From: Calditrichota bacterium
GTDB taxonomy: Bacteria > Calditrichota > Calditrichia > Calditrichales > Calditrichaceae
Assembly: GCA_024278755.1 (NCBI GenBank)
Contig: JAJRSO010000037.1
Span: 1-64,000 of the forward strand
Reading direction: 5' to 3'
DNA: 64,000 bases
The notes beneath the pieces were generated by a model. The model saw nothing but the letters and a program-made list of their open reading frames with translations, made no database searches and was not told where the DNA came from. This document shows, one piece after another, positions 1 to 64,000 of the stretch (within the stretch, counting starts at the first letter, position 1; each line of letters begins with the position of its first letter). The position numbers were made by a program, and so were the translations under genes.

Positions 1-1740
1 AGCGTCATCATGGCCTTTCAAAGCGTTAAAGACCTCATAATGCCAGTGTTCCAGCGGCGTGGTAATGTCATTGAATGTGAATTCCAGACGCCCCTTTACC
101 AATCGAACGGAAAGCCTGCCGTAACCCGGATGTTCATAGTCGCCCGCATATTCATCCAGCCGATGCGCCGGTTTGGTGCCCTTTTTGCGTTCCGCTTTTT
201 TAGTCGCTTTGGCTTCTTTATCCGCCTCTTTGCCTTTTTCTCGTTTTTGCAGTCCCTCTTTGTTCCAATCGTTTTTTTTAAGTTCAAAAATACGGTCTGC
301 CGCGTGACGGATTATAATTTCCGGCAATTCGGACTGGGATTTGTTGACCAGCGCCACCATGCCCACCCCGTCATTGGGAAACAGCGCAACCATTGCCGTA
401 AAGCCGTCGATGTTGCCGCCGTGGTGCAATCGCTTATGTCCGCGATAGGTATCGGAAAACCAGCCTAAAGCATAATCGGGTTGAGAAATCTCTGGATGCC
501 TGGCCGTGGCGCCTGTGGTCATGTGCGGCGTATAAATATCGGCGAGCGTGGCCTGATTAATTACCGTTTTGCCCTTAAACTTCCCGTTGTTCAAATGCGC
601 TATCAGCCAATGACTCATATCCTCCACGTTGGAATTGATCGAACCGGCCGGCCCAATCAGGTCGATCCGACGAAACGGGATTTGTTTTAGCCGATCCTCT
701 TCTTCCGTGTACGGCAAAGCAAAATCCCCGCTCTGCTGCGATTGCCGAACGGAAAAATTACTGGACGTCATTTCCAGCGGCTTAAAAATCCGTGTCTTAA
801 CAGACTCTTCCCATGTTTGATTGGTTATATATTCCGCCAGATAGCCGGCCGTCAAAAACATCAGGTTATTGTATTGAAATTTAGCCCGCAAATCCGCATT
901 ATTGTCCAAATAGCGCAGTCGCCGGACAACCTCTTTACGGGTCAGCTTATGATTATTATACCAGAGCATGTCATGGCGCGGCAGTCCCGACCGATGCGTG
1001 ACCAGGTCGCGCGGCGTGATGTGCTGCGAGATGTAAGGATCTTTCAGTTTGAAATCCGGCAGATAATTACGCACAGGCTGATCCCAGTCCAGTTTCCCTT
1101 CATCCACCAGCGTGCCCAGGACAAAGGTTGTAAAGGCTTTGGTGCTGGAACCGATGGCAAACAGTGTGTTCGCTGTTACCGGCAGTTTCTTTTCCATATC
1201 GCGATAACCAAAGCCCTGTTTAAATACAACGTCATCGTCGCAAACCACGGCCATGGCTAAACCCGGCACCTGCCAATCCGTAATCGCCTGTGAAATAAAG
1301 GCATCAAAACCTCGCAGGGAATTCTTCACTTTAGCGGCCTTTGTTACCGCGCGCCGGATTTGGAAAGCGAACGACTGTCCGGATTGATTAAACTTGCCAA
1401 TTATTTCCCGGCCGTCATCAGAGATTTCGCCCGTAAAAACCGCATTCCCCGGCACGTCCGGCAGTTTAAAACGAATTTTTTTGCCCGTATAGCTGATTTT
1501 GGTAAGCGGTAAATCCTTTGCCCCCTGCAGGGGAATGGAAATATCACCTGAGAGAATATTGTCATCCTTCAAAAAGAAATCGATGCCAATATCCAGCGCC
1601 TGTCCCGGCAGTTAAATTTGACCTTCCCAGTGGCCGGTTATGGTATTGGTATCCTTTGCCGATAGGTGTGTCAATCCGAAATTAATAAGTAGGAACAAAA
1701 CGACTGATTGGATTGAACGGGATTTGAACAACTTTGGCAT
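1..1740 (-). pseudogene. Serine hydrolase (class C beta-lactamase-like), interrupted by an early TAA; runs off the window
   Basis: Reading the minus strand from the ATG at 1740 gives a signal-peptide-like start (MPKLFKSRS, then a hydrophobic stretch), then WEGQI, then an in-frame TAA at 1612-1614 (codon 43). The same frame then continues without a stop to position 1. Downstream of the stop are the motifs of the PF00144 serine hydrolase family: SxxK as SSTK (Ser codon near 1147-1149), YxN as YNN, and HGG in HHGGNIDG. A Lys/Ala-rich linker and a DUF3471-like C-terminal domain follow. Homologues of this layout usually read a Glu or Gln before the LPG motif, so a GAA or CAA to TAA change is the simplest reading. 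A good SD (AGGAGA) precedes the ATG at 1740. No in-frame ATG exists between the stop and about 1254. It follows the S8 protease gene by 150 bp and may share its transcript. The gene is recently inactivated, misread in sequencing, or expressed from a non-ATG restart. The C-terminus lies outside the window. Confidence 0.75.
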
Positions 1741-1890
1741 GTTTCTTTCTCCTGATATTTATATTGTGTGATTTCGCAAAAAATGTATCTCATAGTTTTT
1801 TTAAAACCGTTCTGCTTCATAAAGTTGAACGTCTTGTTTTCTAATTACGGACTTCGTTGTCTGAACTTTCAAAGAGGTACCTGGTTTTGC

Positions 1891-3252
1891 TTACTCTTTC
1901 TCTTTGCTTATTCCTTTTACACTATTGATGAAAGCTGTCGGATTAACAACTGCGCCGGCGGTGGTCGAAGTGGCCGTTTTGATCAGCAATGCTTTTATTT
2001 CTTCCGCTGTTATTTGCGGATTTACCTGAAAAGCCAGCGCGGCCAGTCCGGCCAGATAGGGCGCGGCCCAGCTTCGGCCGCCTTCCCTTTCGTAAACATA
2101 CACATTCGTCCCCGTATGACCGGCCAGCGTTTTATTGCCGGTGGGAACGCGCAGCACATCATCGGGGAAACTGTATTTTCCGACACGATAACTCTCCGGA
2201 TTATCCGAATTCGCGTCTTCCATCCGTGTTAAGGTGCCAAAACGCCAATCGCTGGTATCGCACGTAACCACAAAGATGCCTCTTTCCCGGGCTTCGTTTA
2301 GCACGTTTTGCCATTCCTCATATCTTTTCTTCCTGGCAAAGCGGCCATCGGAAATACTGACCACACGGATGGTTTCATCTTTGGGCAGATGTTTATTTAA
2401 ATCGAAGATAATCCGCAGCGCGCGGATATAACCCGTATTATCTTTTTGCCACATGGGCACGGCAAACCAGGAAAGCGTGGCTTCCGGGGCAACGCCAATG
2501 CTTTTACCAACGGCAATGGACGCGATGGGCGAGCCGTGCATCTGCGGCGGGAATCCGGCCATTTCCGTGGCGTCGTAGCGTACCAGACGCGCGGCGTACT
2601 CTTCGTGATCCGTCAATAAGGGCTGATCGATCACCGCTATGCCCACGCCCCGACCGGTAATGCCTTGCTCGTGTAAAGAACGGACGCCCAAACCGGGATT
2701 TTTCCCGTCTTCCAACAGGCGGCGGGGATTAAACCCGGCGGGCAGGCAGTCCGCCCCGGGCCATTCGGTGTGGCTGTCAAAAGACAAAGTAGCAATTAAG
2801 GCCGCTTCTTTTCTCAAATCTATCTTTTTCAGCGAGACGTTCTGAAATCCCGTAAAGCGATTTAGTTTCTTTAGATCACGATTATTGCGCAGGGCGAGCT
2901 TTCGTTTCTGTCCGATATCCATTTCTTTGCCATTTACGACAAGGCGCGACAGTGTAAAAACCGCGTTTGTATCGCTTCTGTATTTCCCGAACGTGAATTG
3001 GATATCCGGATAAACGATTTCCAGAATATCCATACCGCCGTCCCTTTGCCTGTTTTCCCGTTGCGCTGCGCCTAATATGCGCTTCACATCCTGCGGTTCG
3101 GTCAGTTTGTAGGTGATATTGCCGGATTCTACCGCTTTTAAAACTTTTGTTGTTAGACCGAAATCACCGATTTGTGGTTTCACCGAAAGGCCGATTTGTA
3201 CACAGGAAAGTAATAAAAACAATATCCGAACCGGCTGTTGTTTAACATTCAT
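1891..3252 (-). CDS. S8 (subtilisin-like) serine protease, secreted
   Basis: This 453-residue protein starts with a cleavable-looking signal peptide (residues 1-24). A prodomain-like region of about 170 residues precedes the peptidase domain. The subtilase triad is visible: Asp209 in AVIDQP, His239 in MHGSPIAS, and Ser394 in GRSWAAPYLAG. The usual oxyanion Asn region reads VVTCDTSD, so an Asp may replace Asn, as in some proprotein convertases; that is an inference. The domain is compact and ends shortly after the Ser helix, so there is no C-terminal sorting domain. Expected role: export to the periplasm or outside and peptide hydrolysis, substrate unknown. The downstream gene on the same strand is the interrupted serine hydrolase. 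A tandem palindromic site lies about 90-125 bp upstream of the start. Confidence 0.85.
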   Translation of the reverse strand: MNVKQQPVRILFLLLSCVQIGLSVKPQIGDFGLTTKVLKAVESGNITYKLTEPQDVKRILGAAQRENRQRDGGMDILEIVYPDIQFTFGKYRSDTNAVFTLSRLVVNGKEMDIGQKRKLALRNNRDLKKLNRFTGFQNVSLKKIDLRKEAALIATLSFDSHTEWPGADCLPAGFNPRRLLEDGKNPGLGVRSLHEQGITGRGVGIAVIDQPLLTDHEEYAARLVRYDATEMAGFPPQMHGSPIASIAVGKSIGVAPEATLSWFAVPMWQKDNTGYIRALRIIFDLNKHLPKDETIRVVSISDGRFARKKRYEEWQNVLNEARERGIFVVTCDTSDWRFGTLTRMEDANSDNPESYRVGKYSFPDDVLRVPTGNKTLAGHTGTNVYVYEREGGRSWAAPYLAGLAALAFQVNPQITAEEIKALLIKTATSTTAGAVVNPTAFINSVKGISKEKE

Positions 3253-3339
3253 GATTAACGCCTTAAGATGTATGGGTTATACCACTTCAGCTCCATTTAT
3301 TAAAAAAATATTCTTGACAGAGAACGAAAACTTGAATGT

Positions 3340-3378
3340 CATTCAGGCTATGAATGATAAGCATTCAAACTATGAATG
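3340..3378. promoter_or_regulatory. Tandem operator-like palindromes CATTCA-N5-TGAATG
   Basis: Two identical inverted repeats, CATTCA-N5-TGAATG, occur at 3340-3356 and 3362-3378. Their spacing is 22 bp centre to centre, about two helical turns. A further TGAATG half-site lies at 3333-3338. The pair sits upstream of the S8 protease start, and a minus-strand TATAAC box (3276-3281) lies between. This looks like a binding site for a dimeric regulator acting upstream of that promoter. The regulator is not identified. Confidence 0.45.
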
Positions 3379-3511
3379 AAAATGCAAACCATACACGAAA
3401 AAATCATCGCCAGAATGGCGTTGATAATACCGAGACGAAAAGAGATTTTTAACATTGTTAATCCTTTGGCTTTTCAACCTGACTCAATTTAACAAACTAT
3501 CCGTCTGCTAA

Positions 3512-3560
3512 TTTTTTCTTCGTGTTCTCTGTGCGCTTCGTGTTCTTCTTGGTTATTTTT
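3512..3560. repeat. Degenerate 9-bp-period CACGAAG-type repeat
   Basis: On the minus strand this spacer repeats the unit CACGAAGNN about four times at 9-bp steps (CACGAAG, CACAGAG, CACGAAG variants). The rest of the 307-bp spacer 3253-3559 shows no gene. Similar 9-bp-period copies occur in other spacers (about 19297, 28548, 56704). Function unknown. Confidence 0.5.
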
Positions 3561-4279
3561 TAAAAATTCGGGCGCAGCACAATGCCAAATTTCATAAAGC
3601 TCTGTCCGCCCATGCCTTCTGCCGTATGAAAGCGGTCCTCATAAATCCGGCTGCCGCGAAATAAATCCATATAAAGACCGATTCTGTAATTTTTCACTGC
3701 TGAGAACGGATAAAAAGAAATTCCCAGCGTCGGGCCGTAATCCAAATTATTAAAAGTGTATTCCGGAACCGTTCCGTCATTGGAAACCGATTTGGAAATC
3801 GTATAACCAAGCGAAAAGCCCGCTTTCAGAATAAGCCGCGCAGAGCCGCTATTGCGTTTAAAAAAATGAAAATTGCAGGTCAGCGGCAGGCACAATTGCT
3901 GAAAGCGGATATCCCGACGGCCGGTAACAGAGAAAGACGGCATATCATAAGTGATGGTCTGATCAAAGGCCAGATAATCCAGACCCGTCTCAAAGGTGAG
4001 TCCTTTGAACCGGATTTCCTTATGCGCGCCGACGTTAAACCGCGTTCTTGTGGCCCCGCTAATGGCGTCCACGCCGGATACGCCGCTAATGCCTTCCATT
4101 GTGTTGTTCTCAACCACCCCGCCGGCGGTAATGCCGGCCAGATAAGAAACCGTTGGTTGCTCTTCGGGCGTAACGGTTTCATTTACCAGCTTGCTCTTTG
4201 AACTCATGCAGCCTTCCAATACACTCATTATTACAGCAAACATAATAAGTGGCAGAAAAAAGTATTTCTTCGATTTCAT
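3560..4279 (-). CDS. Outer-membrane beta-barrel lipoprotein, hypothetical
   Basis: The preferred start is the ATG at 4279 (MKSKKYFF), not the farther upstream one. It removes an overlap with the preceding gene and opens directly on a signal peptide with a lipobox-like LEGC. The mature protein (about 215 residues) is rich in alternating polar and hydrophobic strands such as FKGLTFETGLDYLAF and ends in Phe (RPNF), typical of outer-membrane barrels. The N-terminal part of the mature chain is Gly/Val/Thr-rich. It is the last gene of the minus-strand operon starting at 6985, 13 bp after the DUF6544-like lipoprotein gene. Function not known. The barrel assignment is inference from strand pattern and C-terminus. 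Confidence 0.7.
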   Translation of the reverse strand: MKSKKYFFLPLIMFAVIMSVLEGCMSSKSKLVNETVTPEEQPTVSYLAGITAGGVVENNTMEGISGVSGVDAISGATRTRFNVGAHKEIRFKGLTFETGLDYLAFDQTITYDMPSFSVTGRRDIRFQQLCLPLTCNFHFFKRNSGSARLILKAGFSLGYTISKSVSNDGTVPEYTFNNLDYGPTLGISFYPFSAVKNYRIGLYMDLFRGSRIYEDRFHTAEGMGGQSFMKFGIVLRPNF

Positions 4280-4292
4280 TATTATCCACCCG

Positions 4293-5102
4293 TTAGTACG
4301 GCAATGGTACATTGTACTCGATTTCATATATTTCCGGTTTATAATAGCAAAAATCACCGCCGTCCAGGTTCCAGATCACATCGGATTTATTCGGTATCAT
4401 AACGCCGTTAAATGCTTTGTATTCTTTGATTATAATTTCCCAGTCCGCCAGTTCGAACGTACCGTCTTTTTCCATGTAGCGTTTGGCGGTTATGCGTTCA
4501 ATCTGATTTTTTTCGTTGAAATAAAAGGTAGCCGAAGCCGAAAGACTATCACAGGTAATCGTTGCTTTAGCTGTATGTGAATCGAGTGATTCCCAGGTTA
4601 TGTAATCGTTTAAAAACACGGAAGGAAACCACACGCCTTCGGCCAAAAAGCGCAGGATTCCCCCCTGATCCACTTCCGCTCCATCGGCGTAAGCCACTTT
4701 GATGAAACCCAATAGTTTTACGGTCAGGTCGCCCTTGCCTCCGATAAAACGGTCGGTAGCGGTAACCATGTCCACTTTCCCCTGCCAGTAAAATTTCATT
4801 TCATCCACATTAAAGTACTGCACGGCCTTCATGGTTTTGAAATCCTGATGCGGCTTCAGGCGAAAGCCGCCGCCCTGTTTTAAACGCACGGTTTTCACTT
4901 TTTCTTTACCGATGATACCGGTGTAGCGCAGGTAGTTTTGCACGACCTGCGGCAACGATTTCAAATCATCTTCCAAAACCGCCGGCACATTGTTTGTTTC
5001 TATGTTGATGAACATATTGCGTACGGTTTTATTCATGCTTGAGCACCCCACGGTTAATTGTATTACTATGACCAATAATATCGTTTTGGTAATTGTTTTC
5101 AC
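4293..5102 (-). CDS. Lipoprotein of the DUF6544/DUF6920 type
   Basis: The 269-residue protein has a short signal peptide and lipobox LTVGC. The mature part contains LPQVVQNYLRYTG, a YFNVDEMKFYW segment, FLAEGVWFPSVFL and a late WNLDGGDFCYYK stretch. This order of motifs is what I associate with the DUF6544/DUF6920 family; no reaction is known for it. It is probably an envelope-anchored protein. Fourth gene of the putative sigma-54-driven operon, 40 bp after the alpha/beta hydrolase gene and just before the barrel lipoprotein gene. Confidence 0.7.
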   Translation of the reverse strand: MKTITKTILLVIVIQLTVGCSSMNKTVRNMFINIETNNVPAVLEDDLKSLPQVVQNYLRYTGIIGKEKVKTVRLKQGGGFRLKPHQDFKTMKAVQYFNVDEMKFYWQGKVDMVTATDRFIGGKGDLTVKLLGFIKVAYADGAEVDQGGILRFLAEGVWFPSVFLNDYITWESLDSHTAKATITCDSLSASATFYFNEKNQIERITAKRYMEKDGTFELADWEIIIKEYKAFNGVMIPNKSDVIWNLDGGDFCYYKPEIYEIEYNVPLPY

Positions 5103-5142
5103 TTTTTTCTCCCTTTTTGCTGATCATTAATTTTAATTAGAA

Positions 5143-6216
5143 CTACTCTCTGTTCAACACACGCTCAACAATCAGGCGGTTAAACTTTTCCGCCTCTTCA
5201 AAACAAGGCGAATGCGCCGAATATTCGAACCACACCAGTTCTTTATGCGGCGCCTGAAGATGTTGAAAATATTCGGCGGCCAGCAGCGAAGGAATTTGAT
5301 AATCATATCTGCCCAGGACAAAATAGACCGGAACCTTTACCTGCGGAACGATTTCCATCAGATTAAATCTGAGAAACTCGTGCTCCACCATTTCATCTTT
5401 TGCGGAGAGATACATCCCCCGGAATAAACCTATCCGGTTTAACAAGTTATATTCATCCGTAAAAAGCAGGATTTTGATAAAATGATTCCAATTCTTGTGA
5501 CCATACGCCGCGCCGCCGAAATGAATCAGCCACTTACGTTGAATGTCCGTTCCCTTCAATCCATTTCTGTAAACGCCGTTTAGCGGTTTGCCAATGGCTT
5601 CCAATTCGCTTATCGCCTTTTCATTACGTTCTTTGCGCGCCTTTTGCAAAACAAATTCATAGGATAATCGTTCCCCTTCCGGCATATTGGCCACTTGCCC
5701 AGTCCCCACATACGCATGAAACAATTCCGGATAGCGTTCAACAGCCAGCATACCAATGAGCGTCCCCCAGGAATGAGCCACCAGATAGACTTTTTCCTTT
5801 TGGAAACGCGGGCGCAGATAATTCACCAGTTCATGAATATCCGCAACAAACTGTGCAATGGTCATTGGCCGGTCTTCCAGCGCAAAATGATACGAACGAC
5901 CCGCTCCGCGCTGGTCCCAGTAAACAACTACAAAGTTCTTTTCCAGCTCACGATTATAATGCAGGAACAGTCCCGTTTCCGCCAAACCGGGGCCGCCGTG
6001 CAAAAACAGCAGCAAAGGATTATTTCTGTCTTCGCCCCGTATTATAATCCCCTGTTTTATGCCGCCCATATTTAGCGCCATTATTTCCGCGATACTGTTG
6101 TCCGAATCATGAAAAGGCGATGTGCGCGGGCGCAGCAGTTTTGCCGTACCGGTTATTAGCCCAATGCTTACGATTATAACCGTAAGGGCGACAGAATAAT
6201 CGTTTTGAAAATTCAT
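5143..6216 (-). CDS. Alpha/beta hydrolase, proline-iminopeptidase-like
   Basis: This 357-residue protein begins with a hydrophobic N-terminal segment that could be a signal anchor (residues 6-24). The fold signature is clear: LFLHGGPG oxyanion motif, VVYWDQRGAGRS, a nucleophile elbow AHSWGTLIGM (Ser), an acid in LGRYDYQIP and a late His in YSAHSPCFEE. The HGGPG and DQRGAGRS pair is typical of prolyl aminopeptidase-like S33 hydrolases, but many family members act on other esters or amides. Substrate not predictable here. It lies mid-operon, 34 bp after the small membrane protein gene. Confidence 0.85.
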   Translation of the reverse strand: MNFQNDYSVALTVIIVSIGLITGTAKLLRPRTSPFHDSDNSIAEIMALNMGGIKQGIIIRGEDRNNPLLLFLHGGPGLAETGLFLHYNRELEKNFVVVYWDQRGAGRSYHFALEDRPMTIAQFVADIHELVNYLRPRFQKEKVYLVAHSWGTLIGMLAVERYPELFHAYVGTGQVANMPEGERLSYEFVLQKARKERNEKAISELEAIGKPLNGVYRNGLKGTDIQRKWLIHFGGAAYGHKNWNHFIKILLFTDEYNLLNRIGLFRGMYLSAKDEMVEHEFLRFNLMEIVPQVKVPVYFVLGRYDYQIPSLLAAEYFQHLQAPHKELVWFEYSAHSPCFEEAEKFNRLIVERVLNRE

Positions 6217-6250
6217 GCAAACATTTCCTATCGTTTTTAAAACAACCGGT

Positions 6251-6685
6251 CTAATACAAATAAAAAGCCATCCATATGCAGACTACAGAGAAGAATAACA
6301 CAGCCGCATTCAGCCAGCGCATTTTTAGCCTGTCGTTAAGCGCCATTACCGCAAAGGTCCGGAAGCGGTCGTAGCGAAATATGAGCATACACATTTTGAC
6401 CGACGTCAGAGAAACAAAAACAGCCATAATCCAGCCATAATCTATGCCCAATGTAAACGCAGCGTACCAGGTGTAGGCAATAAGCGCCAGCCCCAGCGTT
6501 CCCGCCACATATAACCATTTTGGCTTTTGCCGCGCGTAGGCGCGGCCCAGTTCCCAGCGTTTCCAGCGTTCGCCGAAAATGCCCATCAAAATGCGCGAAC
6601 CGATGCCCAGCGTCGCCCAAAACAGGCACAAAACTTGAAAATAGTTAACTTCTGTCACAGCCGACTCCATATTTCCAGCAAACAT
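6251..6685 (-). CDS. Small integral membrane protein, hypothetical
   Basis: About 144 residues with four predicted hydrophobic helices (roughly 14-34, 57-75, 80-101 and 125-143) linked by a basic loop (GERWKRWELGRAYARQKPKW). The start could be 6685, or the ATG at 6670 (MESAV), which has a better-placed GGAAA. I do not recognise the family. Second gene of the minus-strand operon, starting within 10-25 bp of the previous stop, so it is probably translationally linked. Confidence 0.65.
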   Translation of the reverse strand: MFAGNMESAVTEVNYFQVLCLFWATLGIGSRILMGIFGERWKRWELGRAYARQKPKWLYVAGTLGLALIAYTWYAAFTLGIDYGWIMAVFVSLTSVKMCMLIFRYDRFRTFAVMALNDRLKMRWLNAAVLFFSVVCIWMAFYLY

Positions 6686-6694
6686 TTTAAATAA

Positions 6695-6985
6695 TTATTT
6701 TTCCTTCAAACGCCGCTCAATCCAAACGGTATGGTTCACCAAACCAAACTCTTTTAAAGCAGCCGATAGGCGTTCGCTCAAAACAGAAAAATCGTTTTCA
6801 TTCGTTTGCGCATCATATCGTAAATGGATGCTGAAATCGGTATCCAGCGCCGCATGCCGGTATATTTTAACCAGCGGCGCCTTTTCATCTGCATACACTT
6901 CTGTTTGCCAGCTGGCCAGGTACGCTTCTAAAGCAGCGTTATTCTTTTCCGTTGTGCGAATTTCAATCATTTCCAGACGCGTCAT
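6695..6985 (-). CDS. Small conserved-looking protein, possible dimeric alpha/beta-barrel fold
   Basis: The start is placed at the ATG at 6985 (MTRLEMIEIRT), because AGGAAG at 6994-6999 is correctly spaced and the predicted sigma-54 start site (about 7018) gives a 33-nt leader. The longer reading from 7012 would leave only about 6 nt. The 96-residue product alternates strand and helix (LEMIEIRT, helix, LVKIYRH, DFSIHLRYD, helix, NHTVWIERR), a pattern like ABM-type ferredoxin-like proteins. This is only suggestive. First gene of the operon. Confidence 0.65.
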   Translation of the reverse strand: MTRLEMIEIRTTEKNNAALEAYLASWQTEVYADEKAPLVKIYRHAALDTDFSIHLRYDAQTNENDFSVLSERLSAALKEFGLVNHTVWIERRLKEK

Positions 6986-7029
6986 CTGCACGACTTCCTG
7001 TTTGATTATCATTTTTTCATTTTACTATG

Positions 7030-7044
7030 GCCAATACCGTGCCG
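7030..7044 (-). promoter_or_regulatory. Sigma-54 (-24/-12) promoter of the 6985-3560 operon
   Basis: On the minus strand the sequence CGGCACGGTATTGGC has GG and GC exactly ten bases apart, and GGCAC matches the -24 consensus. Only one base of the TTGC block differs (TGGC). The transcription start would fall near 7018. The divergent gene encodes a sigma-54 activator, which makes this assignment much stronger. Confidence 0.75.
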
Positions 7045-7096
7045 GTTTTGTAACTTCATATAAAACAATGAATTGAAAAATAACCGTAAAACCAAC

Positions 7097-7134
7097 TTAC
7101 CATATACGGTAATTTTAATTGACATATATGGTAA
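7097..7134. promoter_or_regulatory. Candidate enhancer sites for the sigma-54 activator
   Basis: A palindrome TTACC-N6-GGTAA (7097-7112) is followed 22 bp later by a degenerate copy TTGAC-N6-GGTAA (7119-7134). They lie about 80-115 bp upstream of the predicted sigma-54 start site at about 7018, a usual place for activator binding. The second copy overlaps the -35 box of the activator's own promoter, which would allow autorepression. Binding is inferred. Confidence 0.55.
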
Positions 7135-7147
7135 TTACGAGCATATT
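7119..7147 (+). promoter_or_regulatory. Sigma-70-type promoter of the activator gene
   Basis: TTGACA at 7119-7124 and CATATT at 7142-7147 are separated by 17 bp, about 45 bp upstream of the ATG at 7192. The -35 box is embedded in the second operator-like repeat. Confidence 0.55.
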
Positions 7148-7191
7148 TATCTTATTTGGTAACAGGTCTCTTTTACGAGAAGGATTCCCCG

Positions 7192-8718
7192 ATGGATACA
7201 AACAGGTTCTTCCGCGAAGCCACGCTGCGCATCTGCGGCAATCTGGAAGTCGAACAAGCCTTTCTTTCCGTATTGCGTTTTTTACGCCGGGAAATGCCGG
7301 TTGACCGCATGTCGCTTCAGTTATACGAGAAAGAATTAAAAGCCGTACGCACCGTGGCTATAGCCACAGCCGGCGAAGCCAAAGAGGTCGATATTTTAAC
7401 GCCCCTGTCCAAAGAAGCGCAGCAACAGATTGAACAAAGAATCCGTCTTCAGGACGCCCAGCCCCATCTTCATTTAGTAAACAAGCAAACGCCGCGTATT
7501 TATCAGGAAATGTTTCGTTTCCACGGCATCCGGGCCACGTCTTTTATCGTTATGCCGCTGAATGTGGGCGATCGATACATCGGTTCCATGACGCTCATTA
7601 CGAAAAACGAGGTGTTTTCCCTAAAGCATGTGGAATTAATTTCTTTGTTAAAAGAGCCGTTCGTCATTGCCCTGTCCAATACGCTGCGCTATCACGAAGT
7701 AGTACAGCTTAAAAATATGCTCAAGGATGACAACCGCTATTTGTTTCAGGAGATCCGCCACCTTACCGGCGACGAGATCATCGGCGCTAATTTTGGATTA
7801 AAAGAAGTTATGAATCAGGTACAGCGAGTGGCGGCATTAGACAGTCCGGTGCTTTTGCTGGGTGAAACGGGCGCGGGTAAGGATGTGATTGCCAACGCCG
7901 TTCACTATTCCTCTTCGCGCAAAGACGGGCCGTTTGTTAAAGTAAATTGCGGCGCCATTCCCGAATCGCTGATCGACAGCGAACTGTTCGGCCACGAAAA
8001 AGGCGCCTTTACCGGCGCGCTTGCGCAAAAACGGGGCCGCTTCGAACGGGCCGACAAAGGCACGATTTTTTTGGATGAAATCGGCGAACTGCCCCTTCCG
8101 GCCCAGTCGCGACTGTTGCGTGTTTTGCAGCATAAGGAAATCGAGCGTGTGGGCGGCCACAAAACCATTCGGCTGGATATTCGTTTCATTGCCGCCACCA
8201 ATCGCAATCTGGAAGAAATGGTGCGCAACAAACAGTTCCGAGAGGATTTGTGGTTCCGCTTGAACGTCTTCCCCATCCGCATTCCGCCGTTACGGGAACG
8301 TAAAGCGGATATTCCGGCTCTGGTACAACATTTTATCAGTAAGAAGGCAAAAGAACTTAAGCTCCCGGGCGCGCCCCGCCTTGCTTCCGACGCGGTGGAT
8401 GTTTTGATGCGATACGATTGGCCGGGCAATGTACGCGAACTGGAAAATGTGGTTGAGCGGAATTTGATATTAAATCCCGAGGGCCCTCTGCGCTTTGAGG
8501 AATTATCCCGCGGTATGGCTCGTAATGCATCCGTCTTTGCGACAGAAGAAACATGGGAAACGCTGGATGCGGTAACCGTCCGTTACATCCGGCGCGTATT
8601 GTCAAAAACCAATGGCAGAGTCAATGGCAAAGGCGGCGCGGCCGAAATACTGGGAATAAATCCGAATACGCTAAGGAACCGAATGCGGAAACTGGGGATA
8701 AAGTACCATAAAAAATGA
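7192..8718 (+). CDS. Sigma-54-dependent transcriptional activator (GAF-AAA+-Fis HTH)
   Basis: The start at 7192 (MDTNRFFREA) is chosen for the GAGAAGGA ribosome site 8 nt upstream; an upstream TTG is in frame but unlikely. Residues about 10-170 form a GAF-type sensory domain (FhlA/NorR-like). The AAA+ domain carries Walker A GETGAGKD (about 224-231), the sigma-54-contacting GAFTGA loop (about 271-276, intact), Walker B GTIFLDEIGE and the LRERKADIP segment. The last 40 residues form a Fis-type HTH. No receiver domain is present, so the signal is probably a small molecule or redox cue bound by GAF. The divergent operon with its -24/-12 promoter is the obvious target. Confidence 0.92.
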   Translation: MDTNRFFREATLRICGNLEVEQAFLSVLRFLRREMPVDRMSLQLYEKELKAVRTVAIATAGEAKEVDILTPLSKEAQQQIEQRIRLQDAQPHLHLVNKQTPRIYQEMFRFHGIRATSFIVMPLNVGDRYIGSMTLITKNEVFSLKHVELISLLKEPFVIALSNTLRYHEVVQLKNMLKDDNRYLFQEIRHLTGDEIIGANFGLKEVMNQVQRVAALDSPVLLLGETGAGKDVIANAVHYSSSRKDGPFVKVNCGAIPESLIDSELFGHEKGAFTGALAQKRGRFERADKGTIFLDEIGELPLPAQSRLLRVLQHKEIERVGGHKTIRLDIRFIAATNRNLEEMVRNKQFREDLWFRLNVFPIRIPPLRERKADIPALVQHFISKKAKELKLPGAPRLASDAVDVLMRYDWPGNVRELENVVERNLILNPEGPLRFEELSRGMARNASVFATEETWETLDAVTVRYIRRVLSKTNGRVNGKGGAAEILGINPNTLRNRMRKLGIKYHKK

Positions 8719-8764
8719 AACCGTGGATCCAACTAATAAGTGCAACGCTTCTGTTTAAAAAATT

Positions 8765-8846
8765 GGGGTTAACCGGTAAATTCGGTTATTCACCAAAAAC
8801 CAATAGCCGAAAGGTCACTTATGAAAGGATACCACCGGTTAACCCC
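8765..8846 (+). repeat. Nested inverted repeats (structured leader) around a small ORF start
   Basis: A perfect 13-bp inverted repeat, GGGGTTAACCGGT (8765-8777) and ACCGGTTAACCCC (8834-8846), encloses a second stem TTCGGTTATT (8781-8790) and AATAGCCGAA (8802-8811, one G-U pair). Each outer arm also contains the palindrome GGTTAACC. The ATG of the small ORF at 8821 lies inside the outer loop. It could be an RNA structure controlling that ORF or the remains of a mobile element; neither is proven. Confidence 0.5.
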
Positions 8847-8997
8847 AGAGCAAAGGTACCAATGGGCGTCCGACGCATTATTTGAGATAGAAAGAAGAAT
8901 GCGCAGAGTGGATAATTATAAAAAATTATGTGAGACGCGGGCCGTTCTAAAACAAGAAGTGACTAAACAAAAGAAAACTATAAAAAATGTGGCGTAA
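8821..8997 (+). CDS. Small basic protein, 58 residues, hypothetical
   Basis: An ATG-started ORF with AAAGG 9 nt upstream encodes a 58-residue, strongly charged, helix-forming protein (RLTPEQRYQWASDALFEI, then Arg/Lys-rich). It has no signal peptide or membrane segment and one Cys. No family recognised. Its start lies within the nested inverted repeat described separately. It could be a genuine small protein or a fragment; the codon pattern alone does not decide. Confidence 0.35.
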   Translation: MKGYHRLTPEQRYQWASDALFEIERRMRRVDNYKKLCETRAVLKQEVTKQKKTIKNVA

Positions 8998-9082
8998 CCT
9001 TTTCTTAATGAATTTCAACTAAGATTTGGACATCGCCCGTTTTTCCAGTCGTTTACATATCTGTCTCACGACTCACAATAAC

Positions 9083-9118
9083 TAAAAAAGGGTTTACGAA
9101 ATTCATCGGAAACCCTTT
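9083..9118 (-). terminator. Rho-independent terminator of the tRNA operon
   Basis: On the minus strand a 9-bp stem, AAAGGGTTT with AAACCCTTT, is followed by TTTTTT. It lies just after the last tRNA (Leu). Confidence 0.75.
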
Positions 9119-9126
9119 ATCTACAG

Positions 9127-9212
9127 TACCGGGGACCGGACTTGAACCGGTACGGAGGTTAAGCTCCGAGGGATTTTAAGTCCCTTGTGTCTACCAATTC
9201 CACCACCCCGGC
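9127..9212 (-). tRNA. tRNA-Leu (TAA)
   Basis: An 86-nt cloverleaf with a long variable arm, as expected for a class II tRNA. Acceptor GCCGGGG pairs with CCCCGGT (one G-U). The anticodon arm AGGGA-CTTAAAA-TCCCT gives anticodon TAA. The T arm contains GGTTCAAGTCC. CCA is not encoded. Third gene of the Gly-Cys-Leu operon. Confidence 0.95.
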
Positions 9213-9230
9213 ACATCTTGCTTTTTATTG

Positions 9231-9302
9231 AGGCGACGGCCGGATTCGAACCGGCGCATAGAGGTTTTGCAGACCTGTCCCTTACCACTTGGGTACGTCG
9301 CC
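9231..9302 (-). tRNA. tRNA-Cys (GCA)
   Basis: A 72-nt cloverleaf. Acceptor GGCGACG pairs with CGTCGCC. The anticodon loop reads CTGCAAA, giving GCA. The T arm is CCGGTTCGAATCCGG. CCA is not encoded. It lies between tRNA-Gly and tRNA-Leu on the same transcript. Confidence 0.95.
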
Positions 9303-9321
9303 GATTTTCAGCATAAAAAAG

Positions 9322-9394
9322 AGCGAGAGACGGGATTCGAACCCGCGACCCCAACCTTGGCAAGGTTGTGCTCTACCAGCTGAGCTACTCTCGC
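9322..9394 (-). tRNA. tRNA-Gly (GCC)
   Basis: A 73-nt cloverleaf. Acceptor GCGAGAG pairs with CTCTCGC. The anticodon arm CAACC-TTGCCAA-GGTTG gives GCC. The T arm contains GGTTCGAATCC. First tRNA after the promoter at 9421-9449. Confidence 0.95.
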
Positions 9395-9420
9395 TTAAAT
9401 CTTCATATTTGAAGACGTTA

Positions 9421-9449
9421 AATATAAACCGATTGAAAATTTATGTCAA
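9421..9449 (-). promoter_or_regulatory. Strong sigma-70-type promoter of the tRNA operon
   Basis: On the minus strand, TTGACA (9444-9449), a 17-bp spacer and TATATT (9421-9426) form a near-consensus promoter. It lies about 27 bp upstream of the tRNA-Gly 5' end. A small CTTCAAATATGAAG hairpin fills the leader. Confidence 0.85.
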
Positions 9450-9455
9450 GTCTTT

Positions 9456-9587
9456 TTAGCGCTCTCTGTTACGAATTTTATCCACTAAACGCTTTTTATT
9501 CCGGTTGATTTTTTTCTGCTCTTTTTGTGCCATCAACAATAGCCAGACAAACAAAAAGGCAAGAAATATTAGAATTAGACTTTTCAT
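9456..9587 (-). CDS. Possible 43-residue single-span membrane protein
   Basis: An ATG at 9587 opens a 43-residue ORF with a hydrophobic helix (LILIFLAFLFVWLLL) followed by a very basic tail. That composition resembles small inner-membrane proteins. It starts 6 bp past the tmRNA 3' end and has no convincing Shine-Dalgarno site, and it stops just upstream of the tRNA promoter. Expression is uncertain. Confidence 0.3.
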   Translation of the reverse strand: MKSLILIFLAFLFVWLLLMAQKEQKKINRNKKRLVDKIRNRER

Positions 9588-9593
9588 ATTTTG

Positions 9594-9946
9594 TGGAGAC
9601 GCCTGGATTTGAACCCGGGTCCTAACAGGGACCAAAATAAACATCTACAACCATAGTCGGTTATTAAATCTCATTTGATAATCGGTCAACCGACAATCCT
9701 ATTATCAAACCAGTCCGTAAAAGTTACAAATCAGCGTCCGGACAGCGCTGCTCTGTAATCCGTCAAAATCGGCGATTGTTCAAACCCCGACGGATTGGAG
9801 TATAGAACAATCGTGGCTGCTAATTAAGCTGCCAGTGCGTAATCGTAATCAGCAATTATTATGCTCTAACCAGTTTAACGGGATAGTTAGGAGCCCGGGT
9901 TGCCGTTTAAATCCTTCTCCTGCCCGTCGAATCCAGAATCGTCCCC
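9594..9946 (-). ncRNA. ssrA: tmRNA (ssrA)
   Basis: The 5' end GGGGACG and 3' end CGTCTCC form the acceptor stem (one G-U), next to a tRNA-like T arm GGGTTCAAATCC. Between them is a tag-coding region whose last codons are GCT GAT TAC GAT TAC GCA CTG GCA GCT TAA, giving a tag that ends ADYDYALAA. The resume codon is not certain; reading back in frame gives SIII before the ADYDYALAA end. Length about 353 nt fits a one-piece tmRNA. It rescues stalled ribosomes with SmpB and tags products for proteolysis. CCA is not encoded. Confidence 0.92.
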
Positions 9947-9960
9947 AATAAATTCGACTA

Positions 9961-10046
9961 TAGAAAAAGAAAGGTGACACATCAGCTAAGGCCGGGGGAA
10001 GCCTGAAAACCGAATATTTGCCACCTTTCGAATTGTTTTTATCAGA
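9961..10046 (-). ncRNA. Candidate structured RNA upstream of tmRNA (or tmRNA leader)
   Basis: From a predicted start near 10046 the minus strand encodes an outer stem GAAAGGTGGCA (10019-10029) with TGTCACCTTTC (9969-9979, one G-U). Inside is a smaller AGGC/GCCT stem with a C-rich loop, and TTTTTC follows directly. Promoter, structure and U-tract together suggest a discrete RNA of about 85 nt ending in an intrinsic terminator. It could instead be a processed tmRNA leader. It matches no riboswitch or small RNA that I recognise. Confidence 0.45.
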
Positions 10047-10052
10047 TGAGTA

Positions 10053-10081
10053 AATATACAGTCTTTTTAGAGTTCTTGCAA
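10053..10081 (-). promoter_or_regulatory. Promoter of the tmRNA-proximal RNA or tmRNA
   Basis: On the minus strand, TTGCAA (10076-10081), a 17-bp spacer and TATATT (10053-10058) resemble the nearby tRNA promoter. A second weak TATAGT at 9957-9962 could serve mature tmRNA directly. Confidence 0.6.
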
Positions 10082-10100
10082 ATATACTACTCATATTTTT

Positions 10101-11282
10101 CTAATTTTTCTGGCTAGACAATGCCAAAGCCTGCCCTATTATTTCACTCATTTTGACCGGATTAACGGGTTTTTCTAATATAGAAAAAATTTCAAAATTT
10201 ATGCTCTCCGAAATGTTTTTACCCGACAATACAATAATCGGCATATCGGATTTTTTACTTTTTATTTTTTCCACAAGCTCTTTTCCGGACATCTCCGGCA
10301 TCAGCCAGTCCGTAATTACCAGATCATATTGTTCACTCTCCTGTTCAAAGGCTAAAAGCGCCTCATTCGCATGGTTATACCCGTCAACCAAATAACCAAG
10401 CTTCTCTAAAAAACGTTCATACATTAACAGTAAGGCTTTGTTATCATCCACATACATAATCCGGCCTTTTCCTTTCTTTAAAGCCGCTGTATGGTTTTGA
10501 ATATGGTCTTCATCTGTTTTATCAAATTCGCCTCCCCCCTCCGTCTCCACGAGATTGACACTCGGCGAATCCAACCATTCGGTTAGCAAATCGACACCAC
10601 GTTTCCCGGCTGCACAGATTTCCGTATTATAATTTCGGATATCTTCCAGACTTAATTCTTCTTCTTTTATTATTTCGCTAAACCCTAAAACCGCAGCAAA
10701 AATATTTTTTAAATTATGAGCCGTCTTTTTATACCTCTCATGAGTTTGCCATAATTGTTTTTCAAACGATTTCGGTTTCGCTTCCTGCGAGGCATAGCCC
10801 TGTCCTTCTGTTTCCACTCTCCATGCGTAGCCATAGACACCGACCATTAAATTATCTTCAATCATACCATTACATTTGTAAGCAAATGGAATCACATCCG
10901 AATCGGAGTTTATTAAATAAAAAATACCTTCCGACTTTTTCTCCCGGAAAACATCCTGAATATAGTTATCCCAGCTTACTCCTCTTTTTGAACACATAAT
11001 GGATTGTATTTGCTTTCCCGTCATGGTTTCGGGACTCAATCCCAACTGTGTTCTTACTGCCGTATTGATATGTGTAATTTTACCGGAAATATCATGTTTA
11101 AAAACCAATATTCCGGAATCATTTAACAGCCATTCTATTTCCTCTTCCTGCCTTTTAAGAATACCTTTGTCCTGTTCATAAAGTTGAAACCGGTTTCGGT
11201 ACGAAACAACCATATACGCTAACACAATTACAAGAGTACCTAAGATAAAACTAAGATTTATAAAAAAAATAAGCCAGTTCAT
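10101..11282 (-). CDS. Membrane PAS protein with HisKA-like helix and receiver domain, no ATPase domain
   Basis: This 393-residue protein has one N-terminal membrane helix (3-26), a PAS domain (about 45-155), and a dimerisation-helix-like segment with His189 in KKTAHNLKNIFAAVLGFSE. A short linker follows, then a receiver domain (about 272-390) with acidic pair VDD, phosphoacceptor Asp325 in VITDWLMPE, and Lys in LEKPVNP. No HATPase_c N, G1 or G2 motifs are present, so it cannot be a conventional self-phosphorylating kinase. It may be phosphorylated by another kinase or relay phosphate between His and Asp. It stands alone, ending before the RNA upstream of tmRNA. Confidence 0.8.
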   Translation of the reverse strand: MNWLIFFINLSFILGTLVIVLAYMVVSYRNRFQLYEQDKGILKRQEEEIEWLLNDSGILVFKHDISGKITHINTAVRTQLGLSPETMTGKQIQSIMCSKRGVSWDNYIQDVFREKKSEGIFYLINSDSDVIPFAYKCNGMIEDNLMVGVYGYAWRVETEGQGYASQEAKPKSFEKQLWQTHERYKKTAHNLKNIFAAVLGFSEIIKEEELSLEDIRNYNTEICAAGKRGVDLLTEWLDSPSVNLVETEGGGEFDKTDEDHIQNHTAALKKGKGRIMYVDDNKALLLMYERFLEKLGYLVDGYNHANEALLAFEQESEQYDLVITDWLMPEMSGKELVEKIKSKKSDMPIIVLSGKNISESINFEIFSILEKPVNPVKMSEIIGQALALSSQKN

Positions 11283-11397
11283 TAAAACTCCGCCCTAAAA
11301 CACTGTTTTTAAATTTTCTTAACTATTATAAAGAGCTCCTACCGCAATTAAGACTGGTTATTCAAAGCATTAACAGATTTTGTCCAAAACTAAACGA

Positions 11398-11856
11398 TTA
11401 GGTTAAGTTAAAAAATGTCTCGGGAATTTTCCCCATTGATTTAAAATGCGCAATACTTTTTTCTATAAACAGTCCCTTCGATTCAGCAAAGACGGTTCCC
11501 TCCTTTGAAACTATTTTACCATAAATCTGAATCTTGTTTTTCAGTACATTCTCCACCCATGCTTCAACATAATTTTCACTCTCCAGAGGCAGGGCATTAT
11601 GGTAATCTATTTCCAGTTTTGCCGTCATGGCCGTATAGCCATTCAGCCAGGAAACGCCTCCCATCGCCTCATCCAGCACGGCCGCCACCGCGCCGCCATG
11701 CGCATGCCCCGGAGGCCCCTGCGCCTTTCTACCAAAAACAACCCGCGCATAAAAACGATGGCTTCCTTTATCAAAATAATACTTAATTTTTATCCGGTCG
11801 ACCTCTGCATCAGAAACAAATGAGGACAAATAGTTCGTTTTAGGAAGAGGAGACAA
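11398..11856 (-). CDS. PaaI-type hotdog-fold thioesterase
   Basis: The 152-residue protein shows the 4HBT/PaaI pattern: GPPGHAHGGAVAAVLDEAMG in the hotdog helix, TAKLEIDYHNALPLES on the central strand, then VEAWVENVLKNKIQIYGK and FAESKGLFI. HGG and the Asp/Glu in the helix are the expected catalytic or binding features. Such enzymes hydrolyse acyl-CoA thioesters; the substrate is not predictable. It is transcribed away from the TetR gene. Confidence 0.85.
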   Translation of the reverse strand: MSPLPKTNYLSSFVSDAEVDRIKIKYYFDKGSHRFYARVVFGRKAQGPPGHAHGGAVAAVLDEAMGGVSWLNGYTAMTAKLEIDYHNALPLESENYVEAWVENVLKNKIQIYGKIVSKEGTVFAESKGLFIEKSIAHFKSMGKIPETFFNLT

Positions 11857-12043
11857 AGTGCAGATTATTTCATAAACGGAAATAATTAACCTCCTTAAAT
11901 TCGATAGTTTAACTGTTTTTATTCCATATAATTTCCTTTAAAATAGGCATCTTCCAATCAAGATGCAAAGAAGCCATTTTACTTTTTAAAAGATTTGAAG
12001 CAGCAAGCCTAAATAAATTTGATTTGGAATTTTCATTTTTTTA

Positions 12044-12076
12044 TTTTTCGAACTTATTTGTAAAAGGTTCGAAAAA
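12044..12076. promoter_or_regulatory. TetR autoregulatory operator
   Basis: A perfect 10-bp inverted repeat, TTTTTCGAAC (12044-12053) and GTTCGAAAAA (12067-12076), with a 13-bp spacer, ends at the A of the tetR start codon. Its place over the leader is typical of a self-repressing operator. Confidence 0.65.
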
Positions 12077-12690
12077 TGATGAAAAAATTTGACAAAAAAC
12101 GTGATACTATTAAACAGGCCGGTATAAAATCATTTGCCGCATACGGGTATTATAAAACAACTCTGGAAGATATTGCCGGTATGCTGGGGATGAAAAAAAA
12201 CTCTCTTTACTATTATTTTGAAAACAAGGAAGCCCTTTTTAAAGAAATTATCGAAGACACTCTTTTGGAATTTTCTGAACAGCTTAACAGGATTATAAAG
12301 AGTCGTTTAAGCGCTTCGGAAAAAATTAAACATATAACCAGCCATATTCCGAAACTCATCCAGGAACGTAACATAAAATACAGCGTTACCCTCTCCTCTT
12401 ACCTGGAAATCAGTAACGTTATTCGCCGTTCATTTCCCGATTTTCAGCAGGAGCAGAAAGAAATGATCGAAATGCTTTTAAAAGAAGGTATCGCGAACAA
12501 CGAATTTATCCGGCACAATACCAAACAGTTAGCCGTAGATATTTGTACTTGGATACCGGCAGTATTTAATAATAATTATCTCATTTCAGAATCAAATTTC
12601 GTTTCGGAGGTTGAATTTGATGCGGCCGAAAAAGAGATAGGGCGGCTGGTACAGTATTTATTAAACGGAATTAGGACCAAACCTTTTTAA
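12076..12690 (+). CDS. TetR/AcrR-family transcriptional regulator
   Basis: The 204-residue protein has an N-terminal TetR HTH (residues about 12-58: AGIKSFAAYGYYKTTLEDIAG, then MKKNSLYYYFENKEALF) and a C-terminal all-helical ligand domain ending about residue 195. The start could be either of two adjacent ATG codons. It precedes a TolC-MFP-RND set in the same orientation by 62 bp, so it is the likely local repressor of that pump, and the palindrome at its own start suggests autorepression. The inducing ligand is unknown. Confidence 0.9.
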   Translation: MMKKFDKKRDTIKQAGIKSFAAYGYYKTTLEDIAGMLGMKKNSLYYYFENKEALFKEIIEDTLLEFSEQLNRIIKSRLSASEKIKHITSHIPKLIQERNIKYSVTLSSYLEISNVIRRSFPDFQQEQKEMIEMLLKEGIANNEFIRHNTKQLAVDICTWIPAVFNNNYLISESNFVSEVEFDAAEKEIGRLVQYLLNGIRTKPF

Positions 12691-12752
12691 AACAATCGCG
12701 TAATTAGCAAACAATATTTATATTTGGAATAGAATGATTTAAGGAGTTTCAG

Positions 12753-14183
12753 ATGCAAAGAAGGAAGAATCGAGTCCTGCTTATCCCGCTGCTGTTCCTA
12801 ATAACCGCTACCTTATGTGCGCAGGGACAACGCCTAACCATAGAAGATGCGGTACAGATAGCGCTCAAAGACAACCGTGCCATCAAAAGCGCCGCATTGG
12901 AAGTAGACCGGGCGTCTGCGGCGGTAAATGAAGCCTTTGGTCATGCCCTGCCATCACTGGATATTTCGGCTAATTTTTCCCATTTTATAGAAAAACCCAA
13001 AATGGCTTTCCCCGATTTCAGGGCCATGCTCAACAATGCATCATACGGTATTTTATTTGATGAAGGTATCATTCCGTTTGATCAATCCAAGTTTCTGCCT
13101 ATGGGTACAAAACTGCAAACTTTTGCCCAGGAAAATAATTATCAGGCGCAAGCTCAAATCACACAAATTTTATTTAATTCCGCCGTTCTGCGCGGCATCG
13201 GCGCTTCGCATATCTATCTAAATCTTTCTAAAGAGAAACTAAAAAGCATCGTATCCAAAACTATTTTGGATGTAAAGAAAGCGTTTTACGGCGTACTTTT
13301 GGCCCGGGATTTACGAGACATCGCCAAGGCACGCTTTGCTAATGCCAATGAACACCTGAACAATATCAAAGCGATGCGCGCTCAGGGGCTCATTTCGGAT
13401 TTTCAGCAAATGCAGGCCGAAGTACGGGTCGAAAATATCCGTCCTGTTATTTTACAGTTGGAAAATGTGCTGCAAAGCGCAAAGAACGGTTTAAAAATTC
13501 TATTAAATATCGATCAGGACACCCCCGTTCAAATCATCGGAACACTGGAATACGAGAAAGAGACTATGCCGTCCGTAGCGGATTTAATCCGTGAAACCCG
13601 TAAATCAAATTTTACGCTGAATACACTGCGTATAAAACAACAACTCGATGACGAACTAACTGCCATCGATCGTGGCGGATACTGGCCGACTTTGGCGGCG
13701 TTTGGGAATTACACGTATGCCGGTTCCGGCGAGGGATGGAATTTAAGCAACTACACATCTGCGATTGTTGGTGTGAGTTTTTCCATCAACCTGTTTCAGG
13801 GTGGACGCACAGCACGTAAAGTAGAACAAGACCAGATCGTATCCCGCCAAACACAGGAACAGATAACCACGCTTTCGGATGCTTTTAGCGCACAAATCAA
13901 ATCAAAATTAAATGATTTAAAACGGGTTGAAACTCTGGTTGAACTCATGCAAAGCAATATTAATTTGGCCGAACGCGCCTACACTATCGCCGGAAACCGC
14001 TACAAACAGGGTTTGGGCAGTGAACTGGAATTAAAGGACGCCGATGTAGCCCTGAGCCAGGCAAAGACGAATTACAGTAACGCGGTACACGATTATCTGA
14101 TCGCCAAAGCAGAGTTATTCGATTTGGCCGGACGCGTTGAACCGCATTGGTACCAATTTATCGAAGAGTTATTACATAAATAA
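12753..14183 (+). CDS. TolC-family outer-membrane efflux protein
   Basis: This 476-residue protein has a signal peptide (to about residue 24) and two repeats of the OEP fold with long alpha-helical stretches (LTIEDAVQIALKDNRAI, then INLAERAYTIAGNRYKQGLGS), plus strand-like parts such as WPTLAAFGNYTYAGSG. It forms the trimeric exit duct for the adjacent RND pump. AAGGAG lies 8 nt before the ATG. The MFP gene begins 11 bp after its stop. Confidence 0.9.
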   Translation: MQRRKNRVLLIPLLFLITATLCAQGQRLTIEDAVQIALKDNRAIKSAALEVDRASAAVNEAFGHALPSLDISANFSHFIEKPKMAFPDFRAMLNNASYGILFDEGIIPFDQSKFLPMGTKLQTFAQENNYQAQAQITQILFNSAVLRGIGASHIYLNLSKEKLKSIVSKTILDVKKAFYGVLLARDLRDIAKARFANANEHLNNIKAMRAQGLISDFQQMQAEVRVENIRPVILQLENVLQSAKNGLKILLNIDQDTPVQIIGTLEYEKETMPSVADLIRETRKSNFTLNTLRIKQQLDDELTAIDRGGYWPTLAAFGNYTYAGSGEGWNLSNYTSAIVGVSFSINLFQGGRTARKVEQDQIVSRQTQEQITTLSDAFSAQIKSKLNDLKRVETLVELMQSNINLAERAYTIAGNRYKQGLGSELELKDADVALSQAKTNYSNAVHDYLIAKAELFDLAGRVEPHWYQFIEELLHK

Positions 14184-14194
14184 AGGAAACGACA

Positions 14195-15241
14195 ATGAAA
14201 TCCAGAATGTATATAATCGTTGCCCTAATTCTCACTATCATATTTTCCGAAATTCTGTTTACAGGTTGTTCTTCAAACGACAAAGGCAGTTCCAAAAGTA
14301 TGGAACAAATCCAGAAAGAAGAGGGGCTTCCGGTAGTCGTACAACCGGTTCAGTTAAAAGAATTCCAAACCTACCTCACCTTTTACGGTCAGTTTAAAGG
14401 GTTGCAGGAAACCATCGTCGGCGCCATGATCGGCGGCCGGATCGATAAAATTTTAGTTAAACCGGGAACAGCCGTAAAAAAGGATCAGGTAATTATTCGA
14501 TTTCCGGAAGACTCCCCCGCCTCGCAGTACCGGCAGGCAAAGTCGGCCTACGAAAATTCTAAAAAAACATACAGGCGCATGAAGGCGCTGTATGACGCAG
14601 GCGAAATTGCCCAGGCACAATACGATGGAATAGCCACAAAATACAGCGTGGACAAACGTAATTACGAGACCATGAAAGACATGCTGGAATTAGACGCGCC
14701 GTATAACGGCGTGCTTACCGAACTAATGGTGCACGAAGGTGATAATGTTAAAAGCAAAACCCCACTGTTTACCGTAGCGCAATTAAATAAAATGAAAATC
14801 CGCATCTGGCTTTCCGATACGGAACGCATGCAGATAAAAAAAGGGATGCCGGTTCTGGCCCGGGCCGGCGGTAAAACCTTTTCCGGAAAAGTGGCAGAAT
14901 TATCAATGGGCGTAGACCCCATGAAACAGGCCTTTTCGGCGGATCTTATTTTTGACAATAAAAGTCGCGAAATCCTTCCGGGTCTGACCGCAAATGTCAA
15001 AGTCGTCCTGTATAAAAAGGAACAGGCGGTTGTGCTCCCGCGCAGTCTTGTAAAAAAAGATGCTTCCGGGCCTTATGTTTTTCTGGCAAAAGAGGGAAAA
15101 GCACAAAGGCAAGAGATAACCATTGCACACGAATCCGGTATTTTTTATGAAATAGGAAGCGGGCTCAAAGCGGGCGATCCTTTAATTGTAGAAGGAAATG
15201 CCCGCCTGAATAATGGCAGTAAAATTAAAGTGGTAAAGTAG
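14195..15241 (+). CDS. RND periplasmic adaptor (membrane fusion protein), lipoprotein
   Basis: The 348-residue protein has a signal peptide with lipobox LFTGC. It then shows the MFP order: a barrel-sandwich start (GAMIGGRIDKILVKPGTAVKKDQ), a short helical hairpin (about 110-150), the second lipoyl half (LDAPYNGVLTELMVHEGDNV), a beta-barrel domain, and a membrane-proximal end (VVLPRSLV, then IVEGNARLNNG). It links the RND permease at 15252 with the TolC protein at 12753. Tight 10-11 bp spacing on both sides supports one operon. Confidence 0.92.
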   Translation: MKSRMYIIVALILTIIFSEILFTGCSSNDKGSSKSMEQIQKEEGLPVVVQPVQLKEFQTYLTFYGQFKGLQETIVGAMIGGRIDKILVKPGTAVKKDQVIIRFPEDSPASQYRQAKSAYENSKKTYRRMKALYDAGEIAQAQYDGIATKYSVDKRNYETMKDMLELDAPYNGVLTELMVHEGDNVKSKTPLFTVAQLNKMKIRIWLSDTERMQIKKGMPVLARAGGKTFSGKVAELSMGVDPMKQAFSADLIFDNKSREILPGLTANVKVVLYKKEQAVVLPRSLVKKDASGPYVFLAKEGKAQRQEITIAHESGIFYEIGSGLKAGDPLIVEGNARLNNGSKIKVVK

Positions 15242-15251
15242 AGGAGGCTGC

Positions 15252-18200
15252 ATGTTTTTAGCAAAACTATCGGTTGACCGTCCGGTACTTACCACGGTTA
15301 TTTTGCTTGTTTTTATTATTTTTGGCGGCCTGGCTTACAACACGCTTAAACTAAACAATATGCCTCAGGTCGAAATTCCGTACGTCACGGTAACAACCAT
15401 CTACCCCGGCTCCGGCCCCAAAGAGAACGAAACATTGATTACGAAAAAAGTGGAAAACGCCATCTCCACAATCAGCGAAATTAAGCGCATCGAATCATAC
15501 AATCTCGATGGCGCGGCAATTTCCTTAATCGAATTCAAACTAACCAAGAATGTCAATGTGGCCAGTCAGGAAGTAAAAGATAAAGTTGATCAAATAATCA
15601 ACCAATTGCCTTCGGATGCGAAAAAACCCATTGTGCAAAAGATAGATCTTAACGCCAAACCCATTATGGATCTTATTTTGAGCGGCGACAATATCGATCC
15701 CAGAACATTGTTCCGGCAGGCAAACAGTAAATTAAAGGACCGCTTTGCACAGATCAGCGGCGTGGCCGAGGTGAAAATCAGCGGCGGTCAGGAACGGGAA
15801 ATTAGAGTAGAGCTAAAGAATAGAATCGTTTATAAAAATTTTATCTCTATGCCGCAATTGCTGGGCATTTTAGGTTCACAAAATGTCGACTTACCCGGTG
15901 GCACATTTAAAATTCTAAATCAGGAATATGCGGCCCGGGTTCAGGGTAAATTTAAAAGTGTGGAGGCTCTGCGTAATCTGCAGATTTCCACCGCATTCGG
16001 CAATAAAAAACTGGGCCAGCTTGCCGATGTTGTGGACGGCGGAAAAGATATCATCCGGCGAACGGTTTATTTTGACAGAAAAACCCAAAAAAGTGATTCC
16101 AATGCGGTGCGTCTTTCCATTGTAAAAAGTTCCGATGGAAATGAAATTGTGGTTTCTGACGCGGTGCGCGAAGTACTTCCTGAAATTCGTAAAGAATTAC
16201 CACGGGGAATGCATCTTGCCATTGTCAGCGACAATGCCAATTTTACCCGCAGCACCGTAGAAGACACCATGAGTAATATTATTCTTGGTATCATTTTTAC
16301 TTCCATTGTTTTGTTTTTGTTTTTATTCAATATTCGATCTACCATAATTGTAGCGCTCTCCATGCCGGCTTCTATCATCTCCACCTTTCTCGCCTTTCAG
16401 TTTTTTGATATGAGTCTGAATGTGATGTCGCTTATGGGAATTTCGGTTTCGGTTGGTGTTTTGGTATCGAATTCGGTGGTGGTGCTGGAAAATATTTTCC
16501 GGCATAAAAGCCTGGGCAACAGCCCTAAAGAAGCGGCGCTGAAAGGAACAACGGAAATTGCCGTGGCGGTGCTGGCCGCAACCCTGACCAATGTGGTTGT
16601 ATTTTTACCCATCGCAAATATGTCGTCCATGGTTGGTATGTTTATGAAAGAACTGGCCCTGGCCGCCTCTTTTTCGACTCTGTTTTCATTATTGTTTTCT
16701 TTTACCCTTACGCCGATGCTGGCCTCCCTGATGATCCGTAAAGACGGCGAAACAGGAAAAATGTCCCAAAAGATGGACCGCTTTTACCAATCCTGGGATA
16801 ATTTCTACCGGAATATTCTATCGAAATCATTACATAATAAAGTTACGAGTCTCGTAATAATTGCAGTCTCCTTTATATTGTTTATTTTTGCCGTTTTATT
16901 TTACGGCCCGCGTATTGGGTTTGATATGATGCCGCAATCGGATAACGGAATGCTGCAAATTACGGTTGAATTACCGCAGGAATACAATATCCGGGAAACG
17001 GGGAAAGTGTTAAAATCCATTGAAGATAAAATTAAGGATTATCCCGGAATTATTAACATTGTAACTGAATTGGGTAAAACTAATAATGTAAATACCGGAA
17101 CCAATATGGCGCTGATGGATGTCAATTTTGTGCCGGTGGATCAGCGTGAAAAGAAACTGAATTATTATATTAATGCCTTTGTAAAAGAGTTTTCCGATAT
17201 CCCCAATGCAAGGCTGATTACCGTGGACTATAAATCCGGGATGGGTGGAGGCACAGCGCCCCTGCAATTTTTTCTAATGGGTCAGGATTTAGAAGTGGCG
17301 AACCGCCTGAGAACGCAGATCATGGATAAAATTCACGACGTGCCCGGCCTGATCAACCTGGATCAAAGTGCACGCCCCGGAAAACCGGAAATCACAATTA
17401 CGCCAAACAAGGTAAAGCTGGCCGAAACAGGCATAAGCGCACAGGAAATTGCACTGACCGTGCGCGCATCACTGGCAGGAATCACCGCCACCAAATATCT
17501 GGAAGACGGGGAAGAATACGATATTACCGTAACAATGGATGACGCCTCGGTGGATTCGCCGGAGAAAATCGGGCGCATTACCATTCCCTCACGTCGCGGC
17601 GTTATGTTCCGTTTATCGCAATTGGCCGATATAAGTTTCACCGAAAGCTATTCCAAAATCCTGCACCGGGATAAATATGTAGCCATTCAGTTTACCGGTT
17701 CCAATGCGCCGGGTGTGCCGCTGGGTAATATCACCAGTGAAATTGAAAATCGTTTAAACGACATTCAATTCCCTCCCGGTTATAAAATCAAATGGGCCGG
17801 GATGGCCGAGATGATGAAAGAGATGATAGCAGATATGTCGTTCGCTTTTATCCTTGCTATGCTGCTTACCTATCTTCTGTTGGCGGCCATTTTGGAAAGT
17901 TTTATTCAGCCTATTTTTATCCTTCTTACCGTGCCGCTGGCCATTATCGGCGTTTTGGCGTCTCTCTATTATACCCATATTTCCTTTGCCATCACATCGA
18001 TGATGGCTATTATTATGCTTATCGGTATCGTCGTAAACAACGCTATTTTAATGCTGGATTATACGAACCAGTTGGTGCGTGAACGCGGTATGGATGTAAA
18101 AAGCGCCCTGGTAGAAGCCTGCCCGACAAAGCTGAAACCAATCATTATGTCCAGCATTGCAATAATTCTGGGCATGTTGCCGCTGGCTATCGGTTTCGGT

Positions 18201-18332
18201 TCCGCCGGAGTGGAAATGCGCCAGCCACTCGGTGTGGTTAGTATCGGCGGACTGCTGGTTTCTACGCTCTTATCGCTATTCGTAATCCCTGCTTTTTATT
18301 ATATTTTTGAAGATAAAAAGAAAAAAGCGTAA
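15252..18332 (+). CDS. RND efflux permease (AcrB/HAE1-like)
   Basis: The 1026-residue protein has the standard RND layout: TM1, a large periplasmic porter loop, TM2-6, a second loop, and TM8-12 ending FVIPAFYYIFED. TM4 reads GVLVSNSVVVLENI, so the two Asp residues of the AcrB proton relay are Ser-Asn here. TM10 reads GIVVNNAILMLDY. This is a variant relay, perhaps a subfamily trait rather than damage. Length and continuity argue for function. It is the last gene of the TetR-controlled pump operon and is followed by a strong terminator. Confidence 0.92.
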   Translation: MFLAKLSVDRPVLTTVILLVFIIFGGLAYNTLKLNNMPQVEIPYVTVTTIYPGSGPKENETLITKKVENAISTISEIKRIESYNLDGAAISLIEFKLTKNVNVASQEVKDKVDQIINQLPSDAKKPIVQKIDLNAKPIMDLILSGDNIDPRTLFRQANSKLKDRFAQISGVAEVKISGGQEREIRVELKNRIVYKNFISMPQLLGILGSQNVDLPGGTFKILNQEYAARVQGKFKSVEALRNLQISTAFGNKKLGQLADVVDGGKDIIRRTVYFDRKTQKSDSNAVRLSIVKSSDGNEIVVSDAVREVLPEIRKELPRGMHLAIVSDNANFTRSTVEDTMSNIILGIIFTSIVLFLFLFNIRSTIIVALSMPASIISTFLAFQFFDMSLNVMSLMGISVSVGVLVSNSVVVLENIFRHKSLGNSPKEAALKGTTEIAVAVLAATLTNVVVFLPIANMSSMVGMFMKELALAASFSTLFSLLFSFTLTPMLASLMIRKDGETGKMSQKMDRFYQSWDNFYRNILSKSLHNKVTSLVIIAVSFILFIFAVLFYGPRIGFDMMPQSDNGMLQITVELPQEYNIRETGKVLKSIEDKIKDYPGIINIVTELGKTNNVNTGTNMALMDVNFVPVDQREKKLNYYINAFVKEFSDIPNARLITVDYKSGMGGGTAPLQFFLMGQDLEVANRLRTQIMDKIHDVPGLINLDQSARPGKPEITITPNKVKLAETGISAQEIALTVRASLAGITATKYLEDGEEYDITVTMDDASVDSPEKIGRITIPSRRGVMFRLSQLADISFTESYSKILHRDKYVAIQFTGSNAPGVPLGNITSEIENRLNDIQFPPGYKIKWAGMAEMMKEMIADMSFAFILAMLLTYLLLAAILESFIQPIFILLTVPLAIIGVLASLYYTHISFAITSMMAIIMLIGIVVNNAILMLDYTNQLVRERGMDVKSALVEACPTKLKPIIMSSIAIILGMLPLAIGFGSAGVEMRQPLGVVSIGGLLVSTLLSLFVIPAFYYIFEDKKKKA

Positions 18333-18347
18333 CGAGCCATTTAAGAC

Positions 18348-18410
18348 AATGGTCGATTCCCAAACTAAAAGGCCGTGTGGGAATCGACCATTAAAACTTG
18401 TTTATTTTTT
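18348..18410 (+). terminator. Intrinsic terminator of the efflux operon
   Basis: A perfect 15-bp inverted repeat (arms 18348-18362 and 18378-18392, core GGTCGATTCCC) with a 15-nt loop is followed by an A/T-rich stretch ending in TTTTTT. It lies 16 bp after the RND stop codon. Confidence 0.8.
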
Positions 18411-18628
18411 AATAACCGTTTCCATCATTTCGTGTTGTTCTAAAATCCCATTTCCGTGGTGATGTCTGGGACCCGTTCCTTCCCAGTGGTGTAAAACAAG
18501 ATCGGCCGGAAATAATTCCAATATCTCACCCGGTTCAAAAAAGGTTCGAATAGTCCCTTTTCATCCGTAAAAGATTTTTTTTGCTTGCTTACCAAAAACC
18601 TGCTTTGGCGATTTATATTATTGGTCAA
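18402..18628 (-). pseudogene. Frameshifted C-terminal remnant, methyltransferase-like
   Basis: Two minus-strand frames must be joined near 18545 to give a sensible tail: an upstream part ...KSFTDEKGLFEP and a downstream part FEPGEILELFPADLVLHHWEG, then ...HHHGNG...METVIKK, stopping at 18402-18404. The EPGEILELF plus LVLHHWEG pattern resembles the end of class I SAM-dependent methyltransferases; this is a weak similarity by eye. Only the tail is present, because the gene just upstream (18635) is unrelated. An insertion of about 11 bp that nearly duplicates the GAACC region could explain the shift. Confidence 0.4.
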
Positions 18629-18634
18629 AATACA

Positions 18635-19135
18635 TTAAGATAAACCGCAGTATTGTTTAATCTGCCGTTCAAAATCCTGCGGTTCCTCCGGAGAAATTAC
18701 AATGACACGATTCGAAAAACGCAGCACCACGGCGCGTTTATGATCGGTAATATAGGCATGGTAACTGCCCAGCTGTTTATTGCGAAACATTCCCGTATAC
18801 GCAAACAAACCACCGTTTCCCATCGTCCGGATAGAATCGGACAGAGCTTCCGGATCTACGGAGACACGTTTAAGATTGCTTAAATCAATTTTGGTTTTCC
18901 AAAACAAACGCTGAATATAGAGCGTATTCTGCCCCAAAAAATATCCGCGTACCGTAAATAGAGAAATGCCGACAACCAGCAACGGTAAAAGCCATAAAAA
19001 CTGCCCGCCGTTCCGGATGCCGAGTCCGGGGAGAAACTGTAAAACAGGAATGCCTAACATAAAAGCAGAAGCCACAAAGCTCATTATTTTTAACTGTCCG
19101 CTCCAGGGCGCGTTAAAATAGGAAGAAGGACCCAC
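18635..19135 (-). CDS. Bacterial PH-domain membrane protein
   Basis: The 166-residue protein has two hydrophobic helices near the N-terminus (about 16-36 and 46-64). A PH-like beta domain follows (YFLGQNTLYIQRLFWKTKID, LSNLKRVSVDP, AYITDHKRAVVLRFSNRVIVISPEEPQDFERQI). That arrangement fits the bPH_5 or DUF-type bacterial PH membrane proteins, whose functions are mostly unknown. Monocistronic as far as visible. Confidence 0.75.
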   Translation of the reverse strand: MGPSSYFNAPWSGQLKIMSFVASAFMLGIPVLQFLPGLGIRNGGQFLWLLPLLVVGISLFTVRGYFLGQNTLYIQRLFWKTKIDLSNLKRVSVDPEALSDSIRTMGNGGLFAYTGMFRNKQLGSYHAYITDHKRAVVLRFSNRVIVISPEEPQDFERQIKQYCGLS

Positions 19136-19504
19136 ACCTAATTTCCTTTCCTTTAAACCGTATCAACCAGAAAACACAACTATCAAATCCCAGCATATAA
19201 ATAAACGCCAATTGCCAAGATTTAAACGGTTTTTGTTATTTTAGTTTATTCACGATAATTTATATGGTCTTTTTATAAAAGAGTCCACTATAAAAACCAC
19301 GAATTTACACGAATCTATTCAATTTAATTTCAATAAAAACAATCCGTTTCTTTCTGTGGAAATCAGTGGCTATGCCTTTTTAGACTGGACTCATAAAACA
19401 TATGAACAGATTAATCTTTTACCAAAAATCTTTAATCGGTAGCTATAAGCCAATCACTGTTCACTATTTATTATTCCCTTCGACTACGCTCAGGGCTGGC
19501 ATTG
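19136..19504. other. Spacer with degenerate repeats
   Basis: No gene is seen. Around 19297-19315 the motif CCACGAATTTACACGAAT repeats ACGAAT at a 9-bp step, as in other spacers of the window. At 19476-19495 CCCTTCGACTACGCTCAGGG forms a small imperfect hairpin, a sequence type I associate with dispersed REP-like elements. It borders the end of the interrupted lipase gene. Confidence 0.5.
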
Positions 19505-20335
19505 TTAAACGTGCTTTTCCAGCCAGTCCGAAAGGTCCTGTAATACTTTTTCTTTTTCGATGTCATTATGTGATTAGTGACGTCCGTCCGGGTAGACAAT
19601 CCGTTGTTTATCTGCAAAGGTTACGTTCTCAAAAAAAACGGCGCTGCCCTGCGGATCGACCAAGACATCCGCCTCACCATGAACAATTAATAACGGAAGG
19701 TTTATTTTATCCGCGTGTGCCTGTGTCCATTCCGTAGCCGCCGTAATCTCCGTGCCAAAACGGGCCGAGGCCATACTGTGCACCAGCGGATCCTGCTCGT
19801 AGGCTTTAGTTACTTCCGGATCGCGGGAAATGGTATTGACATCCAGTTTGGTGTCAATGGAAAATCCCGGCCAGATTTTAGACATAATTTTACTCAGCAT
19901 AAGCAGTAGCGGAGAAATACCCGGTTGTGACAACAGCGGCCCGGAAGCGACTACACCTTCTAAACCTTGCGGGTTCGCGATCACATAATTCAGAACGATT
20001 AAGCCGCCGAGACTATGCCCCATCAAAAACAGCGGCGTATTTTTTTGTTCCTCCTGCACAACATCGAGAAAACGATGTACATCTTCTGTGAATTCTTTCC
20101 ATTGCAATATGTGTCCGCGCTGTCCGGGCGATTTTCCATGCCCGCGGTGATCGAATCCGTAAACGGCAAATCCTAGGGGCAGCAGTTTATTTACCACGTT
20201 CATATAGCGGCCACTGTGTTCGCCAAAACCGTGAACAATGGCAACCACCGCTTTTGTTTCGCCTTCCGGCAGCCAGGATTGATAAAAGAGAGATAAATTC
20301 TCATAACCGCTAAACGTACTTTCAGAATGTTTCAT
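19505..20335 (-). pseudogene. Monoacylglycerol-lipase-like alpha/beta hydrolase with a late in-frame TAA
   Basis: The start is placed at 20335 (MKHSESTFSGYENL), where GGAG lies 7 nt upstream. Visible motifs: VAIVHGFGEHSGRY, YGFDHRGHGKS, nucleophile GHSLGGL, acid in HGEADVLVDP, and a last His in YPDGRH. TAA at 19574-19576 (codon 254) then interrupts, but the same frame continues SHNDIEKEKVLQDLSDWLEK to a TAA at 19505. Homologues typically have His-Glu followed by HND-EKE, so GAA to TAA is the likely change. The catalytic His survives as the final residue; the last helix (about 22 residues) would be lost. Activity of the shortened form is uncertain. Confidence 0.75.
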
Positions 20336-20428
20336 TGTTTTCTCCAGAATTAGGTTTAGGGAAATGTAATCATTTGTAAGTTCATTTCCAATCCGCAGGA
20401 TAGCGGGCAGGTAAAGGCGGGAATTTAG

Positions 20429-21206
20429 TTTCCTCTTTACATACATTTCTGGTTCCCCGCCTGCCCGGGGATGACTTTCTCCTGAACCCATAAATAGTCA
20501 TTCCCACGAAGGTGGGAATCCAGTTAATCTTGTAATAAATTATCTTCGTACAAGTCCCGCCAATCTGGATTTGATTCCTCAATCAAACGAATTTTCCATG
20601 CACGATTCCATTTTTTGAGCTGTTTTTCTCTTATTATAGCATCTCGAATATCATCATATCTTTCTGCATAAACCAGAATATGTACTTTGTATTTCTTTGT
20701 AAATCCATCGTGTAAATCATTTTTGTGTTCATAAATGCGGCGAGCAATATTATTGGTGACACCAACATAAAGTGTTCCATTCCTTTTACTGGCAAGAATG
20801 TAGACATAGGCAGACATTTTTAAACTCTTTTAGTTTATTTTTACCTCTGGTTCCCCGCCTGCGCGGGGATGACTTTCTCCTGAACCCATAAATAGTCATT
20901 CCCACAAAAGTGGAAATCCAGTTTCCTCTTTACATACATTTCTGGTTCCCCGCCTGCGCGGGGATGACTTTCTCCTGAACCCATAAATAGTCATTCCCAC
21001 AAAAGTGGAAATCCAGTTTCCTCTTTACATACATTTCTGGTTCCCCGCCTGCCCGGGGATGACTTTTTCCTGAACCCATAAATAGTCATTCCCACGAAGG
21101 TGGGAATCCAGTTTCCTCTTTACATACATTTCTGGTTCCCCGCCTGCGCGGGGATGACTTTTTCCTGAACCCATAAATAGTCATTCCCACAAAGGTGGGA
21201 ATCCAG
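20429..21206. repeat. REPIN-like tandem array (five 75-bp cores) enclosing a GIY-YIG gene
   Basis: Cores of 75 bp run from CTGG to CCAG at 20449-20523, 20847-20921, 20942-21016, 21037-21111 and 21132-21206. Each core holds two inverted hairpins: TTCCCCGCC-TGC-GCGGGGATGACT, and AGTCATTCCCAC with GGTGGGAATCCAG, so it looks like a REP doublet. Cores 1-4 are joined by an identical 20-bp linker (TTTCCTCTTTACATACATTT), giving a 95-bp period. Between cores 0 and 1 the linker is replaced by the GIY-YIG gene. A degenerate core end (about 20410-20428) precedes the first linker. Confidence 0.85.
20524..20817 (-). CDS. Small GIY-YIG endonuclease-family protein
   Basis: The 97-residue protein has the compact GIY-YIG domain of the YhbQ/UPF0213 kind: YVYILAS and LYVGVTNNIARRIYEHK contain the two catalytic Tyr and Arg positions, and a Glu follows in the AIIREKQLKKWNRAWK helix. 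Its stop codon directly abuts the CCAG end of a repeat core, and its 5' flank runs into the next core. The gene thus takes the place of a 20-bp linker in the array, suggesting that gene and repeats move or spread together. Endonuclease activity is inferred from the family. Confidence 0.85.
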   Translation of the reverse strand: MSAYVYILASKRNGTLYVGVTNNIARRIYEHKNDLHDGFTKKYKVHILVYAERYDDIRDAIIREKQLKKWNRAWKIRLIEESNPDWRDLYEDNLLQD

Positions 21207-21238
21207 TTTCCTTTTTATAAAGGCCTTCGGGGGTGACG

Positions 21239-22267
21239 CTAATCAAGCACCGCTGTGTTGGGGAAATAGGTACTCCAGGCAAACCAGTAAGCCACCGTAA
21301 CCGGAACTGCCTCCAGACGCGTCCCTTTCAATTCTCCTTTAACACAAATACCCTGCGCCAAATCCCAGAGAGAATGTGTGGCCATATCTGTATACAAACG
21401 CATCTGTTTTTGTTTTTCAAATGTAAAACGTTCATTTCTAAAAACCCGCACGCCCCCGTCTTCTGATTTTAAAATTAAAATCTTCGATTCTCCCAATACA
21501 GTGCCGAGCAGCTTATCAACCGTTAGCACTTCGTCCACTACGGCCAGAGTATGTACGCCGTAACGGATTCCGTAAATCAGTTTTTTGCCTGGCATTTTAT
21601 CCTTTAACCAGGAGGTTCGAAACAAGCCCAGCAATTTTGGGTTTTTAAAATATTTTTCATATGCCGAAGATCGGATTTGTTCATTCTTTTTCAATACTTT
21701 CGTTTGCGGATGCTGCTTGTACCAGGCAGACCAGCTTGTTTGCACTGCCGGCAGTGTTTTTAATACGTTTCCTTTTAACGGTCCCTGCAGCGCTTCACCA
21801 ACCACATGACTCCATAAACTACCCGTTTCTTTATCCATCATCACCAGGCTGTTTCGCCACAGCATGCCGCTGACAATGAGCGTGATTACCTGGTTAGCAA
21901 TTTTCCTGACGTACACGACGCCTGTATGACAAAGCGGTCACCAGGTGACGGCAACAGGGATATCCCCAAAATAATCGTTTACAATTTCGTGATGATCCAA
22001 TTGCCAAAGCGAATAGGCGTGTGCTTCTCCGTTTATCAATAAACCCATTACCGGTTCATCGGGGGACATTTGCGTAGCGGCCACAGTACCGGTGACGTAA
22101 AGCGGTTTGGTAATTGCCGGAATGACATTCGGATCTAATAGTTTAAAAAGCGTATCGCCTTTGATGACGGTTACCGCCTGCGGCGACTTGCCCTGGGAGA
22201 AAACACTTACGGGAATAAGAAAAAAGATATAAACGAGTACAAAAGAATAAAACTTTGACTTAGGCAT
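21239..22267 (-). CDS. DUF3179 protein with in-frame UGA at a CxxC position (candidate selenoprotein)
   Basis: Translation from 22267 gives a signal peptide (to about residue 25) and then DUF3179 sequence. The UGA codon at 21938-21940 falls in VTW-UGA-PLCHTG at residue 110. The same frame continues for 232 residues with family motifs (TGSLWSHVVGEALQGPLKG, then LPAVQTSW) and ends at 21239. DUF3179 proteins normally read VTxCPLC here, so UGA replaces the first Cys of a CxxC pair and creates UxxC, the classic selenocysteine arrangement. A small hairpin with a G-starting loop lies about 15 nt after the UGA. Read without recoding, the gene is split into two pieces. The alternative is a Cys-to-stop mutation, and nearby genes do carry nonsense codons. 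No Sec machinery lies in the window. Confidence 0.65.
21910..21928 (-). promoter_or_regulatory. Candidate bacterial SECIS hairpin
   Basis: On the mRNA, CATACA and TGTACG pair (four continuous base pairs TACA/TGTA plus C-G beyond an A-C mismatch) around the loop GGCGTCG. The loop starts 16 nt after the UGA, and G is its first base. That agrees with the usual bacterial SECIS rules, but the stem is short. Confidence 0.4.
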
Positions 22268-22364
22268 TTTACAGAACCCTCATTAATTTAAGCGATCGTA
22301 ACCGGGATATGAATCAGATAAAAAATAGCAAATTATATTTAAGAATCAAATGGGGCAAAAAGTT

Positions 22365-22826
22365 TTATACTTTTAGCGGATCCTGTATGGATGAAGGATT
22401 CCAATACTTTTTTAAAATATGTTTAATATTGCGGCAATCGGCAAATTCCGAATACACCGGACAGATGCTGCAATCTTCTGTTCCGCAAACAGAGTCTGCA
22501 TTTTTAGAAATCCAGCAGGGATCCTGGGAATCCTGATAAGCCGGACAGTTTTGTCTTTCTTCTTCGGAACAGTTTTTTATTTTCCAACAGGGCAGAGTCG
22601 AAAATACCATGCGGATTCCCGCTAAATTCAGACCTTTTTCATTGATCATATCACGAATACAGGCAATGCGCTGAATGTCCTTGTCTGTATACGAACGGTG
22701 CTGTCCTTTGCTCTTTTGCGGAAGAATTAAGCCTTCGTTTTCGTATAAACGCAGAGTAGCGACAGAAATCCCAAACATTTTAGCCACGACGCCAATCGGA
22801 TAAAGAATAGATTCATTTATTTTCAT
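22365..22826 (-). CDS. MerR-family regulator with Cys-rich C-terminus
   Basis: The 153-residue protein has the MerR winged helix (YPIGVVAKMFGISVATLRLYENEGL, then HRSYTDKDIQRI) followed by eight Cys at about 80, 86, 94, 104, 114, 119, 122 and 131 (PCWKIKNC, NCPAY, PCW, CGTEDCSICPVY). The pattern suggests a metal or Fe-S/thiol sensor domain. The gene at 26170 encodes a paralogue with the same Cys layout. It lies between the DsrE-like gene and the DUF3179 gene, all on the minus strand. MerR proteins usually act at promoters with long spacers; its target is not shown. Confidence 0.85.
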   Translation of the reverse strand: MKINESILYPIGVVAKMFGISVATLRLYENEGLILPQKSKGQHRSYTDKDIQRIACIRDMINEKGLNLAGIRMVFSTLPCWKIKNCSEEERQNCPAYQDSQDPCWISKNADSVCGTEDCSICPVYSEFADCRNIKHILKKYWNPSSIQDPLKV

Positions 22827-22859
22827 AGAAGCGATCGAATTAAAAGATTATATAACAGA

Positions 22860-22889
22860 AAGCCCCGGCAGTTTGGATGACCGGGGCTT
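22860..22889 (-). terminator. Terminator after the sulfur operon
   Basis: On the minus strand AAGCCCCGG and CCGGGGCTT form a 9-bp GC-rich stem with a 12-nt loop, followed by TCTGTTAT. It lies 13 bp after the DsrE-like stop. Some read-through into merR is possible since the T-run is weak. Confidence 0.65.
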
Positions 22890-22901
22890 AAGCCGATACA
22901 A

Positions 22902-23410
22902 TTAAATAAAAATAATGGGACCGCCGGCCGCTTTTTCATAAAACTGACCAACCGTCAGGACTTCGTCCACTTCATCCACTAAATCATCCTTCTGCAGTTT
23001 AAACATATCCATTGCCAGTTTACAGGCATAAATATTTCCACCGGCGTCACTAATCATTTCCAAAAACTCATCCACCGGCGGAATATCAAGATTTTCCATT
23101 TCATTTTTCATCAGCCAGCTTGCAAAATTAGAGATCCCCGGAACCGCGCCTAACAGAGTGGGAAAAGGCATGGTAATGGGCATTTTTAACATGGGCATTG
23201 CCATATTCAACGCGGGATTTCCAACCGTTGAAACACGAAGCTTTTTTACCATTTTTTTAGCAGGGCGTTTAAGCCGAAGAACGTAAAAAAGATATTTGCT
23301 TCCATGCCTTCCATACGGGCGCCGTTCCCCATTATCAGACCCGGATAGACGCCTTCGAGTGAACCCTGAGCCACAATAATTGATACTTTTTTAATTTTTT
23401 CTTCTGCCAT
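22902..23410 (-). CDS. DsrE-family protein split by an A7 frameshift site
   Basis: An ATG at 23410 with GGAG upstream opens MAEEKIKKVSIIVAQGS, then YPGLIMGNGARMEG, and ends after 54 residues at TAA 23246-23248. Just before this is CTA-AAA-AAA-TGG, containing the slippery heptamer A-AAA-AAA. Shifting -1 continues as MVKKLRVSTVGNPALNM to 22902, with the conserved Cys in GGNIYACKLAMDMF. The joined product (about 169 residues) has the length and order of a DsrE2-like protein. The downstream part can also start at the ATG overlapping the upstream stop (ATGGTAA). Programmed -1 shifting, transcriptional slippage, a one-base deletion and a homopolymer sequencing error are all possible. Role: sulfur-relay or membrane-linked sulfur handling with the adjacent TusE/DsrC and SQR. 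Confidence 0.7.
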
Positions 23411-23434
23411 TTTTTTTCTCCGATTAAAATTAAA

Positions 23435-23752
23435 TTAAACGCAACCGTGTGGTTTAGACAGTCCGGCAACGTACGATGCTTTTTTACCAGGACCTTCAGG
23501 AAAGAGATCGTATAAATCCTTAGTAGGGATTCCGCCGGCATTTTTCATACGCCGGATTGAGGGGACCTGTCCTTTTTCCGCAAAATCCTTACGCATAAAG
23601 CGAACTACTTTCCAGTGTCCTTCCGTCAGTTCGGAAATCCCCATATCGGCAGCCAGCTCGGGCGCCATTTCTTCTGTCCAGTCATCCGGATTTACCAAAA
23701 AGCCCTCTTCATCTACCTGTACGGTTTTACCCGCAATTATTTTCTCAGCCAT
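23435..23752 (-). CDS. TusE/DsrC-family sulfur-carrier protein
   Basis: The start at 23752 (MAEKIIAGKTVQVD) has AGGAG 8 nt upstream; a longer start adds 12 residues unlike the family. The 105-residue product has DEEGFLVNPDDWTEEMA, the EGHWKVVRFMR helix and the C-terminal arm ending GLSKPHGCV. The penultimate Cys104 (CysB) is present, while the position 11 residues before it, Cys in true DsrC, is Ser93. This fits a TusE-like carrier that holds persulfide on one Cys rather than a DsrC that forms a trisulfide. It sits between DUF1641 and DsrE genes. Confidence 0.88.
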   Translation of the reverse strand: MAEKIIAGKTVQVDEEGFLVNPDDWTEEMAPELAADMGISELTEGHWKVVRFMRKDFAEKGQVPSIRRMKNAGGIPTKDLYDLFPEGPGKKASYVAGLSKPHGCV

Positions 23753-23794
23753 ATCAAATCTCCTAAAGTTTAAATTATGTATACTCAAGTGTAT

Positions 23795-24463
23795 TTATTC
23801 CCCCGGCCCAGCCATATTTTTTACAAATTCAAGCGAAAAGGCAATGCCTTTCTTTACCTCGGGATCCCGTAATTGTCTCATTAAATATAACAACGAAACA
23901 TCCCCTTTAATATCCACATCCATTTTTTTGAAAAAGGATAAGGCATTATTCACAGAGCCAAGCATTTCCGGCTGTGTCATCCCTTTAACGGTAAGCAAAA
24001 TGGCGCCGATATTTTCGCGCAGTAAACGCACATCTTCCACGTTAAATGTGGTTACAACAGTATCCACAATTTTAAGCGCCTCTCCGAAAAATTCGAAATA
24101 TCCTTTTTTATCAAATTCATTTAAGGTGTCCAAAATTTCATCAAAGATTTGTTTTCCCAGCGGTTGCAGGTCACGGAACAGATCTTCCGCCCCCTCCAGT
24201 TGCGTGAGCATCTTGCTCAGATTACGTGTGTTTCGCAGCAGTTTTTTTACAAGATGAATCAAATCGGATGTGTCAAAATAAGGCGCCACATCTTCCAGTT
24301 CTTCCACAGCGGCGTCAAACATATCCTTACCGATTAGAGCAAGATCATTCTTTAACTCCTGCATTTCCATATTCCGCGCCTGATTCTGTTGAAGCTGGTC
24401 GGTTATGAGATCAAGCTTTTTATGAATGGCGCTGATTTCGAATTCAATAGTTTTAGTGTCCAT
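23795..24463 (-). CDS. DUF1641 family protein
   Basis: The 222-residue, mostly helical, acidic protein has the DUF1641 style (VTTFNVEDVRLLRENIGAILLTVKGMTQPEM, then LGSVNNALSFFK and ending VKKGIAFSLEFVKNMA). No membrane helix or cofactor motif is visible. DUF1641 proteins commonly neighbour sulfide:quinone reductases and related oxidoreductases; that link, not a known activity, is the basis for a sulfur role. It starts 1 bp after the SQR stop. Confidence 0.85.
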   Translation of the reverse strand: MDTKTIEFEISAIHKKLDLITDQLQQNQARNMEMQELKNDLALIGKDMFDAAVEELEDVAPYFDTSDLIHLVKKLLRNTRNLSKMLTQLEGAEDLFRDLQPLGKQIFDEILDTLNEFDKKGYFEFFGEALKIVDTVVTTFNVEDVRLLRENIGAILLTVKGMTQPEMLGSVNNALSFFKKMDVDIKGDVSLLYLMRQLRDPEVKKGIAFSLEFVKNMAGPGE

Positions 24464-24464
24464 C

Positions 24465-25697
24465 TTATTGCCTCTTCTTTCCCGCCATGGTCATCTGTGC
24501 TTCAATGGGCAACTCGGCGCCTTTTAATAACAGATTCCAGTAAACCCAGCGAAAGGTCATTTTACCCCAATGGTTCATTCGGGTTTCTTCTAACAGAGAA
24601 AAGGGGCCAACGCCTGGTAAGGGAAATTTCCCGGGTAACGGTTCCACATCATAATTAAAATCAATTAAAATACCTTTGCCAAATCCAGATTCGATAAAAC
24701 AATTGGCATGACCGTCAAACGCCTTCTTTAACGGACGTCCATCGATGGCACGCTGAAAATTTTCGAACAGTACGTCCGCCTCGAAATGGGCAACGGAACC
24801 GGCTTTGGAACTGGGCAGATCCGTGGCGTCACCAATCACAAAGATGTTCTCATATTCTTTAGACTGAAGCGTATTCGGATCGGTTGGAATGAAGTTTAAG
24901 TCATCTCCCATGTCCGAACGCTCTATAAGGTCGGAACCCATATTGGTAGGTATGGTAACCAGTAAATCATAATTAATCTCTTTATCGTCAAAGGAAATGA
25001 TTTTGTTATTGGCGCTATCCACCCGGCCGGTGCCGAAATCCGAAACGATATGAACATTCTTTTTCTCCAGAAACTGGCCTAAAAACTTTGATGCAATGGG
25101 TTTTGTGAAAGCGCCCGGCAAGGGCGTTACATATTCAATTTCAACCTTGTCACGAATCCCCTGTTCCGTAAACCACCAGTCGGCAAGGAAGACAAATTCG
25201 AGCGGAGCGACCGGACATTTAATGGGCATCTCTACAATATTTAAAACCATCTTCCCGCCTTCCCAATACTTAAGGAAGTTACGTAGGGCAAGAGCGCCTT
25301 CGATGGTATAAAAATCAAAAATGTTTTTATACCAACCGTCTCCGGCCATGCCTTCCGTCTCAGCAGGATGTACCTTGCTGCCTGTGGCAATTATTAGATA
25401 ATCATAACTTATTATTTTACCATCGGCTAATTTAACGCGGTTCTTTTTGGGTTCAATTACGTCAATTTTGGACATGATCACATCAACGCCCGGAGGATAA
25501 AAATCGCGTTTGGGTTTGATGACATCTTGTTTATTATAAATCCCAAAAGGGATAAACAGAAAGCCCGGCTGATAATAATGTGTTTCAAATTCATCGATCA
25601 GCGTGATCTGCCATTCCTGTTCGTCCAGCACAGGCCTGAGTTTATTTACCATCATGGTTCCGGCTGTACCGCCGCCGAGGATTAATAGACGTTTCAT
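24465..25697 (-). CDS. Sulfide:quinone oxidoreductase-like flavoprotein
   Basis: The 410-residue protein opens with the FAD-binding LLILGGGTAGTMMVNKL, has a second nucleotide motif region (YDYLIIATGSKVHP) and the FAD-pyrophosphate motif IFVIGDATDLPSSKAG. Two Cys, Cys161 in IKCPVAPLEF and Cys333 in ANCFIE, are placed as in SQR-type enzymes that form a redox-active disulfide/persulfide. The C-terminal region FRWVYWNLLLKGAELP could be an amphipathic membrane-binding helix. It likely oxidises sulfide to polysulfide or persulfide and reduces quinone at the inner membrane. First enzyme gene of the operon, 32 bp after the merR-like gene. Confidence 0.85.
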   Translation of the reverse strand: MKRLLILGGGTAGTMMVNKLRPVLDEQEWQITLIDEFETHYYQPGFLFIPFGIYNKQDVIKPKRDFYPPGVDVIMSKIDVIEPKKNRVKLADGKIISYDYLIIATGSKVHPAETEGMAGDGWYKNIFDFYTIEGALALRNFLKYWEGGKMVLNIVEMPIKCPVAPLEFVFLADWWFTEQGIRDKVEIEYVTPLPGAFTKPIASKFLGQFLEKKNVHIVSDFGTGRVDSANNKIISFDDKEINYDLLVTIPTNMGSDLIERSDMGDDLNFIPTDPNTLQSKEYENIFVIGDATDLPSSKAGSVAHFEADVLFENFQRAIDGRPLKKAFDGHANCFIESGFGKGILIDFNYDVEPLPGKFPLPGVGPFSLLEETRMNHWGKMTFRWVYWNLLLKGAELPIEAQMTMAGKKRQ

Positions 25698-25729
25698 ACG
25701 AATTCCTTTCTATTTAACGCAGATAATTA

Positions 25730-26170
25730 TTAGTCTCGTGTATGTCCGAAAATCACTTCTTTTAATTTAGAACAGTTAATTTCAATTCGATAGACTGCGC
25801 AGGAACGACAATCTTCAAGTTCGCATTTTTTGCCCACTCCAACCGTACTCCAACAGGGGCCGGCCGCTTCGTAATAGGCCGGACAATTACGGCATTAGCT
25901 ATCCAAACCGCCCTTAAACTCCCAGCAGGGAATAAAGGACATGATACGTTTAATACCCTGAATATTAATGCCGTATTCTTTGATCATTTTGCGGATACAA
26001 CGCAGCCGTTCCAGATCGTGCATGGAATACATGCGCCGGTTAGTTTCCGTTTTAAAAGGGATAATTAACCCTTCCTGTTCATAGAGGCGCACCGTCTGAA
26101 CGGCAATGCCTAATTTCTTGGCGATAATGCCGATATTAAATACCGGTTCGTAGATATCCATATTTTCCAC
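25730..26170 (-). pseudogene. Second Cys-rich MerR-family regulator, interrupted by an in-frame TAA
   Basis: Residues 1-91 carry the MerR HTH (FNIGIIAKKLGIAVQTVRLY) and PCWEFKG. TAA at 25895-25897 then interrupts. The same frame continues with CRNCPAYYEAAGPCWSTVG and CELEDCRSCAVY, and stops at 25730-25732. The restored 146-codon frame closely parallels the regulator at 22365-22826, including the Cys spacing. The truncated product keeps the DNA-binding and dimer helix but loses nearly all sensor Cys. It could be a pseudogene, a sequencing error or a constitutively acting form. It is the first gene before the sqr operon. Confidence 0.75.
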
Positions 26171-26212
26171 AGTTTGACAAACACCTTTTCTGTTTTTTTC
26201 AATATCTTTTTT

Positions 26213-26230
26213 CTACATTTTAAAATGTAG
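26213..26230. promoter_or_regulatory. 18-bp perfect palindrome, candidate MerR operator
   Basis: CTACATTTTAAAATGTAG is a perfect 18-bp palindrome 43 bp upstream of the merR-like start and between it and the aconitase gene. MerR regulators bind such dyads, usually inside their own or target promoters. The remaining 26171-26556 spacer shows no gene. Confidence 0.55.
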
Positions 26231-26556
26231 CTTTGCAAAATAAATGCCAATCTTCCCGTAATTCTGCTTACGGTGTAAGTTATTGTTTTTCCTAAAATCT
26301 TTTTTTAACGACTGTTTTTATATTCTCACAGATGACAAACAGAAAGATAATTGTTCCTAAAAACGGTAAAACATTCTTCTCTGTAATTCCCTCTTCCTTT
26401 TTTGCTTAGCTGAAGGACAGCCTGCTTATTACGCTTGTCCTGAGAATAGTTGTTTTAAAATACTAAATATTCTCAGAATGGAATGAATTCTGTTTGAACA
26501 AATCCCAAAATGTATTAACTTTCGGTTTTCTGAAACGCACAATCATTGGAGTCGGT

Positions 26557-28521
26557 ATGTCCCAAAATCTAATCGAAAAAATTGCCCAGCGCTTTGCCGT
26601 CGGCCTGGAAAAAGGCCAGATAGTGCATAGCGGTGATTTTATCACTTTACAACCCGCACACGTAATGACCCACGATAACACAGGGGCCGTAATCCCTAAA
26701 TTCAAATCCATCGGCGCCAAAAGAATCGCCAATCCGCGTCAGGTGGTGCATACACTCGACCACAATATCCAGGATAAAAGCGAAGCCAATCTCGCTAAAT
26801 ACGCCAAAATTGAAGCCTTTTCCAATGAAATGGGCGTCGATTTTTACCCGGCCGGACGCGGCATCGGTCACCAGATTATGTGCGAAGAAGGTTATGCTTT
26901 TCCCGGAACCGTCGTGGTGGCCTCCGACAGCCACTCCAATATGTACGGCGGTTTGGGTGTTTTGGGTACGCCGGTGGTACGAACAGACGCCGCCGCACTC
27001 TGGGCCAGCGGCAAAACCTGGTGGCAAATTCCACCGGTAGTCAAAGTGATACTGAATGGTAATCTTCAGGCAGGCGTTACCGGAAAAGACGTCATCATTA
27101 CCCTGGCCGGATATTTTAACAACGATGAAGTTTTAAATCATGCCATCGAATTCAGCGGCAACGGTATCGAAGCATTATCGATTGACCAGCGTTTATCCAT
27201 CGCCAATATGACTACCGAATGGGGCGCCCTGGCCGGTGTTTTTCCCATTGATGAAGTGACCGTAAACTGGCTGAAAAACAGGCAGACTTTTATCGAGAAA
27301 CGAGGCCTGGCTGGCGTTCCTTCCGATGCGGACGGGAATGGCGTTCATCCGCGTTTAAACGGCAAACGGATCACCGAACTGGAACATAACAGACCGATTG
27401 CCGATGCGGACGCCTTTTATGCAAAAGAAATTATTTTCGATTTATCCGGCGTACGGCCCATCGTGTCCGGACCGGATACGGTTAAGGTTTCCACGCCGGT
27501 TTCCCTTATGGAAGAAAGGGACATAAAAATAAATAAAGCCTATCTCGTTTCCTGCGTGAACAGTCGTGTGGAAGATATCGCCCAGGCGGCGGCAGTTGTC
27601 AAGGGTAAAAGGATTCATCCCGATGTGCAGTTTTACATCGCACCCGCTTCCAGCGAAGTGCTGGTCGAAAGTAAAAATCGTGGCGACTGGCAGGCGCTGT
27701 TAGACGCTGGCGCCACCGAGCTGCCCCCGGGCTGCGGCCCCTGTATCGGACTTGGCGCGGGTTTACTGGAAGACGGCGAAGTGGGAATTTCGGCTACGAA
27801 TCGTAATTTTAAAGGCCGCATGGGTTCCAAAGATGCACAGGCTTACCTGGCCTCTCCGGCGGTTGTGGCCGCATCGGCTTTGGCCGGGAAAATAGTTCAA
27901 CCGTCTAAAAACGATCTGGTAAAACCGCAGGGAGAATTGAAAGAACACCGCAAGCCGGCTCAAAAAGCGCAGGTTAAAATACTGGATGGTTTTCCAACCG
28001 TTTTAAGAGGAGAACTCGTCTTTTGTCCGCAGGATAATATGAATACCGACGGAATTTATCCCGGGAAATACACCTACAAAGACGATATCACTCCGGAAGA
28101 ACAGGCACAAGTGGTGATGGAAAACTACGACCCGGAATTCGGGACGATCGTTCAGAAAGGCGATATTTTAATCGGCGGATTCAATTTCGGTACCGGCAGT
28201 TCCCGCGAACAGGCGGCTACCGCCTTAAAATACCGCGGCATTCAACTGGTTCTGGCAGGCTCTTTTAGTGAAACCTATAAGCGCAATGCTATCAATAATG
28301 GGTTTTTGGTGATCGAAGCGCCCGAACTGGTAAATGATTTACGTACACAGTTTGACAATTCGAAACTAACCATCAAGACAGGCATTCAGGCCGAAATAAA
28401 CTTTGAGGCCGCTCAACTGGCGGTAAACGGAAAAACATACTCCATTGCGCCCATCGGCGCAGCGGCGCAGGAAATTATTATCGAAGGCGGATTAGAAAAC
28501 TGGGTTAAATCGCGATTGTAA
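26557..28521 (+). CDS. Aconitase/homoaconitase family hydratase (single chain)
   Basis: The start at 26557 (MSQNLIEKIAQRF) is preferred because GGAG lies about 6 nt upstream; an earlier TTG is in frame. The 654-residue chain contains the large Fe-S part (HVMTHDNTGAVIPKF, Cys in SCVNSR, GCGPCIGLG, i.e. three cluster Cys) and the swivel domain (IGGFNFGTGSSREQAA). Several stretches, such as TWWQIPPVVKV, GVTGKDVII and NMTTEWGALAGVFP, look more like fungal homoaconitases than typical bacterial AcnA/AcnB. It could be a TCA-cycle aconitase of the Aquifex type or a homoaconitase; neighbours do not decide. Cytoplasmic, 4Fe-4S dependent. Confidence 0.85.
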   Translation: MSQNLIEKIAQRFAVGLEKGQIVHSGDFITLQPAHVMTHDNTGAVIPKFKSIGAKRIANPRQVVHTLDHNIQDKSEANLAKYAKIEAFSNEMGVDFYPAGRGIGHQIMCEEGYAFPGTVVVASDSHSNMYGGLGVLGTPVVRTDAAALWASGKTWWQIPPVVKVILNGNLQAGVTGKDVIITLAGYFNNDEVLNHAIEFSGNGIEALSIDQRLSIANMTTEWGALAGVFPIDEVTVNWLKNRQTFIEKRGLAGVPSDADGNGVHPRLNGKRITELEHNRPIADADAFYAKEIIFDLSGVRPIVSGPDTVKVSTPVSLMEERDIKINKAYLVSCVNSRVEDIAQAAAVVKGKRIHPDVQFYIAPASSEVLVESKNRGDWQALLDAGATELPPGCGPCIGLGAGLLEDGEVGISATNRNFKGRMGSKDAQAYLASPAVVAASALAGKIVQPSKNDLVKPQGELKEHRKPAQKAQVKILDGFPTVLRGELVFCPQDNMNTDGIYPGKYTYKDDITPEEQAQVVMENYDPEFGTIVQKGDILIGGFNFGTGSSREQAATALKYRGIQLVLAGSFSETYKRNAINNGFLVIEAPELVNDLRTQFDNSKLTIKTGIQAEINFEAAQLAVNGKTYSIAPIGAAAQEIIIEGGLENWVKSRL

Positions 28522-28544
28522 AACGCCACAATTCATAAACGAAT

Positions 28545-28612
28545 AAACCGCGAAGTACACGAGAAAGTGATTTGGCAACGCTTCTTCGGTATTTCGCGGT
28601 TAACCGATCAGA
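28545..28612 (+). repeat. Inverted copies of AACCGCGAAGTAC-type repeat (possible terminator region)
   Basis: AACCGCGAAGTAC near 28546 and GTATTTCGCGGTT near 28600 are inverted copies with one mismatch, separated by about 40 bp just after the aconitase stop. CGCGAAGTACACGAG shows the 9-bp step seen in other spacers. A folded transcript end is possible, but no U-tract follows. Confidence 0.45.
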
Positions 28613-28669
28613 CATAACGCCGTATGGATTTACTGCTTGTTATGCAAATGAACAACATAAGACATATCA

Positions 28670-29305
28670 ATGCTTTACTACAAATATATCATCGCTTCAT
28701 TTTCCTTAATACTTTGGTGTACCTTTCACAGCCTATTGATTTCAAATTCCGTTACGACATTGATAGAGCGAAAGATCGGGATTCGGTTCCGCTTTTATCG
28801 GATCGTTTTCAATCTATTTGCCCTTGTCACTTTTCTGCTTGTTCTTTTCTATTTTAAAACCCTTCCCGCAGAGATGCTTTTTCGCTGGGATGGCGGATTT
28901 CAATTTATTCAGTTTAGTCTGATGGCAGTGAGTTTCTATTTATTTATTGCCGGAGCCCGGCGGTATGATGCCCTGCGATTTTTGGGATTGCGTCAGCTTA
29001 AAAGCGCCGCTAACCATAAAATGTTGAATACAAGCGGGAAACTGGAAATTAAAGGGTTACATAAAATTATCCGCCACCCATGGTATGCCGGTTCTATAGT
29101 AATCATCTGGACACGGAATATTGATAGCGGCGTGTTAATTCAGAATATCATTATGACGGCTTATTTGATCATCGGCAGTCACCTCGAAGAGCGAAAACTG
29201 GTTAAGGAATTCGGAAAAGAATACAACGACTACCGACAACGGGTCTCAATGCTGTTTCCGTTTATATGGATTCGGATGAAAATTCAAAAGAGTAAACAGG
29301 TTTAA
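28670..29305 (+). CDS. Membrane methyltransferase-like protein (ICMT/NnrU type)
   Basis: The 211-residue protein has about five hydrophobic helices (near 5-22, 42-60, 76-94, 130-147 and 153-170). The conserved ICMT/PEMT signature appears in the C-terminal half: IIRHPWYAGSIVI, then SHLEERKLVKEFGKEYNDYRQRV. These residues normally bind S-adenosylmethionine at the membrane face. Substrate not predictable; it could be an NnrU-like protein instead. The start has no strong Shine-Dalgarno site. It follows the aconitase by 148 bp. Confidence 0.75.
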   Translation: MLYYKYIIASFSLILWCTFHSLLISNSVTTLIERKIGIRFRFYRIVFNLFALVTFLLVLFYFKTLPAEMLFRWDGGFQFIQFSLMAVSFYLFIAGARRYDALRFLGLRQLKSAANHKMLNTSGKLEIKGLHKIIRHPWYAGSIVIIWTRNIDSGVLIQNIIMTAYLIIGSHLEERKLVKEFGKEYNDYRQRVSMLFPFIWIRMKIQKSKQV

Positions 29306-29853
29306 TTCGTTTCAAACAAATTCTTTTCGGCGCTCTGTTGTTTTATATGGATAACTTGGTTTAAAAATACCGTGCATCTCTCCGGATTTTCACGGATGAC
29401 GCTACAAAGAAATGACAACAGGCCGTTTGTTAAAAACGATCGCATCTGATTCGCCGATTCTTAAATACCACGAATGAGCCTCTTTTAGGCAGACAATACA
29501 ACCGATTTTCGCCGCAACATAACACCTATCGCTTAAAAGTTATTCTAACAACATTCGCGTTGATTCATGTAATTCTCGGCCCTTATAGTGAATACATATA
29601 TTAAAACCAAAACCTTCCAACACCCGTTTTAAAAAACAGGAAACATTAAAGAGCAATTATAGAAATACGACAAAGACCTGTAATCTTTTTAAAATCACTG
29701 TTTCTTCGGCCTGTCCGTTTCCGGGGTGATGAAATCCGCGGCGTTTTTTAGTTATTCTTATCCACATGGATCGCCCCGGCCCCTTCTTTTCTTAAACCAC
29801 TTTCAATAGTTTCAATTTCAGGGAATTATTAAGTATTCTCCTCGTTTAATTGA
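29306..29853. other. Gene-free spacer, 548 bp
   Basis: No credible gene on either strand. Present are short motifs of the ACGAAT / ATTCGCGTT type (about 29467 and 29552) and an inverted pair CCGGGGTGAT (29721-29730) and ATCGCCCCGG (29770-29779, one G-U) upstream of the propeller kinase, which might be a leader structure. Confidence 0.4.
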
Positions 29854-32800
29854 TTGCATCGTTTTGAATTGATTTTTTTAAAACCGGGATATAAGAATCT
29901 ACGCTTGACAAATGCAAAAAAACGGAGGCAGGATATCTACACATCTATCCAAAATATTTTCAGTTGTTATTCTCTTATTAAAAGAATACTGTATTTTTTG
30001 GTATTTTTGATATTTACTTTTATTCAAGCCGCTAACTCCGCCGCATACTCAGAAGCCGGACAGCCTTTTTTTACGCATTTCAGTTCAAAGGCCTATGACG
30101 GTCTGCCGGAGAACTGGAAAATTGTGCAAGACAAGCGCGGCGTTATGTACTTTGGAAATGAATCGGGCATTTTAGAATACGATGGAAATTCCTGGCAAAA
30201 AATCAAAGTACCAAATTTGACCAGCGTCCGATCGATGTCTGTCGCAGGGGATGGCACAATTTATGTGTGTGCTTTCGGTGACTTCGGATACCTCCGACCC
30301 GATTCTACAGGACAAATCACCTATCATTCACTCAAACCATTTCTGGATAAAAAATATCACAATTCCGGTGAAATGTGGGATGTGATCACCTTATCCGGGG
30401 ATGCTTTTTTTAAGACAAAAGATAAAATCTTTAAATGGAACGGACGTCAAATCACAGTTCTGGACTCCGCATTTGCCTACCGATTATATAAAATTGACGA
30501 TAAAATATATTCAAGGAGCCAAAATGACGGCCTACTGGTGATTGACGGCGATTCATTGAAACTAATGCCTGATGGCGCGTTCTTTGCCGAAATCGGTGTT
30601 TATAATATGCTGCCCTATATTCCCGAACAGGTCGGACTAAAAGGCCACATTCTTGTCACAACAAATAGCGAGGGGCTTTTTCTGCATGACGGCAGGAAAT
30701 TTCATCCGTTCAAAACAGAGGTAGACTCATTTTTAATGGCAAATCAGGTTTATAATGCCTGCCGGATGCTGAATGGGAATTATGCGCTTGCCACACAGCG
30801 CGGCGGAGTAGTTATTATTGATTCCAAAGGGCGTTTGATCCGTTTTATCAACGAAGATTCCGGGCTGCTTACAAATGTTATTTATGATATTTATGCAGAT
30901 CGGCAGGGTGGGCTTTGGCTGGCCACAAACAACGGAATAATTTATTGTGAAACACCTTCTCCTTTATCCATCTTTCAAAACAGCGGCGCCTTAAAAGACA
31001 AATCGAATGCGGTGCTTCGTTTTAAAAACACTATTTATGCAGCAAATGATTTAGGCGTCCTCTACTTATCTAAAAAGAACTCTGCCTTTCAATTAGTGGA
31101 AGGAAGTAATAAACCAGCCTATGAACTATTTGGATACGAAGATGTTTTGCTCGCCGGAACCAATTGGGGCCTTGCCGCCGTAAAGAACAAAAAACTTCAA
31201 CCGTTTTTATTGGAAACTCAAACCGGCAGTCTAATAGCTTCGAAAATATACCCCGGCAGAATATATGCCGGCACGCATGATGGATTAACAGTTATTTTAA
31301 AACAAAAAAATAACCAGCTCCGCGCTGTATATACTTTTAAAACAAATGATGAAGTTCTTTCTGTCATTGAAGAAAAAGACGGCGGCTTATGGCTTACCGG
31401 ACATTTTCTCGGCATCTATCATATTTCGGGTAATATAAAAGAGCTGTCTTATGGTACTGATAATGGGGTTAGTTTTACATCTTATAATAAGCAGAATATA
31501 CTTCCGGGAAATGAATGGAAACTTTTTGAAATTCAGGGTAAAATGCTGCTTGGCACCGATACAGGCATCTTTACTTTTGACAGAAAAACGCAGCGCTTCA
31601 TTCCCGATTCGACGCTTGGCGCAAATCTAGCCGGTCCCCCGAACATTGTTTCTTTAATCGAAAAAAGCACAAACGGTGATTTATGGATTTTAAGCAGACA
31701 AAACGGAACGAATGAACTGGGAAAGGCTTTTCTCCAAAATGACGGACGTTATCTCTGGAAACCGTATCCTGTATTCAGGCGAGCTGCGTTAAAGAATACA
31801 GACGCTCTTTACGCCGATATTAGCCCCAATTCAAATAAAGAAATTTTATGGATCAGTACGGATGAAGGGCTGGTGCGCTACAATCCTGAGATAGTCAAAA
31901 ATTTTCAGTTTGATTTTTTAACACTGATTAGAAAAGTAATTGTTCATAACGATTCCATTATTTTCAATGGACTGTCCACTAAACAGTATAGAATGAAAAG
32001 CATTGTTCTGCCGTTTTCTAAAAATGATGTTCGCTTCGAATTTTCGGCAGTAAGTTTTGATAAACCGGAAGCGTCTCTTTATCAATACTTTCTCGAAGGG
32101 AATGATACCGAATGGTCAAACTGGTCGACCGCATCTACAAAAGGATATACAAATCTTTCCGGCGGTGATTACACGTTTCGTGTGCGTTCAAAAAATGTAT
32201 ATGGAACGACAGGCGCAGAGGATGTGTTTCGTTTTACCGTTCTGCCGCCCTGGTTTCTAACCTGGCAGGCTTACATATTATATACATTTTTTATTTTTTC
32301 CGGTATTTTCTTAGTAGACCGCTATATGCGGGCAAAGATAATTGAAAGGGAGCGCGAAAAGGCTAAACTACGGGAAGCTGAACTCGTTTCAAAACAGGCG
32401 CAGGAACTCGAAACAGTTGACAGGTTAGTCCGTGTGATTAATAAAGCGGATGACCTTGAGACCTTGTTTAAATCCCTTCTGGAAAAAACAATCAGTTTTA
32501 TTCCGCAGGCCGAAAAAGCAGCTTTGTTTTTATTGGACCATAAGGATAATAGTTTCAAAATAGCCTATACTTTCGGCTATAAAATCGATGATTTGGAAAA
32601 AATTACATTTCTACCCGAAGAATTAAAAAGCAGATATGCAGATAATTCTGATGAAATTGAAAAAGGAATTTACATTGTTAGCGATACAAAAAAATTAGAG
32701 GGAGATGAAAAACTAACTTCTTTCAAAAAAGCAAAGGCAATGTTAGTGATGGCTGTTGAGTGGGAAAACAGGCTGGAAGCCTACGTCGTTTTTGACAGCT

Positions 32801-33792
32801 TTGCGACTAAAAATGCATTTAATCCGTCCACTGCCAGAATTTTAAACCGCTTTCGCGAGCATGCTGTTTCGGCAATTTCGAAAGCCAGGTCTCTAAAAAT
32901 ACTACAGGAAAAAAATGAAAAAATAGTTAAAACTCAGGAGCAACTTATAATTCAGGAAAAGCTTGCTTCCCTCGGACAGCTTACCGCAGGAATCGCCCAC
33001 GAAATTAAGAATCCGCTTAACTTTGTTAAAAACTTCGCTGAGCTTTCCGTTGAACTTATGCAGGAACTGCGGGAAGAGTTAAGTACTTATAAAGAAAAAA
33101 TGACAGATTCTGACTGGGAAGAAATAGAAAGCATCCTAAAAACTTTAGAAGAAAACAGCCTCCGGATAAACGAGCACAGCAGGCGTGCCGACAGTATCGT
33201 GCGAAGTATGTTACAACATTCCAGGGGGAAATCCGGTGAGCGCAGAGAAACGGATATAAATGCCATGCTTGAAGAGAACATCAATTTAGCCTATCATGGT
33301 CTTAGGGCACAAAATAGTAAATTTAATATAACAATCAAAAAGGATTTCGACAGTACTATCGGTACGCCGGTGGTTGTTCCTCAGGATTTAAGCCGCGTAT
33401 TTTTAAATATCCTGCAAAACGCGTTTTATGCTTCAATGCGTTCACAATCCCAGGATTATCAAAAGTCCACTGCAAAACAGCCCCACCTTTTTGATCAAAC
33501 AGAAAAAAAGGCCTCCGAATTTCAGCAGGAACCGACCTTATGGGTAATTACAAAAAACATGGGCGACAAATTGACTATTCGTATTCGTGATAACGGCCCC
33601 GGAATACCAAAAAAAATACGTAACAAAGTATTTAATCCTTTTTTCAGTACAAAACCGTCCGGTGATGGTACCGGTTTAGGACTGTCTATCGCCTATGATA
33701 TCATTGTAAAAGAACACAAAGGTGAAATATCTTTTATAACGGAAGAAAATTCGTTCACCGAATTTATTATCCGATTGCCAAGAGGAAACTAA
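29854..33792 (+). CDS. Giant propeller sensor histidine kinase (Reg_prop-Y_Y_Y-TM-GAF-HisKA-HATPase)
   Basis: A signal or anchor segment (about 43-60) precedes two predicted beta-propeller blades sets (about 70-690; repeats like GLWLATNNGIIY and GTDTGIFTFD). A Y_Y_Y domain (about 718-797), one transmembrane helix (about 803-822), a coiled coil, a GAF domain (about 855-1010) and a kinase core follow: His1049 in GIAHEIKNPLNF, N box NILQNAF, G1 DNGPGIP, F box FNPFFSTK, G2 GTGLGLS. It lacks the C-terminal receiver and AraC parts of Bacteroides hybrid systems; the partner gene at 33817 supplies a receiver. The start is uncertain: only TTG is in frame before the signal segment, and an overlapping ATG frame hints at a 5' frameshift. 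It senses a periplasmic ligand, identity unknown. Confidence 0.88.
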   Translation: MHRFELIFLKPGYKNLRLTNAKKRRQDIYTSIQNIFSCYSLIKRILYFLVFLIFTFIQAANSAAYSEAGQPFFTHFSSKAYDGLPENWKIVQDKRGVMYFGNESGILEYDGNSWQKIKVPNLTSVRSMSVAGDGTIYVCAFGDFGYLRPDSTGQITYHSLKPFLDKKYHNSGEMWDVITLSGDAFFKTKDKIFKWNGRQITVLDSAFAYRLYKIDDKIYSRSQNDGLLVIDGDSLKLMPDGAFFAEIGVYNMLPYIPEQVGLKGHILVTTNSEGLFLHDGRKFHPFKTEVDSFLMANQVYNACRMLNGNYALATQRGGVVIIDSKGRLIRFINEDSGLLTNVIYDIYADRQGGLWLATNNGIIYCETPSPLSIFQNSGALKDKSNAVLRFKNTIYAANDLGVLYLSKKNSAFQLVEGSNKPAYELFGYEDVLLAGTNWGLAAVKNKKLQPFLLETQTGSLIASKIYPGRIYAGTHDGLTVILKQKNNQLRAVYTFKTNDEVLSVIEEKDGGLWLTGHFLGIYHISGNIKELSYGTDNGVSFTSYNKQNILPGNEWKLFEIQGKMLLGTDTGIFTFDRKTQRFIPDSTLGANLAGPPNIVSLIEKSTNGDLWILSRQNGTNELGKAFLQNDGRYLWKPYPVFRRAALKNTDALYADISPNSNKEILWISTDEGLVRYNPEIVKNFQFDFLTLIRKVIVHNDSIIFNGLSTKQYRMKSIVLPFSKNDVRFEFSAVSFDKPEASLYQYFLEGNDTEWSNWSTASTKGYTNLSGGDYTFRVRSKNVYGTTGAEDVFRFTVLPPWFLTWQAYILYTFFIFSGIFLVDRYMRAKIIEREREKAKLREAELVSKQAQELETVDRLVRVINKADDLETLFKSLLEKTISFIPQAEKAALFLLDHKDNSFKIAYTFGYKIDDLEKITFLPEELKSRYADNSDEIEKGIYIVSDTKKLEGDEKLTSFKKAKAMLVMAVEWENRLEAYVVFDSFATKNAFNPSTARILNRFREHAVSAISKARSLKILQEKNEKIVKTQEQLIIQEKLASLGQLTAGIAHEIKNPLNFVKNFAELSVELMQELREELSTYKEKMTDSDWEEIESILKTLEENSLRINEHSRRADSIVRSMLQHSRGKSGERRETDINAMLEENINLAYHGLRAQNSKFNITIKKDFDSTIGTPVVVPQDLSRVFLNILQNAFYASMRSQSQDYQKSTAKQPHLFDQTEKKASEFQQEPTLWVITKNMGDKLTIRIRDNGPGIPKKIRNKVFNPFFSTKPSGDGTGLGLSIAYDIIVKEHKGEISFITEENSFTEFIIRLPRGN

Positions 33793-33816
33793 CACCAAAT
33801 ATAATGAGGTAAATGA

Positions 33817-34980
33817 ATGCCGTATCGTATCTTAATAGTCGATGACGAACCGGATCTGGAACAGCTTATCCGGCAGAAGTTCCGTAAACAAATCCGTCAG
33901 GATGAATTTGAATTCATTTCTGCCTTTAACGGCCTGGATGCCTTGGACATTTTACAAAAAGACAATAAAATAGACCTTGTGTTAACAGATATAAATATGC
34001 CCAGAATGGACGGCTTAACCCTATTACAAAAAATTTGTGAAATGAATAGTTCTGTTATAAAAGCTGTTGTTATTTCTGCCTATGGAGATATGGATAATAT
34101 TCGTACGGCAATGAACCGGGGCGCCTTTGATTTTATTACCAAGCCGATTAATTTTGAAGATTTGGAAATTACAATCCGTAAAACACTTTTGGAAATAACT
34201 AATCAGAAACACGCGGCGGAAACCCATGATCGTTTTGTAGCCGTCCAAAAAGAACTGGATATTGCGCGTAACATTCAATTATCAATTTTGCCGCAGGGCA
34301 ATCCGCCGTTACCGGAGATAAAAGAAATTGAACTGGCAGCGCTGTTATCTCCTGCGAAAGAAGTGGGCGGTGATTTTTATGATTTCTTTATGATTGATGA
34401 ACAGCGATTGGGATTTTGTATTGGCGATGTTTCCGGAAAAGGCGTCCCGGCGGCTATTTTTATGGCCGTCTGTAAAACAGCGATAAAATCAATTGCCTCA
34501 AATGGGACGGCTGCGAACGAATGCTTCCTGTCTGTGAATAATACTTTAGAAAAAGAAAGCCCGCTTAACGTGTTTGTTACGGCATTTTACGGTATTTTAA
34601 ATATTCAAACCGGTGTATTGGAATATTGTAATGCCGGGCATAATCCAACCTATCATATCAATTCCAGCGGCAAAGTAAATACACTTCCCCCGGTGGATGG
34701 AATTCCTTTAGGATATCTAAGAAATTTCCCGTATGGGAAACAAACCGTAACCCTGCAAAAGGGAGATACACTCTTTCTTTATACCGATGGCGTTGATGAA
34801 GCTATGGATAGAGAGGAAAATGAATTTTCGGAAAAACGATTGCAGAACGCTCTAAAACAGTTTGCCGATTCGAGTCTATTCGATTTAAACCAGGCCGTTT
34901 TAGACAAAGTGCAGGAATTTACCGGGGGTCTTCCGCAATCCGATGACATAACCGTGCTGTCTCTGCGTTATTCTCCGTAA
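33817..34980 (+). CDS. Response regulator with SpoIIE/PP2C phosphatase output
   Basis: The 387-residue protein has an N-terminal receiver (VDDEPD, phosphoacceptor Asp58 in VLTDINMP, Lys in ITKPINFE), a short helical linker (about 125-160; QKELDIARNIQLSILPQ), and an RsbU/SpoIIE-type PP2C domain with metal-binding GGDFYDFF, IGDVSGKGVPAA and late DDITVLSLRY. Such proteins usually dephosphorylate an anti-anti-sigma factor in a partner-switching cascade; no RsbV or RsbW gene is in the window. It lies 24 bp after the propeller kinase, so it is very likely its cognate regulator. Confidence 0.92.
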   Translation: MPYRILIVDDEPDLEQLIRQKFRKQIRQDEFEFISAFNGLDALDILQKDNKIDLVLTDINMPRMDGLTLLQKICEMNSSVIKAVVISAYGDMDNIRTAMNRGAFDFITKPINFEDLEITIRKTLLEITNQKHAAETHDRFVAVQKELDIARNIQLSILPQGNPPLPEIKEIELAALLSPAKEVGGDFYDFFMIDEQRLGFCIGDVSGKGVPAAIFMAVCKTAIKSIASNGTAANECFLSVNNTLEKESPLNVFVTAFYGILNIQTGVLEYCNAGHNPTYHINSSGKVNTLPPVDGIPLGYLRNFPYGKQTVTLQKGDTLFLYTDGVDEAMDREENEFSEKRLQNALKQFADSSLFDLNQAVLDKVQEFTGGLPQSDDITVLSLRYSP

Positions 34981-35114
34981 TTTTAGGCAGACATTAAAAA
35001 CCAGATACGATTTGCCTTTAACTTCTAAAAAAAAACACCGACCTGTAACTTCCCACGAATATCTTCATCTCATACCCATACACAAAATGTTTAACCAAGT
35101 ACAAAGGATATGCT

Positions 35115-35459
35115 ATGCTTCAGACAGGATTAACTCACATCGAATCGCAGGATGCGTTTAACAAGATTATTAATGAAAATGAAAATGTAATGATTTGTTG
35201 TGGACGTATGGGGCCGATGTGCGTTCCGGTTTATGAATCAATGGAAGAACTGGAAGATGAATATACACACGTAAAGTTTGCAGATATGGAATTTGATATT
35301 CCCGATGCACATGTCATTCGCAGTCTCCCGGAATGCGCGGGTTTTATGGGGCTGCCGTTTACCGTTTACTATAAAAACGGAACCGTTGTTAAAGCAACCA
35401 GCAGCCTGCAAAGTATGGATCAGATTACCGAAATTTTAGACGAACAGTTTGCAAAGTAA
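35115..35459 (+). CDS. Thioredoxin-like protein with CCGRMGPMC motif
   Basis: The 114-residue protein is of thioredoxin size and topology (VKFADMEFDIPD, cis-Pro-like LPFTVYYKNG). The usual WCGPC is replaced by ICCGRMGPMCVPVY, with Cys28, Cys29 and Cys36, so the redox pair is spaced differently. It lies 12 bp before a thioredoxin reductase gene, which strongly suggests it is the reductase's partner. The function as a disulfide or persulfide reductant is inferred. Confidence 0.75.
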   Translation: MLQTGLTHIESQDAFNKIINENENVMICCGRMGPMCVPVYESMEELEDEYTHVKFADMEFDIPDAHVIRSLPECAGFMGLPFTVYYKNGTVVKATSSLQSMDQITEILDEQFAK

Positions 35460-35471
35460 AGAAGTTTAAAA

Positions 35472-36398
35472 ATGGATGAAAATACTTTCGATATTATTAT
35501 TCTCGGCGGCGGGGCAGCCGGTCTTTCCGCCGGAATTTACACTTCCCGCGCAAAATTAAAAACGCTTATACTAAATGAAGGTGTGGTCGGTGGTCAAATG
35601 GTGCTGACCGATGAAATCGCCAATTATCCCGGAGTGGAAAACATCAGCGGCTTTCAACTGGCCCGGGTTATGAAAAAACAAGCCAAAACATTTGGCTGCA
35701 CCATTAAATCCAATGCAAAAATTACAGGAATGGAATTGGACAACGCGATCAAAGCCATTGAAGTAAACAATAAAACGACCTATACGGCAAAGGCGGTCAT
35801 TATCAGCAGTGGCGGCCGTGCACGAACATTAAATGTTCCCGGAGAAAGTGAATTTCAGGGTAGTGGTATTTCCTACTGCGCCACTTGTGACGGAGACTTC
35901 TTTCAGGATAAAGAAATTATTGTGGTGGGCGGCGGAAATTCCGCTTTGGAAGAAGCGGTTGCGCTTACTAAATATGCATCTAAAGTAACCATCGTTCATG
36001 AATTCGATCATTTTCAGGCCTACCCTTCCGCTGTGGAAGAAGCCCGGAAAAACGATAAAATTCATTTTATTATGGAATCCACCATTGCCGCCTTTAAAGG
36101 AGACACGTCTCTAAAAACAGCGATCATCCGGCATATTCCCAGCGGAAAAGAGTCGGATATGCGCATCGACGGCGTATTTATTTTTATCGGTTACGTGCCC
36201 AATACCGAACCCTTTAAAAATTTGATTTCGCTTAACGAGCGGATGGAAATTGTAACGGATGAAAACCGGCAAACCAGTATCGAAGGCGTTTTTGCCGCTG
36301 GAGACTGCATTGCCAAACGCTGGCGTCAGGTTTCCACCGCCGTGGCGGACGGTACCATTGCCGCTTTAAGCGCAGCGGAGTATATAACGAAGCAATAA
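35472..36398 (+). CDS. trxB: Thioredoxin reductase
   Basis: The 308-residue flavoprotein contains the FAD motif IIILGGGAAGLSAGIY, the redox-active CATC at Cys136/Cys139 (SYCATCDGDFF), the NAD(P)H motif VVGGGNSALEEA and the final FAD segment GVFAAGDCIAKRWRQVSTAVADG. It passes electrons to a thioredoxin-like protein, here probably the one at 35115. The length matches low-Mr bacterial TrxB. A terminator follows at 36412. Confidence 0.93.
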   Translation: MDENTFDIIILGGGAAGLSAGIYTSRAKLKTLILNEGVVGGQMVLTDEIANYPGVENISGFQLARVMKKQAKTFGCTIKSNAKITGMELDNAIKAIEVNNKTTYTAKAVIISSGGRARTLNVPGESEFQGSGISYCATCDGDFFQDKEIIVVGGGNSALEEAVALTKYASKVTIVHEFDHFQAYPSAVEEARKNDKIHFIMESTIAAFKGDTSLKTAIIRHIPSGKESDMRIDGVFIFIGYVPNTEPFKNLISLNERMEIVTDENRQTSIEGVFAAGDCIAKRWRQVSTAVADGTIAALSAAEYITKQ

Positions 36399-36411
36399 AA
36401 TGATAAAAACA

Positions 36412-36440
36412 AGGCTGTCTCAAAGGTAAATGAGCAGCCT
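36412..36440 (+). terminator. Terminator after trxB
   Basis: AGGCTG(T)CTCA and TGAGCAGCCT form a stem with one bulge and an 8-nt loop, followed by CTTCTTTCATTATTTT. It lies 14 bp after the trxB stop. Confidence 0.65.
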
Positions 36441-36449
36441 CTTCTTTCA

Positions 36450-36563
36450 TTATTTTCTAACTATGTCTTTATAGCGCCAACGTAAAAAGAACCACATTAA
36501 TGCAGAGAAAAGTAAAATTCCAAATCCCGAAAGCGTCGTTATAAATGATACCTGAAACCCCAT
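36450..36563 (-). CDS. Possible 37-residue membrane protein
   Basis: An ATG at 36563 opens an ORF whose product (SGFGILLFSALMWFFLRW in the middle, basic tail RYKDIVRK) looks like a single-pass membrane peptide. Its ATG overlaps the TAA of an upstream ORF (TAATG) whose residues read FSEALTEMIKASDISPQIV. No Shine-Dalgarno site. It lies beyond the BI-1 terminator, so its transcript is unclear. Confidence 0.25.
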   Translation of the reverse strand: MGFQVSFITTLSGFGILLFSALMWFFLRWRYKDIVRK

Positions 36564-36644
36564 TAAACTATTTGCGGTGAAATATCGCTGGCTTTTATCA
36601 TTTCGGTTAAAGCTTCACTAAATAGGCTGGTATCTCTAATAAAA

Positions 36645-36667
36645 AACCCCGCTATCAAGCGGGGTTT
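36645..36667 (-). terminator. Terminator of the BI-1 / RND operon
   Basis: On the minus strand AACCCCGC-TTGATA-GCGGGGTT is followed by TTTT. It is an 8-bp GC-rich hairpin about 140 bp beyond the BI-1 stop. Confidence 0.75.
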
Positions 36668-36806
36668 AAATAAAAACAAAATAGGATTATAATTTTAATA
36701 AAACGGGTATGACTACTTATTCTGCGTATGCTGAAAAAATGCTTTCCTTAGTTCTGCTAATTAGCTGCTCTTATGCCAGAGAAAGAGCTTTATCCTTCCT
36801 GAAATA

Positions 36807-37511
36807 TTAATTTCTCCTGCCGCCCAAAATCCGCAGCATCAATAAAAACAGATTTACAAAATCCAGATAAAGCATCAATGCACCGACGATAGAAATTCGT
36901 CCGTATTGATCGCCGTCCGCTGGTGTCAGAGTTAAACCCATTTTTTTAATCTTCTGTGTATCATAAGCCGTTAAACCAACGAAAATTAAAATCCCGGCAT
37001 AGGTAATAACCCAGCCCAATGTAGAACTTGCCAGAAACATATTAACGACCGAAGCGATAATCAGCCCGATCAGGGCCATCATCAGCAGGCCGCCCATGGA
37101 AGTTAAATCCTTCTTTGTTACATATCCGTACAGGCTTGTCGCCCCAAAAGTTCCCGCCGTTACCAGGAAAGTGGAGGCGATGGATTCGTAGGTGTAAGCG
37201 AGAAGTACCGCCGATAACGTTAAACCGTTTACAAACGAAAACAATAAAAACAGAGTTGAGGCCGTGGATACCTGCATGGTATTGACGCCCCTCGAAATAG
37301 CAAAAACCATTCCCAACTCACCGATAATCAGCACAAACATCATAAAGGAATTGCCAAAAATTAAATTTAACAGAAAGGGGCTGTTCGCTGTAAAATAGGC
37401 TGTAAAACCGGAAACGGCTAACCCCACAGCCATCCAGTTAAAAACAGTGCGCATCAGGGCATTTTCTCTGACAGCGCTCATTGACGGTTGATAATATTGT
37501 TCTTGCTGCAT
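36807..37511 (-). CDS. Bax inhibitor-1 / YccA family membrane protein
   Basis: The 234-residue protein has seven hydrophobic helices typical of the BI-1 fold (TMBIM family), with the conserved late DTQKIKKMG and the YLDFVNLFLLMLRILGGRRN end. In bacteria YccA/YbhL/YetJ relatives modulate FtsH or conduct Ca2+; which applies is unknown. It begins 29 bp after the RND gene stop and may be the last gene of that operon. Confidence 0.88.
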   Translation of the reverse strand: MQQEQYYQPSMSAVRENALMRTVFNWMAVGLAVSGFTAYFTANSPFLLNLIFGNSFMMFVLIIGELGMVFAISRGVNTMQVSTASTLFLLFSFVNGLTLSAVLLAYTYESIASTFLVTAGTFGATSLYGYVTKKDLTSMGGLLMMALIGLIIASVVNMFLASSTLGWVITYAGILIFVGLTAYDTQKIKKMGLTLTPADGDQYGRISIVGALMLYLDFVNLFLLMLRILGGRRN

Positions 37512-37540
37512 ATCTATATCTCCTTTAATTTTTTATTTTT

Positions 37541-40500
37541 TCAACTACTCTCTGTGAGATTAGTTCCGGATACTGCAGCCTCTTTTGCTGTACTGTGTAT
37601 AATGCCTGCCGTAAGACGTTTAAAATAGCCGCGCATATCGTCAAAAATCGTATAGGCCCAGGGGACGGCAATCAGCGAAACCATCGTGGAGAATATCAAC
37701 CCGCCGATAATCGTACGCCCCATTGGGGCATACGAAATACCAATCATCTTTGCATTTCCAACGGCCATGGGAATCAAACCGCCAATAGTGGTAAAAGCGG
37801 TCATTAAAATCGGGCGGAAGCGGTTCTTCCCTGCCTCCAGCAAAGCGTCATACCGGGAATACCCTTCTTTGCGCAGGCGATTCACCAGGTCGATAAGCAC
37901 AATGGCGTTGTTCACGACAATACCTATCAGGATAACCATACCGATCATGCTCATCATATCCATAGGCGTATTGGTTAAATAGAGCATCCAAAAGCCGCCC
38001 ACAAATGAAAACGGGATGGAGATAATAACCGATAAGGGAAGCACAAACGATTCGAACAGGATTCCCATAAGAATAAATACAAAAACAACGGCCAGGATAG
38101 CCGCATAAAACATACTTCCGCTGCTCTGATTAATATTTCTGAACCGTTCTCCTTTGGACCAGGTGTAACCAAACGGCAGTTCGAATCCGGCCATCACCTT
38201 ATCGATCTTTTGATAAACCTTACCGATTTCATCGGAGGTGGTATTGGCTTTAATATTCAGATAGGTTTTCCCGTTCTCCCGGTGTATATTGCCAAAACCT
38301 TTAGTTACTTCAAAGGTGGCTACGGCGTCTAATGGAATTTCCCGGCCATTATTGGTAAAAAACGTTATATTTTTTAACTGTTCCAATGTTTCACGGTCTT
38401 CTTCCCTGAGCTGTAGGAGCATGCGTATTTCTTTTTCATTGGTCTGATATTTCGGTAGCTGTACCCCGCGTAAGGCATACATCACCGTGCTGGAAATTAC
38501 CCGCGGGTTGATACCGTATTTTTGCACCTGTTCGCGGTTTATAATCAAACGAATTTCATCGGATCCTTCGGCAAGATCGGTTTCGACACTTACAATTTCT
38601 TTAATTTTCCGGATACGCCGTTCTACTTCCTCTGCTAATTCGGAAAGTTTTTTAGTATCATCGCCAAACAAGCTCAGACTTATAGAAGCATCACCGCTTC
38701 CGCTTTGCTGCCAGGTTGTACGTAGTTTCACGCCGGGAAATACCGGCAAACGATCTTTTATATCTTCCACTACTTCATCCCGCGCCATTGCTTTATCTGT
38801 TTCTACCCCTGCAATATGCAAAACGCCTTTATAAATCACTTCATACCAGCTTTCGGATTCCTCCGGCATTAAAAAGACATGTATACGGGCGCTGTTATTG
38901 CGGTAACGTACATCAATCGTGCGGATATTATACGTCTCTTTTTTAACGCGTAAGCTATCTTCTATCTGCGCCACAAGACGAGCCGCGTCCGAAACCGTAT
39001 AATTATCCGGCATTTCCAGACGCAAATTAAAATCATTAATATTACCCTGCATATTGTCGGTCTTAGTAATATTGCTTAATGCAAAAAAGGCAGAAATCAA
39101 AATAAGAAGCAGAAATGTAAAGGTTTCGGTACGCCGTTTCAAAACCCAGCGCAACGTATTTTGATATATTTTATTAAAATTAACGATAGCTGCCGGTTCT
39201 TCCACGACCCGATGGCTAACCACCTTGCTGGCTGTAAGCGGAATAAAAACAAGAGCCACAAGAAGCGAGGCCAGCAGAGAAAAGATAACCGGCAATCCGA
39301 TACGGGTCATATAAAACTTAAAACCGGCTTCATCATTCATTAAAATCAACGGCATAAATACCACAATACTGGTAAAGGTGGCCATGGTTACCGCCAGCGC
39401 TACCTCACTGCCTCCGCGAGCGGCAGCGGTTCTGTCATCCAGACCTTCGGACCGTTTTTGGTAGATATTTTCCAATACCACAATGGAATTATCCACCACC
39501 ATACCAATGGAAATCATCAGCCCCATCATCGTTATCAAATTGAGTGTCCATCCGATGAAATACAATATTGTGAGACTGACCAGAATAGACAAAGGAATGG
39601 CAACATTCAAAATGATCGTCATTCGGATACGGCGCAGAAAAAAGAATAAAACCAGCAGGGCAAAAAAGCCACCCCATAGGCCGGCATTTTGCAGATTTTT
39701 TACGCTTTCTTTTATATAGGTGCCCTGATTGAATAAAACCTGTACTTCAAAGCCGCCAAGTGCATTATTATCGGCAACGATCTTGTTTAGTTTTGTTACA
39801 ATCTTATCACAAATATCAACGGTATTTGCCAGTGATTCTTTTTTTATTCCCAGCTGAATAGCCGCTTTCCCGTTGATGCGCTGCGTCCACGTGTGTTCCG
39901 GAACATCATAACGAATTTCAGCAATGTCTTTTAACAGGAGATTGGTGCCTTTTACGGGTAGGTTTCGTACATCAGCGAGGGTACGGAATTTTGCGGAAGA
40001 ACGTACAAATATTTTATGTCCGCCGGTACGGATATTGCCTGATGAAAGGGCAAAATTATCACGGCGCAGATCTTCGATAACAGTGTATAAATTAATCTTA
40101 TAGCTTTTTACCGCATCCTGGTTGATATAAATCTGAATCGATTTTTCATCGGCGCCGTAGATATCCACATTGGCCACGCCGTCTATCTGCTCCAGTGGTT
40201 TTTTAAACATCTGTTCCGAAAAATAATAGGCGTCTTCCAACTTCTTATCCGGGATGATAGCCACCCACATAATGGCCTGATCGTCCTGATTCCATTTACG
40301 TATATAAAGTCGTTCCACATCGTCGGGCAGTTCCGGCTTAACACGATCGATACGATCACGTAACTGACTGTATGCCAGATCCATATCCGTATCCTGATTA
40401 AATTTGATAAAAACCCAACAGCCGCTGGCCTGACTGTTCGTCTGAACGGTTTTTACGCCTTTTATGGTATGTACCACCTCTTCTATGGGACGAGCAATCA

Positions 40501-40714
40501 GCTGCTCCACCTCTTCGGGGTTGGCATTGGGATAAGGCGCCCAAATACCGAGAAAAGGCGGCGTAAATCCGGCGGGCATCAGTTCCACCGCTATCTGGGA
40601 ATAGGCTATTACGCCCACAACGAGCAGCGCTAAGAAGGACATAAGCACTGTAATGGGACGTTTTAGTGCCAGTTCCGGCAATGAACGGGCTTTTTGCGTA
40701 AATTTATCCTGCAT
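37541..40714 (-). CDS. RND efflux permease (second of a pair)
   Basis: The 1057-residue protein starts with TM1 (PITVLMSFLALLVVGVIAY) and has two large periplasmic porter regions. TM4 reads GMVVDNSIVVLENI, keeping one relay Asp (second position Asn), and TM10 reads GIVVNNAIVLIDL. Length is normal for HAE1/HME-type pumps. It follows another RND gene by 38 bp in the operon MFP-RND-RND-BI-1. Two RND subunits in one operon can form heteromeric (MdtBC-like) transporters; this is a suggestion from gene order. Confidence 0.9.
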   Translation of the reverse strand: MQDKFTQKARSLPELALKRPITVLMSFLALLVVGVIAYSQIAVELMPAGFTPPFLGIWAPYPNANPEEVEQLIARPIEEVVHTIKGVKTVQTNSQASGCWVFIKFNQDTDMDLAYSQLRDRIDRVKPELPDDVERLYIRKWNQDDQAIMWVAIIPDKKLEDAYYFSEQMFKKPLEQIDGVANVDIYGADEKSIQIYINQDAVKSYKINLYTVIEDLRRDNFALSSGNIRTGGHKIFVRSSAKFRTLADVRNLPVKGTNLLLKDIAEIRYDVPEHTWTQRINGKAAIQLGIKKESLANTVDICDKIVTKLNKIVADNNALGGFEVQVLFNQGTYIKESVKNLQNAGLWGGFFALLVLFFFLRRIRMTIILNVAIPLSILVSLTILYFIGWTLNLITMMGLMISIGMVVDNSIVVLENIYQKRSEGLDDRTAAARGGSEVALAVTMATFTSIVVFMPLILMNDEAGFKFYMTRIGLPVIFSLLASLLVALVFIPLTASKVVSHRVVEEPAAIVNFNKIYQNTLRWVLKRRTETFTFLLLILISAFFALSNITKTDNMQGNINDFNLRLEMPDNYTVSDAARLVAQIEDSLRVKKETYNIRTIDVRYRNNSARIHVFLMPEESESWYEVIYKGVLHIAGVETDKAMARDEVVEDIKDRLPVFPGVKLRTTWQQSGSGDASISLSLFGDDTKKLSELAEEVERRIRKIKEIVSVETDLAEGSDEIRLIINREQVQKYGINPRVISSTVMYALRGVQLPKYQTNEKEIRMLLQLREEDRETLEQLKNITFFTNNGREIPLDAVATFEVTKGFGNIHRENGKTYLNIKANTTSDEIGKVYQKIDKVMAGFELPFGYTWSKGERFRNINQSSGSMFYAAILAVVFVFILMGILFESFVLPLSVIISIPFSFVGGFWMLYLTNTPMDMMSMIGMVILIGIVVNNAIVLIDLVNRLRKEGYSRYDALLEAGKNRFRPILMTAFTTIGGLIPMAVGNAKMIGISYAPMGRTIIGGLIFSTMVSLIAVPWAYTIFDDMRGYFKRLTAGIIHSTAKEAAVSGTNLTESS

Positions 40715-40752
40715 TATTTACCTGTCTGTTAAATTTAAGTTTATCCGCTTCC

Positions 40753-43700
40753 TCATTCTGTTATCGAAGCTAGCTCATTCTCCGATGGATTTTCCCTGGT
40801 AAAAATATTGTATACCGTGGGAATCACCACCAGAGTCAGCAATGTGGAAACCAGTAGCCCTACAATGACGGTTATGGCCATCGGGGTACGGATTTCGGCG
40901 CCGTCGCCCAAGCCCAGCGCCATGGGAAACAGTCCGAGTACTGTGGTGGAGGTTGTCATTAAAATAGGCCGTAAGCGCACTTTACCCGCCTGCAGAACAG
41001 CATCCAATTTAGCAACGCCGGATTTTCGCAGATAATTAATATAATCGACTAAAACAATGGCATTGTTCACCACAATTCCGGCGAGCATAATCATCCCCAG
41101 AAAGACCACAATGCTAAGCGGAATATTAAAAAGATACAGAAAAATAACCACACCGATTACCGCCAGCGGGATGGTAAAAATAATTATAAACGGATGTACA
41201 AGCGACTCAAACTGCGAAGCCATCACGATATAAACCAAAAAGACGGCCAGCGCCAAAGCCATCATCAAACTGTTTAAGCTGGTTTCCATTTCTTTATTTT
41301 GCCCGGCAATTTCGTATGAAATATCCATCGGCAGTTTCATCTTCTGAATTTCATCATAGATTTTAGAATTTACACCCGCCAGATCAAACCCCGGGGCGAG
41401 ATTTGCGGATATTACCCCCGTTCTCTGCTGGCTTATACGGCGGATTTCCGACGGCCCTTCGTTAACGCGGATTTCCGCTACCGATTGCAACGTAATGGGG
41501 ATAGTGCCGCCCGGATTTACAACAAGATGGCGCAAATCATCCAGACTCTCTTTATCCGCTTCCCGCAGTCGTACCAGCACGTCAATCCGGCGGTCGGCTT
41601 CACGGAACTCGGTGGCCACATCGCCGCGTACTTTGTTACGGATAATCGATGCCACGGTACGGATATTCAGATTATGACGGGCCAGAAGTTTCCGGTTATA
41701 AAAAATCTGAACTTCCGGGTTACCGCGCTGGATATTTGATTTTATGTCCAGCAGACCATCAATGCCGCGCATTTTTTCTTCCAGTTTTCGACTGTAGGTT
41801 TGCAAATCGCGTAAACTGTATCCTTTTAAATAAATTTCCACAGGTGTTTTGGAACTGAACAGGACAGGGCGAGAGATATTAACTTCAATTCCCGAATAGG
41901 CTTCCATTATTTTTCGTACCTTCCGCGAAATCCGTTCTTCCTGTTTCGCAATGTTAGCCGCCGCTTTTAAAGTAATGGTAAGTCTGGCCGTATGCTCACC
42001 CTCTTCCGAATCCGAAGTGGCGCTTTTGTCGGTTCCGCAAACAGAAGCGACACGGGCAACACCGGGTATCTGTTCGATTTTTTCCTGAATGGGTAAAATT
42101 CGCTTATCCGTTTTTTCGACGGGCGTCCCTACCGGCAGTTTCAGTTCCACATAAAACTCGCCCTGGTGAACTTCGGGGATCAGTTCGCTGCCCAATCGGG
42201 GCCAGATAACAAATATGGTAAACAGAAATAAAACAACAATACCGCCAACCACCGCATAGCTGTTTTTAATTGCTTTCCTTAAAAAAGGTTCGTACCCCTT
42301 TTCAACCATCGTGTATGTTATGTCGAACAGCCAGACGATAAAACGGATAGGCTGTGAAAAGGCCAATTGGAAAAGTAGTAAAAGCAGGTAACCAAATAAA
42401 CCTATCAGTAAGATAAATCCATGGGAGAACCTGAAAATAAGTTCCGAAAATGCGGTTAAAATATATTCAAAGACATAAAATACCATTCTAAGCAGATTTA
42501 AAGGCGAATAGACTATTTTTTTTATTACCGAATATGCGCGGTATTGCTCTGCCATCGCGCTAAAACTGGCATAAATTTTTTGCGCCGAATTATAGACCAA
42601 ATATCCGGACCAGATGGAATCGACAAACTTTATTTTAATCAATTGATTGCGGGCAATCTTCAGAAGCATTTCCCTATATTGATCCGACCACCAAAGCAGA
42701 AGAACGCCGGCAAGCGTCAAAACCGCAAGTATAACCTGTTTAATAAATGAAACGGTAATGGCGACTAATACTTTCAGGGAATTCCGGATCCAGGTAAAAA
42801 ATATTAAAACAAACAGCCGGAAGAACATTGGAATTTTAGCCCAAAACGAGAGATGCGGACTATTTTCAAACAGATCCGTTATCTGTTTACGAAGCGTTGT
42901 ATTCAAAATAAAATCTTTCGGAATTTTATCCGAATCCACATTATTTACAAACGTCTCTGTACTTCGTGACGATAGCATGGGGATCAAAAACAGAGCGGCT
43001 GCGAGAGAAGCCAGTAACGAAAAAACTACCGTTAGCGCCATATCGCCAAAAACCTGTCCGGCCACACCTTCTACAAAAACAATGGGTAAAAATACGGCAA
43101 TCGTAGTAAGCGTTGAGGCAATAACCGCCCCGCCGACCTCGCTCACCCCGCGCAACGCCGCTGTAATTAAATCGATCCCCTCGTCCCGGTAGCGGGAAAT
43201 ACTTTCCAACACCACAATAGAGTTATCCACCAGCATCCCGATACCGAGCGCTAGACCGCCAAGAGACATAATATTCAGAGAAACGTCAAAAATTTTCATT
43301 GGCGCAAATGTGGCAATGATGGAAATGGGAATGGAAATACCGATGATTACCGTGGGACCCAAACGACGCAGGAACAGGAATAAAACCAAAATAGCCAGAA
43401 TACCGCCTTGCACGGCTGTTTTGGTTACTTCGTCCACCGAATTTTTAATAAAAACAGATTGATCGGAAAGGGTTTCGATGTGAATGCCTTCGGGCAGATT
43501 ATTGGTTAAAAAATTGGTCATCCGTTTGATCATCAGCCCGCGTCGTTCCTGTTGCCGTTTATTTTGCTGCGCTTGCTGAGGCCGCGGATGGTCTTTTTCG
43601 CGATTCAGTCGGGCGATAAACGCCTGCTGTTCGGGTGTGCCGTAAAGTTTTTCTTTTACACGTTTGGCTACGGAAACGATATTGGCGTCCGCTTCTTTGT

Positions 43701-44568
43701 AAATTTCTATTTCAACGCTTTCGTGCCCGTCGATGCGGGTAATGACCTCGCGTTCCTTATTAGTACGACGGACTTTTGCCACATCCTTCACTTTAATATC
43801 AACATTATTCCAGCGGCCGATAACGACTTCTTCTATTTCTTTAACCGTTTTAAATTCATTCAGAGTCCGTACCAAATATTCGGTTTCGCCCTCTTTTAAA
43901 TTTCCCCCGGCCAAATTAACATTTTCTTCCTGTAAACGGTTTTTAACGGTTTGAATATCCATGCCGATCAGGGTTAGTTTCTGCTCATTCATCTCCACCC
44001 GGATCTCTTCTTCCAGTCCGCCTTTTACTTTTACAGCGGCAACGCCGTCCACCGTTTCCAGGGCACGCTTAATCTCCTCCTCGGCGATATAGCGCAGCCG
44101 GGTTAATCCGGCTTTGCCAAAAAGGCCAACGCGCAGGATGGGATCGAGTGAAGGATCATAACGCAAAATAATGGGCCGTTTTACATCGGTGGGCAAAAAG
44201 ACCTGATCCAGCTTTTCCCGAATATCGGCGGTAGCCGAATTCATATCCGTATCCCAGGTGTATTCTAAAATAACGTCGGATTGTTCGGCTTTGGAGATGG
44301 AACTGATGGTTACCAGGTTATCAACAACGCCAAGCGCCTGTTCGATAGGGCGGGAAATAGTGGTTTCTATTTCCTGAGGCGCAGTTCCCGGATATTCGGT
44401 ACGCACGGTTAAACTGGGATAGGTCATATCCGGCATCAGGTTAAGTGGCAACTGTTTGTACGAAATCCAGCCAAAAACAACAACGCCAATAACCGCCATT
44501 AAAATGGCAACGGGACGTTTGGTTGTAAAATTATAAAAATTAGTCCGTAATTTGTTTTCTGTATTCAT
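40753..44568 (-). CDS. RND efflux permease with a ~220-residue membrane insertion
   Basis: The 1271-residue protein is about 230 residues longer than usual. Residues 1-535 and 760-1271 match RND order (TM4 LVDNSIVVLESI; TM10 GIVVNNAIVLVDYI). Between TM6 and the second half lies an extra segment (about 535-755) with four or more hydrophobic helices near 581-597, 601-626, 690-712 and 715-735. The first periplasmic loop also has a charged Gln/Arg-rich stretch (about 315-345). Function as a drug, metal or lipid exporter cannot be told. It is preceded by its MFP gene and followed by a second RND gene. Confidence 0.9.
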   Translation of the reverse strand: MNTENKLRTNFYNFTTKRPVAILMAVIGVVVFGWISYKQLPLNLMPDMTYPSLTVRTEYPGTAPQEIETTISRPIEQALGVVDNLVTISSISKAEQSDVILEYTWDTDMNSATADIREKLDQVFLPTDVKRPIILRYDPSLDPILRVGLFGKAGLTRLRYIAEEEIKRALETVDGVAAVKVKGGLEEEIRVEMNEQKLTLIGMDIQTVKNRLQEENVNLAGGNLKEGETEYLVRTLNEFKTVKEIEEVVIGRWNNVDIKVKDVAKVRRTNKEREVITRIDGHESVEIEIYKEADANIVSVAKRVKEKLYGTPEQQAFIARLNREKDHPRPQQAQQNKRQQERRGLMIKRMTNFLTNNLPEGIHIETLSDQSVFIKNSVDEVTKTAVQGGILAILVLFLFLRRLGPTVIIGISIPISIIATFAPMKIFDVSLNIMSLGGLALGIGMLVDNSIVVLESISRYRDEGIDLITAALRGVSEVGGAVIASTLTTIAVFLPIVFVEGVAGQVFGDMALTVVFSLLASLAAALFLIPMLSSRSTETFVNNVDSDKIPKDFILNTTLRKQITDLFENSPHLSFWAKIPMFFRLFVLIFFTWIRNSLKVLVAITVSFIKQVILAVLTLAGVLLLWWSDQYREMLLKIARNQLIKIKFVDSIWSGYLVYNSAQKIYASFSAMAEQYRAYSVIKKIVYSPLNLLRMVFYVFEYILTAFSELIFRFSHGFILLIGLFGYLLLLLFQLAFSQPIRFIVWLFDITYTMVEKGYEPFLRKAIKNSYAVVGGIVVLFLFTIFVIWPRLGSELIPEVHQGEFYVELKLPVGTPVEKTDKRILPIQEKIEQIPGVARVASVCGTDKSATSDSEEGEHTARLTITLKAAANIAKQEERISRKVRKIMEAYSGIEVNISRPVLFSSKTPVEIYLKGYSLRDLQTYSRKLEEKMRGIDGLLDIKSNIQRGNPEVQIFYNRKLLARHNLNIRTVASIIRNKVRGDVATEFREADRRIDVLVRLREADKESLDDLRHLVVNPGGTIPITLQSVAEIRVNEGPSEIRRISQQRTGVISANLAPGFDLAGVNSKIYDEIQKMKLPMDISYEIAGQNKEMETSLNSLMMALALAVFLVYIVMASQFESLVHPFIIIFTIPLAVIGVVIFLYLFNIPLSIVVFLGMIMLAGIVVNNAIVLVDYINYLRKSGVAKLDAVLQAGKVRLRPILMTTSTTVLGLFPMALGLGDGAEIRTPMAITVIVGLLVSTLLTLVVIPTVYNIFTRENPSENELASITE

Positions 44569-44611
44569 ACATTTTCCACATTAAAAATGAGTAATTAACA
44601 ATCCGTAAGTG

Positions 44612-45736
44612 CTATTTTTTTTTCGCAAGTTTGTTTTCACGCACGGACACAATATTTACTTTGGATTTATCTTTCATCCCGGCCTGTCCGATGACAACAA
44701 TTTGGTCGCCCTCTTCAATATCTTTTAGTGATTCGATTTTTTCATTGTCTTCGTAGCCCGGTTCCAGACGAATTTTATGGGCAGTATTATCACGTACGAT
44801 AAAAACATTCATATATTCATTTTCATATACAACCGCCGTTTTGGGAATGAGTACGACATCATGATGGGTATCCAAAATGATACGGGCATTGACAAACATT
44901 CCTGGACGCAGCACACTGCCTTTATTTTTCACGCCGATGGTTACTTTAAAGGTTCCGCTGGAAGGATCCACCACCGGGCTGATACGTTTTATCCAGGCAG
45001 AAAAGGTTTTTCCTTCTAGATGGTCGGAAGAGACAATAACCCGTTGACCGATTTTTAACTGATTCAGATTTTTCTCCGGCACATAAACCACGGCAATCAC
45101 CTGCGAATTATCGACCACGGAAAATAATTTATCGGTGGGTTGGATGCGTTTACCGATTTTAGCCAGCCGCTCACCCACCCGTCCGGAAATAGGCGAACGA
45201 ATCTGCATATAATCTAAATTAAGCTGCGCTTCCTTCCATTGAATTTCGGAAGCCTGCAAGGCATATTTGGCCTTTTCAAATTCTTCGTTACTGAGTAACG
45301 ATTTTTCATGCATGGCTTCGAGACGTTTAAAATTGCTCAATTGCTGCTGATATTCAATTTTAGCTTTTTGTTCGGATAACTCATATTCTTTGGCCTCGAG
45401 GGTAAGCATTATCTGGCCTTTCTTAACCCACTGCCCTTCTTCGATAAATATTTCCTGAACAATCCCCTGAGCACGGGAATAGACGTCGGCCATTATTTCG
45501 GTTTCCAGATTGGAACTCAGCAAAATATAATTGGAAATATCACCGCGGGTAACGGTTGTCACTTCTACAGGGATCGTTTCTTCATCCTGAGATTTGTTTT
45601 GAAAGTCCTCATTCTTTTTCTGTACCGAATCCTGTGCGGTCTTCCCGTCACCCGGCTTCGATCTTCCTCCGCATTGAATAAGAGAAAGTGACAGTATCAT
45701 AATGATCAAAACGCTGAGTAAAGTATTCCTGCGCAT
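44612..45736 (-). CDS. RND periplasmic adaptor (MFP), lipoprotein
   Basis: The 374-residue protein has a signal peptide with lipobox LIQC, an acidic/Lys-rich linker, then MFP domains: the first lipoyl half (VYSRAQGIVQEIFIEEGQWVKKGQ), a coiled hairpin (about 110-160), second half RSPISGRVGERL, barrel KIGQRVIVSSDHLEG and membrane-proximal VLIPKTAVVYEN. It starts the operon with the two RND permease genes. No TolC gene is nearby on this strand, so it may share the one at 12753 or another elsewhere. Confidence 0.92.
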   Translation of the reverse strand: MRRNTLLSVLIIMILSLSLIQCGGRSKPGDGKTAQDSVQKKNEDFQNKSQDEETIPVEVTTVTRGDISNYILLSSNLETEIMADVYSRAQGIVQEIFIEEGQWVKKGQIMLTLEAKEYELSEQKAKIEYQQQLSNFKRLEAMHEKSLLSNEEFEKAKYALQASEIQWKEAQLNLDYMQIRSPISGRVGERLAKIGKRIQPTDKLFSVVDNSQVIAVVYVPEKNLNQLKIGQRVIVSSDHLEGKTFSAWIKRISPVVDPSSGTFKVTIGVKNKGSVLRPGMFVNARIILDTHHDVVLIPKTAVVYENEYMNVFIVRDNTAHKIRLEPGYEDNEKIESLKDIEEGDQIVVIGQAGMKDKSKVNIVSVRENKLAKKK

Positions 45737-46442
45737 AATAGCTCCGTTTGGTTTATGGATGTAAAACTTGTTTTTCTACGAGTGTTTTCATCCGAAGTTT
45801 CGGCGTTCTTCCGTAAAATTTTAATAAACTACTAAATATAGTGGAAAGCGGGCAAAAAAAATAGTCTTAACAAAAATTAACTTTCAAAATAACTCGTAAT
45901 ATCAACGCAGAGAAGGCAAAGGAAAAAACCAAAACGGTATTATGCCGTAAGTGGGTATACATAGTTTAAAAATATCCACACATTAACACAGACTCGCGCA
46001 TAGGACGATTGTTTTTCTTAAGCCAGGTTAAAAACATTCGCGTTAATTAGTAAAATTAGCGGCGCTTATAGGAGTTGCATGTATTTACCAAAATCTTTCA
46101 ATGGCTGTAAAAAACAGAAACGAAACAATGGAGTCGTACTTTTAAAAAGTTAGAGTCAGCAAAAAATAATTATAACCTGAATTGAGCGCTAGTTCTTTTA
46201 GCTCGTTATTGAACCTGTCCTTGCGATCCCGAAGCATCGGGAGTGACAATCTTGCCGTGGAACGCCACATTCGCTTCGCTCACTCGCAATGACAGCTCAG
46301 GCATTGCTCAATTTAGGTATAAGAAAATGAAAAAAATGTATTTTAGTTATTACACCTAAAAAACCACGTAGAACCAAAAAATCCGCCTGCCGGATTTCGA
46401 CAAACGGATTTAATGAATATTCGGGTCGGGCGTTAGGAAAAC
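45737..46442. other. Gene-free spacer with repeats, 706 bp
   Basis: No gene seen. It holds short motifs of the degenerate family (CAACGCAGAGAAGGCAAAGG near 45904; CATTCGCGTTAATTAG near 46036) and the MITE-like element at 46171-46321. The promoter of the MFP operon should lie in the part nearest 45737, but no clear boxes stand out. Confidence 0.5.
46171..46321. mobile_element. MITE-like element with nested REP doublet
   Basis: Outer inverted repeats TATAACCTGAATTGAGC (46171-46187) and GCTCAATTTAGGTATA (46306-46321) match at most positions. Inside, CTGTCCTTGCGA (46215-46226) and TCGCAATGACAG (46284-46295) form a second, nearly perfect inverted pair. Small hairpins such as CCCGAAGCATCGGG lie between. 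No ORF inside. The CTGTCATTGCGAG-like sequence is a type found dispersed in many genomes. Confidence 0.55.
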
Positions 46443-47681
46443 TTAAAATTCATCAAAAGCGATATTTTCTTTTTCCACACCCTGATTATACAGCATATTA
46501 TTTACCGCGCTGATCATCATGGGCGGGCCGCAGAGATAGTATTCGATATCCTCCGGCGCCTCGTGATCCTTCAGATAGTTATCCAGCACCACCTGATGGA
46601 TAAAACCAACCGGACCATCCCAATTATCCTCTTCCAACGGATCCGACAAAGCCACATGATACGTAAAATTAGGAAATTCCTTTTCGATAGCCTTAAACTG
46701 ATCGTCATAAAACATTTCCCGCTTGGAACGAGCGCCATACCAAAAGCTTACCTTGCGTCCCGTTTTAAGTGTTTTGAACAGATGAAAAATATGGCTGCGC
46801 ATAGGCGCCATTCCTGCGCCGCCGCCAATATACATCATTTCGCGGTCGGTATCTTTTATAAAAAACTCGCCGTAGGGGCCGCTCACCGTAACCTTATCCC
46901 CCGGTTTCAGATTAAAAATAAAGGAAGAAGAGATGCCCGGAGGAAAATCGGTTCCCGGAGGAGGCGTGGCAATACGCACATTTAGCATTACTATCCCTTT
47001 TTCGGCGGGATGACTGGCCATGGAATAAGCACGGAAAATTTCTTCGTCATTGGACGCTTTTAAATCCCATAAATGATATTTATCCCAATCGGGATGGTAT
47101 TGCTTTTCAATATCAAAGTCGCTGTATTTAATATTGTATGGAGGAATATAAATTTGAATATAACCGCCGGCTTTAAAATCCATTATCTGCCCTTCGGGCA
47201 GTTCCAAAACCAGTTCTTTTATAAAAGTGGCCACATTGTCATTGGAACGAACGGTACAGTTAAATTTATGAATATTAAAAATTTCTTCGGGAATATGAAT
47301 TTTCATATCCTGTTTTACTTTAACCTGGCAGGCCAGACGGACGTTATTTTTTATCTGTCCGCGTGATAATTGCGATTCTTCCGTAGGCAAAACATCCCCG
47401 CCGCCGTCGGTAATCTGACAAGTACACATGCCGCAGGTTCCCTGGCCTCCGCAGGCAGACGGCAGAAAAATACCGTTATTGGATAAGGTTGTAAGCAGAT
47501 TTGAACCCGCTTCCACTTCGGGACTTTTTTCTTCATCATCATTTATCAGTAATTTTACCTTACCTTTGTTTACCAGCTTAGATTCCGCAAAATTAAGCGC
47601 CCAAACCAGCAACAGTATAATCACGGTAAATACAAGTGTACTTATCCCTATAATACTTAATGTACCCAAAACAAACCTCAA
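46443..47681 (-). CDS. nqrF: Na+-translocating NADH:quinone reductase subunit F
   Basis: The 412-residue protein has one N-terminal membrane helix, a 2Fe-2S ferredoxin domain (Cys in [16 protein letters not shown] and a later ACQV), an FAD domain (RAYSMAS) and an NADH-binding domain ([19 protein letters not shown]). It accepts electrons from NADH on the cytoplasmic side and passes them through FAD and the cluster to the rest of the complex. Last gene of nqrABCDEF, 3 bp after nqrE. Confidence 0.95.
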
Positions 47682-47684
47682 ATT

Positions 47685-48302
47685 TTAAAGTTGAATACCA
47701 GAAAACAGCATAAATGCCATCGACATTAAACCGGTGATCAGCATGGTAATGCCTAATCCTTTTAATCCGTTTGGCACATTGGAATAACGGATTTTTGTAC
47801 GAATAGAGGCCATCGCCACAATGGCTAAGAACCAGCCGGTACCGGAGCCAAAACCAAAAACAATGGACTCACCAAGCGTATAATCGCGCTCCACCATAAA
47901 TAGGGAGGCGCCCAAAATGGCACAGTTCACCGCAATCAGCGGTAAAAAGATTCCCAGGGCCGCATAGAGTTTCGGCGAAAAACGGTCGATCACCATTTCC
48001 ACAAGCTGTACCATGGCCGCAATGGAAGCGATAAAGGTAATAAATTCCAAAAAGCTTAAATCCACATTGGCAAATCCGGACCAAATCCAGGAGAGCGCTC
48101 CGTCTTTTAAGAGATAGGTGTTGATAGCCCAGTTCACCGGCGTGGTTATGGTCATTACAAAAGTAACGGCCAGGCCAAGCCCAATGGCGGTTTCTACCTT
48201 TTTGGAAACGGCCAAAAACGAGCACATGCCCAAAAAGAAGGCCAGCAGTATATTTTCTACAAAGACTGCTTTTACAAATAAACTTAAATAATGTTCTAAC
48301 AT
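47685..48302 (-). CDS. nqrE: Na+-NQR subunit E
   Basis: The 205-residue integral membrane protein has six helices of the NqrD/NqrE/Rnf type. Cys residues in [10 protein letters not shown] and [10 protein letters not shown] are at the sites that, with those of NqrD, hold the intramembrane 2Fe-2S cluster. It forms part of the Na+ path. It lies between nqrD and nqrF. Confidence 0.95.
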
Positions 48303-48316
48303 TGGTAATCCTCTGC

Positions 48317-48949
48317 TTATTCAGAAACGGTTTTAGTGATGGTACGCTGTACCCAGACCAGCAAACCGAGTAAAATAAAAGCGCCCGGCGCTAAAACCAT
48401 TAAGCCCATATTTTCGTAACCCATTGCGTACAGACTATCGGGAATAACCTGAAAACCGAAGAATGTACCGCTGCCTAAAAGTTCTCTGAAAAACGCGATG
48501 GTCATTAAAATCCATCCATAACCAAGACCGTTGCCCAACCCGTCCAAAAAGGAAGGCCACGGTTTATTTTGCAGGGCAAAGGCTTCCGCGCGTCCCATAA
48601 TAATACAGTTTGTGATAATCAAACCGACAAATACACTGAGCTGTTTGCTGATATCAAACAGAAACGCTTTTAAAATTTGATCCACTAAAATCACCAGTGT
48701 GGCAATGACGGTCAATTCTACAATAATGCGAATTTTAGAAGGAATCATTTTTCGCAGCATGGAAATACTTACATTGGACAGGCTCACTACAGCCATCACT
48801 GCCAGCGACATCACCAGCGCGGTGCGCATCTGAACCGTTACCGCAAGGGCGGAACAGATACCAAGCACCTGAAAGGTTATGGGATTGTTATCAACAAGCG
48901 GTGTTTTAAAAATTGCCATATTTTTTTTAGAAAAGAATTTTTCGCTCAT
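48317..48949 (-). CDS. nqrD: Na+-NQR subunit D
   Basis: The 210-residue protein has six membrane helices, inverted in topology relative to NqrE. Cys in [10 protein letters not shown] and ITNCIIMGR are the expected cluster ligands shared with NqrE. Its start overlaps the nqrC stop by 4 bp, indicating coupled translation. Confidence 0.95.
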
Positions 48950-49650
48950 TCTTTATCCCCTTCGTGATGTGTGGCATTGGCAAAGAAAGGTTTATATTTT
49001 TCAAGTTCTGTTTTTAAAAAGTGCGACACACCGCGTCCGGTTAATGTGGCGCCGCTGATTCCGTCCACATTGTGTTGCGGTTCGCTGCCCGTATATTTTC
49101 CTTTGGCAACATTGATGGAAACCAGATTGCCGGCACTATCAAAAATTTGTTTGCCTTTAAAATTATCGGAAAACCAGGTTTTGGAAATTTCGCCGCCCAG
49201 ACCAGGCGTTTCGCCGTGTTTGTAAAAAGTAATTCCCTCTACCGTATTGCAATCGGCCCCAAGCGCGATATATCCATAAATGGTTGACCAAAGCCCCTTA
49301 CCGGAAACCGGAATGATATAAGCGGAAATTTTTCCGTCTTTTTCATATTTGTATAATGAGAGCACATCTGTTTCTTTATCATCGGCGGCTTCTGCTTCCG
49401 GTACCGAAACGCCTTCTTTATTAACCGAAAATTTTCGGATATATTTTTTATAGAGGTCTGTAATTTCACTACGTGAAAATTCACCCTGTTCCGAATGAAT
49501 TCCGGCGGAAACCAGGATATTTTTTTTCATATCCAGTTTTTCGTTTTCAATTTGCCTCGGCTTGAGAATCGTCGCCGCACCGGCCAGCAAAACGCTGCAA
49601 ACAATCGTTACGATGGCGGCAAACCGAAAGGTATAAGCATCACTGTGCAC
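48946..49650 (-). CDS. nqrC: Na+-NQR subunit C
   Basis: The 234-residue protein has one N-terminal membrane helix and a periplasmic FMN domain. The flavinylation motif is present ([16 protein letters not shown] is attached to Thr by ApbE, whose gene is not in the window). It overlaps nqrB by 11 bp and nqrD by 4 bp. Confidence 0.95.
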
Positions 49651-50827
49651 GGCTTAACCTCCTTTTTATATTTGCTTTCACCACATAATAATCCACCAGC
49701 GGTGAAAATAAATTCATAAATAAAATGGCCAGCATCATGCCTTCGGGATAGGCCGGATTTACCGTTCGAATCAATATGGCCAGCACGCCAATCAGAAAAC
49801 CATATACCCATTTTCCCGTATTAGTTTGTGCGGCCGATACCGGATCGGTAGCCATAAACACCGCGCCAAAGGCAAAACCACCCATAACAAGATGATAATA
49901 GGCCGGAAGCGTAAACATCCCGGCCGCTCCATCGCCGGCCAGGGCATTAAATAACAGAGCCGCACCGTACCCGCCGGCAAAGACCGCGACCATAATACGC
50001 CAGCTCGCAACCCCGGTAATAATTAGAATAACCGCGCCAATCAAAATGGCAAGTGTCGACGTTTCACCGATACTACCGGCATAAAAGCCGTAAAACAGAT
50101 CCATAAAATGAAATCCCGCGCCGGCCGCGTGCTGAACTGCATTCCCTCCGGCCGGCGTAGAAGCAGCTACCGCCAGCGGCGTGGCGCCGGAAAAACCGTC
50201 AATAATTTTATCTTTAAGAGGTTCGATTGCCGTCCAAACCTTATCCCCGGAAATCTTACCGGGATAAGCAAAAAAGACAAAGGCGCGAGCCGTTAAGGCC
50301 GGATTTAAAATATTCATTCCGGTTCCGCCGAACACCTCTTTACCGATAACCGTCCCAAAAGAAATAGCCACCGCCACCTGCCACAAGGGAATGGTTGCCG
50401 GCAAAACCAGCGGAAAGAGAAAGCCGGTTACTAAAAAGCCTTCGTTTACATCATGCTTGCGCACCAGTGCAAACAATACTTCCCAAAAACCGCCGGCGGC
50501 ATACGATACCAGTAAAATGGGGAGAAATTTCCACAAGCCGTAGGTGAATAGCTCACCAAACGACGCAGCTACACCAATGGCCTGATAATGTTGATATCCA
50601 ACATTCCAGATACCAAACAGCGTAGCCGGAATCAAACCGACGATTACAATCATCATAAAACGCTTCAAATCCAGCGCATCCCGCACATGCGGTCCGCTTT
50701 TGGTGCGTTCATTCGTCCACAGTAAAATGGTGTCGGTCATTTCAAAAAGCGGAAAAAAGAACTCATATTTCCCGCCTTTTTTAAACTGGGGACGATATTT
50801 ATCGAATAGTTTTTCTAATGCCTTCAA
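49640..50827 (-). CDS. nqrB: Na+-NQR subunit B
   Basis: The 395-residue, ten-helix protein carries the second covalent FMN site (DGFSGATPLAVAA), and the conserved GGTGMNILNPALTARAFVF. In the complex it binds FMN and riboflavin and is the main Na+-conducting subunit. It lies 34 bp after nqrA. Confidence 0.95.
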   Translation of the reverse strand: MKALEKLFDKYRPQFKKGGKYEFFFPLFEMTDTILLWTNERTKSGPHVRDALDLKRFMMIVIVGLIPATLFGIWNVGYQHYQAIGVAASFGELFTYGLWKFLPILLVSYAAGGFWEVLFALVRKHDVNEGFLVTGFLFPLVLPATIPLWQVAVAISFGTVIGKEVFGGTGMNILNPALTARAFVFFAYPGKISGDKVWTAIEPLKDKIIDGFSGATPLAVAASTPAGGNAVQHAAGAGFHFMDLFYGFYAGSIGETSTLAILIGAVILIITGVASWRIMVAVFAGGYGAALLFNALAGDGAAGMFTLPAYYHLVMGGFAFGAVFMATDPVSAAQTNTGKWVYGFLIGVLAILIRTVNPAYPEGMMLAILFMNLFSPLVDYYVVKANIKRRLSRAQ

Positions 50828-50861
50828 TGTAGTTCACCTTATCATTGATACCTGTTATATT

Positions 50862-52220
50862 TTATCCTTCTTTCTGAATCATATTTAAACCGTCGCGCAA
50901 TATTTTACCAAAATCGGTTTTGGAAAGACAGATATACGAGCAAAGCGCAAGGTCTTCTTCATCCAATTCCAAAATGCCCAATCCTTCCATTTCTTCGATA
51001 TCTTTTGCCAGAATACTTTTAGCCAGTTGCACCGGCATAATATCCATCGGTAAGACTTTTTGATAATCGGTCGGGCTCATCACAAATGCACGAACACCGC
51101 CTTTTAGCCGTGTATCCAGCGTATATTCTTTTTTTGTGGGAATGAGCGCTGACATAAACGTTTTGGAGAAGCTCTCGGTTTTAAATCCCGGCCGAAAATA
51201 ACCAAGCAACTTACGCTTTGTTTCACCTTCCGGAATAACGGTAATCAGCGTATCATAAAAGCCAATATAACTACCGCAGCGCGTGGTACGCCCCGTTAAA
51301 ACATTTCCCGAAATCAGACGGATACTTCTGTCAATGATGTTTTCCTGGGGAATGAGCGTAATAAAAGGAGCGCCGGTTATGGTTTTAAAATACTTGCGTT
51401 CTTTTAACGAAGAACCGGCCACGGCAACAATGCGTTCGGTGGGAAAACAACCGGTGCGAAAGAATTCACCAATCAACGCAACAGCTTCCGGCCTAACCTG
51501 CCACACAATTTCGCCACGATTAAGCGGTTTTATATGATGCATCTGCACACCAACATTACCCGCGGGATGCGGCCCGTTGAACACATTCTTTTCGACGCCC
51601 TGAATACCGGCAAACAGGCTGTCCTTTTTGGGTAGCGACAGATAGACCTTCCCTTCGGTTAATTTAACAAGAGCGTCTATCCCGCGCTGGAAATCATCCA
51701 TTTTCTCTTTTAACAGAAAACCGGTTTTTGCCGCAAGTGGCGCCGTATCGAATGCGGAAATAAAAATATCGCGAGGCCTCTCTTCCGGATTGGCAATGAT
51801 TCCAAAAGGCCTTTGAATAATGAAAGGCCATAAACCGCCGGCCAACAAATGCCGAATCAACTCGCCCCGCTGCATCTTTTTTACAGCCTCTTCCGACCAG
51901 TCGCCTATTTTTTCGGTATCGCCCTTTTTATCGTTTTCAACGATAATTTCCATCAGCATGCGCCGTTCTCCGCGGTTTACCGCTCCTACCCTTCCGCTGA
52001 CGGGAGAAACAAAACGAATGTCCGGATTTTGCTTATCCGTAAAAAGAGGGGTCCCTATTTTTACCAAATCCCCCTCTTTTACCATTAAGCGGGGTTTGAT
52101 ACCTCGAAACTCATTTGGGAGCAGAGCGACCTTATCAGGAACCGCAGCGCTTTCCAGAGTTTTTTCAGCGGCGCCGGCCAAAGGGATATCGTATCCTCTT
52201 TTCAGCTTATATTCTGCCAT
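50862..52220 (-). CDS. nqrA: Na+-NQR subunit A
   Basis: The start at 52220 (MAEYKLKRGYDIPLAG) is preferred for its AGGAAG site; a longer start adds 15 unlikely residues. The 452-residue cytoplasmic subunit shows the Rnf/Nqr barrel-sandwich N-terminus (RGYDIPLAGAAEK, GDLVKIGTPLF) and the C-terminal region with DEEDLALCSYICLSKTDFG. It is implicated in ubiquinone binding in the complex. First gene of the operon. Confidence 0.93.
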   Translation of the reverse strand: MAEYKLKRGYDIPLAGAAEKTLESAAVPDKVALLPNEFRGIKPRLMVKEGDLVKIGTPLFTDKQNPDIRFVSPVSGRVGAVNRGERRMLMEIIVENDKKGDTEKIGDWSEEAVKKMQRGELIRHLLAGGLWPFIIQRPFGIIANPEERPRDIFISAFDTAPLAAKTGFLLKEKMDDFQRGIDALVKLTEGKVYLSLPKKDSLFAGIQGVEKNVFNGPHPAGNVGVQMHHIKPLNRGEIVWQVRPEAVALIGEFFRTGCFPTERIVAVAGSSLKERKYFKTITGAPFITLIPQENIIDRSIRLISGNVLTGRTTRCGSYIGFYDTLITVIPEGETKRKLLGYFRPGFKTESFSKTFMSALIPTKKEYTLDTRLKGGVRAFVMSPTDYQKVLPMDIMPVQLAKSILAKDIEEMEGLGILELDEEDLALCSYICLSKTDFGKILRDGLNMIQKEG

Positions 52221-52293
52221 ATTTCTTCCTATATATATGTGATTTGCTTTTACCTTCTGTTTCAAATTAAATCATTCACAAGCTCTAAGAGGA

Positions 52294-52322
52294 TAATTTA
52301 ACAAAATTGCTTCTATTTGCAA
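52294..52322 (-). promoter_or_regulatory. Possible nqr operon promoter
   Basis: On the minus strand TTGCAA (52317-52322) and TAAATT (52295-52300) are 16 bp apart, about 75 bp upstream of nqrA. Only a weak match to consensus. Confidence 0.35.
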
Positions 52323-52391
52323 AAATAAAATATATTTACCCTTCTTTCTTTTGTCATATTGTCTGTTTAACTGAGCGCATTACTATAAACT

Positions 52392-52400
52392 TGATATAAT
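52392..52400 (+). promoter_or_regulatory. Extended -10 promoter before pgsA
   Basis: TGATATAAT is an extended -10 box (TGN plus TATAAT) about 94 bp upstream of the pgsA ATG. No good -35 is seen at the right distance, which extended -10 promoters can tolerate. Confidence 0.45.
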
Positions 52401-52493
52401 TAATATTTTACAATAAATTTTATAGTTGTCCGAAAGATCAAATGTTTTATCAAACTATTTAAGCGCCCCAGATGGGAGTTTTACGCTAAAACC

Positions 52494-53096
52494 ATGAAAA
52501 TGACAATTCCTAACGCTCTGACGATTTCCAGGATTATTCTGACCCCGGTGTTTTATTACCTGATTATTCAACCGGATGCAAATCTGAAAATTGTAGCCAG
52601 CATTGTTTTTTTAATCGCCTCCATAACGGACTGGTATGACGGTTATATCGCCCGGCGTTTTAATATGACTTCGCGCTGGGGGCAGTTTATGGACCCGCTG
52701 GCCGATAAACTTTTGGTTTCAACAGCCTTGGCGGTATTTGCCTATTTGCACTATGTTTACTGGTGGATGGTGCTGATTGTCATCATCCGGGATTTCACCA
52801 TTACTTTTTTACGCAGTTTTGCCGAATATATCGGCCGGCCGATCATTACGAGCTCGCTGGCTAAATGGAAAACCGCCTTTCAGATGACCTTTGTGTTTGC
52901 CTTGCTTATCTATATGAATATTCCTGTTTTCCCGGAAGTGCGCCTGAACCTTGTACATTCACCCTGGATACAGTGGACAACGATTCTGTTTTCGATTGTT
53001 GTTTTACTCACGGCTGTCAGCGGTATACATTATCTGATTGTCAACCGGGCGCATCTTAATGAATTGATATTGCGGCTGTTCCGCAGGATTTCCTGA
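52494..53096 (+). CDS. pgsA: CDP-diacylglycerol-glycerol-3-phosphate phosphatidyltransferase
   Basis: The 200-residue membrane protein has the CDP-alcohol phosphotransferase signature D-x2-D-G-x2-A-R-x8-G-x3-D-x3-D, visible as DWYDGYIARRFNMTSRWGQF followed by MDPLADK. Four to six hydrophobic helices. It makes phosphatidylglycerophosphate from CDP-diacylglycerol. The next gene encodes the matching phosphatase PgpA, confirming the pathway. Confidence 0.92.
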   Translation: MKMTIPNALTISRIILTPVFYYLIIQPDANLKIVASIVFLIASITDWYDGYIARRFNMTSRWGQFMDPLADKLLVSTALAVFAYLHYVYWWMVLIVIIRDFTITFLRSFAEYIGRPIITSSLAKWKTAFQMTFVFALLIYMNIPVFPEVRLNLVHSPWIQWTTILFSIVVLLTAVSGIHYLIVNRAHLNELILRLFRRIS

Positions 53097-53150
53097 TACC
53101 AATATCGGATCATTTTTAAATAACTATACATTTTTCTCGGGTTTCGTTTT

Positions 53151-53597
53151 ATGCACACATTCCATTATCTCCTGGCTACTTTTTTAGGAAGCGGATATTT
53201 TCCCAAAGCGCCCGGTACGGCCGGAAGTTTTGCAGCTATCCTTTTGTTTTGGTTTCTGCCTGCGGGGCAATTCCTGTTTATTCTTCTGTTGATTATTCTT
53301 TTCTTTGCTGGCGTCCGAAGCGCTGCTTTTGTGGAAAAAGCGGAAGGGAAAGATCCGGGCATGGTGGTTATTGACGAGGTAGTGGGCCAGGGCTTCGCTC
53401 TGCTTTTTGTACCGCATACACCGGTATTTTTCGGAATCGCTTTTGTCTTTTTCCGTATTTTTGATATATGGAAACCTGCGCCGGTTAAACAGTTAGAACA
53501 GTTGCCCGGCGGCTGGGGTATTATGGCCGACGATGTGATGGCCGGTATATATGCAAACCTGTTAATTCAATTACTTCTTTTAACCGGAATTTTTTAA
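53151..53597 (+). CDS. pgpA: Phosphatidylglycerophosphatase A
   Basis: The 148-residue protein has the PgpA pattern: GSGYFPKAPGTAGSFAAILLFW, DPGMVVIDEVVGQGFALLF and FRIFDIWKPAPVKQLEQLPGG with WGIMADDVMAGIYANL. The Asp-rich motifs bind Mg2+. It dephosphorylates phosphatidylglycerophosphate at the inner membrane. It is 54 bp downstream of pgsA, and its TAA shares a base with the ATG of cinA (TAATG). Confidence 0.93.
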   Translation: MHTFHYLLATFLGSGYFPKAPGTAGSFAAILLFWFLPAGQFLFILLLIILFFAGVRSAAFVEKAEGKDPGMVVIDEVVGQGFALLFVPHTPVFFGIAFVFFRIFDIWKPAPVKQLEQLPGGWGIMADDVMAGIYANLLIQLLLLTGIF

Positions 53598-54841
53598 TGA
53601 AACAATTTAAAGCGGAAATTATCTCCATCGGCGATGAAGTGCTGGCCGGATACACGGTAAATACAAACGCTACCTTCATTTCACAGCAACTGCTCTCCAT
53701 CGGCCTTCCGGTGCAGTGGGTAAGCACCATCAGCGACCGAAATGGCGAAATAGTGCAGGCTCTGAAAACGGCTTTAGGGCGCGCAGACGCTATTCTGGTA
53801 ACAGGCGGGCTGGGCCCAACGCCGGATGACCTGACTAAAAAAGCAATTTGTGATTTTTTTAAAGTCGGGATGCGCCGGGATGCCGACACCCTCGAAAATG
53901 TTTTGCAATTCCTAAAAACACGCGGCATTAAACCAACCGATCTAAATCAGGCGCAGGCCCTTATTCCCGACTGTGATATGGTAATCCCGAACAGCGTGGG
54001 AACAGCCCCCTGCCTGGTTTTTGAACGTGATAAACACCATTTCTTTTTTATGCCCGGCGTACCGGGTGAAATGAAGCGTATGGTCAGCGATCACATTTTA
54101 GATTATTTAAAACAGCGTCTTGCGCTAACGCCGGTGCATACCGTTTTACTGCGCACCACCGGCATTCCGGAATCAAAACTCTATGAAAAACTAAAACCGA
54201 TTCTGGATGACTTCCCTGAAATCCAAACCGCCTTTCTGCCTCGTTACATCGGCGTGGATATTCGCTTTAAACTCATTTCGGACGATTCAAAGAAAATTAT
54301 CCGCCTACAGGAACTGGAAACAAAAATTCGTTCGAAAGCAAAAAAATATATCGTTACCGACAAACCCATCGAATTAGAGCAGGTTTTAGGAGAACTTCTT
54401 CATAAAAAAAGGCTCTCGCTTTCCGTTGCCGAAAGCTTTACCGGTGGATTAATCGCCGATCTGATTACTAATATTCCGGGTAGTTCCGATTATTTTACAG
54501 CCGGCCTGATTACATACAGCAACGATAGTAAGATGCATCTATTAGGCGTTTCGGAACAAACGCTTAAACAATTTGGCGCGGTAAGCCGCGAAACCGCACA
54601 GGAAATGGTACGTGGCGTACAGTCCCGCTTCGGGACGGATTGCGCTATTTCTACCACCGGAATTGCCGGCCCCGGCGGCGCTACTGCAACCAAGCCGGTT
54701 GGTTTATGCTATGTGGCAGCCCGGTTTAAAAACAGGGAAATCATTAAGGAATTCCATTTTGGTACGGAACGCCTGATCAATAAAAAAAGAGGCGCCATAG
54801 CCGGTTTGGAATTATTGCGCCGGCTTATTTTGGAGCAATAA
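53597..54841 (+). CDS. cinA: CinA-family competence/damage-inducible protein
   Basis: The 414-residue protein has an N-terminal MoCF-biosynthesis-like domain (IISIGDEVLAGYTVNTNA, VTGGLGPTPDDLT, FMPGVPGEM), a middle linker, and a C-terminal CinA/PncC domain (SLSVAESFTGGLIADLIT, STTGIAGPGGAT, VGLCYVAA). The C-domain can act as NMN amidohydrolase. It precedes thpR and recA, an arrangement in which recA often lies downstream of cinA. Confidence 0.94.
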   Translation: MKQFKAEIISIGDEVLAGYTVNTNATFISQQLLSIGLPVQWVSTISDRNGEIVQALKTALGRADAILVTGGLGPTPDDLTKKAICDFFKVGMRRDADTLENVLQFLKTRGIKPTDLNQAQALIPDCDMVIPNSVGTAPCLVFERDKHHFFFMPGVPGEMKRMVSDHILDYLKQRLALTPVHTVLLRTTGIPESKLYEKLKPILDDFPEIQTAFLPRYIGVDIRFKLISDDSKKIIRLQELETKIRSKAKKYIVTDKPIELEQVLGELLHKKRLSLSVAESFTGGLIADLITNIPGSSDYFTAGLITYSNDSKMHLLGVSEQTLKQFGAVSRETAQEMVRGVQSRFGTDCAISTTGIAGPGGATATKPVGLCYVAARFKNREIIKEFHFGTERLINKKRGAIAGLELLRRLILEQ

Positions 54842-54842
54842 G

Positions 54843-55415
54843 ATGTCCGACCCCATACGCAGCTTTCTCGCGATAGAACTGCCGAACTTCTTAAAATTCA
54901 AACTTGAAGAGTTTATTCGTTCTCTTCAGAAGAAAACCGGCAAAACGAAATGGGTAAAAGAATCAAATTTGCATTTAACCCTGAAATTTTTAGGCAATCA
55001 GCCCGCTGAGAAAATTAACGCCCTGATTCCGGCGCTTACTGGAGGGTATCCACCGCTTCCGCCCTTTCGCTTAACAACTACCAAGTTCGGCGCCTTTCCC
55101 TCGAAACAGCGTCCCCGTGTATTTTGGCTGGGAACCGCCGCTACGCCGCAAACAACTCTTTCTGATTTACGCAACCGGATAGAAAACAGTTTAGAACCGC
55201 TGGGATTTGAAAAAGAGACAAAACCTTTTCGACCGCACCTGACTCTGGGCCGTTCAAAAATTCCGGAAGATTTCAGTACGCTCTGGGAATATGTGGAAAC
55301 GCATCCTTTTCCGCCCTTCTCTTTTGAAGTTAACCACTTTGTGCTGATGCGCAGTATTTTAAAACCAGAGGGGGCAGAGTACAGAATCCTGCAAAAATTT
55401 TCGTTGCGGAAATAA
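54843..55415 (+). CDS. thpR: RNA 2',3'-cyclic 3'-phosphodiesterase
   Basis: The 190-residue protein has the two HxTL motifs of the 2H phosphoesterase superfamily: HLTLKFLGN (about residue 41) and HLTLGRSK (about 128), with GAFPSKQRPRVFWLG between them. It opens 2',3'-cyclic phosphates on RNA ends in vitro; the cellular role is unclear. It starts 1 bp after the cinA stop. Confidence 0.92.
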   Translation: MSDPIRSFLAIELPNFLKFKLEEFIRSLQKKTGKTKWVKESNLHLTLKFLGNQPAEKINALIPALTGGYPPLPPFRLTTTKFGAFPSKQRPRVFWLGTAATPQTTLSDLRNRIENSLEPLGFEKETKPFRPHLTLGRSKIPEDFSTLWEYVETHPFPPFSFEVNHFVLMRSILKPEGAEYRILQKFSLRK

Positions 55416-55472
55416 TTATTTTATTGTACATTCGTAACATACTTTACAACTCTTTTATGGGAGGCACAATTA

Positions 55473-56513
55473 ATGACAGAACGAGCAGACAAAGATAAAG
55501 CGGTTGAGGTTGCGGTATCGCAAATTGAACGAAATTTTGGCAAAGGCGCCATTATGCGTCTCGGTGATAAAGCCAAAGTAAAGGTAGACGTTATTCCCAC
55601 CGGTTCCATTTCTCTGGACGCGGCGTTGGGAATCGGCGGGATTCCCCGTGGCAGAATTATTGAAATATACGGGCCGGAATCCTCTGGTAAAACCACACTG
55701 GCGCTGCACGTAACCGCCGAAGCACAGAAGATGGGCGGGCTGGCCGCATTTGTGGACGCCGAGCATGCCCTGGATCCCACCTACGCAAAGAAGTTAGGCG
55801 TCGATACGGTAAACCTGCTGGTCAGTCAGCCGGATAACGGCGAACAGGCCCTGGAAATCGTCGAAACACTGGTACGCAGCGGGGCGTTGGATATTATTGT
55901 AATCGACTCGGTGGCCGCCTTAGTGCCCAAAGCGGAAATCGAAGGAGAGATGGGCGATTCACATATGGGTTTGCAGGCCAGGCTTATGTCTCAGGCCTTG
56001 CGCAAACTGACCGGGACCGTTAGTAAATCCAATACCAGCGTTCTTTTTATCAACCAGATTCGGGAAAAAATCGGCATCATGTTCGGTAACCCCGAGACCA
56101 CCACCGGCGGTCGCGCTTTAAAATTTTATACCTCTATTCGAATCGATATTCGCCGTATTGCTACGATTAAAGAAGCCGGAGAGATGGTGGGTAACCGTAC
56201 CCGGGCCAAGGTGGTCAAAAATAAAATGGCGCCGCCGTTTCGTGATGCGGAATTTGATATCATGTATTCGCTTGGTATTTCCAAGGAAGGCGATATCCTG
56301 GACAATGCGGTAAATTTTAATATTATTCAGAAATCGGGAACCTGGTTTTCCTATGGCGAAACCCGGCTGGGTCAGGGACGGGAAAATGTAAAACGCTTCT
56401 TAAAAGAGAACCCGGATATACTGGAAGAGGTTTCGGCAAAAGTACGTATTGCACTGGGGCTCGACGAAGATCCCGATTCCATTGAAGAAACTGAAGCGGA
56501 AGGAAACGAATAA
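55473..56513 (+). CDS. recA: Recombinase RecA
   Basis: The 346-residue protein is a typical full-length RecA: Walker [10 protein letters not shown] (about 67-75), Walker [19 protein letters not shown]1 and L2 loops ([38 protein letters not shown]), and an acidic C-terminal tail. It binds single-stranded DNA for homologous recombination and LexA cleavage. GGGAGG precedes the ATG. No LexA box is obvious in the 57-bp upstream gap; it may be read from the cinA operon. Confidence 0.97.
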
Positions 56514-56544
56514 ACCAACTAAATTATTATCGGGATTTTTTATA

Positions 56545-56604
56545 AAAGCACCATGAAGAAAATGAAGCTTCGAAGTTTTACATATTTTTTTCATGGTGTT
56601 TTAT
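56545..56604 (+). terminator. Probable terminator after recA
   Basis: CACCATGAA (56549-56557) pairs with TTCATGGTG (56590-56598), followed by TTTTAT; an inner GAAGCTTC palindrome lies in the long loop. It lies 36 bp after the stop. Confidence 0.5.
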
Positions 56605-56872
56605 CAGAGCGGTACTAAATAATCAAGATATTTACTTACTTTTAAATAAACATACACATATAAATTATCCCCCCCTTAAAGCAAGGTGTTACAAAAAAAA
56701 TCTTAACCGCGAATGTGCGAAAGAACGCAAATAAATTAGAACAAACGATACAATAAATTTATTTAGTGAACATCCGTGTTCATCCGCAGCTAAAAGAAAC
56801 AGAACATCCTGTGTAAGGATTAGAACGGATATGGTGTTTTATGTTAAAATCAGCTACTCTTTCTGTATTTTT
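56605..56872. repeat. Spacer with degenerate repeats
   Basis: No gene seen. CCGCGAATGTGCGAAAGAACGC at 56707-56728 and ATCCGTGTTCATCCG near 56772-56786 belong to the window's 9-bp-period family of CGCGAAN-type spacers. Next to it is the end of the hybrid kinase gene. Confidence 0.45.
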
Positions 56873-58825
56873 TTAATTTAAGATAGACCTGATTTTTTCC
56901 AAGAAATCACGGTGTGTAAACGGTTTTTGAATGATATGAATCCGTTCATCTAAAATTCCGTGCTGCCCTATTACATCTTCCGTATAACCGGAAATATAGA
57001 GGTATTTTAAATCCGGTTTATACTGCATAATCTTATCAACCAGATCTTTCCCACTCAAACCAGGCATAATGACATCAGTAATAAGTAAATCAATTTTATC
57101 CATTTCATTCTTTATCCTATTCAGCGCTTCAGTTCCGTTGGATGTGAGAATAACATTATAGCCATATTTATTTAATACGACGCCAACGTATTCACGAACG
57201 GCTTCCTCATCCTCAGCGACCAGAATGGTCTCTCTGCCGGAAAGCTTTTTTAGTTCGCTCTTTATTTCAATAGCGTCCGAAGCATCTCCCTCAACGGTAT
57301 TAAAGTACACACAAAAAACCGTTCCCTTTCCTTTTTTACTCCTCACATAAATAGAGGCGTCGCTTTGTTTAACGATTCCGTAAACCGTAGAGAGTCCTAA
57401 ACCGGTACCTTTTCCTTTCGCCTTTGTTGTAAAAAAAGGCTCAAAAATATGATTTAATATTTTTTTATCGATACCCGTTCCCGTATCGCGAATAGTAAGC
57501 AATACTTTTCGACCGGGAGATAAACCATTGGGCCTTTGTTTTAAAGAGTCTTCTGCTTCGATATTTTGTGTTTCAATTCGAATTTCTCCACCTTTAGGCA
57601 TAGCGTCTCTCGCATTAACCACCAGATTCATAATCACCTGCTCCAATTGCCCGGGGTCTGCTTTTATTTTAAATATATCCGACTCATACTGAAAAAGGAG
57701 TTTTATATTTTCACCAATCAAACGGCGCAGCATTTTTTCCAGCTCTTTTATAAGCTGATTTAAATCCAGCACAACCGGCTGCAGAATCTGTTTTCGACTA
57801 AAAGCCAATAACTGCCGTGTTAAACTTTCTGCTCTTTTACCTGCTTTGATTATTTGTTGCATACGTTCAAAGGACTTACTGTTGTTTTTCATATTCAATA
57901 AAATCAGTTCGCTATATCCATTAATAATTGTCAACAGATTATTAAAATCATGGGCAACCCCACCGGCAAGGTGGCCAACCGCTTCCATCTTTTGGGATTG
58001 AACCAATTGTTCCTGAAGATTTTTTTGTTTCTCTATTAATTTTCTTTTTTTAAGCAGCTCCTTGCTCAATTCTTCGTTTGTTTCACTTAATTGAATCGTT
58101 CGTTCCATTACTAACCGTTCAAGCTGTTTTTTTGACAGTTCTACTTTTTCTTTTTCAATTTCAAGCAGTTTTGCCAGATAAAAATCTCTGCGTAATGAGT
58201 ATTCGATAAAATAAGCGGCAATCATTGAAAGGATATTGGCTGCGACAAAGAAGAAACTATTAGAAATCAGAACCGTAGCCGGAAATTTTTTTAAAAAAAC
58301 GGCAAATATTTCGAAGAGAATAACAATTCCCCAGTTGGTTCCCACAGCCCAGGTGTAGCGTAGTCCGCTAAAGGTGTATATATAAATAAAAACCAGAATT
58401 AAACCGGCATAATACGAATAAGATACCGGCGGACCTGCCAGAACGACCATGGCAATGATACCTATTCCGGCAACCAGGTTGTTTAACATAATAATAATCT
58501 GACTAACGTTTTTAAACAACTTCGAATAGGTAAATAGAAGGCTTATAGTACCAAAAGGAATTACAAGTCCAAAACGTATAAACCAAAACGTGTATTTTAA
58601 ATCCCCCAATAGAAACGCATCCAATATTCCAAACAGAGCGTACAAAATAGCGCCGATAATAATGGCCGCACGCATTTGTAAAAGCTTTTCGCGAATATAG
58701 AATGCAATAAATTCTTTTTCTAATGGTTTGTTAACACCGCTAAAAGAAAGTGTCCAGGGATTTAGTTTTAACTCTTTCAGACCAAACAAAATGGCCGGAA
58801 AGATATTTCTGTGATTTAAGTTCAA
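56873..58825 (-). CDS. Hybrid histidine kinase (6-TM sensor, HisKA, HATPase, receiver)
   Basis: The 650-residue protein has six membrane helices (about 50-205) without a large periplasmic loop, a coiled coil (about 212-280), a HisKA domain with His292 in [16 protein letters not shown], the ATPase N box [12 protein letters not shown]1 RDTGTGID, F box FEPFFTTK and G2 [11 protein letters not shown], and a C-terminal receiver with Asp584 in LITDVIMPG and Lys in [10 protein letters not shown]. It is a complete hybrid kinase probably feeding a phosphorelay. No partner gene is adjacent. The input signal, through membrane-embedded helices, is unknown. Confidence 0.9.
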
Positions 58826-58950
58826 AAAATTCCTCTTACGAATATTCTGCAGCCACTTAGCGCCCCGATTTGCTTTTACTTTTACAAATACAGTATTCGT
58901 GTAAAAATAGATATAACTTAGAAAAATTCAGCAAATGTCCGGAAGTCCAA

Positions 58951-58988
58951 CAAAAAAAAGGCCATTCCTTTGTAATGGGAACGGCCTT
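58951..58988 (-). terminator. Terminator of the lipoprotein gene
   Basis: On the minus strand AAGGCCGTTCC and GGAATGGCCTT form an 11-bp stem (one G-U), followed by TTTTTT. It lies about 23 bp after the stop of the lipoprotein gene at 59012. Confidence 0.8.
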
Positions 58989-59011
58989 AAGTTTACAACT
59001 GTTTCAAATAA

Positions 59012-60430
59012 CTAAAAATATAGATTAATTGTTTTCATGCTGGTACCGTCAGAGATTTCGGCTTTACCGGAACCATCAAACGTTACCTGATATTCTGTTC
59101 CGTTGTAGGTTATTGTCCCTTCGCCGCCTGCTTCGCCTGTAAAATTATAGTCGGCGGTGATAATCGGTTCATCTCCGTTATCATAGGAATCTTCATTTGT
59201 ATATACATCGTAGTGCATGTGACTGCTTCCGTCAATGTAATATTCGGCATTTACGATGATGTAGTAACCATCCCAGGTTGTCCATACGCCGCTCATTGTA
59301 GAAATGCCATCAACCGATTCCGTTACCGTAATCGTTCCATGGGCTCCATTGCGTTTTTGCGCCGTAATGGTGGTAACCGTACCGCTTTCTGTTTCTTCTA
59401 CGGTAATGGTTGAATTGGAGGAATCGATCTCACCGGTGCTAAAAAAGATTTTCTGAGCAAAGTTAACCGTTAAAATCTCATTTAAGAATGACATTGAAGC
59501 GGCTTTTTCAATCTTATCCAGATAATAACCGTTCGGAAAATCAATCAGCGCGGTATAGCTGCCAACGCCGTCGTCAAATACCTGATTAAACGTACCGGTT
59601 ACAACAGTGCCGTCCCGGCGTGTTTTTGTAAATGTACCGGTATGATCGGTATTAAATGTAAACGCTGCCGAAGAACTGCTTCCGTCACTATAATGGAATT
59701 CGTTCGTAACGGTGCCGGAGCCATTAGCATGCATCGAAGCCGTCATCCTTTTCCAGGACAATTCCCGGCCCGGGCGATAATGGGTTTCGGTTGAGGCGGT
59801 AATGGCGCCAGGTTCACCGTCATTATATTCCGAAAGACTGATTTCCGATTCAATTTTTTCGATAAAGAAGGAGTCTTTAAACAATTGCAATTCATAAAGA
59901 CTCTCGGCATTCCCACTGCCGGTACCGTAAGGAACACCCATATCAATTACGATTTCCATGGAATCGTATGTCATATTTTGAAAATCAGGAAAATTATATG
60001 CTACCGAAACCCATCGGGCTTTGCCTGTAAAGAAATCATAATACATTCCCCAACGTACAATTTTACCACTATCCAGCGTATCAGCGCCTCCGAAAAGCGC
60101 AGAATCTCCCGCTGTTTTAGCGAGCGCAGAAACATTGAGCTGTTTCTGTTTCAGAGTTTTTGCTGCATTTAAGGCACGTTCCTTTAATGTTTTTAAAGTA
60201 GTTTTCCCTTCTAAACCGACATTTGTACCAACATCCATCGGGTCGGAATTAATACCTTCGATTTCATCGCTTGTACTGGCGATATCGTTAATCTGAAAGC
60301 CGAAAGCGGCCTGTTCCGCAACCACATCTTCCACATCCAGGGAACCGCCGTCCTCGGTTGTGGAGTTCTGACAATTAAATAAAAATAAAGCTGAAAATAA
60401 AAACACTACTGCCAATGAATAAATACGCAT
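59012..60430 (-). CDS. Secreted lipoprotein of unknown function
   Basis: The 472-residue protein has a signal peptide with lipobox-like LFNC (Cys20), then an acidic Asp/Glu/Thr-rich region. After that comes a long beta-rich part with repeated Gly-Thr-x-Thr strand turns, such as GTVTNEFHYSDGSS, HTGTFTKTRRDGTVVTG and TGEAGGEGTITYNGTEYQVT. No catalytic motif recognised; the repeats suggest a beta-solenoid or fibre-like surface protein. Likely outer-membrane anchored. Monocistronic with its own terminator. Confidence 0.75.
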   Translation of the reverse strand: MRIYSLAVVFLFSALFLFNCQNSTTEDGGSLDVEDVVAEQAAFGFQINDIASTSDEIEGINSDPMDVGTNVGLEGKTTLKTLKERALNAAKTLKQKQLNVSALAKTAGDSALFGGADTLDSGKIVRWGMYYDFFTGKARWVSVAYNFPDFQNMTYDSMEIVIDMGVPYGTGSGNAESLYELQLFKDSFFIEKIESEISLSEYNDGEPGAITASTETHYRPGRELSWKRMTASMHANGSGTVTNEFHYSDGSSSSAAFTFNTDHTGTFTKTRRDGTVVTGTFNQVFDDGVGSYTALIDFPNGYYLDKIEKAASMSFLNEILTVNFAQKIFFSTGEIDSSNSTITVEETESGTVTTITAQKRNGAHGTITVTESVDGISTMSGVWTTWDGYYIIVNAEYYIDGSSHMHYDVYTNEDSYDNGDEPIITADYNFTGEAGGEGTITYNGTEYQVTFDGSGKAEISDGTSMKTINLYF

Positions 60431-60669
60431 CTGTTTCTCCTTATATATTATGTTTAATTACGTTCGGTTATAGGTTTGATTCCTTGAGTAATTTTTAATT
60501 TTCTGTTAATTACTTTGGCACATTAAACAATAGTATTACATCTGTCTGTGACCATCGGCAACTTTTTATAATTGGCGTTTTGGAAATAATAAACTCAATA
60601 TATCTTGCTTTTAAAAAACAGGACTTCTAAATTGAGGCGTTTAAATGTATCTAAAATTTGGGGAAAGAG

Positions 60670-61869
60670 ATGAGCAAGTTTGATTTAAAAAAGGCCCATT
60701 TTGCAACGCTTTGCATACATGGTTCAGGTGGCGTAGACCAATCGACCGGCGCATTGAGCATACCTATATATCAGAGTTCTACGTTTGCTTTTAAAAATGC
60801 CAAACACGGCGCCGATATTTTTTCCGGTGAACAAGAGGGCTATGTTTATACGCGAATCGGTAATCCCACACAATCTGCTTTTGAAAAAGAAATGGCCTTT
60901 CTCGAAGGCGGCGAAGCGGCGCTTGCCTTTGGTTCCGGCATGGCGGCTATCAGCAGTACTATTTTCTCCCTGTGTCGAAGCGGTGACAATTTCGTTTCGT
61001 CCAATACGCTTTACGGCGGAACGCACAGCCTGTTTGTGGACACGCTTCCGCGCCTGGAAATTGAAGCGCGCGAAGTGGATACCACCAACCTTAGCGAAAT
61101 CGAAGAGGCCATCGACGAGAAAACACGCTGCCTATATATTGAAACTCCTGCAAATCCGACGCTGATGATAAGCGATTTGGCGGCCTGCGCTAAAATAGCC
61201 CGCAAACATAAAATACCGTTAATTGTGGACAATACATTTTCAACTCCGTATTTCCAGCGGCCACTCGAACTCGGGGCCGATATTGTTATACATTCCGCTA
61301 CAAAATATATTGGCGGCCATGGCGATACCGTGGCCGGAGTTGCCATTGGCGGCAAAGAATTTATTGATGATTTGCGCGGAAATTTTTTACGTGATCTGGG
61401 TGGTATCATTTCCCCTCTTAATGCCTGGCTGCTCGTCCGCGGACTAAAAACGCTTCCTGTCCGTATGGAACAACACCAGCGAAATGCCTTAAAGATTGCT
61501 AAGTTTCTGCAATTCCATCCCAAAGTCGATTATGTCTGGTATCCGGGCCTGGCTTCCCATCCGCAGCACGAAATCGGCAAACAACAGATGTCGGGTTATG
61601 GTGGAATGGTCAGTTTCGAAATAAAAGGCGGACGCAAAGCAGGTGAAAAGCTGATGAATTCCATTAAAATCTTCACTCTTGCGGTTAGTCTGGGCGACGT
61701 CGATTCCCTCATCGAACATCCTGCCTCTATGACGCACTCGACCTATTCTTCGGAAGAACTGGTAAAAGTAGGGATAACAGACGGCCTTGTTCGTCTTTCC
61801 GTAGGGCTGGAAGACGTTCATGATTTGATTGACGATTTAAGCCAGGCTTTAAAAGCAATTAAAATATAA
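60670..61869 (+). CDS. Trans-sulfuration family PLP enzyme (methionine gamma-lyase / cystathionine type)
   Basis: The start at 60670 (MSKFDLKKAHF) is the first ATG; a TTG at 60658 would add four residues. The 399-residue enzyme shows the Cys/Met metabolism PLP fold: YTRIGNPT, AFGSGMAAIS, NTLYGGTHSLF, VDNTFSTPY, Schiff-base Lys in SATKYIGGHGD, and SVGLEDVHDLIDDL at the end. Methionine gamma-lyases have Cys in the NxLYGxT region where Gly stands here, so cystathionine gamma-synthase, gamma-lyase or O-acetylhomoserine sulfhydrylase are equally open. It may feed sulfide metabolism elsewhere in the window. The UXS gene follows by 9 bp. Confidence 0.85.
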   Translation: MSKFDLKKAHFATLCIHGSGGVDQSTGALSIPIYQSSTFAFKNAKHGADIFSGEQEGYVYTRIGNPTQSAFEKEMAFLEGGEAALAFGSGMAAISSTIFSLCRSGDNFVSSNTLYGGTHSLFVDTLPRLEIEAREVDTTNLSEIEEAIDEKTRCLYIETPANPTLMISDLAACAKIARKHKIPLIVDNTFSTPYFQRPLELGADIVIHSATKYIGGHGDTVAGVAIGGKEFIDDLRGNFLRDLGGIISPLNAWLLVRGLKTLPVRMEQHQRNALKIAKFLQFHPKVDYVWYPGLASHPQHEIGKQQMSGYGGMVSFEIKGGRKAGEKLMNSIKIFTLAVSLGDVDSLIEHPASMTHSTYSSEELVKVGITDGLVRLSVGLEDVHDLIDDLSQALKAIKI

Positions 61870-61878
61870 GGAACAGAT

Positions 61879-62817
61879 ATGCGTACACTGGTAACAGGCG
61901 GAGCCGGATTTATTGGATCGCATCTTTGCGATCGTTTAATTGAACGGGGGGACGATGTTATTTGTCTCGATAATTTTTTTACGGGCAGCAAACAAAATGT
62001 TAAACACCTTTTCAACCATCCTGCGTTCGAACTAATACGACATGATATTACAGAGTCCATCCTCTTGGAAGTGGACCAAATCTACCATTTTGCCTGCCCG
62101 GCCTCTCCGGTTCATTATCAGTACAATCCCGTTAAAACCACTAAAACCAGTGTAATGGGAACCATCAATATGCTTGGTATGGCCAAACGGGTACACGCCA
62201 GAATGCTATTGGCCAGCACTTCGGAAGTGTATGGCGATCCTAATGTACATCCGCAAACCGAAGATTACTGGGGCCATGTAAATCCCATCGGAATTCGCAG
62301 TTGTTATGACGAAGGCAAGCGCGTCGCCGAAACCCTAATGATGGATTATTACCGTCAAAGTCAGGTGGATATAAAAATCATCCGTATCTTCAACACTTAC
62401 GGCCCGCGCATGGCCGTTAATGATGGACGTGTGGTTACTAATTTTATCGTTCAGGCTCTGCGGAATGAAGATATCACTATTTTTGGCGATGGCAGCCAGA
62501 CCCGCTCCTTCCAATATATTGATGATTTACTCAGCGGCGTTATTAAAATGATGCATACCAAAAACTTTATCGGCCCCGTAAATATCGGAAACCCTAATGA
62601 GTTTACTATATTAGAACTGGCCGAAACGATTATCAAGCTAACCGCCTCAAAATCCAGAATCATTCATCTCCCGTTGCCTCAGGACGATCCCACGCAGCGT
62701 CAGCCGGATATATCACTGGCAAAAGAAAAGCTGGGCTGGAATCCGACAATCCTTTTGGAAGAGGGGCTCAAGAAAACCATCCGCTATTTTGAAGACAAAC
62801 TTTCTAACGGAGCATAA
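61879..62817 (+). CDS. UDP-glucuronate decarboxylase-like NAD-dependent epimerase
   Basis: The 312-residue SDR enzyme has [15 protein letters not shown], the [17 protein letters not shown] segment typical of UDP-xylose synthases, a STSEVYGDP block, catalytic Tyr-x3-Lys in [11 protein letters not shown], and [15 protein letters not shown]. It would convert UDP-glucuronate to UDP-xylose in the cytoplasm, for cell-surface polysaccharide. No other sugar gene is in the window, so the end product is unknown. Confidence 0.9.
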
Positions 62818-62970
62818 TTTTTTTATTGGTTTTGCAGGATAAAAAGATTTTTACACCTTCTTTTTAATCCCGATGATTCCTGTTCCCTCTTGTGCTCATC
62901 CGTATAAATATTTTTGAAAACCCTGCCCGATTTTATTAACTTCTTTTCTTGTCAACAATAGGAGAAACGT

Positions 62971-63723
62971 ATGTCCGGTCATTCCAAATGGCATTCCATT
63001 AAACATAAAAAAGCCAAGGTCGATGCGGCACGGGGTAAAATATTTACTAAAATTATTAAAGAGCTTACGGTAGCAGCCCGCATGGGCGGCGGAGACCCGG
63101 AAGCCAATCCCCGTTTACGGACGGCCCTAAGCGCAGCAAAAAGCGCTAATATGCCCAATAAAAACATCGAAAATGCGGTTAAAAAAGGTACCGGCGAACT
63201 GCCCGGCGTGGTTTATGAAGACGTCACTTACGAAGGATATGGTCCGGGTGGTGTGGCTGTTTTTATCGAAGCGCTTACCGACAACAAGGTGCGAACAGTC
63301 GCAGAAATCCGACACACCTTTAGCAAATACGGCGGCAATATGGGTGAAAACGGCAGCGTCAGCTGGATGTTCGAACGCAAAGGTCTGATTACCGTTCCGA
63401 CGGAACAGTACACCGAAGATGAACTCTTGGAAATTGCTCTGGAATGCGGCGCCGAAGATATGGCCAACGCCGGTGAAGTGTACGAAATAACAACCGCCTA
63501 CGAAGATTTTCAGAGTGTGCGTCAGGCGATGGAAGATAAAAATATTGTTATGGAAAGCGCCGAACTAACTATGATTCCAAAAAACACTATTAAGTTAGAA
63601 GGCAAACAGGCGGAACAACTAATGCGCCTGATAGGAATTTTTGACGATCATGACGATGTACAGAACGTGTACGCCAATTTTGATATCGCCGATGAGGAGA
63701 TGGATCGGATCTTTTCGGAATAA
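62971..63723 (+). CDS. yebC: YebC/PmpR family protein
   Basis: The 250-residue protein has the clear YebC start MSGHSKWHSIKHKKAKVDAA, then GKIFTKIIKELTVAARMGGGD, GYGPGGVAVFIEALTDNKVRT, and an acidic C-terminal domain. YebC proteins were long described as transcription regulators; a role in relieving ribosome stalling at prolines has been shown for family members. Its TAA is directly followed by the ATG of ruvC, a common arrangement. Confidence 0.95.
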   Translation: MSGHSKWHSIKHKKAKVDAARGKIFTKIIKELTVAARMGGGDPEANPRLRTALSAAKSANMPNKNIENAVKKGTGELPGVVYEDVTYEGYGPGGVAVFIEALTDNKVRTVAEIRHTFSKYGGNMGENGSVSWMFERKGLITVPTEQYTEDELLEIALECGAEDMANAGEVYEITTAYEDFQSVRQAMEDKNIVMESAELTMIPKNTIKLEGKQAEQLMRLIGIFDDHDDVQNVYANFDIADEEMDRIFSE

Positions 63724-64000
63724 ATGGACAAGCAGCTCATTCTGGGAATCGACCCGGGTCTTCATATTACCGGATACGGTATTATCGAAATTGCCAACGG
63801 ACCGGCGCCGCGTTTGTTTACTTACGGCCATATCCGAACTAACTCAAAAAAGAGCCTGGCCGAAAGGCTTCGAAAAATTTATACCGGTCTGACTGAAGTC
63901 ATAGAAAATCACCAACCCGGAGTGGTATCCATCGAAAGTATTTTTTATGCGGATAACGTAAAAACCGCCATTGTGATGGGCCATGCCAGAGGCGCGGCAA
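63724..64000 (+). CDS. ruvC: Holliday junction resolvase RuvC (partial)
   Basis: The first 92 codons are visible, starting immediately after the yebC stop. LILGIDPGLHITGYGII holds the first catalytic Asp and SIESIFYADNVKTAI the catalytic Glu, with GHARGAA at the window edge. It cleaves Holliday junctions with RuvAB. The C-terminal part with the last two acidic residues lies outside. Confidence 0.93.
   Translation, partial: MDKQLILGIDPGLHITGYGIIEIANGPAPRLFTYGHIRTNSKKSLAERLRKIYTGLTEVIENHQPGVVSIESIFYADNVKTAIVMGHARGAA

Follow-up and report, generated by a model that had tools for sequence, protein, structure and literature searches.

A DUF3179 gene of a Calditrichota bacterium with an in-frame UGA very probably read as selenocysteine

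Proteins of the DUF3179 family (PF11376) have been tabulated among the predicted prokaryotic selenoproteins, with their selenocysteine (Sec) site described as UxxC/T (PMC9312934, 2022). A later table of predicted selenoproteins lists the family in the same terms and cites Zhang & Gladyshev 2007 and the delta symbiont of Olavius algarvensis (PMC13188914, 2026). The bacterial SECIS element (bSECIS) has been given a geometry rule, namely a 3-9 nt loop having G among its first two positions, a stem of 4-16 bp and a distance of 16-37 nt from the UGA, as well as an energy rule, namely an MFE at or below -7.5 kcal/mol (PMC13188914). The gene described here resembles the listed Sec-DUF3179 proteins by family and motif description, since it belongs to the same Pfam family and has a UxxC site, but it comes from another phylum, Calditrichota. 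The earlier note on this DNA had called it a candidate new selenoprotein: its being a selenoprotein is strongly supported, whereas the family is not new, having been tabulated in 2022 and 2026. To the listed UxxC/T forms, the pooled survey presented here adds UxxA, UxxE, UxxV, UxxI and UxxR, together with a half-length form. In the literature collection searched, no paper combined Calditrichota or Calditrichaeota with the selenocysteine terms used. No NCBIfam model matched these DUF3179 proteins, and such genes are thus probably annotated as truncated fragments.

The window, that is, the whole 64,000-nucleotide stretch that was analysed, lies on contig C25 of an assembly of 3.94 Mb. The following features define the gene.

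21239..22267 (-), DUF3179 gene of 342 aa with predicted Sec at residue 110 (profile match, homologues)
22193..22267 (-), probable signal peptide for export at the N-terminus, residues 1-25, ...FFLIPVSVFS-QG (by eye)
21938..21940 (-), in-frame UGA, codon 110, in the motif VTW-U-PLCHTGVVY (UGA in the same column at 51 homologous sites)

The frame running from 22267 to 21239 holds a single TGA, at codon 110, after which it continues for 232 codons up to a TAA; no other lesion is found across the 342 codons. Its product matches PF11376 with 242.5 bits (cut-off 27, 8.4e-72) over residues 48-338 and profile positions 3-292, and this match covers both flanks of the TGA without a break. The Sec site lies in the N-terminal half, and the C-terminal half fills the rest of the 292-position Pfam domain. 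Alignment to the family places the TGA at the Cys of the CPL motif, exactly where it had been claimed to sit, and the coordinates, the motif and the 232 codons reported from the first reading are all correct. The preferred reading, to which a probability of about 0.95 is assigned on comparative sequence evidence, is that the product is an exported, full-length selenoprotein of the DUF3179 family, with UGA 110 read as Sec by means of the downstream hairpin. This reading is strongly supported by the Sec machinery of the genome, the exchange of UGA and Cys among homologues, the covarying hairpin, purifying selection and the co-occurrence with selA; taken together, they make the comparative argument for Sec in this exported and uncharacterised family a clear one.

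The neighbouring genes, among which DUF1641 is also found, include several of sulfur metabolism.

22365..22826 (-), MerR-family regulator with a C-terminal Cys cluster (profile match; functional link to DUF3179 putative)
22902..23410 (-), DsrE2 gene, interrupted by the loss of 1 nt from an A-run (functional link to DUF3179 putative)
23435..23788 (-), DsrC/TusE-family sulfur relay protein (TIGR03342, over cut-off)
24465..25697 (-), type III sulfide quinone reductase, SQR (NF049943 'selenoprotein subtype', 669.7 bits, cut-off 525)

These adjoining same-strand genes of sulfur metabolism could suggest that the Sec protein acts with SQR, DsrC and DsrE2 in a local pathway of persulfide or sulfide oxidation. 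However, none of MerR, DsrE2, DsrC, DUF1641 and SQR was found at the remaining Calditrichota loci that were retrieved around DUF3179 genes. The neighbours of the orthologues in genomes G005 and G036 are not sulfur-like by inspection, and G005 has its closest DsrE2 on a different contig from its DUF3179 orthologue. A sulfur-operon function was rejected because the gene context is not conserved, and participation in such a pathway is improbable. The sulfur-redox neighbours pointed out previously are therefore real at this locus, but no conserved link was recovered elsewhere. Two further observations concern the surroundings. The SQR gene has no in-frame UGA, and the HxxU motif listed for its subtype seems to correspond to HANC here. 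Between the hydrolase and DUF3179 genes, at 20390-21220, an array of direct repeats that differ very little from one another, CCCGCCTGCGCGGGGATGAC... and ATTCCCACRAARGTGGRAATCCAG, was noticed by eye.

The same neighbourhood bears on a second alternative, according to which the TGA is a plain nonsense mutation or a sequencing error in a decaying gene. DsrE2 carries its 1-nt deletion, and a MerR-like ORF at 25750-26170 (-), which resembles the MerR gene at 22365-22826, is interrupted by an in-frame TAA after GGLDS, beyond which the frame goes on (CRNCPAYYEAAGPCW). The split of DsrE2, a gene that is intact in G005 and G001, may reflect an assembly error, a pseudogene or a slippage site. The cluster of nonsense codons that had been given as a reason for caution is thus present, but it lies in neighbouring genes and outside the DUF3179 gene, which is otherwise free of lesions. 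Moreover, the NG86 dN/dS between the window gene and its G005 counterpart is about 0.22 upstream and 0.18 downstream of the UGA, and further DUF3179 pairs give a similar pattern, with dS near saturation in both cases. As judged from these alignments, purifying selection acts on the sequence 3' of the UGA just as it does on the 5' part, and the random decay of homologues that would have spoken against a selenoprotein is not observed.

Against decay also stands the recurrence of the UGA in homologues. The sites were pooled from 40 Calditrichota genomes, from 119 genomes belonging to the same phylum as an Acidobacteriota MAG and from a named genome scan. Among the 91 pooled sites, which span several phyla, the column aligned with residue 110 holds UGA in 51 and Cys in 37, the remainder being two Ser and one misaligned Gly. 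Three DUF3179 genes are found in the genome itself: the window gene, a Cys form (C13, ISYCPLTGS) and a shorter paralogue with TGA in the identical column (C73, VAYUPLEKL). The presence of UGA in the same column at 51 homologous sites, including this second gene of the same genome, excludes chance, and a nonsense mutation or sequencing error in a decaying gene is very unlikely. In a tree built with the Sec site masked, the Sec/Cys label takes 5 changes, compared with 28.5 in shuffles, and at least three of the 5 are forced by well-supported branches. The group of the window gene, of UPLC(H/Y/F)T type (n=16), comprises 15 Sec forms and one Cys form from a Bacteroidetes-titled MAG. The residue following UPL is Cys in this group and Ala in a UPLA group; short forms have Glu, Val, Ile or Arg there. 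The UxxC arrangement first noted in the window gene thus holds for that gene but not as a general rule, since UxxA, UxxE, UxxV and UxxI also occur among Sec forms. The survey broadly extends Sec-DUF3179 in Calditrichota and Acidobacteriota; a search for viral relatives of the protein found none. A divergent long DUF3179 gene (L074, 4340-5344, (-)) has a same-column UGA in the motif UVVCNSG and sits on a very long branch (4.58).

The machinery needed to decode such a codon, whose presence had been proposed as a check, was found in the same genome: selA (502 bits), selB (338 bits), a tRNA-Sec (68 bits; called SeC with anticodon UCA by ARAGORN) and two copies of selD, one with its own in-frame TGA. 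Of 13 Calditrichota genomes having Sec-form DUF3179, 12 carry selA, as against none of the seven Cys-only genomes (p 1e-4; as the compared genomes are related and thus not independent, p values make the evidence look stronger than it is). The Cys-only genomes are G013 and G015-G020, and as six of the seven share one order, they amount to about two independent losses and not to seven. The one exception on the Sec side is G036, in which selA was not found, possibly owing to MAG incompleteness.

The remaining component is an RNA structure downstream of the UGA.

21906..21924 (-), SECIS-like hairpin in the coding RNA, with seven stem columns, six of the seven paired in the window gene (compensatory changes; absent from Cys homologues)

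The first reading had described a short hairpin 16 nt after the UGA with a G-first loop. A hairpin does exist, but its 5-nt loop, CGUGU (21917-21913, (-)), starts 20 nt past the UGA and has its G in second position, whereas the conserved stem begins 13-15 nt past the UGA. With this loop, this distance and a covarying stem, it conforms to the bSECIS geometry rule. Taken alone, it is weak: free folding gives an MFE of -6.6 kcal/mol (z +0.85), constrained folding gives -7.4 kcal/mol, just short of the quoted -7.5 (several homologues pass), and a synonymous shuffle of the window gene alone is not significant (P 0.42). Folding the nucleotides after the UGA, as had been suggested, thus says little for the window sequence by itself but is favourable by comparison with homologues, and it is this comparative evidence that carries the claim. 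Across 25 Calditrichota Sec sequences, 86.9% of the stem cells pair, both-sided stem changes number 17 compared with 5.5±1.8 in shuffles (0/500), and shifting the register away from the conserved one lowers the score greatly. In a wider set, 50 Sec forms have on average 6.06 pairs of 7, against a synonymous-codon expectation of 4.60±0.12, whereas 36 Cys forms have 3.03, against 3.12±0.14 (Mann-Whitney p 1.6e-12 for Sec versus Cys forms). The loop reads xGU in 49/50 Sec forms and in 9/36 Cys forms. By group, the mean is 6.9 pairs in UPLC, 6.5 in UPLA and 6.0 in short forms; a few divergent Sec forms (USLC, UTLC, UALC, UVVC) fall outside this register. Cys-type proteins such as C13 (CPLTGSG) belong to the same family, have Cys in the Sec column and are probably exported too, but they differ from Sec forms by lacking the UGA and by a hairpin pairing at chance, and in G013 and G015-G020 they occur without selA. 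The hairpin is persuasive only through such comparison, and its covarying versions across this one family are a useful natural collection of bacterial SECIS variants.

These data leave hardly any room for an organism-wide reassignment of UGA to a standard amino acid: TGA is readable in the DUF3179 gene, but it terminates 6/43 long ORFs in the window and more ORFs elsewhere in the genome, the Sec machinery is complete, and the hairpin is specific to UGA forms. Synthesis of one polypeptide of 109 aa and another of 225 aa, the latter from a GTG at 21916, in place of a single Sec protein is just as implausible, although both ORFs exist mechanically, since the domain spans the UGA, homologues with Cys consist of one chain, the Sec site lies inside a beta domain modelled with high confidence (pLDDT 95.6) and the GTG falls in the hairpin loop.

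If UGA 110 is read as Sec, SelB and the tRNA-Sec(UCA) would decode it under the direction of the hairpin, and the protein would cross the membrane by means of its signal peptide and function beyond it, where the selenol would be the reactive group. Since the site is UxxC, a selenenyl-sulfide with Cys113 is possible in the window protein. The other Sec groups, however, have no Cys at that position, and in 5/17 short forms no further Cys is found within 120 residues after the U or 60 before it. The selenol would thus be required and the UxxC partner not, and this dispensable second Cys narrows the possible chemistry. A more likely common mechanism is a lone selenol that serves either as a nucleophilic or redox group, returned to its reduced state by a separate partner, or as a ligand for a metal; the role would be that of an extracytoplasmic redox site or ligand.

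The AF2 model has a pLDDT of 89.4 in full and 95.6 in its N-terminal domain, the N-terminus itself being of low confidence. Foldseek returned no strong match for the AF2 models, but Rieske domains head both lists (E 0.009 for the full model, 0.05 for the N domain) and make up many of the leading matches, with TM by target of 0.49-0.60 for the small Rieske matches. A sequence search found no solved homologue (best E 0.55), profile comparison of DUF3179 with Rieske by hhalign gave a probability of 0.4%, and the CxH...CxxH cluster ligands of Rieske proteins were sought in the DUF3179 sequence and not found. Homology to Rieske proteins by sequence was rejected on the hhalign result. DUF3179 thus shares with Rieske ferredoxins and domains (3gce, 4nbc_F, 5cxm) a weak resemblance of predicted fold but differs from them in having no cluster motifs, and this likeness is a lead rather than a claim of homology.

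The least expected part of the survey is the short, essentially all-Sec subfamily. Its members, of about 225-265 aa, include the second Sec gene of the same genome, and this half-length, lipoprotein-like subfamily without a UxxC partner may be new. It is tentatively pictured as essentially Sec-only, with a lone Sec and no UxxC partner, on the fold of a cluster-free relative of Rieske domains, although this combination is somewhat doubtful. If true, the subfamily would have an extracytoplasmic selenol site of a new kind, at a position shared with the window gene. Lipobox-like N-termini were noted in short forms at L003 (1480-2175, (-), the C73 gene of the same genome), L043-L046 and L065-L073, and all 17 motif-bearing copies have Sec. 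Short copies are sometimes arranged in tandem (L065, L066, L067), and L067 holds one more divergent copy, with Ser in the motif YSGFFEK.
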